From: Limnothrix sp. CACIAM 69d
GTDB lineage: Bacteria; Cyanobacteriota; Cyanobacteriia; CACIAM-69d
Direction of reading: 5' to 3'
Length of the DNA: 37,176 bases
Assembly (NCBI GenBank): GCA_001913845.2
Contig: MKGP02000052.1
Coordinates: 1 to 37,176 of the forward strand
Position numbers and translations under genes: made by a program. A model generated the notes under the pieces. It had not been told where the DNA came from. It saw only the letters and a program-made list of their open reading frames with translations, and ran no database searches. Of this stretch, positions 1 to 37,176 are shown piece after piece; the stretch's first letter is position 1; each line of letters opens with the position of its first letter.

Positions 1-30
1 AACAAAATCGCCGTAATTCCCGATTTCTGG

Positions 31-85
31 CTCCCCTTCGCCCTCCTTGGGAGAAGGGGTTGGGGGATGAGGGCTGTTAGCTGAT
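31..85. repeat. Dispersed cyanobacterial hairpin repeat
   Basis: A short inverted repeat (CCCCTTC at 33-39 with GAAGGGG at 53-59) is followed by a G-rich tail. From memory, this G-rich 'gagaaggggttgggg' wording recurs in spacers of many filamentous cyanobacteria. Only one copy is seen in this window, so its repeat status rests on recall and not on the sequence. Confidence 0.45.
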
Positions 86-780
86 TCGCGCAAGAGGTCT
101 AATCAAGACTCAATCAGGACTCGCTAGCATTCAGGTTCCCAGATTGGGGGCTGCCAATAGGCGGCAATCACAAGCTCGCCCAACCCTATCCCAGACGAAT
201 CTGGGGCCGATCCTGGACTGCTGCCAAACCCATCCTGAGCAGTTCCGAAAAGGATTGAGATCTAGGAATGGGATTTGGGAATGATGATTGAGAACTGCTT
301 GGGGAATCGTGTTTTCGGCTGAACTCTCGGTCAAAGCTAGTTAAATCCTGCTAAAAAGTTCCGGCGAATTTTTGCTCAGGCTTCTCCGGATGATCCACCG
401 CGATCGCACCAAAACGCCGCTAAAATGACGGCAGTTTTGCGCAACCATCCCCGATGATTGCGCTAAAGCAGTTGCACCTAGAGGTTTTCCCGCCGATGCG
501 GCTGGGCCGCTGTGCTCTGCTTTTCATGATCAGAACGGTCAGATTGGTGTCTGGGCAACCACCCCACACCGCACTCCCAGCGGTTCTCAGAGCCTCATCA
601 AGTGGAGATTGCCCTGCCAGAGCCACCCGAGTGCCCCTGCCCGATCGCCCATTCAGTGCGCTACTCTCTCATCAACTCTCCGCCCTTGACCCCCTTCTGA
701 GGAACTCCGTGTCCACTCGCAATTCCAACCGCGCCTCCTCACCCTTGACCGATCGACATTCCCAAACCCACGCTACCGAT
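86..780. other. Gene-poor upstream region of the LCP gene
   Basis: No convincing gene. An 11-bp tandem duplication (aatcaagactc / aatcaggactc) lies at 101-122. From 454 onward the LCP reading frame is open, but the peptide it would encode is low-complexity and has no recognisable domain. It would also place the membrane anchor about 125 residues inside the protein, so I treat 454-780 as leader DNA. No good promoter was identified. Confidence 0.5.
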
Positions 781-2136
781 ATGTCTCGCTCCCAAGCGCC
801 GCAACCCAAGCCTCGGGCCAATCGCTTCCGCTGGTTCTGGTTGTTGTTTAGCCTCTTGGGCGTGGCCACCATCTCCGCAACCACGGGGGCGTTGCTGGCC
901 GTTTCCCTCAGTTCCCCCAGCCTCAGTCAGCGGGAATTGAGCAAAGAGGAAAAGGCGGTTTTTGGGAACAATCAACCCATTTCCAGCCTGGGTCTGCAAC
1001 TGCCGCAACTGACCCGGCCGGTCAATATTTTGGTGCTGGGGATTAAGGTCATTACCTCCGATGTGGATGATAGCCTCAGTCGCAAGTATGGCTACCATGC
1101 GCTGGTGAACTCCTTTGAGGGCTTGTCGGACACGATGTTTTTGGTGCGGTTTGACCCCAGCCAGAAAAAACTATCGGTGCTGTCGATTCCTCGGGATACG
1201 CGGGCTTGGGTGGATGGCCTGGGGATGACCAAAATTAATGCCGCTAACAGTCGTGGGGGGCCGGCCCTGAGCGCCAAGGCGGTGAGCGAGCTGCTGGGGG
1301 GTGTGCCGATCGATCGCTACATGCGGATTAATGTCCAAGGGGTGGAAAAGCTGCTGGATGCTTTGGGGGGCTTAACGGTCTATGTTCCCCGCGACATGAA
1401 GTATCAAGACGACAGCCAACACCTTTACATCAATTTGAAACAGGGACGGCAACACCTGAACGGGGAACAGGCGCTGGCGTTTTTGCGATTCCGCCACGAT
1501 GAGTATGGAGACATTGGCCGGGTCCAGCGCCAGCAGATGGCCATGCGTAGCCTGAAGGAACAGGCCCTGAACCCCACGACGCTGCTGAAGTTACCGGACA
1601 TTTTGTCGGTGATTCGGGAGAATTTGGACACCAACTTGAGCATGGAGGAGATTGTGGCGCTGGCGGGCTTTGCCACCCAGGTCGATCGCCAAAATGTGCA
1701 AATGCTGGTGACTCCGGGGGATTACGGCGATATTGCCCGTTACGGCACGAGCTATTGGTTGCCTTACCCGAATCAGATTCGGGACATGATGGCTAAGCAT
1801 TTTGAACATGGGGTCGGTTCCGGCGACAGTCGATCGATGTCGCAGGTGCGTGTGGCGGTGCAAGATGCCAGCGGCAATCCGGAGGCCGCTAGGGCGGTGG
1901 CGCGACAATTGGAAGCCATGGGCTATCGCCAAACGTTTGTGGCTCGGTCTTGGAAGGAAACGATCAACACGACGCGGGTGATTGCCCAAAACGGGGATGC
2001 GGACACGGCGGAACAGGTGAAGGCGGCGATCGGGCGGGGGGATGTGCGAGTGGATAGCTCGGGCATTTTGGGATCCGACGTGACGATTCAAATCGGCAGC
2101 GACTGGCAAGGCACGGGTTCCAACGCAAATCCTTAA
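781..2136 (+). CDS. LytR-CpsA-Psr (LCP) family cell-wall polymer ligase
   Basis: LCP enzymes transfer undecaprenyl-linked glycopolymers to peptidoglycan outside the cytoplasmic membrane. The 451-residue product starts with a short basic cytoplasmic stretch and one membrane anchor (about 16-43). The LCP domain spans about 90-265. It carries the family's acidic and arginine residues: SDTMF with D117, SIPRDT with R138 and D139, FLRFRHD with R236 and R238, and DIGRVQRQQ with R247 and R250. A LytR C-terminal domain follows (about 354-442). The frame stays open upstream to 454, but the ATG at 781 puts the anchor at the N-terminus as in the family; no clear ribosome site precedes it. A PMT-type glycosyltransferase follows after 64 bp, which fits an envelope-glycan role. 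The polymer attached is unknown. Confidence 0.9.
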   Translation: MSRSQAPQPKPRANRFRWFWLLFSLLGVATISATTGALLAVSLSSPSLSQRELSKEEKAVFGNNQPISSLGLQLPQLTRPVNILVLGIKVITSDVDDSLSRKYGYHALVNSFEGLSDTMFLVRFDPSQKKLSVLSIPRDTRAWVDGLGMTKINAANSRGGPALSAKAVSELLGGVPIDRYMRINVQGVEKLLDALGGLTVYVPRDMKYQDDSQHLYINLKQGRQHLNGEQALAFLRFRHDEYGDIGRVQRQQMAMRSLKEQALNPTTLLKLPDILSVIRENLDTNLSMEEIVALAGFATQVDRQNVQMLVTPGDYGDIARYGTSYWLPYPNQIRDMMAKHFEHGVGSGDSRSMSQVRVAVQDASGNPEAARAVARQLEAMGYRQTFVARSWKETINTTRVIAQNGDADTAEQVKAAIGRGDVRVDSSGILGSDVTIQIGSDWQGTGSNANP

Positions 2137-2200
2137 GCGCCCATTCGCGGGGCCTGGCAATTGCGGCCGCGGCAATGGCCCTTAAAATGGCCTTTTTTCC

Positions 2201-3961
2201 ATGGGTTCTGTCATGGCTGATGTGCGATCGCCCCTAGACCACTCACCAAACCAGGAAGCTCAAGCCGATCGGGGGGATTTTCCAAAATCCTCCCGGTTGC
2301 GATGGGACTGGGAATCCAATTGGTGGTGGATCCTGGGGGCGATCGTGCTGGTGGGGGCGATCGTGCGGTTTTGGAATTTAGGCCACCTGAACACCTTGGT
2401 GTTTGATGAGGTTTACTTTGCCCAGTTCGCCCGCGATTACTTGGTGGGCAAACCCGTTGAAGACGGCCATCCCCCCCTCAGTAAATATCTGATTGCGATC
2501 GGGATTGCCATCAGTGAGCATTTTCAGTGGGGCCGCGACAACACCAACCAGGCCACCGGTTCCCTGTTAGCCACGGTCAGCTATCGCTGGCTGAATGCGC
2601 TGGTGGGATCTTTGATGCCGTTGGTGGTGGCCTGGTTGGCTTGGTTGATGTCCGGGCGGCGGCTGTTGGCCCTGGTAGCGGCGGGGGCGATCGCCCTGGA
2701 TGGGCTGTTTTTGGTGGAATCCCGCTACGGGCTAAATAATGTTTACCTGGTGACCTTTGGCCTGTTGGGTCACTGCGGTTGGCTAATGGCGGCGCGGGCT
2801 ATGGCCGGGCGATCGCGCTATCACTGGCAGGTGTGGGCCTGGTTAGGGCTAGCGGGCCTGGGGTTTGGTTGCACGGCCAGTGTGAAGTGGAATGGCTTGG
2901 CCTTTTTGGTGGGGGCTTGGGGCAGTTGGGCCCTGTGGCGGGTTTGGCATTGGCTCGATCGCCCCGGTTTCACAACCCGGCCATCAACCGAGCCGATCAC
3001 TGAGCCGATCGAGAATGCCGAACCACCCGAGAGCATGGCCAACAGCCCCAGTTCCCGCACGGGGCGATCGGTCACAAATCCCCTAACACTTCTCCAGCGC
3101 TTCAGCCCAATCCAAATGGGATTGATGTTGGGGCTGCTGCCGTTGGTGATTTATTGGCTGCTGTGGATTCCCCATGCCCAACTGAATCCCGGCAAAAGTA
3201 TTTGGGAGTTTAACCAGGATTTGTTGCGCTACCACCATCGGGTTGGGGGTGATGATGCCCATCCCTACTGTTCCCGTTGGTTCACTTGGCCCCTGCTGTT
3301 GCGCCCGATCGCCTATTTCTATGCCCGCACCAGCGGCCCCACCGCCCCGATCGATTACCAAAACCCGATCCCCAAGGATCTCCCGGCCGGCACGCCAACG
3401 ATTTATGACGTACATGCCTTGGGGAATCCACTGCTTTGGTGGCTGACAGCGGGGGCGTTGGTTGTGGCCCTGTGGTGGTTGGGGCGGTACTGGTGGCGAT
3501 CGATCGCGCAACCGGCCGCTTTGGCGAATCCCCTAGTCAGCACCGATTATTTGGAAAGTCCCGTGGTGCGGTTGGGATCCCACCGCTGGCAATTGCGGCT
3601 GATGTGGGAGCGATCGGGCGAGATCGGGGCCGCCGCGCGATCGCCCGAAGTTTTGATGTTGACCTATTGTCTGGTGAATTACGGGGCGAATTGGTTGCCC
3701 TGGGCCAAGGTCTCCCGCTGCACCTTTCTTTACCACTACATGGGAGCGTTTGTGTTTTCGAGCTTGGTCTTGGCTTGGCTGCTCGATCGACTTTGGCAAT
3801 CCCGCCCCGATCGCCCCCTCTCGATCGCCGCCATGATTTTGATTGGGCTGTCTTTTCTGTTTTGGCTTCCCGTTTATTTGGGCTGGCCCCTCACTCCCTT
3901 TGACTGGCAACTCCGGATTTGGGGAATTGAGGGTGTGCGCTGGTTGCCTTACTGGATTTAA
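2201..3961 (+). CDS. PMT-family dolichyl/polyprenyl-phosphate-mannose--protein mannosyltransferase (GT39)
   Basis: Polytopic GT-C enzyme expected to transfer mannose from a polyprenyl-phosphate donor to exported proteins. After a charged N-terminal tail and a first membrane helix (about 42-58), the first outer loop holds the signature FDEVYFAQF with catalytic-type D69 and E70, followed by EDGHPPLSKY. About ten hydrophobic segments follow, and a PMT C-terminal-like region includes YHYMGAFVF. A Pro/Glu/Ser-rich insert at about 260-300 lies between membrane segments and looks like a lineage-specific linker. The product is 586 residues from ATG 2201; an ATG four codons later (2213) is an equally possible start. 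It sits 64 bp behind the LCP gene, possibly co-transcribed. Family assignment is firm; the acceptor proteins are unknown. Confidence 0.88.
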   Translation: MGSVMADVRSPLDHSPNQEAQADRGDFPKSSRLRWDWESNWWWILGAIVLVGAIVRFWNLGHLNTLVFDEVYFAQFARDYLVGKPVEDGHPPLSKYLIAIGIAISEHFQWGRDNTNQATGSLLATVSYRWLNALVGSLMPLVVAWLAWLMSGRRLLALVAAGAIALDGLFLVESRYGLNNVYLVTFGLLGHCGWLMAARAMAGRSRYHWQVWAWLGLAGLGFGCTASVKWNGLAFLVGAWGSWALWRVWHWLDRPGFTTRPSTEPITEPIENAEPPESMANSPSSRTGRSVTNPLTLLQRFSPIQMGLMLGLLPLVIYWLLWIPHAQLNPGKSIWEFNQDLLRYHHRVGGDDAHPYCSRWFTWPLLLRPIAYFYARTSGPTAPIDYQNPIPKDLPAGTPTIYDVHALGNPLLWWLTAGALVVALWWLGRYWWRSIAQPAALANPLVSTDYLESPVVRLGSHRWQLRLMWERSGEIGAAARSPEVLMLTYCLVNYGANWLPWAKVSRCTFLYHYMGAFVFSSLVLAWLLDRLWQSRPDRPLSIAAMILIGLSFLFWLPVYLGWPLTPFDWQLRIWGIEGVRWLPYWI

Positions 3962-4310
3962 CGATCCTCGGGTGGGCTGCAGCGGGGCGATCAGGGCGAT
4001 CGACCCGATCATGATCAACCGTCGCGCCGCAGGAAGTCACACACTGCGCCTAGGTGTATCACCCCACAAGTTCCCCCGAGAATGCCAGAATCAAACCACC
4101 GTCCTCAACGAGTCTGATGCCTGCGCGAAGGCTGCAACCCAGACTCGTTCAAGTCTCGGCACGTTTTTCATCGGAGCACTTTCGTCGGCTGCTGCAATTT
4201 GCTGCGCAGGTTTCTCTCAGCCGCAACAAATTGCAACATGGAAACCCAAGCGAGGCCTGGTTTTCCATTCCTGATCCTGACCATGCCCCACCCGCACCGT
4301 TAGACACCCT
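3962..4310. other. Spacer ahead of the cyclase gene, with a hairpin
   Basis: No gene seen. An imperfect inverted repeat pairs 4191-4207 with 4221-4237. Its core is TGCAATTTG / CAAATTGCA; 14 of 17 positions pair, with a 13-nt loop. It ends 73 nt before the cyclase start, so it would lie in the leader if the promoter is upstream of it. It has no T-tract, so it is not a standard terminator. It could be an RNA fold or a protein-binding dyad. Confidence 0.5.
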
Positions 4311-6824
4311 ATGAAACTCGTGCAACCCATCCAGTCGATCCCGAAGCGGTTCCGACAACTACGCTTGCGCTGGTTGGTCGTGCCGCTCGTCCTGCAAGTG
4401 GCCGGGGCCGTTGGACTCACGGGATGGCTCTCACTGCGAAATGGCCAGCGGGCCGTGAATGACCTCGCAGCCAGGCTTAGTGGCGAAATTGCGGCCAAGG
4501 TGGAACAGCATGTGCAGGGTTATTTGGGCACATCCGAGCTGTTTTTGCGCATTGATGCCGCATCCGTGGCAACGGGTAACCTCAACCTCAACGACTTCGC
4601 CGCCCTTCAGCGCTACTTTTGGCATCAGGTACACATCACACCGGAGGTCTCCACCCTCTACTACGGCAACGCGGAGGGCAATTTTTTGCAGGTTGAGCGC
4701 GGCAACCCTTCCACTGTCTCCGTGCGCACAACGGCCACGGCCCCCAACTGGAGAATTTACACCCTGAACAAGCAGGGCCAGCGCGATCGCTTCGTCAGCG
4801 CTCGTCCCTACGATCCCCGCAAACGGCCTTGGTATCGAGCCGCCGTAGCGCGGGGTGGCTTGGCCTGGTCGCCTATTTATGTATTCACGGAGCCGCCGGT
4901 TTTGGGCATTACTCCGGCCTTGCCCATTTACACCAGCAATTCCAGTACGGTGACCACCAGTGGCACGCCGCTGACCACGGAAACCCTCAAGGGCGTGCTG
5001 GCGATCGACCTTCCCTTGGAGCAGCTTTCCACCTTTTTACGGGGTCTGAAGGTAGGGCGAACCGGAGAAATGTTTATTGTGGAGCGGTTGACCGGGGCCC
5101 TGGTGGCCACGTCATCTGAGGAACCCCTGTTTTTGCGGGATGCCCAAAACCAACCCCAGCGACTGAAACCAGAGGAGAGCCGCGATCCTCGAATTCGGGC
5201 AGCGGGCGAGTTTTTGCGAGAGCGCTTTGGCACCTATCGCCAGGTCAGCAAGCGATATCAGGGCATTGTGCGACCGAAGGGGAGCGATCGTGTCTTTATC
5301 GATGTGTTGCCCCTGGAAAATGACTATGGACTCGATTGGGTGACCGTGACGGTTGTTCCCGAGCGGGATTTCACATCCCAAATCCAGGAAAATACCCGCA
5401 TCACCGCTCTGCTCTGTTTGGGCGCTTTAGGGCTGGCCGTCTTAATGGCGATCGCCACCACTCGCTGGATTGTGGATCCCGTTAGTCGCATCAGCCGGGC
5501 CGCCGAGGCGATCGCTGAGGGCAATTTGAATCAGACCGCCGCCGCCAGCCCAATCCTGGAGGTCGATCGCCTGGCCGAGTCCTTTAACCGCATGGCCTTT
5601 CAGTTGCGGCAGGCCTTCGCCGCCTGGGAGGAGGCCAACCAAAATCTAGAGCTGAAGGTGCAACAGCGAACTGCCGCCCTCACCCTTTCGGAAGCCAAGC
5701 TGCAAGAAAAGGAGCGATATTTGCGGCTCATTCTCGACAGCATTCCCCAACATGTGTTCTGGAAAGATACCGATCTGGTCTTTCAGGGTTGCAACAAAAA
5801 CTGGGCAGAAGCGGCGGGGCTGGAAAACCCGGAAGCGGTGATTGGGCTAACGGATTTTGACCTGGTGCGAGATCCAGAGGCAGCGGAGGCCTTTCGGGAA
5901 CAAGATCGCCGGGTGATTGAGAGCGATCGCCCCGTTTGGCACGCGATCGCCCCCAAGCAAAAACCGGGAGCTACGGGCGAAACCATTTGGCTCGATATCA
6001 GCAAAATTCCGATTCACGACAATCAACGCCGCGTGATTGGGTTGTTGGGGGTGGTGGAAGATATCACCTTACGCAAACAGGCCGAAGAAGCCCTGCGCCG
6101 GGAACAGGAAAAATCGGAGCGATTGCTGTTGAACATCTTGCCCCGCACCGTAGCCGATCGGCTGAAGCAAAATGTGCAGCCCGATGGATCCACGGAATCG
6201 GAACCGATCGCCCAACATTTTGAAGAAGTCAGCATTCTATTTGCGGATATCGTGGGCTTCACGCCCCTGTCCTCCCAACTGCCCCCGATCGACCTAGTGA
6301 CCTGGTTGAACCGCATTTTTTCCCAGTTTGACCACCTGGCAGAACGCCATCGCCTGGAAAAAATCAAAACCCTCGGAGATGCCTACATGGTGGCGGCCGG
6401 GCTGCCCTTGCCCATGGAAGATCCCACCGCCGCCATGGCCAACATGGCCCTAGATATGCAGCGGGTGATTCAAAGCTTTCAGGAAGAGTTTCAGCAAACC
6501 TTGGGGCGATCGCTGGAAATTCGCGTGGGTATGAACACCGGGCCTGTGATTGCAGGTGTGATTGGCATTCGCAAGTTTATCTATGACCTTTGGGGCGATA
6601 CGGTCAACATTGCCAGCCGCATGGAGTCCCAGGGCTTGGCTAGCCGAATTCAGGTGACCGAAGCGGTGTATCAGGCCCTCCGCGATCGCTATGAGTTTGA
6701 ATCCCGAGGCGAGATTGATGTGAAGGGCCGCGGCCCCATGCGCACCTATTGGCTCACGGGTCGCAAAACTACCGCTGCTTTGGATGTGGTGGCCGCTGTG
6801 ATCGACTCTGGCCCAGAGTTGTAG
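4311..6824 (+). CDS. Membrane class III adenylate cyclase with Cache, HAMP and PAS domains
   Basis: Makes cAMP from ATP in response to an external ligand and a PAS signal. The order in 837 residues is: membrane helix (about 20-42), periplasmic dCache-like sensor (about 50-355), second helix (about 363-386), HAMP (387-438), coiled coil, PAS (about 468-590) and cyclase domain (about 635-820). Catalytic residues are complete: metal-binding D646 (FADIVGF) and D690 (LGDAYM), adenine-selecting K686 and D759, transition-state N766 and R770, and K805. The K/D pair predicts ATP rather than GTP as substrate. The layout resembles CyaG-type cyanobacterial cyclases. The gene stands alone, 349 bp from the PMT gene, with a hairpin in its leader. 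The Cache ligand cannot be told from sequence. Confidence 0.93.
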   Translation: MKLVQPIQSIPKRFRQLRLRWLVVPLVLQVAGAVGLTGWLSLRNGQRAVNDLAARLSGEIAAKVEQHVQGYLGTSELFLRIDAASVATGNLNLNDFAALQRYFWHQVHITPEVSTLYYGNAEGNFLQVERGNPSTVSVRTTATAPNWRIYTLNKQGQRDRFVSARPYDPRKRPWYRAAVARGGLAWSPIYVFTEPPVLGITPALPIYTSNSSTVTTSGTPLTTETLKGVLAIDLPLEQLSTFLRGLKVGRTGEMFIVERLTGALVATSSEEPLFLRDAQNQPQRLKPEESRDPRIRAAGEFLRERFGTYRQVSKRYQGIVRPKGSDRVFIDVLPLENDYGLDWVTVTVVPERDFTSQIQENTRITALLCLGALGLAVLMAIATTRWIVDPVSRISRAAEAIAEGNLNQTAAASPILEVDRLAESFNRMAFQLRQAFAAWEEANQNLELKVQQRTAALTLSEAKLQEKERYLRLILDSIPQHVFWKDTDLVFQGCNKNWAEAAGLENPEAVIGLTDFDLVRDPEAAEAFREQDRRVIESDRPVWHAIAPKQKPGATGETIWLDISKIPIHDNQRRVIGLLGVVEDITLRKQAEEALRREQEKSERLLLNILPRTVADRLKQNVQPDGSTESEPIAQHFEEVSILFADIVGFTPLSSQLPPIDLVTWLNRIFSQFDHLAERHRLEKIKTLGDAYMVAAGLPLPMEDPTAAMANMALDMQRVIQSFQEEFQQTLGRSLEIRVGMNTGPVIAGVIGIRKFIYDLWGDTVNIASRMESQGLASRIQVTEAVYQALRDRYEFESRGEIDVKGRGPMRTYWLTGRKTTAALDVVAAVIDSGPEL

Positions 6825-6878
6825 CGCTCGCTCGCTTCAGAAAAGCCTCATTATTGGTTGATTAACCATTGGCGATCA

Positions 6879-6909
6879 CTCCTCTGGGCCTGACCGAGGC
6901 CCAGAGGAG
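6879..6909 (+). terminator. Strong hairpin downstream of the cyclase gene
   Basis: A perfect 13-bp inverted repeat (ctcctctgggcct / aggcccagaggag) with a 5-nt loop starts 54 nt after the cyclase stop. Flanking GATC on both sides extends the dyad. There is no clear T-run, so it may end transcription weakly, stabilise the mRNA 3' end, or be a repeat element. Confidence 0.5.
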
Positions 6910-7016
6910 CGATCCTGACTTTCCCCCAACGGCTGCGAAGTAATCATTTGGCGGATTCGATCGCCCGATCGAGTCCTTCCGTTGGCACTCACAGTCTTCC
7001 GTTGGAGAAGTTGGTT

Positions 7017-7535
7017 ATGGCTTGCAAATGGACTTGCGCAGTGATGGGTTCGATCGCCCTTTTGGCCACCACCGCCACCCTGGCTCCCCTGCCCGCCCAG
7101 GCGGAAATGCCGGAAGTGGTGTGGATGGTGGGGCCCGCTGAGAATGTGGAAATTGTGACCGGCGAGATTCAAGATTTGGTGGGCGATCGGGTGCGACTGT
7201 TGCTGACCGATGGATCCACGCGATTGGTGGGCATCACCCAGCTCGATCGCACCCGACTGGGCCTAGATCCGGGAGATCAAATCACCTTGGCCTTGGTCGA
7301 TGGTCGTTTCTTTGCCCAAGCCGTGGCCCTAGGAAACGATGCCCTTATGATTCGCAATGGCTACATTCAACTGGCCAATGCTGACAGCGCCTACGTCAGC
7401 ACCAGTCAAGCCAGCGTGACCACGACCACCACCGTGCAACAACGCACCGTACAACGCAGCGGCCAACAAACCACCGTTCAACAAACTACCGTCACCCCCG
7501 ATCGCCCCGCACAACCGATTCGCGGCATGTGGTAA
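7017..7535 (+). CDS. Small secreted protein of unknown function
   Basis: I do not recognise a named family. The 172-residue product has a clear signal peptide (MACKWTCAVMG..., hydrophobic core, cleavage near AQA-EM at about 30). A compact beta-rich domain follows (about 35-115), with repeated acidic and hydrophobic strands such as GDRVRLLLTDGSTRLVGI; it reads like a small barrel or OB/SH3-like fold. The tail (about 120-172) is Thr/Gln-rich with repeated TVQQ units and is probably disordered. ATG 7017 is chosen because GGAG at 7004-7007 lies 9 nt upstream and because it begins the signal peptide; the frame itself is open from 6948. A good terminator follows at 7581-7633, so it is probably a single-gene unit. 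Confidence 0.75.
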   Translation: MACKWTCAVMGSIALLATTATLAPLPAQAEMPEVVWMVGPAENVEIVTGEIQDLVGDRVRLLLTDGSTRLVGITQLDRTRLGLDPGDQITLALVDGRFFAQAVALGNDALMIRNGYIQLANADSAYVSTSQASVTTTTTVQQRTVQRSGQQTTVQQTTVTPDRPAQPIRGMW

Positions 7536-7580
7536 CCCGTTGGTTAGCCCATTGTTCTGTTCCTGAAAAAACACAAAAAA

Positions 7581-7633
7581 CCAGCAACGCCCACTGATCG
7601 ACGATGCGATCGCGGACGTTGCTGGATTTTTTT
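7581..7633 (+). terminator. Intrinsic terminator after the secreted-protein gene
   Basis: A 9-bp perfect stem (ccagcaacg 7581-7589 with cgttgctgg 7617-7625) is followed by A and seven Ts (7627-7633). The loop is long (27 nt) and contains a HIP1 site that can pair within itself. It lies 45 nt after the stop codon. Confidence 0.75.
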
Positions 7634-7978
7634 GAATTGGAAGCACCCAGGGCCGCACAAGGCCATCGCGCAAGAAGCGATCGCGCTTAGGCCCGTCGTC
7701 AGTCGGCTATTGAGCTTTTTGCTAATGAGAGATTGATGTGTCAACGGTGACGCACTCGATCATCCACTGGCGCTGCGATGTAGGAGTCGATCGCCAAGGG
7801 AAGGTCAACAGTCATCACCCACCAATCAATAACAAATCACCAATTAATCCACGTTTCCGTGCATCCATTCCCAAGACGATTTGCACCTCAACTGTGCCCA
7901 AATTGCCGAGCAGCCACGACCTCAAACGTCTGATTTCAGGCTTCACACAACGCGGGTTTCAGTTTTGTTGCCATGGAC
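7634..7978. other. Spacer between convergent genes
   Basis: No gene or clear signal seen. HIP1 sites occur near 7677-7685. Short open frames here have no recognisable domains. Confidence 0.4.
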
Positions 7979-8308
7979 TTAGCGGGCCACAGCGGCCACC
8001 ATTCCCAAAGCAGGCACATCCCCTTCTTGGTCGCCCCAGAGCCGAAGACTCGGGAACAGGAAGTGGTTTTCTTCAACGTATTGCGCTCCGAACAACCCTT
8101 TTTCGGCCCAAAAGTAGCGATCCGTGGTGTGTTCGTTACGCTTCACCAACACCAAAGCGGGGGGATGAATTCCCTCTGCCTTAATGAATTTGCGAGCGGC
8201 CGTGACCGGCTTATCTTCGCCACATTCGATGCTATACTGTGGCACATTCTCAAGAATCCGTCGCCCTTCTTGCCGCCGACGGCTCTTGCGCTTGCGTCTC
8301 CTTGCCAA
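7979..8308 (-). CDS. DUF3155 family protein
   Basis: Conserved cyanobacterial small protein of unknown function, 109 residues. It starts with a very basic tract (LARRRKRKSRRRQEGRR), followed by the conserved blocks ILENVPQYSIE, EDKPVTAARKFI, KRNEHTTDRYFWAEKGL and FLFPSLR. The start is set to TTG 8308. The conserved family begins at this residue, GGGAGG lies 8 nt upstream, and a strong promoter (8364-8392) covers the only upstream ATG at 8392, so a longer protein could not be made from that transcript. The basic N-terminus suggests nucleic-acid or ribosome contact, which is inference only. Confidence 0.85.
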   Translation of the reverse strand: MARRRKRKSRRRQEGRRILENVPQYSIECGEDKPVTAARKFIKAEGIHPPALVLVKRNEHTTDRYFWAEKGLFGAQYVEENHFLFPSLRLWGDQEGDVPALGMVAAVAR

Positions 8309-8363
8309 CCTCCTTACCTCCCGTGCCAAGATAAGTGTAGTGACGGTTACAAAAGCCGTGCAA

Positions 8364-8392
8364 AGTATATCGCCTTTGCGCCAAAATTTCAA
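8364..8392 (-). promoter_or_regulatory. Sigma70-type promoter for the DUF3155 gene
   Basis: On the minus strand, TTGAAA (8392-8387) is separated by exactly 17 nt from TATACT (8369-8364). Transcription would start near 8357, giving a leader of about 49 nt before the TTG start at 8308. Confidence 0.7.
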
Positions 8393-8764
8393 CTTGTTTT
8401 AATTGATCGACACGAATTCAATTACAATTGCTTGTTCTGTCGATTTCTTAGCAGTTTCATTTTGAGTGCTAGACCATCCAGAAACCCAGAGGCTGTCTGG
8501 ATTTTGCACAATTACCGCCTCAGATTCTTGCGATCCCTCGCGGCTTTTTAATGGTTCTTAATCAGTTTGAATGGAGCAATTTGAATAAAAGCGGTTTGAG
8601 ATAGCTCCAGCTTAAGGAGTTCTCAAGCCTTGGGGAGAGTAATGCCGTAATTCTTCATAAAACCGGCGATCGCCCCATGACGGGAACCCGGGTGCGGCCG
8701 CTCCCCAACCCCTAGCAACCGCAAATGTTCCCCGATGGAGGCCCCTAGGGGGGAGTGGCGAGCA
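8393..8764. other. Divergent spacer between DUF3155 and the kinase gene
   Basis: AT-rich on the left (8393-8620) and GC-rich on the right. No gene seen. The kinase promoter was not identified with confidence. Confidence 0.4.
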
Positions 8765-10285
8765 ATGGCGAGTTCAACTTTTTTGGCTCTGTGCCAAGCG
8801 CAGTTGGCCTTGATGGCGGAAACACTGCACCTGGGACGGGGTGTGGTGTATTTGGCGCAGGATTGGTCGGGGACAACGGAACCCGCTTGGATGCCGGTGT
8901 TGGAATATCCGGCGCGGGCTAAGACTCAGCTTTTGGGGGAAGCGGGAACGGGCCGATCGCGCAGTCGGGGCCGATCGCGGTTGCTGTCGGGGTCGGGCCC
9001 TTGGGCAGCGGCTCCGGCGGAGATCATCTCTGCGATCGCGCCCGAGGCCGAGGTTACCCACCAAGCGGGCGATCGGTCAGACGTGGTGGACTTCTCGATC
9101 GCGCCGGAAGCAATTCCCCCGGCGGCCAACCAGATTACGGATGCTGACCATTCAGCCTCTGCCCATTCCACCAATTCCCATTCAGCCGTTGACCCCGCGT
9201 TGAATCCCCTATTCAATCCCCAACCCCACCCGGGCCGATTGGTGCTGCCCTTGGCCCGAGGGGGGATGATGTTGGGGCTGTTGGTGCTCGATCGCCCTAA
9301 ACCTTGGACTCCCAAGGATCGCCAGCAGGCGGGGCGGGTGGCGGTGACCTTGGCGGCGGCCTGCGAACTCGATCGCCGCAATCAACTGTTGGAGGCGGCC
9401 TATCGCCAACAACAGACCACGCAACAGCGCCAGGCGGAATTACTACACAATTGGCTGCACCAGTTTCGCAATCCCCTGACGGCCATTCGGACATTTGGCA
9501 AGTTGGTTCTCAAGCGGTTGGGCGGCGAGGATCGATCGCGCCCACATCTGGAAAGCTTGCTGCGGGAGGGCGATCGACTCCAAGGGATGTTGACGGACTT
9601 TAGCCAAGTGATTGATACGCCGGACTGGACGGGCCCAGCGGCCCCCAGTGCCGACCAGCCCTCACCGTCGGAGTTGCCCGCCGCCACCGAAAACAGGGCG
9701 GCCCTGCTGTTGCCGGGGGTGACGATCGCCCCTTGGCCAGTCGAGGCCTTGGTGATGGATGCGATCGCGGCGGCGGAAGCGGTGGCGATCGAGCGCGGGC
9801 GATCGTTTCAAATTTCGTTACCCGCCGATTTGCCGCCGGTTTTGGCCGATGGCACGGCTTGGCGAGAGGTGTTTAGCAATTTGCTGGATAACGCCATTAA
9901 ATACGCCTGCGATCGGGGGCGGGTGCAGGTGCTGGCCCGGGTCGCCACTTGGCAGGATGCGCCCGCGGCCGGTTGGGGGCTGGCGCTGGTGGTCAGCAAT
10001 CAGGGCAACAATATCCCGCCAGCGGACTTGGAGCGGCTGTTTCAGCGCGGTTTTCGGGGCATTCAGGCCGCCAGTCCGATTCCAGGCACGGGGTTGGGCC
10101 TGGCGATCGCCCGTCAGTTAATGGTGCAAATGGGCGGCCGCTTGGAACTGTTTAGCCCCCCGATCGCCCTATCTGCTCGGTTGCGGTTGCGGGAAACTCC
10201 CGATCAACTCCTTCCCCCGATCGCTCAGGGAACGATGGCCGTGGCTTGGTTGCCCCTGGCGGAAACAAATCCACCGCCCCCCTAA
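8765..10285 (+). CDS. Soluble histidine kinase with GAF-like sensor
   Basis: Two-component sensor kinase of 506 residues with no membrane segment. An N-terminal GAF-like region (about 1-200) is interrupted by a long Ser/Arg/Pro-rich insert (about 55-155). The dimerisation helix carries the phospho-acceptor in LHQFRNPLTAIR (H232). The ATPase domain shows the N-box SNLLDNAIKYA (N372, N376), an F-box-like LERLFQRGF and the G2 box GTGLGLAIA. The G1 box is unusual: VVSNQGNNI replaces the common DxGxG, so its adenine-contacting Asp is Asn412. ATG 8765 is chosen over 8735 because GGGGGGAG (8748-8755) lies 9 nt upstream. No response regulator is adjacent, so the partner is unknown. Confidence 0.85.
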   Translation: MASSTFLALCQAQLALMAETLHLGRGVVYLAQDWSGTTEPAWMPVLEYPARAKTQLLGEAGTGRSRSRGRSRLLSGSGPWAAAPAEIISAIAPEAEVTHQAGDRSDVVDFSIAPEAIPPAANQITDADHSASAHSTNSHSAVDPALNPLFNPQPHPGRLVLPLARGGMMLGLLVLDRPKPWTPKDRQQAGRVAVTLAAACELDRRNQLLEAAYRQQQTTQQRQAELLHNWLHQFRNPLTAIRTFGKLVLKRLGGEDRSRPHLESLLREGDRLQGMLTDFSQVIDTPDWTGPAAPSADQPSPSELPAATENRAALLLPGVTIAPWPVEALVMDAIAAAEAVAIERGRSFQISLPADLPPVLADGTAWREVFSNLLDNAIKYACDRGRVQVLARVATWQDAPAAGWGLALVVSNQGNNIPPADLERLFQRGFRGIQAASPIPGTGLGLAIARQLMVQMGGRLELFSPPIALSARLRLRETPDQLLPPIAQGTMAVAWLPLAETNPPPP

Positions 10286-10305
10286 GTCAACCGCAGTCCC
10301 CATCA

Positions 10306-11277
10306 CTAAACCGACTGGTGAACCGGCCGAATGCCCACCGCACTGAATTGGGTGACCCAAAATTCCAAATCCGGATCCGGCAGGGCTGATCGCGCGGCGG
10401 CTTGGATTTCCTGGGCTTGGCTGGCGGATTCGGCCAGGGCAAAAACCGAGGGGCCAGAACCGGACATCATCGCTCCCAGCGGGGCCAGGCGATCGAGCAA
10501 ATCCCGCAACTGCGCAATTTGGGGATGGGCCGGCAACACCACCCGTTCCAGGTCATTGCGCAACAGGGGCCGCAACCCCGAAAGACCAGCCCGATCGCCC
10601 GCAGCCAAGGCCTGGAGCGATCGCACGAGGGGCCCGGACTTGGCCGCCGTATGCCGGGCCGCTTGGGCTTCCGGGGTGCGGGCATAGTCCGCCCCAAATT
10701 GAGCGCGATAGGTTTGATAGGCCCAGGGTGTGGAAACGCCCAAACTGCGATATTTCGCCAACACCAACCACACCTGATCCACCCCCGCGAGGGGATCCAG
10801 CACCTCGCCGCGTCCCGTGGCCAACGCCGTTCCTCCGCCCACACAGAAGGGCACATCGGATCCCAACTCGGCCGCCAACTCCTGCAATTCTCCTTGGGTG
10901 AGGCCCAGGCCCCAGGCCAAGTCCAGCCCCACCAAGACCGCCGCCCCATTACCCGATCCTCCGGCTAAGCCAGCGGCCACGGGAATTCGCTTTTCAATTT
11001 CGATCGCCACGCCCCCAAATTTAGCGAAGGCTGCGGGAAACCGCTCGCTCATCAGGGCTGCGGCCCGATAGGCTAAGTTGCTGGCATCGTTCGGCACACC
11101 CTCGGCGGCGCACTCCACTTGGATTACGCCCTGCATTCCCGATCGCACATGGACGAGATCCGCCAAGTCAATGCTTTGGAACACGGTGGCCAACTCATGG
11201 AAACCATCGGGACGATCGCCCACAATTTCCAAATAGAGATTAATTTTGGCGGGCGATCGCAGCGAATAGGATTTCAT
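10306..11277 (-). CDS. ispE: 4-diphosphocytidyl-2-C-methyl-D-erythritol kinase
   Basis: Phosphorylates CDP-methylerythritol with ATP, the fourth step of the MEP isoprenoid pathway that feeds carotenoid, phytol and quinone synthesis. GHMP-kinase fold. Near the start, SPAKINLYLEI carries the catalytic Lys11. The glycine-rich ATP loop is VAAGLAGGSGNGAA (about 100-113); its GSGNGAA replaces the commoner GSSNAAA. GSDVPF holds the catalytic Asp141. ATG 11277 gives 323 residues; an in-frame GTG two codons upstream (11283) is possible, and neither has a clear ribosome site. The gene is convergent with the kinase gene, with only 20 bp between their ends. Confidence 0.95.
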   Translation of the reverse strand: MKSYSLRSPAKINLYLEIVGDRPDGFHELATVFQSIDLADLVHVRSGMQGVIQVECAAEGVPNDASNLAYRAAALMSERFPAAFAKFGGVAIEIEKRIPVAAGLAGGSGNGAAVLVGLDLAWGLGLTQGELQELAAELGSDVPFCVGGGTALATGRGEVLDPLAGVDQVWLVLAKYRSLGVSTPWAYQTYRAQFGADYARTPEAQAARHTAAKSGPLVRSLQALAAGDRAGLSGLRPLLRNDLERVVLPAHPQIAQLRDLLDRLAPLGAMMSGSGPSVFALAESASQAQEIQAAARSALPDPDLEFWVTQFSAVGIRPVHQSV

Positions 11278-11358
11278 CGGCACGCAAACATCAGGACAAA
11301 AGCGTCCCCATTGTCTCAGAAGGGGCCCACGAGACCATCGACCGTTGATTAACCTGGC

Positions 11359-13224
11359 CTAGTTGGGGGAGGATTGGCGCGATCGGGGCGATCGGCGCGG
11401 CTTGCTCAACTGCTCCACACTCAGCAGCGTCACCCCAAGGGTCACCAACCCAATGCCCAGCCACTGCCCCCCGGCCAGGGATTCTTGGATCAAAATCCAG
11501 GCCGCCAGGGCCGTCAGGGCATTGCCCGAGGCACTGAGAATCGCTGTCCAAGCGGCCCCCACCCGCTGCACCGCTAAGTTATTCAGCAGGTAGCCCCCCA
11601 AGGTCAACAGCCCCAAAATGACTCCACCCAACAGCAGGCCGCCCCAAGTTCCCGACAACACCTGCACCGTCACCGTCTCCGGCCGCGCAATGAGTCCAAA
11701 GCAAGCCAGCACAAACACCCACAGGAAGGAAACCAGGGTGAATGGCACGGGATGCAAGGTTTTGGTTCCCCATTGCACCGTGAGCAGATAGCCCGCAAAG
11801 GCTGCGCCGGCCGCTAATCCACTGGAAAGACCCACCCAGTTATCGCCTGCGGCCGGGCCCCCCTCGGGCAAGGCCAAACCGCCCCCCAGCAGAATCAGGG
11901 CCGTGAGAAACAAGCGCAGGGCCGTGGGGCGATCGCCCAATAGCCACCAAGACAAGGGCAGGGTAAAGACGGGGTAGAGAAAAAAGAGGGTGACCGCCAA
12001 GCCCGTCGGCAAATTCCCGATCGCCACATAGAGCAGAACTTGGGACACAAACATGAAAAAGCCGTTCAGCAAGATCATTTGCCAAGCCCGGCGATCGCGG
12101 CTTTGGCAGAGGTGGCGAATTTCCTGCCAAGTGGCGGGATACAGCCAAGTGGCCAGCACCGGAAACACCAGCACGATCGCCAGGGTGCGCAACAGCAAAA
12201 TCAGCAGGGAATTGCCCAGCCCCGGCGCAATGATGCCGGGTAGGGTCACCACCCCTAACAGGGTTTCCGGAGCATTGCCCGTAAACAACAGCTTCAGGGC
12301 CACATTGAACAGGGCCAACAACAGGGCCGCCACCAGGGCCAACAGCCAGCCCGGTTGCCGCAGGGTCTGAGGATGGGGGACGGAGGGTTTCACGGCCACA
12401 AGGGGGGGAGGGAACAACACAGGAGCCGGATCGGACAAGGGGGCGATCGGGGAAGCGGGCCGATCGGGCGCGGTTGATTCAGGCTCAGGAACCCCAAGCT
12501 CAGACCCAAGAGAATCGGGTGCGAGAGAATTGAGCGCGATCGAGGTTTCCCAACGAGCCATCACCTGCTTCAACAACAATTCCCCCTGCTGTTGCCGCCG
12601 GGCCAATCGGCTGAGTCGTTGGGCCAGCGCCTGTTCATAGGCCGCTAAGTCTTGACGGAGATGGGTGAAAACTTGGGCCAGGGTTTGATCCAGCGCCATC
12701 AATTGTCGCTCAATCGCAGTGCTGCTGAGACGGCCATGGATCACCACGGGCGTGCCGATCGCGGCGGCATCCCCCGATCGCAGTTCTTGGGCCAAGGTCT
12801 GAAACCGTTGGTCAATCGCCCTTTTCAGGTGGGATCCCATGTGTTGAGCCAGTTGTTTTGCCCACTGTTGGGCCCAAGCTTGGCTGGTGGGATCCAACAG
12901 GGATTGGCCCGGGGCAGGCTGTGCTCGCAGTTGTTGGCGATAGCGAGCGAGGCGATCGAGATCCAACAGTAATTGGGTTTTCTCGGCACTTAGGCGATCG
13001 AGGTCTTGGGCAAGCTGGTCAAGTTGCGATCGCTGAAAAATTTGCAATTGCTCAATCACTGCCGACCAATCCGGTGCTGATTCTGGGGCGATCGGGGCCA
13101 GGCTCGATCGATCATCGCGGGCATCTTTTGCCGCTGACTCAGGGAGATGCGAATTGGAATCGAGGCCCATGGGGTCGATCGCGGGTTCTTCAATGGGCAA
13201 GGGTGGTTGCTCCGATGGGCCCAT
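11359..13224 (-). CDS. EamA/DMT-type transporter with a long N-terminal coiled-coil domain
   Basis: The C-terminal half (about 292-615) is a drug/metabolite transporter with about ten membrane helices in two EamA repeats. The first 290 residues are not membrane. They hold an acidic Ser/Pro-rich start, heptad-rich helices (about 52-100 and 115-220) with many Leu, Gln and Arg, and a Pro-rich linker (about 245-290). The ordinary EamA protein is about 300 residues, so this is a fusion twice that length with a large probably cytoplasmic coiled coil. No frameshift is visible and the ATG at 13224 is the only sensible start. The transported substrate cannot be predicted. It lies 81 bp beyond the ispE start and may share a transcript with ispE. 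Confidence 0.82.
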   Translation of the reverse strand: MGPSEQPPLPIEEPAIDPMGLDSNSHLPESAAKDARDDRSSLAPIAPESAPDWSAVIEQLQIFQRSQLDQLAQDLDRLSAEKTQLLLDLDRLARYRQQLRAQPAPGQSLLDPTSQAWAQQWAKQLAQHMGSHLKRAIDQRFQTLAQELRSGDAAAIGTPVVIHGRLSSTAIERQLMALDQTLAQVFTHLRQDLAAYEQALAQRLSRLARRQQQGELLLKQVMARWETSIALNSLAPDSLGSELGVPEPESTAPDRPASPIAPLSDPAPVLFPPPLVAVKPSVPHPQTLRQPGWLLALVAALLLALFNVALKLLFTGNAPETLLGVVTLPGIIAPGLGNSLLILLLRTLAIVLVFPVLATWLYPATWQEIRHLCQSRDRRAWQMILLNGFFMFVSQVLLYVAIGNLPTGLAVTLFFLYPVFTLPLSWWLLGDRPTALRLFLTALILLGGGLALPEGGPAAGDNWVGLSSGLAAGAAFAGYLLTVQWGTKTLHPVPFTLVSFLWVFVLACFGLIARPETVTVQVLSGTWGGLLLGGVILGLLTLGGYLLNNLAVQRVGAAWTAILSASGNALTALAAWILIQESLAGGQWLGIGLVTLGVTLLSVEQLSKPRRSPRSRQSSPN

Positions 13225-13350
13225 GGGTATGGCTCAGTTCAGTGGCTCAGTGGAACGGCTTTGCGGTTGAACAGCCCCGCATTTAGCGCCCCTAGCATTG
13301 CTCAATCATGATGGCTCAATCCTGTGCCAATTGGGCATGGCCGCCCTGAG

Positions 13351-13480
13351 AGGATGTCTGAAAAGTGTCTTTTGGCACGGGCAATGCACCAATAGTCGTG
13401 GGGGCAAGGAGCTTGAGCATCTTGTCTTCGTCGATCGATGAGGCGTGCAGAGTATCGATTTTGGCTTTTCAGACATCCTC
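13351..13480. mobile_element. MITE-like element, copy A (130 bp, perfect 16-bp terminal repeats)
   Basis: Bounded by GAGGATGTCTGAAAAG (13351-13366) and its exact complement (13465-13480), with direct TGA on each flank (13348-13350 and 13481-13483). It encodes nothing. The interior aligns with copy B at 25031-25181, including a degenerate form of the GGGGCTTAAGCCCC hairpin (13405-13424) and the following GTCGATCG block. Ends beginning GAG with a TNA target duplication fit the IS1031 group of the IS5 family, so a full-length parent element may exist elsewhere. It lies between the EamA gene and thiL. Confidence 0.8.
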
Positions 13481-13504
13481 TGAGCCTGGCCCAGCAGGAC
13501 AGCC

Positions 13505-14590
13505 TCAAGATGGCCCAGCGGTGACCGATGTTCCGAAATGCTGGAAGCTGGCCGATCGCCCGATCGGTTCGATCGCCCCTGGATCCACCACCCAGGCGAT
13601 CGGCTGCTGAGTCACCGCCGCCGAATCCGCATCCACATCTGGAGCCACCATTTCCCCCACAATGGCCGCCGAACCGCCCAAGGACTGCACCAAAGCAGCA
13701 GCCAAATCCGGCGGTAAACACAGCACCAATTCAAAATCTTCGCCCCCGTAAAGCGTCCAATGGCGGGCCCGCGCCAGCCCCACCGCCGCTAACAACCCCG
13801 CCGGCATTGGCAGCCGATCGCCCCACAGTTTCGCCCGCAGGCCGCTGGCTTGGGCCAATTGCACCACCGCATCGGCCAGCCCGTCGCTGGAGTCCATGGC
13901 GGCCAGGGGGCGATCGGCCAGCCTGGGGCGCAGTTGATCTAACTGAGCAATTACGTCCAAACGGGGGGTTGGATATTGGTGGGCCCGAATCCAGGCCGAT
14001 CGCGCTGCGGCCGAAGGTTCCACAGCCTCCGGGGGCCAATCAGCCAACAACAGGGCCAACCCTGCGCGGGAAGCCCCATGTTCACCCGTCACCACGATCG
14101 CGTCTCCCGGTTGGGCCGCATGGCGCTGGAGGGATCGATCGGGCACAACCGACCCGATCGCCGTGATGGCCACCGTGGCCACGGTCGATCGCGTCACATC
14201 ACCCCCCACAATCGCCCCGCCAAACTGCGCTAAACAATCGGCCATCCCCCCATAGAGGGACTCCACCCAGTCGATCGCACAATTCCCCGGCAGAGACAGC
14301 CCCACGGTGATTGCCCGAGGCGTTGCCCCCATGGCCGCCAAATCGGACAAATTAGCCGCCACCGCTCGCCATCCGATCGACCTAGGAGGGGTAGTGCGAT
14401 CGCTAAAATGCACCCCATCCACCAGCACATCAGTTGTGACCACGAGCGATCGACCCTCGGGCCAATCCAACAGGGCCGCGTCATCACCCACCACCGAGCG
14501 ATCGCAAAAGGCAAACAACCGCGCCAGTAACCCCGCTTCCCCCACATCCGCCAACCGCAACGATTCCACCGCGTCCACAACCTCCCGCAC
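13505..14590 (-). CDS. thiL: Thiamine-monophosphate kinase
   Basis: Phosphorylates thiamine monophosphate to the active diphosphate, the last step of thiamine synthesis. Belongs to the PurM/ThiL fold. Metal and nucleotide motifs are in place: VGDDAALL near residue 34, TTDVLVDGVHF near 52, IVGGDVTRS near 130, VVTGEHGASRAGLALL near 165, MDSSDGLADAV near 230 and LYGGEDFELVLC near 275. The longest frame uses GTG 14590 (361 residues), with GGAG only 3 nt before it; GTG 14569, seven codons in with GGGAGG 10 nt upstream, is an alternative. The stop is 24 bp from the edge of MITE copy A, so the 3' end of the transcript probably reads into it. Confidence 0.93.
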   Translation of the reverse strand: MREVVDAVESLRLADVGEAGLLARLFAFCDRSVVGDDAALLDWPEGRSLVVTTDVLVDGVHFSDRTTPPRSIGWRAVAANLSDLAAMGATPRAITVGLSLPGNCAIDWVESLYGGMADCLAQFGGAIVGGDVTRSTVATVAITAIGSVVPDRSLQRHAAQPGDAIVVTGEHGASRAGLALLLADWPPEAVEPSAAARSAWIRAHQYPTPRLDVIAQLDQLRPRLADRPLAAMDSSDGLADAVVQLAQASGLRAKLWGDRLPMPAGLLAAVGLARARHWTLYGGEDFELVLCLPPDLAAALVQSLGGSAAIVGEMVAPDVDADSAAVTQQPIAWVVDPGAIEPIGRSASFQHFGTSVTAGPS

Positions 14591-14677
14591 TCACTCCAAA
14601 CGCACCCAACCCAAACATAACGACCCCGCAACCTAGGCAACCCAGCTAAACGGAAGGTTCCCAACGCCCAAAGCAAA

Positions 14678-14770
14678 GTCCCCCTTGGCATCCAGGCCAA
14701 GCGGGGACTCAATCCTCGGGGAGGCGTTCGCTGCAAGACAGGTTCTGAGCCAACGGCATCACTCAGAACC
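14678..14770. repeat. Two hairpins between the cyclophilin gene and thiL
   Basis: The first inverted repeat pairs gtccccc-ttggc (14678-14689) with gccaagcggggac (14696-14708) with one bulge. The second pairs ggttctgag (14741-14749) with ctcagaacc (14762-14770), 8 bp from the cyclophilin stop. Read leftward, both follow the cyclophilin gene. The first is trailed by a weakly T-rich stretch, so one or both may end that transcript. Confidence 0.5.
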
Positions 14771-14778
14771 CACCGTAC

Positions 14779-15960
14779 CTAACTGGGCTGCACCAGGTTT
14801 TCCAACCCATCCACCACCGTTGCCTTCACCACCTTGTCACCGGGGCGAATCTTATCCAACACTGCCTTGGCATCGCTAATCGAGTAACCAAATACCGCAT
14901 AGCGCCCATCCAGCAGGTTGGCCCCGGCGGGGGTCAGTTCCGGTTCAAACAGGAAGAAAAACACCTGAGACGAGCCACCATCGGGATCCGGCTCCGGTCG
15001 GGCCATGGCCAGGGCCCCATAGGACGAGAAGGGCAGCACGGGCAAATCACCATAGCGGCCCGCGTCTTCGAGCGTGATGCCGTAGGTGGGTTCTTTGTCG
15101 CCGCTGGCCAGAATTTCTAGGGGAATGGCGCGATATTCGTTGTTTTTGGGATCAATGAATCCTTCAGCGGGGCCAGCCGGATCGCCAAATTGCAACACGT
15201 AGGAATCTTCGGCGCGGGTGAAGGGCAAACCGTCATAGAACCCCCGCTGCACCAAGTCCACAAAGTTGCCGGCCGTGACGGGGGCGCTGTAGCCATCCAC
15301 CACCACGGTGACGCTGCCTTTGCTGGTTTCAATGTCGATCGTGGCGCGGCCCTTCAACTGGGGCAAGTTGGCATATTGAGTGGGCACGTCAAAGGGGAAA
15401 CCCTGCACCATATCCGCTTCGATCGCGCCCACTGCGTCCAAAATCTCCCGGCGCAGTTCCCAAACCGTGGATTTATCTTTGGTTTCCACGGCGGCTTGGG
15501 CCTTGGCGATCGTCTCGCTAATTTGACCGAGCTTTTGGGCGGCGGCTTCCTGGCGATCGGGACGAACGGCCGCCAAAATCTGGTCGCGCTTGTAGGTCAC
15601 CGTCCGATCGGCCGTTTTCAAGCTGGTGGCCACGGGACTCCAACGCTTGGCCCGCAAGGATCCGGCGATCGATTCCACCTCCGACTGCACCTTGCGAATG
15701 GGCACGTTATCGATCGGCAAGGAATAGCGCAGCAGGGCTTTGCCGTCGGTGATCGCATTCCCGGCCGGCAGCGCTGCCCAAGCAGGAGCCACCCCGATCG
15801 TCCACAGCGCCATCACCAGGCTCAGGGCGATCGCCCAACTGCCCATCCACCCTTGCTTCCGTCGTTGCAGTTGTCGATCGACCACCGCTGTCCAGGTTTC
15901 GATCGTCTTCGCCCACCCGGAGCGGGTTTGCCCTGCCTTAAGTCGCCTTGGAATAGCCAT
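14779..15960 (-). CDS. Thylakoid-lumen cyclophilin-type peptidyl-prolyl isomerase (CYP38/TLP40-like)
   Basis: Cyclophilin-fold protein whose plant relative CYP38/TLP40 helps assemble photosystem II; the Synechocystis relative is Sll0408. The 393-residue product has an N-terminal basic stretch and a signal peptide (about 39-68, ending PAWA-AL). A helical region follows (about 70-190) that resembles the PsbQ-like bundle of CYP38. The C-terminal cyclophilin domain (about 200-385) contains VTAGNFVDLVQRGFYDGLPF and SQVFFFLFEPELTPAGANLLDGRYAVFGY. The frame is open upstream to 16191, but ATG 15960 puts the signal sequence near the start; no strong ribosome site is visible. It may have chaperone activity with little isomerase activity, as in CYP38 (family inference). 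Confidence 0.9.
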   Translation of the reverse strand: MAIPRRLKAGQTRSGWAKTIETWTAVVDRQLQRRKQGWMGSWAIALSLVMALWTIGVAPAWAALPAGNAITDGKALLRYSLPIDNVPIRKVQSEVESIAGSLRAKRWSPVATSLKTADRTVTYKRDQILAAVRPDRQEAAAQKLGQISETIAKAQAAVETKDKSTVWELRREILDAVGAIEADMVQGFPFDVPTQYANLPQLKGRATIDIETSKGSVTVVVDGYSAPVTAGNFVDLVQRGFYDGLPFTRAEDSYVLQFGDPAGPAEGFIDPKNNEYRAIPLEILASGDKEPTYGITLEDAGRYGDLPVLPFSSYGALAMARPEPDPDGGSSQVFFFLFEPELTPAGANLLDGRYAVFGYSISDAKAVLDKIRPGDKVVKATVVDGLENLVQPS

Positions 15961-16298
15961 GATCGAAGATAAATCGAGGTCAATCGAAGTGAATGAAAAA
16001 TATTTCTGGCTGAACCACGCTGGCTGAACCGGCAATTTCGGTAGCCAACCCGCAAGCCAGCCCCCAGGACTCGCAAGGAAACCAGCCCTAAAAACTAGCC
16101 CGCCAGCCCGAAAACCATCGCAGCAGCCCCCAGCGCGATCGCCCGCTTCCATGGGCGCATCGGGAGACTGCCAATCTTCCAATCTTGCCATAGCCCGGTC
16201 GATTCCAGATTCCTGGGCCCAATACCCAACGGCCCCAAAAAGCGGTAGAGTGTATCCCGTCCTATGCCCGCCTGCGGTGCTTTGTAAACCAGCTTCCG
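15961..16298. other. Divergent spacer between cyclophilin and efp genes
   Basis: No gene seen. It must contain the promoters of both flanking genes, but I find no hexamer pair good enough to report. HIP1-type cgatcgcc occurs near 16136. Confidence 0.4.
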
Positions 16299-16859
16299 AT
16301 GATTTCCAGTAACGATTTCCGCCCCGGTGTCACGATCGAGCTAGACAATGGTGTCTGGCGAGTTGTCGAGTTTTTGCACGTCAAACCCGGCAAAGGCGCA
16401 GCGTTTGTTCGCACGAAGCTGAAAAACGCGCAGACCGGCAGCGTGGTTGAGCGCACCTTCCGCGCAGGGGAAACGGTTCCACAAGCGACCCTGGAAAAAA
16501 GCGACATGCAGCACACCTACATGGACGGTGAGCAGTATGTGTTCATGGACATGAAGACCTACGAGGAAATGAACATTTCCGCCGCCCAAATTGGCGATCG
16601 GGTCAAATACCTGAAAGAAGGGATGGAAGCCCAGGTGGTGACCTGGAACGGCAAGGTGATTGAAGTGGACTTGCCCAACACCGTGGTTCTGGAAGTGGTG
16701 GAAACGGATCCCGGCGTGAAGGGCGACACCGCCACTGGGGGTCAAAAGCCCGCCAAACTGGAAACCGGCGCAACGGTCATGGTTCCCCTATTCATCTCCG
16801 TGGGCGAAAAATTGCGGATTGACACCCGCGAAGACAAGTACCTTGGCCGCGAAAATTAA
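16299..16859 (+). CDS. efp: Translation elongation factor P
   Basis: EF-P enters the ribosome between the P and E sites and relieves stalling at polyproline stretches. The 186-residue product matches family length with three beta-barrel domains: KOW-like N-terminal domain (1-64), OB domain (about 68-128) and C-terminal domain (about 130-186, ending [15 protein letters not shown]). The tip of the first domain has VKPGKGAAF, with Lys32 at the position that is modified in many bacteria; no modifying enzyme is visible nearby. ATG 16299 is the natural start. efp next to accB is a common cyanobacterial order, although here 322 bp and a terminator-like hairpin separate the two. Confidence 0.97.
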
Positions 16860-16874
16860 TTTCCTTCCAAAGCT

Positions 16875-16915
16875 CCTGGCGATTGGGCCCTGGAACACCA
16901 CGACCGATCGCCAGG
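16875..16915 (+). terminator. Hairpin downstream of efp
   Basis: A 9-bp perfect stem (cctggcgat / atcgccagg) with a 23-nt loop starts 15 nt after the efp stop. No T-run follows, so termination here would be weak or partial. Confidence 0.4.
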
Positions 16916-17048
16916 GGCTAGGCAATTAGTGTTACAACCGATACTGAATCAGCCCCTACCCCTGGTCTGGGCAACCCTTGGGAATCCCCAAGCGATCGTC
17001 CTCAGATCAGGCGGCTGTCTAAACTAAATCCTGACTAAATCCTGCGTT

Positions 17049-17078
17049 TTGCATTGCCTTGGTTTGCATTGCTTTAGA
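17049..17078. repeat. 15-bp tandem duplication in the accB leader
   Basis: tttgcattgccttgg (17049-17063) is followed directly by tttgcattgctttag (17064-17078), with a partial third copy beyond. One of several 10-15-bp micro-duplications found in spacers across the window. Confidence 0.6.
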
Positions 17079-17098
17079 TTGCCTCTTTTTCAACTCGG

Positions 17099-17135
17099 AG
17101 CCTGGGCCCAAGGCCCCATGGACGGCTCTTTTTTG
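17099..17135 (+). terminator. Intrinsic terminator or attenuator ahead of accB
   Basis: Nested stems (gagcc 17099-17103 with ggctc 17125-17129, and inside it gggcc with ggccc) are followed by six Ts (17130-17135). It ends 47 nt before the accB GTG. It could stop read-through from efp or, if the accB promoter is further upstream, control accB by attenuation. Confidence 0.65.
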
Positions 17136-17182
17136 AATCCCTTTAACGCTTTAACATTCTGCGATTAGGAGCGAGACGACCC

Positions 17183-17680
17183 GTGCCGCTGGACTTTGAC
17201 GAATTGCGGGAACTGCTGCTGGTTCTGAACCAGACGGACATTGCCGAAGTGACGCTCAAGCAAGGTGACTATGAGCTGACGGTGCGAAAGGCAGTGGCGG
17301 CGGCAGCAGCAGGCACGGCGATCGCCCCGGTGGCCATGGCAGCGACCCCGATCGCCCCAGCGGCGGCCCCGGTGACCATGGCAGCGGCCCTGGAGCCAGC
17401 AGCGCCGCCCGCCTCGCCACCGCCCCTCAACGATCCCAAACTGCTGGAAATCAAGTCCCCGATGGTGGGCACGTTTTACCGGGCCCCGGCCCCCGGCGAG
17501 CCGCCCTTTGTGCAACCGGGCGATCGAATCACTTCGGGGCAAACGGTTTGCATCATCGAAGCCATGAAGCTGATGAACGAGCTAGAGGCCGAAATCAGCG
17601 GCGAAGTGGTGGAAATTTTGGTGGAAAATGCCCAGCCCGTCGAATTCGATCAAGTTCTGATGCGGGTGCGGCCCGCCTAA
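17183..17680 (+). CDS. accB: Biotin carboxyl carrier protein of acetyl-CoA carboxylase
   Basis: Carries CO2 on biotin between AccC and the carboxyltransferase in the first committed step of fatty-acid synthesis. The 165-residue product has a short N-terminal domain, an Ala/Pro-rich hinge (about 38-82) and a biotinyl domain (about 86-163) with the signature [10 protein letters not shown], in which Lys129 is biotinylated. The hinge is strongly Ala/Pro-biased, normal for this family. The start is GTG 17183, with AGGAG (17167-17171) 11 nt upstream. A terminator-like hairpin sits in the leader. A DUF2288 gene follows after 22 bp and is probably co-transcribed. accC is not in the window. Confidence 0.96.
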
Positions 17681-17702
17681 ATCACCTGCCCCCATCAAGC
17701 GC

Positions 17703-18044
17703 ATGGATAGCGAACCCAGCAACCCTAATTTTCCCGCCGATGACTCCTCCAGCGGCAACCTGCGATCGAGCCTCACGGAATCGATCGACCTAGCTGAGTG
17801 GGATTGGCTGAAGCCCCACATCGGCCGCGATGCCGTGATTGTGGTTACGCCAGATTTGGACTTGGCCGAAGTGGGCGAGGCCCTGGCCAGCGACAACACC
17901 GCCGTCGTGCAGCGCTGGATTGATGAACAGGCGATCGCAAAACCCACCCAAGCCGAACTCGCGGAATGGGATCGATCGGGCAATGCTCGCTTTCAGGCCA
18001 TGATTGTTGCGCCCTTTGTGCTGGTCAAACTGATCACTGGCTAG
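17703..18044 (+). CDS. DUF2288 family protein
   Basis: Small conserved protein of unknown function (113 residues). After a Ser/Asn-rich disordered start, the family core runs from about residue 28: LAEWDWLKPHIGRDAVIVV, then DLDLAEVGEALASDNTAVVQRWIDE, and the closing MIVAPFVLVKL. No signal peptide or membrane segment. It lies 22 bp after accB in the same direction, so it is likely expressed with it; whether it assists acetyl-CoA carboxylase is speculation. Confidence 0.85.
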   Translation: MDSEPSNPNFPADDSSSGNLRSSLTESIDLAEWDWLKPHIGRDAVIVVTPDLDLAEVGEALASDNTAVVQRWIDEQAIAKPTQAELAEWDRSGNARFQAMIVAPFVLVKLITG

Positions 18045-18068
18045 GCTCGCTTCAGTCCTGTAGCCATG

Positions 18069-18092
18069 TCACCGGACTGCATCACCGGACTG
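18069..18092. repeat. 13-bp tandem duplication after the DUF2288 gene
   Basis: tcaccggactg occurs at 18069-18079 and again at 18082-18092, period 13. Degenerate attaac/attacc units continue to the right. Part of the window-wide micro-duplication pattern. Confidence 0.55.
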
Positions 18093-18203
18093 TATTAACT
18101 GCATTAACCGTATTACCAGACTTTTTTCGGGGTAGATCGCGGAGCTTCAGAGCACAGCTATTTCTCGGAATGAAACCCTACAAAACCCAGCGGAAAACCG
18201 GGG

Positions 18204-18209
18204 TATACT
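18204..18209 (+). promoter_or_regulatory. Possible -10 element upstream of the Rrf2 gene
   Basis: TATACT preceded by GGG, about 137 nt before the Rrf2 start. The sequence 17 nt upstream (caaaac) is a poor -35, so an activator or a -10-dominated promoter would be needed. Confidence 0.4.
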
Positions 18210-18243
18210 AGGATCGCCCCGAAGCTATCTCGATCGACTCGCC

Positions 18244-18292
18244 GATCAACGATTCAGATCCATGACTTAGATCCATGATTCAGATCAACGAT
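18244..18292. repeat. Interleaved direct repeats upstream of the Rrf2 gene
   Basis: gatcaacgat occurs at 18244-18253 and 18283-18292, and agatccatga at 18256-18265 and 18269-18278 (13-bp spacing). They lie between the likely -10 and the Rrf2 start. They could be operator half-sites for autoregulation or simply one more micro-duplication. Confidence 0.5.
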
Positions 18293-18345
18293 CACGAGGC
18301 GATCGGGCGCTTAGGGATCCAGCCTCGCTCCTAGGTTCTCCACCC

Positions 18346-18783
18346 GTGGAACTGTCATCCAAAAGCGAATATGCCCTTCTGGCCCTGTTGCAACTCGCCG
18401 ATCGCTACCAAGACGACGAGCCGTTGCAAATCCGCCAAATTGCTGCCGATCAGGACATTCCCGATCGCTACCTTGAGCAACTCTTAGCCACCCTGCGCCG
18501 AGGCGGTTTGGTCAAAAGCCAACGCGGGGCCAAAGGCGGCTATCTGCTGGCGCGATCGCCCTGGACGATCTCGCTGCTGGATGTGCTGCGATGTTTAGAA
18601 GGAGCCGATGCCAACATTGCCGACGACGGTGGGCAAGATCGCCCGCTCGCAAGCGCCATTATTTACGAGATTTGGGTTGAAGTGGATCAAGCCGCCAACG
18701 ACGTGCTGCAACGCTACACCCTCCAGGATCTCAAGGATCGTCGAGATGCCCGCAAGCAACTTGACCTGATGTATTACATCTAG
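18346..18783 (+). CDS. Rrf2-family transcriptional regulator
   Basis: Winged helix-turn-helix DNA-binding protein of 145 residues. The N-terminal domain shows KSEYALLALLQLADRY, the recognition region IRQIAADQDIPDRYLEQLLATLRRGGLVKSQ and the wing GAKGGYLLARSP; a dimerisation helix follows. Rrf2 members that bind iron-sulfur clusters (IscR, NsrR) use three Cys; here only one Cys is present (in LRCLEG), so a cluster is unlikely. The next gene, 227 bp on, is cysK. That pairing recalls CymR, the Rrf2 repressor that controls cysteine synthesis with CysK in Firmicutes; the analogy is inference. Cyanobacterial Slr0846 is another relative. The start is GTG 18346, without a good ribosome site. Confidence 0.88.
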   Translation: MELSSKSEYALLALLQLADRYQDDEPLQIRQIAADQDIPDRYLEQLLATLRRGGLVKSQRGAKGGYLLARSPWTISLLDVLRCLEGADANIADDGGQDRPLASAIIYEIWVEVDQAANDVLQRYTLQDLKDRRDARKQLDLMYYI

Positions 18784-18856
18784 GCTCTGGGGATCATGGC
18801 TGCCCAGGGGTAATCAAGAGCACTGAAAAGATCCTTAGAATGCTCAGGATATTTTT

Positions 18857-18905
18857 GGTTGCTTGTGGTTGCTTGATTTTTGCTGAATGGCTGGCTGAAT
18901 GGCCG
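18857..18905. repeat. Two micro-tandem duplications upstream of cysK
   Basis: ggttgcttgt / ggttgcttga (18857-18876, period 10) and gctgaatggctg / gctgaatggccg (18882-18905, period 12). They lie 106-154 nt before the cysK start, where a regulator could bind. Confidence 0.5.
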
Positions 18906-19010
18906 GATGATTCGACTGATCTACTCACTGCCCAATGCTTCGTTGTTCGATTCGACCCGTGCCATAGGGGCGATCGATCCCCTCAGACCTGACGAGAGAG
19001 TTCCAGCCAG

Positions 19011-19976
19011 ATGCCCATGAACGTCGCCAACAACATCACCGAACTGATTGGCCGCACTCCTCTAGTTCGGCTTAACCGCCTGCCCCAAGCGGAAGGCTGC
19101 CTGGCCGAAGTGCTGGTCAAGCTGGAAAGCATGAACCCTTCCGCTTCGGTGAAAGACCGGATCGGCATCAATATGATCGAAGCCGCCGAACAGGCCGGCA
19201 CGATCATTCCGGGCAAGACCGTTTTGGTGGAACCCACCTCCGGGAACACGGGGATTGCCCTGGCCATGGCCGCCGCTGCCAAGGGCTATCAACTGATCCT
19301 GACCATGCCGGAAACCATGAGCGCCGAGCGGCGGGCCATGCTGCGAGCCTACGGAGCGCAGTTGGAACTCACGCCGGGCATTGAAGGGATGGGCGGTTGC
19401 ATTCGGCGGGCCCAGGACATTGCCAACACGGTTCCCAATGCCTACATGTTGCAGCAGTTCCGCAACCCGGCAAACCCCGAGATTCACCGTCGCACTACCG
19501 CTGAGGAAATTTGGGCCGACACGGACGGCAAGATTGATTTCTTGATTTCCGGCGTGGGCACGGGCGGCACGATTACGGGCGTGGCGGAAGTGATTAAGCA
19601 GCGGAAACCGGAATTTCAGGCGATCGCGGTGGAGCCGGCCAACAGTCCGGTACTGTCCGGCGGATCACCAGGGCCCCACCGAATCCAGGGGATCGGCGCG
19701 GGGTTTGTGCCCGAAGTGCTGAAGGTGGATTTGATTGATGAAGTGATTACGGTGACCGATGACGACGCGATCGCCTATGGTCGTCGGCTGGCCCGGGAAG
19801 AGGGCTTGCTGTCGGGGATTTCCTCGGGCGCGGCGATTTATGCGGCGATTCAGGTGGGCCGCCGCCCGGAAAATGCGGGCAAATTGATTGTGGCGATTCA
19901 ACCCAGCTTTGGGGAGCGCTACCTGAGCACGCCGTTGTTCCAAGACGCGGAGCCGGTGACGAATATTCCGTTGTAG
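19011..19976 (+). CDS. cysK: Cysteine synthase A (O-acetylserine sulfhydrylase)
   Basis: PLP enzyme that makes cysteine from O-acetylserine and sulfide. The 321-residue product shows the PLP lysine in [11 protein letters not shown] (Lys48), the substrate-binding loop [12 protein letters not shown] and the phosphate-binding loop [20 protein letters not shown] near 270 contacts the cofactor ring. ATG 19011 gives the usual length; a second ATG two codons later is also possible. The gene follows the Rrf2 regulator in the same direction, and converges on alanine dehydrogenase across a hairpin repeat at 20032-20101. No serine acetyltransferase gene is adjacent. Confidence 0.96.
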
Positions 19977-20031
19977 TGGCCGAATAGATCGCCCTTGCCA
20001 GGTTGGCGGAAAAAGCGGCTGGGAGTCTGTC

Positions 20032-20101
20032 GTTAAATCGCCTAGAACCCTGATGCCAGCGTGATGAGATCCTGGGGGACAAGGGGCTTAAGCCCCTTGT
20101 C
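20032..20101 (-). repeat. Dispersed ~70-bp palindromic repeat, copy 1
   Basis: Read on the minus strand it begins with CAAGGGGCTTAAGCCCCTTG (20099-20080, a perfect 20-bp palindrome). A spacer with gatc follows, then atcagggtt and ggcgattt. The same order is found at 22608-22674 and 30414-30482. It lies between the converging cysK and alanine dehydrogenase genes, where the hairpin could stop transcription from both sides. Confidence 0.75.
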
Positions 20102-20173
20102 TATGGTGATTGGGGTGAAGAATCAGCCTCACTTGCCTCAAATGAATTCGGCACGCTGGGGCTGGATGGGCCA

Positions 20174-21256
20174 TTACAAATCTGGGAAAACCGCTTGGAC
20201 GGCTGGATGTTCGATCCGGCCGTCTTTGATGTTTAGCCCCTTGGCTAAGGCCGGGTCGCGATCGAGCGCGGCCAGTCCGTGATCCGCCAGGGCCAACACA
20301 TAGGGCAAGGTGCTGTTTTCTAGAGCTTGGGTGGAAGTGCGGGGCACAGCGCCCGGCATATTCGGCACGCCGTAATGCACCACGCCACATTCGGTGTAGG
20401 TGGGATGGCTATGAGAGGTGGGGCGCAGGGTTTCGATGCAACCGCCCTGATCGACCGCCACATCAACGATCACAGCTCCGGTGGGCATCCGTTCCACCAG
20501 CGATCGCCCGACCAAAATCGGGGCCCGCCGCCCGGTCACCAACACCGCGCCGATCAGCAAGTCCGTGTCGGGCACAACGGCTTCGATCGCGGCGCTGCTG
20601 CTGTAGAGCAATTCCACCCGCGAGCCAAACAGGGTTTCCAGATAGTTGAGGCGATCGACATTCACATCCAAGATCCGCACCTTGGCTCCCAAGCCCACGG
20701 CCATCTTGGCGGCCTCAGTACCGACCACACCGCCACCCAGGATCGTGACGCGGCCCGGCGCAACCCCCGGCACGCCGCCCAGCAAGACTCCTCGCCCGCC
20801 CTGCTGTTTTTCCAGGTAGCGGGCCCCAAACTGCACGGACAACCGACCAGCGATCGCGCTCATGGGGGCCAGCAGGGGCAAGCGGCGATCGGGTGTTTCC
20901 ACCGTTTCATAGGCGATCGCGCTGATCCCCGATCGCAACAAGGCTTCCGTTAAGCTCCGCTCCGCTGCCAAATGCAAATAGGTGAACAACAGCGGCGTGG
21001 TTTTCAAAAAGCCATATTCACCGGGCAGCGGCTCTTTGACCTTCACCACCAACTCGCAGTCCCAAGCCAAATCTGCCTCGGGCACAATCCGCGCCCCAGC
21101 CGATCGATAGTCCTCGTCGCCAAACCCCGCACCCGCACCGGCCTGGGTTTCCACCCGCACCGAATGCCCCCGATCGACCAAGGCGCGTACCCCCTGGGGA
21201 GTCAAGCCCACCCGAAATTCCAGATCCTTAATTTCCTTGGGAACACCGATTTCCAC
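20174..21256 (-). CDS. ald: Alanine dehydrogenase
   Basis: NAD-dependent enzyme interconverting L-alanine and pyruvate plus ammonium. The 360-residue length is normal. Visible features are MEIGVPKEIKDLEFRVGLTP at the start, VVKVKEPLPGEY with the pyruvate-binding Lys near 74, FTYLHLAA with the catalytic His near 95, the Rossmann motif ILGGGVVGTEAAKMAVGLGA (about 171-190) and the catalytic-type Asp in VDVAVDQGGC. The start is GTG 21256, with AGGAGGT (21263-21269) 6 nt upstream, a very good ribosome site. It diverges from menB and converges on cysK. Membrane transhydrogenase PntA is a relative, but the length and C-terminus fit Ald. Confidence 0.95.
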   Translation of the reverse strand: MEIGVPKEIKDLEFRVGLTPQGVRALVDRGHSVRVETQAGAGAGFGDEDYRSAGARIVPEADLAWDCELVVKVKEPLPGEYGFLKTTPLLFTYLHLAAERSLTEALLRSGISAIAYETVETPDRRLPLLAPMSAIAGRLSVQFGARYLEKQQGGRGVLLGGVPGVAPGRVTILGGGVVGTEAAKMAVGLGAKVRILDVNVDRLNYLETLFGSRVELLYSSSAAIEAVVPDTDLLIGAVLVTGRRAPILVGRSLVERMPTGAVIVDVAVDQGGCIETLRPTSHSHPTYTECGVVHYGVPNMPGAVPRTSTQALENSTLPYVLALADHGLAALDRDPALAKGLNIKDGRIEHPAVQAVFPDL

Positions 21257-21561
21257 GGGGACTACCTCCTGTTGAAGCGGTCGTGAGTGGCTAAACGCGC
21301 CCGATCGCCCCGTTGCAATTCTGTTGCGGAAACCTTAAGGGTTTTGCTCCAAAATTCAAAATCGTGGGCGATCGTGCATTTGCATGGGATCCCCTCTAAC
21401 CTAACGGCTCGATCGGAGATCGCGGTGTGCCCCTCGTCACAGATGGAATTTTCAGAGGCCGCGACCCGATTGCCCAGCCTCGTCCCGGTCGGCATCCGGG
21501 CGATCGCGCCAACCCCTATGCTGTTCAAGCATCCAATTTTTGATTAACAAACCAGCCAACC
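21257..21561. other. Divergent spacer between ald and menB
   Basis: No gene seen. It contains several HIP1-like cgatcg sites. TATGCT at 21517-21522 could be the menB -10, but it lacks a recognisable -35. Confidence 0.35.
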
Positions 21562-22395
21562 ATGACCATTCAGTGGCAAACCGTTAAAACCTACGAAGAC
21601 ATCCTCTACGTCAAAGCCGACGGCATCGCCAAAATCACGATCAACCGCCCCCACAAGCGCAACGCCTTCCGCCCCAAAACGGTGTTTGAACTCTACGAAG
21701 CCTTTTGTGATGCCCGCGAAGATGCGGCCGTGGGCGTGATTTTGCTGACCGGCGCGGGGCCCCACACCGATGGGAAATATGCCTTCTGTGCCGGTGGGGA
21801 TCAGAGCATTCGCGGGGAAGCGGGCTATGTGGATGAGGCCGGCGTGCCCCGGTTGAATGTGTTGGATTTGCAGCGGCTGATTCGATCGATCCCCAAGGTG
21901 ACGATCGCCCTGGTGGCGGGCTACGCGATCGGGGGTGGCCATGTGCTGCACCTGCTTTGTGACTTGACAATCGCCGCTGATAACGCGATTTTTGGGCAAA
22001 CAGGCCCGAAAGTCGGCAGCTTTGACGGCGGATTTGGAGCTAGCTACTTGGCGCGCATTGTGGGCCAGAAAAAAGCCCGCGAAATTTGGTTTTTATGTCG
22101 GCAATATGACGCGCAACAGGCCTTGGAGATGGGCCTCATCAACACCGTGGTGCCCGTGGCTGAGCTAGAAGCGGAAGGCCTGCGCTGGGCCCAAGAAGTG
22201 CTAGAGAAAAGCCCAATCGCGATTCGTTGCCTCAAAGCTGCTTTGAATGCCGATTGCGACGGGCAAGCGGGCCTGCAAGAACTGGCCGGCAACGCCACCA
22301 TGCTCTATTACATGACCGAAGAAGGCAGCGAAGGAAAACAAGCATTTCTGGAGAAGCGATCGCCCAATTTCCGCCGCTATCCCTGGCGACCCTAG
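21562..22395 (+). CDS. menB: 1,4-dihydroxy-2-naphthoyl-CoA synthase
   Basis: Crotonase-family enzyme that closes the naphthoquinone ring from o-succinylbenzoyl-CoA. In cyanobacteria this pathway makes phylloquinone for photosystem I. The 277-residue length is normal. The oxyanion-hole segments [11 protein letters not shown] and [18 protein letters not shown] are clear, as is the MenB-type [21 protein letters not shown] with the conserved Asp. The C-terminal swap segment ends [11 protein letters not shown], typical of MenB. ATG 21562 is the start. The gene is alone; a tandem repeat array begins 7 bp after its stop. Confidence 0.97.
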
Positions 22396-22402
22396 GGTCT
22401 GT

Positions 22403-22598
22403 CGTCATTTCCTAGGATCAGGCGGAAGTAATTGACTTGTCATGTTCCAATCGTCATTTCCTAGGATCAGGCGGAAGTAATTGACTTGTCATGTTCCAAT
22501 CGTCATTTCCTAGGATCAGACGGAAGTAATTGACTTGTCATGTTCCAATCGTCATTTTCTAGGATCAGACGGAAGTAATTGACTTGTCATGTTCCAAT
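22403..22598. repeat. Four tandem 49-bp repeats after menB
   Basis: Units start at 22403, 22452, 22501 and 22550. Units 1 and 2 are identical; units 3 and 4 share a G-to-A change (caga for cagg), and unit 4 has one further C-to-T. Each unit contains ttgact. The array ends where 'cgt' leads into tataat instead of a fifth unit. Confidence 0.95.
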
Positions 22599-22607
22599 CG
22601 TTATAAT
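22579..22607 (+). promoter_or_regulatory. Near-consensus sigma70 promoter at the end of the 49-bp array
   Basis: TTGACT (22579-22584), exactly 17 nt, then TATAAT (22602-22607). The -35 comes from the last repeat unit and the -10 from the sequence that replaces the next unit. The start would fall near 22614. No gene lies downstream on this strand before the terminator at 22764-22802. Confidence 0.65.
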
Positions 22608-22674
22608 AAGGGGCTTCAGCCCCTTGTCTTCCACGATCTGCTAACGGCGGGATCAGGGTTTCAGGTAATTCGAC
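22608..22674 (+). repeat. Dispersed ~70-bp palindromic repeat, copy 2
   Basis: Begins with AAGGGGCTTCAGCCCCTT (22608-22625), one change from the perfect palindrome. Then come ttgtcttccacgatc, a spacer, gatcagggtttcagg and aattcgac. It aligns with 30414-30482 in the same orientation and with 20032-20101 inverted. Confidence 0.8.
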
Positions 22675-22802
22675 AACAGGACTAAACCCCAATGGGCAGA
22701 CCTTTTCAGGTTTCTGAGTCTCAAAATTACCCTTATCAAATCAGCACAGGATTTCAACCTAAAAAATAAACCAGGAGATTCGGGTGCTCCTGGTTTATTT
22801 TT
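22614..22802 (+). ncRNA. Candidate small RNA (promoter to terminator, no convincing gene)
   Basis: Inferred from a near-consensus promoter (22579-22607) and a strong intrinsic terminator (22764-22802), giving a transcript of about 190 nt. The plus strand has no open frame worth calling. It matches no RNA family I recognise. About 60 nt of the 5' part is the dispersed repeat, so the transcript may be an accident of repeat insertion. Confidence 0.35.
22764..22802. terminator. Strong bidirectional intrinsic terminator
   Basis: AAATAAACCAGGAG (22764-22777) pairs perfectly with CTCCTGGTTTATTT (22787-22800) around a 9-nt loop. A-runs on the left and T-runs on the right (to 22802) let it work on both strands. 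Leftward it would end the Cys-rich gene at 22969-23310; rightward it would end the candidate small RNA. Confidence 0.85.
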
Positions 22803-22968
22803 CGCTTTTGGGTGATTGATGACATGGTGTTTACCCAGTTGCATCCATCAACCGCTAATGATGGGTCAAAATTGGTTTTAATCGTTGTTTCAGTCCCTAT
22901 TTCAACCCCTGTAACGATCTTTAAGTATTAATCCTTAAGCCTTGATTGCCAACAACTTGACTGATCCC

Positions 22969-23310
22969 CTAGGCAATGGAAGCAGAAGCATTCGATCGCA
23001 AAACCGGCGTAGTGGCCGTCAAAGCCGCTTCATTTTTAAATTCCACCGTTGACACGATTGCCACGCCCGTTTCTGCGGGGCTGTGAACCAACCGCTCTAA
23101 CGATTCCCAAGATGGAGCGAATGCTGGCATTGCGAGCGGACAAGCCTTCCAGCCCGCGCGAACCACTGCATCAAACTGGCCGCAATATCCACCACGTCGC
23201 CCTTCTGGGGTGTAGTAGCGACAATGGCGGCAAGCAGAAACTTGGAAGGGCGTAGCACTCATATTTTGCACTGCCAACGCAGAGCGCCGCTGAGAATTTG
23301 CTAACTTCAT
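22969..23310 (-). CDS. Small Cys-rich conserved cyanobacterial protein
   Basis: Unnamed family, 113 residues from ATG 23310 or 97 from ATG 23262 (MSATPF). The conserved part is about 25-65: ACRHCRYYTPEGRRGGYC and, further on, WKACPLAMPAFAPSW. Four Cys in the order CxxC...C...C suggest a small zinc or iron-sulfur site. From memory, similar proteins with CRYY and GRRGGxC motifs are widespread in cyanobacteria. No signal peptide or membrane segment. The C-terminal 45 residues are Ala/Ser/Thr-rich and less conserved in character. It is the only gene between menB and the DciA-like gene and probably uses the bidirectional terminator at 22764. Confidence 0.75.
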   Translation of the reverse strand: MKLANSQRRSALAVQNMSATPFQVSACRHCRYYTPEGRRGGYCGQFDAVVRAGWKACPLAMPAFAPSWESLERLVHSPAETGVAIVSTVEFKNEAALTATTPVLRSNASASIA

Positions 23311-24106
23311 TATGGAATTGAGACGAATTGCTGTAAAAGTCCTTAAGACCTAGATCTACTCTGAGATTCAGCGATCCCAAACACTTTTAGAAATTTAGAT
23401 TATCTTCAGCTTCCACTTTGGCTTTTGCAGAAAGTTTCTTCAGAAGCCCATTGATTTTCCCGAAAAATCAGTTAGGGGATCAAAGAAAAATCACTTAAAA
23501 TCAATCGTTAGTCATTTTGAAGGGTTTTTGTCAATTACTTTAAAAAGTCTTTAAAAAGGGTATGCGCTTTCTCTGATGGCGCTAAGAACCTGGGTTTTTA
23601 GTAATGGTAGGTTATGAAAGTCTAGGAGTGAACGGTTACCTAGAATACCGTTTCCCAAGAGATACCATCATACAAAACGCAATATTTAGCAACATTTCTT
23701 GAAATTGACGAAGGCAACACATTCGAGATCAATTTTTTTTGGCCATATTGTTGACCCCATTGCTCGATCGGGGAGCCATTTGGATCTGCTATGAGTTTGG
23801 GGTTGGGATCAATCGAGCTGAGCTATTTTTGATACCCTTCTCAGGAAGTTTCGCAAGAAACCTTCCCAGATTTCTGGTGAGCAAATTCTGTAAGCAAATC
23901 CTGCGCAAGGTTTTGAGACTTCTATGAAACCAGTGCCCGCATTTCACTGCTTGCCTTGATTTGCATTGATTCGCATTAAGTTGATCTGTATTCACCCACA
24001 TTCATATGATTGTGGAGTTGTGGTTTCCCTGTTCCTGCGTTTCTGGCTTGGATTTCTGGCTTGGGTTTCTAGTTTGCGCATCGAGCTTCCAAATGCAAGC
24101 TGATCT
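23311..24106. other. AT-rich gene-poor region
   Basis: About 800 bp with no convincing gene. It is much richer in A/T than its surroundings, has almost no HIP1 sites and contains several T- and A-runs. A 13-bp unit is tandemly repeated three times at 24040-24078. Short open frames near 23739-24001 show no domain and poor codon character. No known RNA family was recognised. Confidence 0.5.
24040..24078. repeat. Three tandem 13-bp repeats
   Basis: tttctggcttgga, tttctggcttggg and tttctagtttgcg in direct succession, just downstream of the DciA-like gene's stop. Confidence 0.75.
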
Positions 24107-24676
24107 TCAAGATCCAGAGCCGGATGAACGGGCTTGAGACCAACGCTCAACCATGCACAAACTACAAACTCCCCAGCGCTCTAATTCCGCTGGTGGGGTC
24201 GATCGCCCGCAATGGGGACAGCAATCATAGCGTTTCAGTTGACTTTGCACGGAAGCGGCCCATTGGGTGAACGCTTCGGTGGCGGTGGCGGGTCGGGGTC
24301 GATCGGGGGGTTGTTGGGATCTTTGGGGCGATCGAGCAGCGGGCCCCAGGGCGATCGACTGAGACCGATTTTCAAACCAGCGGGCCGTAGAAAATCGCGC
24401 GTCGGTCAGGGGCGGGTTGAAGGGGGGCGTAATCGATTGGTTGATTTTGGTGATCAGGCGCGATCGCTCAAACATCAGGGTTTGGGCCCAAGCGGGATTG
24501 GATACCGCCACCCACAGCACCCCCTGATGCACGGAAATGGGGCGGGTGTGACCGGCCAAGGCCTCGCCCACAATGACTCGCCATTGCTGACAGAGTTGCA
24601 GGAAAGATCGGTTTGACTGCCAAGCCGGGTGTTGGTCAAGCCGTTTCAGTAGTCCATCGATCGGGTCAAAGGCCAT
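24107..24676 (-). CDS. DUF721/DciA-like protein with C-terminal zinc ribbon
   Basis: DciA proteins help load the replicative helicase DnaB in bacteria that lack DnaC; cyanobacterial relatives are known. The 189-residue product begins with the DUF721 domain (about 1-90): a helical start, LCQQWRVIVGEALAGHTRPIS and the KH-like VLWVAVSNPAWAQTLMFERSRLITKIN. A Pro/Gln/Arg-rich linker (about 100-140) leads to a C-terminal CCPHCGRSTPPAELERWGVC plus SLC, a four-Cys zinc-ribbon pattern. ATG 24676 is preferred to the upstream in-frame start at 24697 because the family begins MAFDPIDGLL. It is read away from the SPOR gene. Confidence 0.82.
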   Translation of the reverse strand: MAFDPIDGLLKRLDQHPAWQSNRSFLQLCQQWRVIVGEALAGHTRPISVHQGVLWVAVSNPAWAQTLMFERSRLITKINQSITPPFNPPLTDARFSTARWFENRSQSIALGPAARSPQRSQQPPDRPRPATATEAFTQWAASVQSQLKRYDCCPHCGRSTPPAELERWGVCSLCMVERWSQARSSGSGS

Positions 24677-24697
24677 GGGCAAAGGACGGGGGAGCAA

Positions 24698-25030
24698 AGG
24701 GGCTAAGCAACAGGGATTTGGGAAATCACCGGGATCGATCGAGCCAGTCAGCTCCCCGGATTCAGCTCATGGCCCTATTTAACTCCGCGAATTCACTAAC
24801 AACTCACGACTCAGAATCAGTTCGATCAGGTTAAATTCGATCAGGTTGAATCTGCGTTGAATCCGCTCGAATTGGGTTCGTTCAGGCTGCATCAGCTCAG
24901 ATCACAGCAGCTCAGATCACAGCGGCTCAGATTCAGAACCCGTGGGAAAGCCTTATGAGTTAGGCAAACAGCGTTTAATCTGGACAAACGCTTCGCAAAA
25001 TCTAAAATAGGCGAGAAGCAAGCCCGCTGA
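24698..25030. other. Spacer rich in 15-bp micro-repeats
   Basis: No gene. ttcgatcaggttaaa / ttcgatcaggttgaa lies at 24821-24850. cagctcagatcacag occurs twice at 24893-24922, with a degenerate third copy to 24937. All these units are 15 bp long although their sequences differ. MITE copy B follows immediately. Confidence 0.6.
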
Positions 25031-25181
25031 GAGGATGTTTGAAAAATATCTTGCAGCCCTAGTCAAGCCCCAATCGTTGTCGGGGCAAGGGGCTTAAGCC
25101 CCTTGTCTGTGTCGATCGCTATTGATCGCTATCGATCGCTGGGGAAAGCGGTGTATCCATTTTGGCTTGTCAGACATCCTC
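25031..25181. mobile_element. MITE-like element, copy B (151 bp)
   Basis: Ends match copy A: GAGGATGTTTGAAAAA on the left and the complement of GAGGATGTCTGACAAG on the right (13 of 16 positions pair). TGA flanks both sides (25028-25030 and 25182-25184). The interior contains the perfect palindrome CAAGGGGCTTAAGCCCCTTG (25086-25105) and a short expansion of atcgatcgct units, which accounts for its extra length over copy A. It encodes nothing. Confidence 0.8.
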
Positions 25182-25198
25182 TGAGGCATTCGTTTAAT

Positions 25199-25243
25199 CT
25201 TTTCTGGTCACATCTTTCCTGGTCACATCTTTTCTGGTCACGC
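25199..25243. repeat. Three tandem 15-bp repeats upstream of the SPOR gene
   Basis: cttttctggtcacat, ctttcctggtcacat and cttttctggtcacgc, ending 52 nt before the start codon. Their position between MITE copy B and the gene makes them candidates for a regulator-binding array, but they may be neutral micro-duplications. Confidence 0.75.
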
Positions 25244-25295
25244 TGAACCATTTGGGTGATTATTTAACCCTGCACCGAGGAGCCTCGAAACCGCT

Positions 25296-26615
25296 ATGAA
25301 ATTCCGCCCAGCGCGCCAACAACCCGCGCGATCGGAGACCGAGCCAACCCTGCACCGTCGCCTGTCCTTGGCGTTGGAATGCATGGAGTTGGACTTAGAC
25401 GCGGAACTCGCGCGCTATCGCCGCCTGCGGGGCCCTCGCCAAGGCATTGTTCGCCGCTTCTTCCTGAAGCCCCCGGAACGGGCGGGGGAACCGCCGCTGT
25501 TGGCTTCTGCGGAGGCGCTGGAGGCTTCTGGGGCCCTGAGCTTGCCCCCGGTTGCTGATACTAGCGATTTGCAAGCAGCTCTGGCTCAGCAAAATCGCCG
25601 CCCGGCTTCGCCTCGATTGCTGACGGCGGCGGATGAGTTGGGCGAGGATGCACCGTTGGCGGCGAAGTCCGTGGTGCAGGCGGCGATGCTGCTGGAGGGG
25701 GCCCAACCGGTTGCCCATGGCAATGGCTGGGATCGGCGGCGGGTGCGTCGGAGACAGGAACCCACCTGGACGGGGATTGGGGTCGGAACGATTTTGGTGA
25801 TGCTGTCGGGCACAATTTGGACTTACTACAGCAACTATCCCGACAGTGACGGCTGGCTAAAGGTGGGCGGATTTTTGGAACGAACGGGCCGGGCGATCGG
25901 GCTGAATCAGCCGGCCACTCGATCGCCAGAGCCGGTTTTGGCGGAATTGCCCCCTGCGGAACCCACCCCTTTGCCCACGGCCCCTACTGGGGTAACGGTT
26001 GATTTGACGCGGGATGAGTTCGCTGATTTGAGCCTGGAGAGCCTTTCGGTTTTGGGCGATCGCCCGCCAATGCCCACGGGAACGATCGGGGCCACCGCGC
26101 CCGCTGGGGCTAACTTGGCCCCACAACCGGCCCCCAGCCCCTTGCCGTTTCCCCAAGCCCAGCGTGCCCCAGCCAATCCCCCAACCAACTCACCCGCAGC
26201 CCCAGCGGTGACGAATCCGAGTGCTGATGGGCGCTGGTATGTGGTGGGGCCCTACAGTGGGCCCGCTAGCCTGATTGCCGCACGTAAACAGGTAGCTGAT
26301 GCCTATGTGCGGGAATTGTCGATCGGGCGGCGAATTCAGTTTGGGGCCTTGGACAATGCACAACAGGCCAACCAGCTCATTCAGCAACTGAAGGCGGCCG
26401 GAATTCCCGCCACGGTCTATCGCCCAGTTGCCCCCAGGCCAGCCGCTGGCCCAGGGGCCAAACCTAGCCCGAATGCGAATAGTGCCAATCGCAACCAACC
26501 CAATAATCGCAACACTGCTAATCGCAACCAGCCCAATAATCGCAATCAATCCGCAGCCAGCAACCGCTCCCAACCCAGCTCCAGCCCGAAGCCCAGTCCC
26601 CGAGCCAATCCGTAA
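25296..26615 (+). CDS. Single-pass SPOR-domain protein
   Basis: Likely envelope or cell-division protein that binds glycan strands stripped of peptides at the septum. The order in 439 residues is: cytoplasmic basic region with a short helical motif (about 19-56), variable Ala-rich part, membrane helix (about 158-178), Pro-rich periplasmic linker (about 200-310) and a SPOR-like domain (about 312-377, starting GRWYVVGPYSG and ending GIPATVYRP). The Asn/Arg/Ser-rich tail (about 390-439) repeats NRNQPNNRN. ATG 25296 is preceded by GAGGAG about 13 nt upstream. It leads a rightward run with the PspA and Vipp1 genes, though the 183-bp and 325-bp gaps suggest separate promoters. Confidence 0.8.
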   Translation: MKFRPARQQPARSETEPTLHRRLSLALECMELDLDAELARYRRLRGPRQGIVRRFFLKPPERAGEPPLLASAEALEASGALSLPPVADTSDLQAALAQQNRRPASPRLLTAADELGEDAPLAAKSVVQAAMLLEGAQPVAHGNGWDRRRVRRRQEPTWTGIGVGTILVMLSGTIWTYYSNYPDSDGWLKVGGFLERTGRAIGLNQPATRSPEPVLAELPPAEPTPLPTAPTGVTVDLTRDEFADLSLESLSVLGDRPPMPTGTIGATAPAGANLAPQPAPSPLPFPQAQRAPANPPTNSPAAPAVTNPSADGRWYVVGPYSGPASLIAARKQVADAYVRELSIGRRIQFGALDNAQQANQLIQQLKAAGIPATVYRPVAPRPAAGPGAKPSPNANSANRNQPNNRNTANRNQPNNRNQSAASNRSQPSSSPKPSPRANP

Positions 26616-26673
26616 ACCAGCCAGCCATCCGCCGGTCAAGTCAGCAATCAGCAAGCAAGTCAGCATCAGCCAG

Positions 26674-26708
26674 CAACTGATTATCAGTTGAGCGGTAATT
26701 GATCAATT
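26674..26708. promoter_or_regulatory. Two palindromes upstream of the PspA-like gene
   Basis: CAACTGATTATCAGTTG (26674-26690) and AATTGATCAATT (26697-26708) are both perfect dyads, about 90-125 nt before the gene start. They are plausible operator sites for dimeric regulators; no named regulator's consensus is matched. Confidence 0.45.
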
Positions 26709-26798
26709 GCTGACCAACCGTATCGGCATCACCCCCCAGAGGCCCCACCGAACGATCGAAGCGATAGGATCGGGGCAAGAGCCAGAAGGAGATCGAGC

Positions 26799-27461
26799 GT
26801 GGGACTATTGCAGCGACTTGGGAAACTGGTGCGCGCCAATGTGAACGCGGCGATCGCCCAGGCGGAGGATCCTGAACAGGCCTTGGATCAGGCCCTGATG
26901 GACATGCAGGACGATTTGGTGCAGTTGCGCCAAGCGGTGGCCCAGGCGATCGCCACCCAAAAGCGCACGGAGCGCCAACGGGAGGCCGCCGCCCGCGCCG
27001 CTGAGGATTGGTATCGACGGGCCCAACAGTTGCTGAATGTTGGTGACGAGCCAGGGGCCCGATCGGCCCTGAGCCAGTGTCACGGTCAGCAAGACGCAGC
27101 CGCCCACCTTCAGGAACAGTGGGACACCCAGCGGGACACGATCGCCCAACTGCGCAGCACCCTGCGGGATTTGGAAGCCAAATTGCTGGAAACTCGCACC
27201 AAGCGCGATTTGTACGTGGCCCGCGCCCGATCGGCCATGGCTACCCAACGAATGCACGACACCCTAAATTACCTGAGCCGGCCCAACAATCCGCTGGAGC
27301 GTTTGGAATCCTGGACGATGGAACTCGAAGCTCGTGCCCAGTTGTCCCAGACCGCCGGTCGCGATCCGCTGGAACAATCTTTTCAAGCCCTAGAGTCTGA
27401 CCAGCGCCTAGAACGGGACTTAGAACAACTGAAAGCCCGTCGCCCCCCGGAGCTTCGATAA
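26799..27461 (+). CDS. PspA/IM30-family membrane-remodelling protein (short paralogue)
   Basis: ESCRT-III-like helical protein that coats and repairs stressed membranes. The 220-residue product opens with the amphipathic helix MGLLQRLGKLVRANVNAAI, then DPEQALDQALMDMQDDLVQLRQAVAQ and long coiled-coil helices through to residue 220. It ends at about the PspA length and lacks the extra C-terminal helix of Vipp1, unlike the next gene. The start is GTG 26799 with AAGGAG 7 nt upstream. It is followed after 325 bp by Vipp1, of which it is probably an old duplicate. The protein is Arg- and Gln-rich compared with Vipp1. Confidence 0.9.
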   Translation: MGLLQRLGKLVRANVNAAIAQAEDPEQALDQALMDMQDDLVQLRQAVAQAIATQKRTERQREAAARAAEDWYRRAQQLLNVGDEPGARSALSQCHGQQDAAAHLQEQWDTQRDTIAQLRSTLRDLEAKLLETRTKRDLYVARARSAMATQRMHDTLNYLSRPNNPLERLESWTMELEARAQLSQTAGRDPLEQSFQALESDQRLERDLEQLKARRPPELR

Positions 27462-27786
27462 TTCAACAGCATCACAAGCCCGTCTGGGGCGATTCCCAGC
27501 GGCGATTCCCAAACCTCTTAGCTGCCGAAATCCCCGAGGTTGGGCAATTGCACAGGGCCCGGGCCCCTCAGCCCCCCAATAGCCGATCACGGCGGGAGAG
27601 CTAACCGAACTTGCCATGGGCCGCTGATTTTCGGTATCTAGGCTAATAGGACGATCGCAACTGCCGGTTTTGATCACGCGGCCGTTGACCGATGGAGTTG
27701 GTAGTTTGGATAGAGCAGTTGGCCTTGGGGCCAAGCTTCCCAATCCCGATCGCTTCCCCGATTTAACCAGCAGGAGAGCCACCGTC
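27462..27786. other. Spacer between the PspA-like and Vipp1 genes
   Basis: No gene seen. It probably holds the vipp1 promoter, but no hexamer pair is clear. GGGCCCGGGCCC-type runs near 27556-27570 can fold. Confidence 0.35.
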
Positions 27787-28566
27787 ATGGGCCTTTTCGA
27801 TCGCGTCAGCCGCCTGATTCGGGCCAATGTCAACGACCTTGTGAACAAAGCCGAGGATCCCGAAAAAATCCTTGAGCAATCGATCATCGACATGCAAGAA
27901 GACCTGGTGCAAATGCGCCAGGCCGTTGCCCGGGCGATCTCCGCTCAACAAAAAATTCAGCAGCAATATAACCAGGCCCAAAGTGAGGCAAACCTGTGGC
28001 AACAGCGCGCCCAACTGGCCCTGCAAAAAGGCGATGAAAGCCTGGCTCGCGAAGCCCTCAACCGCAAAAAGGTGCAAGCGGAAGCCGCCACCACCCTCAA
28101 GGCCCAACTGGATCAGCAAGTGGGGATGGTGGATCAGCTCAAGCGCAATCTGATCGCCCTGGAAGGGAAAATTTCGGAAGCCAAAACCAAGAAAGACATG
28201 CTCAAGGCCCGGGCCCAAGCCGCCAAGGCCAACGAGCAACTGCAAGGGGCCCTCAGCTCCATGAACACCGGCAGCGCCATGGCCGCCTTTGAGCGGATGG
28301 AAGAAAAGGTGCTGGAAATGGAAGCCCGTTCCACGGCAGCATTGGAACTGAGCGGCGCTTCATTGGAGCAACAATTTGCATCCCTGGAAGCCGGTAGCGA
28401 TGTGGATGATGAACTGGCGGCCATGAAGGCACAAATGTTGGGTGGTTCCTCAACGCCAGCGGGGGCCCTGCCCGCCAGCAATGCCGCACCGGCCACGGAG
28501 GCAAAAGACGCGGCGATCGATGCAGAATTGGAAGCCCTGCGCCGTCAGCTCAACGACACCAAGTAG
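27787..28566 (+). CDS. vipp1: Vipp1/IM30 thylakoid membrane protein
   Basis: Forms rings and rods on membranes and is needed for thylakoid formation and repair. The 259-residue product has the N-terminal amphipathic helix MGLFDRVSRLIRANVNDLVN, then DPEKILEQSIIDMQEDLVQMRQAVARAI, and coiled-coil helices to about 215. A flexible Ala/Pro linker follows (about 218-243), then the Vipp1-specific C-terminal helix DAELEALRRQLND, which PspA lacks. ATG 27787 is chosen over the longer frame start (27670) because AGGAG near 27771 lies at normal distance and the conserved helix begins there. The tandem paralogue is immediately upstream. Confidence 0.95.
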   Translation: MGLFDRVSRLIRANVNDLVNKAEDPEKILEQSIIDMQEDLVQMRQAVARAISAQQKIQQQYNQAQSEANLWQQRAQLALQKGDESLAREALNRKKVQAEAATTLKAQLDQQVGMVDQLKRNLIALEGKISEAKTKKDMLKARAQAAKANEQLQGALSSMNTGSAMAAFERMEEKVLEMEARSTAALELSGASLEQQFASLEAGSDVDDELAAMKAQMLGGSSTPAGALPASNAAPATEAKDAAIDAELEALRRQLNDTK

Positions 28567-28611
28567 GCAGGACACCAAAGCCACCAAGCCAAAACCGCGA
28601 TCGAGTCCGGG

Positions 28612-28669
28612 TGGGGGCGTGCGGCCGTGCGCCCCTATGCGTTGCCCATGCAGGGGTGGATCAACGCAT
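28612..28669. repeat. Compound hairpin after vipp1
   Basis: GGGGCG (28614-28619) pairs with CGCCCC (28630-28635) around a self-complementary cggccg core. Next to it ATGCGTTG (28637-28644) pairs with CAACGCAT (28662-28669). It starts 46 nt after the vipp1 stop and looks like a REP-type element that could protect or end the transcript. No T-run is present. Confidence 0.55.
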
Positions 28670-28780
28670 TTTGCGACCTGACCCACAGGCGGCCGCCCCC
28701 TCGAAATATGGCCCTTACCGCCAAGACACCTGTGGATTTAAGATGCAAAAGGCGAATTTTCAGAAGCAAGGACAACGATC

Positions 28781-29128
28781 GTGAGTCAAGTGCGAGTCAT
28801 TTCGGATGCCGAATTTGAAAGCGACGTGCTGGGAGCCTCGGGAACGCCCGTTTTAGCGTATTTTTGGGCATCTTGGTGTGGGCCTTGCCGGTTGATGAGT
28901 CCGAGTGTGGAATGGGCGGCGACCACCTGGGGCGATCGGCTCCAGATCGTGAAATTGGAAGTGGATCCTAACCCCATCAGCGTCAAACATTGCCAGGTGG
29001 AAGGGGTGCCCGCCCTCCGACTATTTAAGGATGGCCAATTGCTGGACACCAGCGAAGGGGCCCTGACCAAGGAGAAGTTGGCGGACTTCCTCACGCCGCA
29101 TGTGGGCGCAGTGCCCAGCGCGGTTTGA
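28781..29128 (+). CDS. Thioredoxin-family protein
   Basis: Small dithiol-disulfide oxidoreductase of 115 residues with no signal peptide, so cytoplasmic. The active site is YFWASWCGPCRLM (canonical WCGPC) and the cis-proline loop is GVPALRLFKDG. The fold is complete (beta-alpha-beta start at VRVISDAEFES, closing helix KEKLADFLTPHV). Conserved Asp/Lys of classical thioredoxins around the active site are partly changed, so it may be a specialised member. The start is GTG 28781. An aminotransferase gene follows 34 bp later and is probably co-transcribed. Confidence 0.9.
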   Translation: MSQVRVISDAEFESDVLGASGTPVLAYFWASWCGPCRLMSPSVEWAATTWGDRLQIVKLEVDPNPISVKHCQVEGVPALRLFKDGQLLDTSEGALTKEKLADFLTPHVGAVPSAV

Positions 29129-29162
29129 GGATCATCGCAGCAGCATCCTGAGGCTTCAATCC

Positions 29163-30380
29163 ATGCAATTTGCCGATCGACTGAAACCGCTGCAATTTAA
29201 CGTGTTTGCGGCCATGGATCGGGCGAAGGCTGCGGCGGCTGAAACCCACGAGATTGTGGATTTATCGCTGGGATCGGTGGACTTGCCCACTTCGCCCCAT
29301 GTGCTGTCAGCGATCGGGGAAGCGCTTCAGGATCCCAGCACCCACGGCTACCAACTCTTTCGCAATACGGCGGCCTTCCGACAGGCGGCGGCCGATCGCT
29401 ACGAGCGGCAATTTGGCCTGGCGATCGACCCGGAAACGGAAGTGCTGGCCTTAATTGGCTCCCAGGAAGGAACCGCTCACTTACCCCTAGCGGTTTTAAA
29501 CCCGGGGGATGTGGCCCTGCTGGGCGATCCGGGCTATCCCTCCCACTACGGCGGCGTGCATTTGGCGGGCGGTGAGGTTTATCCCATGCCGCTATTGGCA
29601 AAACATGGCTATTTGCCCCAGCTTGAGCAAATTCCGCCGGCCGTGGTCGATCGGGCGCGGCTGATGGTGCTGAACTATCCCCACAACCCGACCACAGCGG
29701 TGGCTGACCTGGCCTTTTTCCGGCGGGCGGTGGCGTTTTGTCAGCAGCACGGCATCGTGTTGATTCATGATTTTGCCTACGACGGAATGGCCTTTGGCGA
29801 TCACCCGCCGTCGGTGTTGCAAGCGGATCCAGACAAGACAGTTTCGATCGAGTTTTTCACCCTGTCTAAGGCCTTTAATATGGGCGGCTTTCGGGCGGGC
29901 TATGCCATCGGTAACCGCGACCTGATTGCAGCCCTGCGCAGTGTCAAGGCTGCCGTGGACTTTAACCAATACCAGGGCATTTTCAGGGGGGCGATCGCAG
30001 CGCTTCAGGGGCCCCAAGCCGATGTGCAAGAACGGTTAGCCATTTTTCGCGATCGCCGGGATGCGTTTGTGGCCGCCATGAATCGGATTGGTTGGCCCCT
30101 GGAAACGCCCCAAGCGACGATGTTCGCCTGGGCTAAGTTGCCGCCGCCTTGGGAAAACCAATCGATCGAATTCTGCAAGCAACTGGTGGCCGCCACAGGC
30201 ATCGCCGTAGCACCGGGGGTGGGCTTTGGCCCTTCCGGTGAAGGCTATGTGCGGTTTGCCCTGGTGCAAACCCCGGAGCAGTTGGCGCATTCGGTCGATC
30301 GCATCGCCGCCTTTTTACAAACCGGCTTACCAGCCGACCACAAAGATCAGGACCTGTTGTCACTTCCTGGAATCCAGTAA
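29163..30380 (+). CDS. Class I/II PLP aminotransferase (LL-DAP aminotransferase-like)
   Basis: Fold-type I aminotransferase of 405 residues. The PLP lysine is in TLSKAFNMGGFRAGYA (Lys236). Cofactor-contact residues are in YPHNPT (Asn175) and HDFAYDG (Asp203, Tyr206), and GYRxxR-like ring contacts appear as GFGPSGEGYVRFAL near the C-terminus. The opening LSLGSVDLPTSP and HGYQLF are typical of DapL/DapC and related aspartate-family transaminases. The exact substrate cannot be fixed from sequence; LL-diaminopimelate and other amino acids are possible. ATG 29163 is preferred to the frame start at 29100, which would overlap the thioredoxin gene. A dispersed palindromic repeat starts 34 bp after its stop. 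Confidence 0.87.
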   Translation: MQFADRLKPLQFNVFAAMDRAKAAAAETHEIVDLSLGSVDLPTSPHVLSAIGEALQDPSTHGYQLFRNTAAFRQAAADRYERQFGLAIDPETEVLALIGSQEGTAHLPLAVLNPGDVALLGDPGYPSHYGGVHLAGGEVYPMPLLAKHGYLPQLEQIPPAVVDRARLMVLNYPHNPTTAVADLAFFRRAVAFCQQHGIVLIHDFAYDGMAFGDHPPSVLQADPDKTVSIEFFTLSKAFNMGGFRAGYAIGNRDLIAALRSVKAAVDFNQYQGIFRGAIAALQGPQADVQERLAIFRDRRDAFVAAMNRIGWPLETPQATMFAWAKLPPPWENQSIEFCKQLVAATGIAVAPGVGFGPSGEGYVRFALVQTPEQLAHSVDRIAAFLQTGLPADHKDQDLLSLPGIQ

Positions 30381-30413
30381 AAATGGCTGATCTTCCATAC
30401 CCTAACCACCCTA

Positions 30414-30482
30414 GACAAGGGGCTTAAGCCCCTTGCCCCTACGATCCACCAACGGTGGAATCAGGGTTTCAGGCGATTTGAC
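30414..30482 (+). repeat. Dispersed ~70-bp palindromic repeat, copy 3
   Basis: Perfect palindrome CAAGGGGCTTAAGCCCCTTG (30416-30435), then acgatcc, a spacer, aatcagggtttcagg and gatttgac. It lies between the converging aminotransferase and His-rich genes, the same convergent setting as copy 1. Confidence 0.8.
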
Positions 30483-30577
30483 GACAAGCCCTAATCACTG
30501 CAAAGGTTGGTCACCACAAAGGTTAATCAACGGCTGAATAATTGCTGAAAGGCAGATCAACCTTTTGCCCTCAGTCC

Positions 30578-31750
30578 CTACCAAGGATTGCTGAAAGTGC
30601 GCACCGGTCGCCCGCCGATGTTGGATTGGGATGGCTGCGTCACCGGCTCCGGAGCCACGGCCGGCTGACTGGGCAGCGGGGCGATCGCGGGGCTGTTGGG
30701 AACCGTGTTGTAACCGGCGTTTAAGGGCACACCAGAACCCGTGGAGCCATAGCCCGGCATCGGAGCTGTTGGGATTTTGGGCAAAGTGCTGCCCGCCGTT
30801 GCCGGGCCGGAGCCATAGCTGGGATAACCGGTGGGGCTGCCAAAGCCGCCATAGTTCACATTGCCGGCCCCAGCATTGGGAACCGCCACATTCGGTAGCG
30901 CGGGATTAGTTGTGCCGCTGCCGATGGTGGGAGTTGCGCCGCTGGAACCCGTGACGGGAACCGTGGGAGTGGTGGTGTTAGTGCTGGTGGTGGGGGTTGT
31001 GCCGCTGGAACCGCTGCTGCCATCACCATTGTTCAGGTAGAGGCGATCGAGCGCCGCTTGCAGGGGACTCACGGGCTGGCCGGTGGTTGTCCCATTGCCA
31101 TTGAGCATGGTCGAGCTGCCTCCCACGCTGTAGGTGCTGCCATTGACACTGGCGGCCCGAGGGTCATTGCTCAAAAATTGATTCACCGCCCTTGGGGCCA
31201 AACCGCTGCCCTCGCCACCGCGCGATCGATTGCCCACGGGGCCCGCCGAGCCGCCACTGAGCAACTGCAAAATATCCGCTAGCTCAGAGTTGGCATTGTT
31301 CGCCGTTTTTTCTTCATCCTGGCGATCGCGTTTATTGCGATTGTTCCGGCGCTGGTTTTGGGGCAGGGTTAGCTCCGTTGCCAACACATTAGACGAGTCA
31401 ATATCAGCCGCCACCGAATCATCATCGGGCTGAGACTCCAGAATCGAGAGCCAATCCACCTTGTCTGGCTCAGGTTCGGCATTAGTCCAGCGATCGGGAT
31501 TTTTCCAAAACACCCAAGCCCCCAAGGTTGCCATCGAAATCGCCATGGCCGGCAACCAGATGAAGGGTTCGCCCAACCAGCGCAGATTTCTCAGCACCAA
31601 CGTTAGGCTGAAGGTTTCGCGCAATTGCGACACCCAACCCTCATGGAATCCTGGCTCATGGGTTCCTGGGTGTGCCTTGTGGCCATGATGACCCGCCGGG
31701 TGATGACTCGATGGGTGATGGCCCGATGAGTGATGGTGATGCTCGGACAT
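30578..31750 (-). CDS. His-rich single-pass membrane protein of unknown function
   Basis: No named family recognised; 390 residues. The first 40 residues contain about a dozen His in HH pairs (MSEHHHHSSGHHPSSHH), a likely metal-binding or disordered tail. One membrane helix follows (about 64-84, WLPAMAISMATLGAWVFW). The rest is low complexity: an acidic part (about 90-130), a basic Asn/Arg part (about 130-150), and long Ser/Thr/Gly/Pro/Asn stretches to the end, closing RPVRTFSNPW. ATG 31750 is chosen; a GTG four codons upstream (31762) is in frame. It diverges from the GT-C-like gene. Its composition suggests a periplasmic, largely unfolded tail, perhaps bound to envelope or surface material (inference). 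Confidence 0.7.
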   Translation of the reverse strand: MSEHHHHSSGHHPSSHHPAGHHGHKAHPGTHEPGFHEGWVSQLRETFSLTLVLRNLRWLGEPFIWLPAMAISMATLGAWVFWKNPDRWTNAEPEPDKVDWLSILESQPDDDSVAADIDSSNVLATELTLPQNQRRNNRNKRDRQDEEKTANNANSELADILQLLSGGSAGPVGNRSRGGEGSGLAPRAVNQFLSNDPRAASVNGSTYSVGGSSTMLNGNGTTTGQPVSPLQAALDRLYLNNGDGSSGSSGTTPTTSTNTTTPTVPVTGSSGATPTIGSGTTNPALPNVAVPNAGAGNVNYGGFGSPTGYPSYGSGPATAGSTLPKIPTAPMPGYGSTGSGVPLNAGYNTVPNSPAIAPLPSQPAVAPEPVTQPSQSNIGGRPVRTFSNPW

Positions 31751-31762
31751 AGTTAGGGTCAC

Positions 31763-32106
31763 CAGAGCAGGATCAGAGAGTGGTTGGAGCGTGGGTCGGG
31801 GCTGGGGGGGCTGAGCGAGAGCCGCTGGACGGAGACAGGGTAGAAGCGAGCGAAAACCCTAGAGGAGAACGAGCCTTGGAGCGATGGCCCATTTTTAGGT
31901 AACAATTGCTGCTTCTATTCTATCGGGTCTGGCAACCCTGCAGCCAGGGCCCAACCCCAAAGCCCCTCTGCCGCTGGGGCCCACCCCCCTCAATTCGCCA
32001 GTACCCAAACGGAGAACCGACACCAGCGATCGCCCCAAACGGCCCAACCTTGGTTTAGGGTGGCTTCTGGCTGATCAGTTGCCGGGAATCCCGAAAGGTT
32101 TGTTGG
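31763..32106. other. Divergent spacer between the His-rich and GT-C-like genes
   Basis: No gene. The left part is G-rich (31779-31880), and an AT-rich patch at 31893-31925 is the likeliest promoter zone. No hexamer pair is strong enough to call. Confidence 0.35.
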
Positions 32107-33846
32107 ATGAAAAACGCATGGGCTTGGATAGGGGCGCGATCGGGCGATCGGCTCTGGAGCATGGTGCTCAGTGGAGCCATGGCGTTGTTTTATGGCTGGC
32201 AATCGGTGCAGTGGGCCACCCGCAGCCCCTATATCGTGCAAGACGATGTGCGCCAGCATGTGTTTTGGGCTTTTCGCTACCTGGATCCTGGCCTCTTTCC
32301 CGGCGACTGGATTGCTGACTATTACCAATCCGTTGCGCCCCTGGGCTATCAGTGGCTCTATCACGGAGCCGCCCTTCTTGGTTGGGATCCCCTAACGGTC
32401 AGTAAATATTGGCCGGTGATTTTGGGTCTGGTGACCACGGCCCTGACCTGGCGCGTGATGATTCGGCTGTTGCCCGTGCCTTGGGTTGCCCTGTTGGGTT
32501 GCATTTTGGTGAATCAAAGCCTGTGGATGGAGGATGACTTGGCCTCGTCCACGCCGCGAGCCTTTGCCACGCCCCTGGTGTTGGCGGTGATGGATGCGCT
32601 GCTGAGTCGATCGCTCTGGGGCTGTTTAGGGGCGATCGCCCTCAGCGGCCTGTTTTATCCGATGGTGGCGGTGGTGGCGGCGGCGGCCTTAGCGGTGAAT
32701 TTGGGCCGGCGCTGGTGGACCACCCGTCGGGGGCGATCGCATCCCGAGGCCCTGACTCCCCTGGACTGGCGCTTGGCGATCGGGGGGATTGTCATGGCGG
32801 TTGCGGTGCTGTTGCCGGAACTGTTCACCAGCAGCGAGTTTGGCCCCGTGATCAGCCGATCCCAAGCCGCCGTCCTGCCGGAATTTAACTTTGTGGGCAA
32901 TGAATACGGGCGATCGTTCTTTTTTCACCCCAATCCGCTGATTTTTTGGCTGTTTGCCCCCCGTAGCGGCTTCCTGTGGGTGGGATTTGTGCCCCCGATC
33001 GCCCTGGCGGCCTTGGCCTTGCCCCGCTGGTTGAGCCGGCCCGCCCGTGCCCGTCAATTTCCCCTGGCCAGTCGCCTTTCGCCTCACTTCGCCATGCTGG
33101 GGGATTGGGTTTGGGGTGGTTTGGGACTGTTTCTCGCTGCCCATGCCCTGCTATTTCGGTTGTATTTACCCAATCGCTACGGCTATGTGCCCTTGCGGGT
33201 GGTGTTACCGGTGGCAGGGGCGATCGCCCTGGGCCTGTGGCTCGATCGGCAAATGCAAGCCACCCAACCCCAAAAACCGCGTTGGTTCTGGCCCCTGGTG
33301 AGCCTTGTTCTCAGCCTGTCGATCGTTGTGCCTATGGTTCCTAACCTAGCCGTGTCCAGCCAACTACAAATGGAAGGACGCATGGCCGAAGTCTATGAAT
33401 TCCTGCAAAAACAACCGAAGGATACCCTAGTGGTTTCCCTGTCCAAGGAAGCGGATTTCATTCCTATCTTTGCCCGGCGATCGATCCTTGCTAGCCGAGA
33501 ATTTGCCCTGCCTTACCATTGGGGCTATTACCGAGTTTTACGTCAACGAATTGAAGATACCATCCGCGCTCAATACACCAGCAACCTATCGAAGGTGCAG
33601 GCTTTCCTGCGGAAATATCAAGTGAACTTCTGGTTATTAGAACCCTGGTCACTCTCAAAGTCTGACTTGGCGGATAACACTTGGTTACAACAATTTCAGC
33701 CGCTCATTCAAGACGTGAGTAATCGACTCGATCGCGGTGAAACCCCAGCTTTGGAACGGGCGATCGCTCCCTGTTCTGTTCTCGAGAATAAGCGCCTCCA
33801 ACTGCTCGATGCCCGCTGCATTTTGCAGCTACCATCAGAACCCTAG
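32107..33846 (+). CDS. Polytopic membrane protein resembling GT-C glycosyltransferases
   Basis: About ten or more membrane helices in 579 residues. After the first helix (about 17-35) an outer loop carries acidic IVQDDVRQHVFWAF (Asp46, Asp47), at the place where GT-C enzymes keep catalytic Asp/Glu. The C-terminal 170 residues (about 410-579) form a soluble domain with EVYEFLQKQPKDTLVVSLSKEADFIPIF, reminiscent of the extracytoplasmic domains of lipid-linked sugar transferases. I do not recognise a named family, so the glycosyltransferase role is inferred from topology and the loop. It is the second GT-C-like protein in the window, besides the PMT. ATG 32107 is the start. The accessory island begins just after its stop. 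Confidence 0.7.
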   Translation: MKNAWAWIGARSGDRLWSMVLSGAMALFYGWQSVQWATRSPYIVQDDVRQHVFWAFRYLDPGLFPGDWIADYYQSVAPLGYQWLYHGAALLGWDPLTVSKYWPVILGLVTTALTWRVMIRLLPVPWVALLGCILVNQSLWMEDDLASSTPRAFATPLVLAVMDALLSRSLWGCLGAIALSGLFYPMVAVVAAAALAVNLGRRWWTTRRGRSHPEALTPLDWRLAIGGIVMAVAVLLPELFTSSEFGPVISRSQAAVLPEFNFVGNEYGRSFFFHPNPLIFWLFAPRSGFLWVGFVPPIALAALALPRWLSRPARARQFPLASRLSPHFAMLGDWVWGGLGLFLAAHALLFRLYLPNRYGYVPLRVVLPVAGAIALGLWLDRQMQATQPQKPRWFWPLVSLVLSLSIVVPMVPNLAVSSQLQMEGRMAEVYEFLQKQPKDTLVVSLSKEADFIPIFARRSILASREFALPYHWGYYRVLRQRIEDTIRAQYTSNLSKVQAFLRKYQVNFWLLEPWSLSKSDLADNTWLQQFQPLIQDVSNRLDRGETPALERAIAPCSVLENKRLQLLDARCILQLPSEP

Positions 33847-33853
33847 GGCATAT

Positions 33854-33943
33854 TCATTTCCTTAAATCAGCGGTATGACGAAGGCTACTAGCTCGGTAGA
33901 TAGCATCAAAAATATCGAGCAAATGGGCATCATCACGATTCAT
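33854..33943 (-). pseudogene. Truncated HepT-like HEPN toxin remnant
   Basis: A 29-codon frame starting ATG 33943 overlaps the end of the MNT gene by 11 bp (TATGAATCGTGA). The first 16 residues, MNRDDAHLLDIFDAIY, match the start of HEPN (DUF86/HepT) proteins, which are normally about 110-130 residues. The frame then drifts and stops at 33854, only 7 bp from the end of the membrane-protein gene, so there is no room for the rest. The catalytic RNase motif (RX4-6H) is absent. It is very likely inactive, leaving the MNT partner alone. Confidence 0.65.
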
Positions 33944-34250
33944 AAATAATTACTGCGGTACTTAAAATTTCCTGGCGACGAATCCAGTTGCTACCTTCTT
34001 GAATCGCCTCTTTGATGACCAGATCCACAGGGCGATCGAGCAGATCTTCGAGTTGATGCTTGATTCTAACGAGGGTCAGTAATCCTTGAGGAGCATCGGG
34101 TGCGAAGGAAATCAACAGATCAATATCGCTATTTTCTCGAAAGTCTTCTCGCAAAACAGAACCAAACAGAGCTAGTTCAGCAATGTTCCATTGCCGACAA
34201 ACTTCGATCAGCTTTTCCTCAGTGATCGCCAGACGATTGGTTGGGATCAT
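33933..34250 (-). CDS. MNT-type minimal nucleotidyltransferase (MntA-like antitoxin)
   Basis: Partner of HEPN toxins; MntA-type enzymes neutralise HepT by adding nucleotides to it. The 105-residue product carries the nucleotidyltransferase signature ALFGSVLREDFRENSDIDLL, with GS and the metal pair D-x-D. A downstream LEDLLDRPVDLVI holds the third Asp. ATG 34250 is preferred over the upstream in-frame start (34292): it lies 1 nt past the Uma2 stop, so the two are translationally coupled. The toxin gene that should follow is only a short remnant, so this antitoxin is orphaned or freed for another role. Confidence 0.88.
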   Translation of the reverse strand: MIPTNRLAITEEKLIEVCRQWNIAELALFGSVLREDFRENSDIDLLISFAPDAPQGLLTLVRIKHQLEDLLDRPVDLVIKEAIQEGSNWIRRQEILSTAVIIYES

Positions 34251-34251
34251 A

Positions 34252-34818
34252 CTAGCTAAAAATATCGGCAATTTTGAGGGTGAAATTGGCAAACAAGGGG
34301 GAGGTTAGTTCGTCTTCGGCGAAGAGGGTGAAGACCAGTTCTAAACGGGCTTGCGATCGCCGATAAATCTCCACGGTTTGTTGTTGCCAATCCACGATCC
34401 AATATTCCCGTACGCCGACTCGGGAATAGAGCTTGAGTTTTACCTGGCGATCGCGCGCAATGTCTTGGGGTGCTTGGGAAATCACCTCAACGACTAGCTC
34501 GGGAGCCGCCGTGAAATGCCCCGCTTCATCAACGCAGCTTGCGGCTTTTTCATCGCTGATCCAAATCAAATCGGGGATAACGTTTGCTTCTCCTGTAAAA
34601 ATCAACCCCGGTGTTTGTAGGGCTTCTCCGGTGCGGTTGTCTGCGTCTTGGGTGGGGAGCGATCGACAGAGGCGTGTTAAGACTCGCTGGTGTTTCCAGT
34701 GGGGGGCGCGGGTCACGTATAGGTCTCCGTCGATGATTTCGTAGCGATCGCCGGTATCGGGGAAGAGTGCTAAATCGGCGGTTGTCCATCGATTTTTCGG
34801 GTCAGCATTGACAACCAT
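34252..34818 (-). CDS. Uma2-family endonuclease-fold protein (DUF820)
   Basis: PD-(D/E)XK nuclease-fold family hugely expanded in cyanobacteria, of unknown role. The 188-residue product is full length. The motif order is DRYEIIDGDLYV, VIPDLIWIS (with the catalytic-type Asp), APELVVEVIS (ExE-type with Glu) and DRQVKLKLYSRVGVREYWIVD (Lys). These supply the D-ExK residues. The ATG at 34818 is the start. The next gene (MNT) begins 1 nt after its stop, so they form an operon. Whether it cuts DNA in the cell is not known. Confidence 0.9.
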   Translation of the reverse strand: MVVNADPKNRWTTADLALFPDTGDRYEIIDGDLYVTRAPHWKHQRVLTRLCRSLPTQDADNRTGEALQTPGLIFTGEANVIPDLIWISDEKAASCVDEAGHFTAAPELVVEVISQAPQDIARDRQVKLKLYSRVGVREYWIVDWQQQTVEIYRRSQARLELVFTLFAEDELTSPLFANFTLKIADIFS

Positions 34819-34941
34819 GGGGGTTCACGCTGGGTAAGTTGAATGTGCTTCAAAGGGGTCTAAATATAATGTCAGCAGTCGTAAGGAGTAATAAGAAAAA
34901 GTTGATTAATGATAGCCAAATTTAAGATTGGCGAGGTGTTG

Positions 34942-35193
34942 CTAACGACTAGCATAGGCGAGGTCATCGTCTAATTCTTCATGGCTGTAATGCCGCAAAA
35001 CTTCGCGCTGGGCAAGCAGTTGGCCAAATTCGTATTTGTCCATTTCGGCGAGTTCGCGGGCTTTGCCGAAGGCCAGCAGGTTTTGGGCATAGAGGGCGAT
35101 CGCGAGTTCGCGTCGGAGTTCGCGCTCAATGCGGGGTTCTGGGAGGCGAATGGCTTGCACAATTGAGTCGGGAATCGAGAGTTGTAGTCCCAT
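34942..35193 (-). CDS. UPF0175 family antitoxin-like protein
   Basis: Small protein (83 residues) of the UPF0175 family, usually found as antitoxin to a DUF3368 PIN-domain toxin. A short strand start (MGLQLSIPDSIV) is followed by a helix-turn-helix-like core with LYAQNLLAFGKARELAEMDKYEFGQLLAQREVLRHYSHEEL, which matches the family closely. No DUF3368 gene lies downstream: the next leftward gene is Uma2, 123 bp on. It is therefore an orphan antitoxin or acts on an unlinked toxin. The VapBC pair diverges from it. Confidence 0.88.
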   Translation of the reverse strand: MGLQLSIPDSIVQAIRLPEPRIERELRRELAIALYAQNLLAFGKARELAEMDKYEFGQLLAQREVLRHYSHEELDDDLAYASR

Positions 35194-35357
35194 AGTTTTT
35201 GGGGCGATCGCCTGGTTGCTGTTGGTCTGTGGGTTGCGGCGATCTTAGCACTGCTGAAATTGGGGCGGTGGGGCGATCGCAGGTGGCGTTTGGCGGGTGG
35301 CTAAAATGGTGGGGAATTGGATTGGTGCTATCGAACCTGGAGATTAGGAGGTCATCG

Positions 35358-35600
35358 ATGCAAATCACGATTACTTTGCCGCCGGATTTGGAGGGATATT
35401 TGCTGCGTCAGGCGGCCCAAAATAACCTTCCTTTGCCATTGATTGTGCTACAGATTCTTCGGCAGCTAGTCCAGATGCCACCGGGTGTTACGAATCAGTG
35501 GCCGGAGGCTGTTTTGAGTTATGAGCCAGATCCCGATTTTCCTGAGTTTGAGTCCTATCGTAATGAGTTGATTGATCCCCAAGAAATTGAGTTATTTTGA
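35358..35600 (+). CDS. VapB-like antitoxin of the adjacent PIN toxin
   Basis: An 80-residue antitoxin-type protein. A short strand (MQITITLPPDLEGYLLRQA) is followed by a helical DNA-binding region and an acidic tail (EPDPDFPEFESYRNELIDPQEIELF) that would wrap the toxin. ATG 35358 is set by the strong ribosome site TAGGAGGT 5-6 nt upstream; the frame is open earlier from 35199 but has no domain there. The stop overlaps the toxin start by 1 nt (TGATG), the classic arrangement for coupled antitoxin and toxin. Confidence 0.85.
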   Translation: MQITITLPPDLEGYLLRQAAQNNLPLPLIVLQILRQLVQMPPGVTNQWPEAVLSYEPDPDFPEFESYRNELIDPQEIELF

Positions 35601-36007
35601 TGCGCTATCTTTTGGATACCTGCGTCATCAGTGACTTTGTTAAGGGTGATGCAGCGACGATAGTTCGGTTTCGGAATACACCACCGACGGATATTGCGAT
35701 TTCGGCAATTACGGTGATGGAGTTACGTTATGGTTTGGCGATTAATCCACAACGCGCAGGGAAGGTTGAACCAATAATTTCTGGCATTCTGACCTCTGTA
35801 ACCATATTGCCATTTGGGCTGGCTGAAGCGGGAAGATCGGCTGAAATTCGGGCTGTTTTGAAATCACAGGGGCAACCGATCGGGGCTTATGATGTGTTGA
35901 TTGCGGCGACGGCGCTTGCACATCAATTAATTATGGTGACTGCTAATCAGCGGGAGTTTGAGCGTGTTCCTGGGCTGTTGATTGAAAATTGGCGACAGGC
36001 AGCTTAG
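35600..36007 (+). CDS. VapC-like PIN-domain toxin
   Basis: Ribonuclease toxin of 135 residues. The PIN acidic triad is visible: Asp6 in RYLLDTCVISDF, Glu41 in VMELRYGL and Asp98 in GAYDVLIAATAL. The C-terminal VTANQREF replaces the more usual acidic or Asn residues with Asn115. The length is normal and all core motifs are intact, so it should be active. ATG 35600 overlaps the antitoxin stop; a TTG one codon earlier is also open. The target RNA is unknown. Confidence 0.9.
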   Translation: MRYLLDTCVISDFVKGDAATIVRFRNTPPTDIAISAITVMELRYGLAINPQRAGKVEPIISGILTSVTILPFGLAEAGRSAEIRAVLKSQGQPIGAYDVLIAATALAHQLIMVTANQREFERVPGLLIENWRQAA

Positions 36008-36133
36008 GGGTTACTGAAGTGTTTCTAGAATTCAACAAAATTTCATCACTTTAGTGTTGTTATTTGGTGGTTTGCTGTGCCAGGTTGGGGGCAGCATTTT
36101 GGTGACGATTCACCGAGGGATTGAGGCGACCCC

Positions 36134-37176
36134 ATGGACGAGCAACGGCTTGAGGCTTATTTGCAATTAATTCAGCAGTTGTTGGCTTGTCCGGCGGGGG
36201 AAGAGACAAGCGTTTTGCAAGGCCAGGCGGAGTTGGTGGATGCGGGGCTGGTGGAGGTGATGGGACAGGTAGCTGACCTAATGCTGGAAAAGGGAGACAA
36301 CAACGCCGGTTGGTTGCGGCAGTTTGCGGGACAGGTGGCGCAGGCGTTGGGGCTGGAGCAGTCGAGCGCGAGTAGCGCGGAGGATATGGATCAGTTTGTG
36401 GGGGAGGTAATGGGGCAGATTGCCCAAACTCAAGGAAATCCAGCGCAGGTTTATGGGTTTTGGCAGGCTAATTTAGATCGATTTAACTCAGAGTTTTTAA
36501 TAACGTTGCCAATTATATTTCGCTGTTTGATTGGGCAAAATGATCCCAAATTAATTGCAGCGATCTTTGGTACTTTTGGTAATTTGATTCGGCAGTTTCC
36601 CTTGGGCGTTCGTTGGCTGAATTTGGAACTGGCGATCGCCGCCTACGAACGGGCACTAGAAGTCTATGCCTGCGATGCCTTTCCTCAAGATTGGGCTATG
36701 ACTCAAAACAACCTGGCCAATGCTTACAACCAACGCATCCGAGGGGAGCGAGCGGACAACCTGGAACAGGCGATCTCCGCCTACGAACGGGCGCTGGAAG
36801 TCTATGCCCGCGATACCTTTCCTGAAGATTGGGCTATGACCCAAAACAATCTGGCCGCTGCTTACAGCGATCGCATCCGAGGGGAGCGGGCGGATAACCT
36901 GGAACAGGCGATCTCCGCCTGCGAGCGGGCGCTGGAAGTCAGAACCCGCGAGGCGTTTCCTGAACAATGGGCTATGACCCAAAACAACTTGGCCGCTGCT
37001 TACAGCGATCGTATCCAAGGGGAGCGGGCGGACAACTTGGAAATGGCAATCGGTGCCTACGAACGGGCGCTGGAAGTCAGAACCCGCGAGGCGTTTCCTG
37101 AACAATGGGCTATGACCCAAAACAACTTGGCCGCTGCTTACCGCGATCGTATCCAAGGGGAACGGGCGGACAACTT
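36134..37176 (+). CDS. Tetratricopeptide-repeat protein, partial at the window end (TPR-CHAT type likely)
   Basis: Open from ATG 36134 to the window edge (347 codons, no stop). Residues 1-163 form a helical N-terminal domain beginning MDEQRLEAYLQLIQQLLACP. From memory, this start is characteristic of large cyanobacterial TPR proteins that end in a CHAT caspase-like domain; the CHAT part, if present, lies beyond the window. From residue 164 run four TPR-like units of 46 residues, each with AYERALEVY/R, FPE.WAMTQNNLA.AY and DRI.GERADN. GAGGGA and GAGG lie 12-20 nt upstream of the start. TPR-CHAT proteases act in bacterial cell death and in type III-E CRISPR; a defence role here is inference, helped by the toxin-antitoxin genes beside it. 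Confidence 0.85.
   Translation, partial: MDEQRLEAYLQLIQQLLACPAGEETSVLQGQAELVDAGLVEVMGQVADLMLEKGDNNAGWLRQFAGQVAQALGLEQSSASSAEDMDQFVGEVMGQIAQTQGNPAQVYGFWQANLDRFNSEFLITLPIIFRCLIGQNDPKLIAAIFGTFGNLIRQFPLGVRWLNLELAIAAYERALEVYACDAFPQDWAMTQNNLANAYNQRIRGERADNLEQAISAYERALEVYARDTFPEDWAMTQNNLAAAYSDRIRGERADNLEQAISACERALEVRTREAFPEQWAMTQNNLAAAYSDRIQGERADNLEMAIGAYERALEVRTREAFPEQWAMTQNNLAAAYRDRIQGERADN
36623..37174 (+). repeat. Four 138-bp in-gene repeats
   Basis: Units begin at 36623, 36761, 36899 and 37037, each exactly 138 bp (46 codons). Units 3 and 4 are nearly identical at DNA level, including synonymous positions, which indicates recent duplication or gene conversion. The fourth is cut by the window edge. 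Confidence 0.93.

Follow-up and report, generated by a model that had tools for sequence, protein, structure and literature searches.

Downstream of the menB gene of Limnothrix sp. CACIAM 69d, an array of tandem repeats, a near-consensus promoter sequence and a strong intrinsic terminator follow one another within a few hundred nucleotides. Is this locus a gene for a small RNA (sRNA), or did the parts that suggest one come together by accident? The locus was analyzed within a stretch of 37,176 nt (positions 1 to 37,176 of contig MKGP02000052.1, assembly GCA_001913845.2; hereafter, the window), and it was compared with related genomes, in particular the two congeners G001 and G002. The features are compiled in Table 1.

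Table 1. Features of the menB downstream region, with positions in the window
Feature	Position	Strand	Remarks
menB (enoyl-CoA hydratase family)	21562-22395	+	Pfam ECH_1, E = 2.3e-73
Left TA, target-site duplication	22393-22394		single TA at the empty site of G002
MITE-like element, 288 bp in the window	22395-22682	+	imperfect terminal inverted repeats GGGTCTGTCGTC... / ...GACAACAGGAC
Tandem array, four near-identical 49-bp units	22402-22597	+	amplified left part of the element
Promoter-like TTGACT-17-TATAAT	22579-22607	+	11/12 matches; derived from family consensus TTGATT-17-YGTAAC
Central palindrome AAGGGGCTTCAGCCCCTT of the element	22608-22625		predicted transcription start in left arm
Right TA, target-site duplication	22683-22684		from comparison with the empty site of G002
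Intrinsic terminator, 16-bp stem, T-rich on both strands	22762-22802		between convergent genes; older than the element
Convergent 113-aa ORF	22969-23310	-	conserved in relatives

Array, promoter-like site and terminator

Most of what had been described from the sequence alone was borne out. TRF reported a tandem array at 22402-22601 with a period of 49, 4.1 copies and 98% matches and, together with a comparison of the units, this verified the four 49-bp repeats. The claimed spacing of the promoter-like site was also correct: the -35 hexamer TTGACT (22579-22584) and the -10 hexamer TATAAT (22602-22607) are separated by exactly 17 nt and together have 11 of 12 matches to the consensus. This is the top-ranked promoter-like site of the whole 37-kb window. 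Sites with at least 11/12 matches occurred 0.08 times per window in Markov-shuffled windows, and the probability of such a site on the local plus strand was about 0.0055. The predicted start (22613-22615) does fall into the left arm of the central palindrome, and the terminator merits being called strong, with perfect 16-bp arms (22762-22777 and 22787-22802) and a loop of 9 nt. At the level of sequence, the promoter of its own and the intrinsic terminator that are expected of a trans-encoded sRNA gene are both present.

The account of how the promoter-like site arose had to be revised. According to the sequence-only reading, a fifth unit had been replaced by TATAAT, and the array thereby created the promoter. 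The sequence that follows unit 4 turned out to be the normal continuation of a dispersed element, which occurs elsewhere in the genome in a single-copy form with one 49-bp unit and then the same continuation. Both hexamers are contained in this single-copy sequence of the element, and the -10 hexamer lies outside the 49-bp unit.

The dispersed element

Searches of the species' own genome yielded 27 matches with the array and 48 matches with unit 4 plus its continuation. Most full copies consist of a single unit, the palindrome and the right end. Aligned, the element is about 146 bp long including both TA dinucleotides and reads TA-GGGCCTGTCGTCATTTCCTAGGATCAGG ... GACAAGGGGCTTAAGCCCCTTGTC ... 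GATTTGACGACAGGCCC-TA; its consensus was compiled by eye from aligned copies and then used in the later comparison of copies. The inverted ends are GGGCCTGTCGTC, and the target TA is duplicated. The terminal inverted repeats, TAGGGCCTGTCGTC / GACGACAGGCCCTA, form a closing stem of 15 bp in copy L014 and are imperfect in the window copy. A consensus-like copy folds as one long hairpin (z = -6.8). The pattern of the ends was matched 208 times in G000, 256 times in G001 and 58 times in G002, compared with 6-10 matches of a reversed control. Array, promoter-like site and palindrome all lie within one copy of this element, bounded by the two TA dinucleotides listed in Table 1, and subtraction of three 49-bp units from its 288 bp leaves 141 bp, the size of the family (about 142 bp).

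The element is short, lacks coding capacity and is present in dozens of copies in each of the three congeneric genomes. Being multicopy and non-coding, with inverted repeats and a target-site duplication, it is a MITE. Because duplication of a TA target is a hallmark of IS630/Tc1-mariner elements such as ISY100 (PMC2170065), it is probably a MITE of this kind, for which a parent element was not found: the DDE_3 (IS630) loci of G000-G002 and relatives were scanned both for the ends of the element and for TA-flanked inverted ends, and no transposase with these ends was detected. At the DDE_3 loci of the genus, the ends are different or not recognisable.

Outside the genus, a sample of about 190 genomes from the class yielded no full copies. 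G004, a member of the same family, contains partial matches of about 80 bp, and beyond this genome the matches outside the genus comprise almost exclusively the palindrome of 22-26 bp. The MITE family described here is apparently limited to one genus.

Insertion at the menB stop codon

Comparison of the menB locus with G002 revealed an empty site. G002 reads GACCC-TA-AGCC, whereas the window reads GACCC-TA-(288 bp)-TA-AACC, and the joined flanks of the window align to G002 without gaps for more than 240 bp. The menB stop codon is TAA at the empty site; in the window it is TAG (22393-22395), with the TA contributed by the insertion target and the G by the first base of the element. Hence, the TA of the menB stop codon was the target of the element, whose insertion converted TAA to TAG, and the MenB protein remained unchanged because the G of the new stop codon comes from the element. 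We take menB, based on its family membership and general knowledge, to encode 1,4-dihydroxy-2-naphthoyl-CoA synthase of vitamin K synthesis; its protein has 99% identical counterparts in G001 and G002.

Two further copies of the element also have exact single-TA empty sites in G002. These sites bear on an alternative view of the family, namely that it is a REP-like palindromic repeat spread by recombination and not by transposition. The central palindrome does occur alone and in other cyanobacteria, and partial and tandem copies of the element exist, but exact TA-duplicating empty sites at three loci and terminal repeats that are well matched in many copies make such an origin very unlikely.

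The location at a stop codon is shared by other copies. For twelve sampled element ends, the position coincides exactly with the stop codon that closes an open frame of 150 codons or more (L003, L004, L006, L007, L008, L011, L012, L056, L061, L064, L065 and the window copy at 22393); the corresponding counts in the other two frames were 0 and 1. The stop codon is TAG or, in two copies of G002, TAA. Because the ends begin with TA-G, a stop codon is regained whichever way round the element inserts at TAA or TAG. Nothing specific about MITEs making new stop codons was found in the literature.

A second pattern concerns palindromes. The half-palindrome AAGGGGCT was found directly outside the TA in 31 of 105 flanks, with 0.8 expected, and on both flanks in eight copies (L010, L014, L015, L019, L053, L082, L083 and L085). 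Such copies sit inside other AAGGGGCT-TA-AGCCCCTT palindromes, nested at their central TA. As the centre of the element has the same palindrome sequence, it is itself a landing site for its kin. The palindrome ACAAGGGGCTTAAGCCCCTTGT, about 22-24 bp long, is present in the window at 20079-20101, 22608-22625, 25082-25106 and 30414-30435, and it is dispersed, often exactly, across genomes of many cyanobacterial families, where the remainder of the element is missing; no paper on this sequence was found. The window also contains a second full-length copy of the element (30349-30493, 80% to the consensus) and a right half on the minus strand (20027-20100). A second MITE-like repeat with the ends GAGAGGATGTYTGAAAA occurs at 25029-25183 and 13348-13482; the copy at 25029 has the same central palindrome, and one such repeat carries the element L014 within its palindrome. 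A 138-bp tandem repeat is present in four copies (36624-37174, 89% matching), which probably code for protein repeats.

Origin of the 49-bp array

The junction between two units was found only at the window array in the three genomes searched (G000, G001 and G002), and the left 49 bp of the element were thus amplified on this one occasion. The word GTCGT is present at positions 9 and 58 of the family consensus, exactly 49 bp apart, and slippage between these two words would explain both the length and the ends of the unit. The array most likely grew by slipped mispairing between them. All four units share the changes that set the window copy apart from the family; the amplification therefore took place later than the insertion and the first decay.

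These observations also concern the idea that the array is a functional tandem operator or enhancer, whose four TTGACT hexamers attract RNA polymerase or a regulator on behalf of the promoter at its end. The position of four near-perfect units immediately before a -10 hexamer would suit such a role. Nevertheless, we regard it as extremely unlikely, as only the last TTGACT has a suitable distance to the -10 hexamer, the array is unique in three genomes, and the unit amounts to no more than a transposable element's left end.

Origin of the promoter-like site

In 59 sampled readable copies, the -10 position was CGTAAC in 32 cases, TGTAAC in 19 cases and TATAAT in a single case, the window copy. 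At the -35 position, 36 copies have TTGATT and a few have TTGACT. The match to the promoter consensus is 8/12 for the family consensus and 9/12 for the next-best copy, compared with 11/12 for the window copy. The window copy differs from the consensus at 25 positions, including 21 transitions, 16 of which are C:G to T:A, and both changes in the -10 hexamer are of this commonest type. When decay was simulated at the rates of the window copy, at least 11/12 matches were reached in 0.2% of the copies. Taking about 100 copies per genome (half of the 208 terminal repeat matches), chance creation of such a site is expected at most about 0.2 times per genome. A chance origin is thus unlikely for any given genome, yet it is unremarkable in a scan that seeks such sites. 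Since the site is rarer than chance usually gives, both per shuffled window and per genome, selection on the promoter is possible, but it is not required.

Age of the terminator and conservation of the locus

G002, which lacks the element, retains a terminator with a 16-bp stem, in which TAAACC/GGTTTA is changed to TGAACC/GGTTCA, a compensatory exchange of A-T to G-C. As the terminator is present in an element-free genome, it is the older part and predates the element, and the promoter is the newcomer. In G001, the gene order is kept and both the element and the terminator are absent. Among the relatives searched, the stretch from 22685 to 22968 matched only G002.

The flanking genes are retained in G001 and G002 without array and promoter. 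The 113-aa protein has 98% identity in G002, and its homologues adjoin menB in the loci of G001 (70%), G004 (67%) and G023 (45%), so the ORF is a real conserved gene. Promoter, array and terminator are not kept together: G002 has the terminator alone, and G001 has none of the three. The three parts are of different ages and thus do not travel together. Relatives that keep the flanking genes and lack the promoter had been named in the sequence-only reading as the finding that would refute an sRNA gene, and exactly this was observed, which contradicts a conserved sRNA gene. The promoter-terminator unit of the proposed sRNA layout does exist, and a short transcript from it is plausible, but the unit is not conserved in either congener. 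This is the pattern that a MITE landing upstream of an older terminator would leave, and it is not the one expected for a conserved sRNA gene.

The putative transcript

From the sequence, an RNA of about 190 nt reaching from about 22614 to about 22803 is plausible. The transcribed part, including the terminator, folds barely better than shuffled sequences (z = -1.3). Searches of Rfam at gathering and at permissive thresholds gave only chance matches to snoRNAs far below the cut-off, and no conserved RNA structure beyond the terminator was found by these two approaches. A 25-codon ATG frame that starts near 22691, inside the putative transcript, was dropped, as it is not kept in G002. Taken together, a selected sRNA gene is supported by neither conservation nor anatomy. 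We classify the locus as a MITE and not as an sRNA gene.

Alternatively, the locus might be a newly born sRNA gene. The MITE would then have supplied the promoter and the 5' part, and the host the terminator, of a functional RNA that acts, for example, on the mRNA of menB or of the convergent gene, or as a decoy. An 11/12 promoter with a 17-nt spacer, present in no other copy, and a strong terminator about 190 nt downstream are consistent with this proposal, and there is a precedent in Coxiella CbsR16, the -10 element of which stems from a QMITE2 insert (PMC5896051). We nonetheless consider it unlikely: the unit is missing from both congeners, the fold is only slightly better than that of shuffles, the 25-codon frame is not kept in G002, there is no Rfam match, and the sequence changes fit ordinary decay. 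The more specific version, in which a de novo sRNA is caught at birth, with the array tuning the RNA of about 190 nt, and has been taken up for use in the species, is decidedly improbable.

Very probably, the locus is an accidental assembly of a decayed copy of a genus-specific MITE at the menB stop codon, a later array, AT-ward decay and a pre-existing terminator. In the proposed course of events, a genus-specific, non-autonomous, TA-duplicating, IS630/Tc1-mariner-like MITE landed on the TA of the menB stop codon, as the empty site shows. In the inserted copy, the leftmost 49 bp were then amplified to four units, for which the words and their distance can be read directly and slippage is the presumed route. 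Independently, as the alignment of copies shows, AT-ward decay turned the weak TTGATT-17-YGTAAC into TTGACT-17-TATAAT. RNA polymerase probably starts near 22614 at some level, and transcription would stop near 22803, at the terminator that already lay between the menB and 113-aa genes. The product would be a by-product RNA of about 190 nt, composed of the right half of the MITE and the 3' UTR of menB, and we do not expect it to have a dedicated function.

Comparison with known systems

MITEs have been described in cyanobacteria, one of them being Nezha. The type II MITEs of Anabaena sp. 90 are 77-541 bp long, non-coding, multicopy and mostly intergenic, and have terminal inverted repeats (PMC3542288). 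The element of the window resembles the cyanobacterial MITEs and ISY100 in being short, non-coding and multicopy with terminal inverted repeats, and in duplicating TA as ISY100 does (PMC2170065). It differs from them in its sequence, in the confinement of full copies to one genus in our searches, in that no parent transposase was found and, for the window copy, in its internal minisatellite.

A minisatellite within a MITE is likewise known from BrickBuilt of Porphyromonas gingivalis, which has promoter activity in its leader and tail (PMC4596501). The 23-bp repeat of BrickBuilt belongs to the family as such and differs from strain to strain, whereas the 49-bp array arose accidentally in a single copy. 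Sigma-70 promoters are commonly found in MITEs, examples being Correia elements, MITEAba12, BrickBuilt and QMITE1 (PMC10969869). The Correia elements of Neisseria resemble the window copy in being small MITEs whose sigma-70 promoters can drive transcription of adjacent sequence (PMC10969869). In Correia subtypes the promoter is a family trait, in contrast to the present family, in which the consensus has only 8/12 matches and one copy has drifted to 11/12.

A similar arrangement is that of QMITE1 and QMITE2 in Coxiella (CbsR3, CbsR13 and CbsR16; PMC5896051), where, as here, a -10 element of a MITE lies beside a host terminator, often in the 3' UTR of a gene, and an sRNA-like unit results. The gene of CbsR16 and its neighbour have a common bidirectional terminator (PMC5896051). 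RNA-seq demonstrated the CbsR RNAs, with Northern blots in addition for CbsR3 and CbsR13, and different strains have the loci in common (PMC5896051); the unit in the window differs in being not conserved and known from sequence. Promoters carried by MITEs, sRNAs derived from MITEs and minisatellites within them are all known, and the present case would work like these systems.

In summary, with the empty site as a baseline, this locus shows how promoter, array and terminator can line up stepwise and without selection into an apparent sRNA gene: an element lands on a stop codon, slippage acts locally, and a weak promoter-like match decays towards AT. The locus calls for caution with sRNA predictions based solely on a promoter and a terminator in MITE-rich cyanobacteria, and the analysis describes a family of MITEs, apparently limited to one genus, whose copies often coincide exactly with stop codons or occupy the middle of other palindromic repeats.
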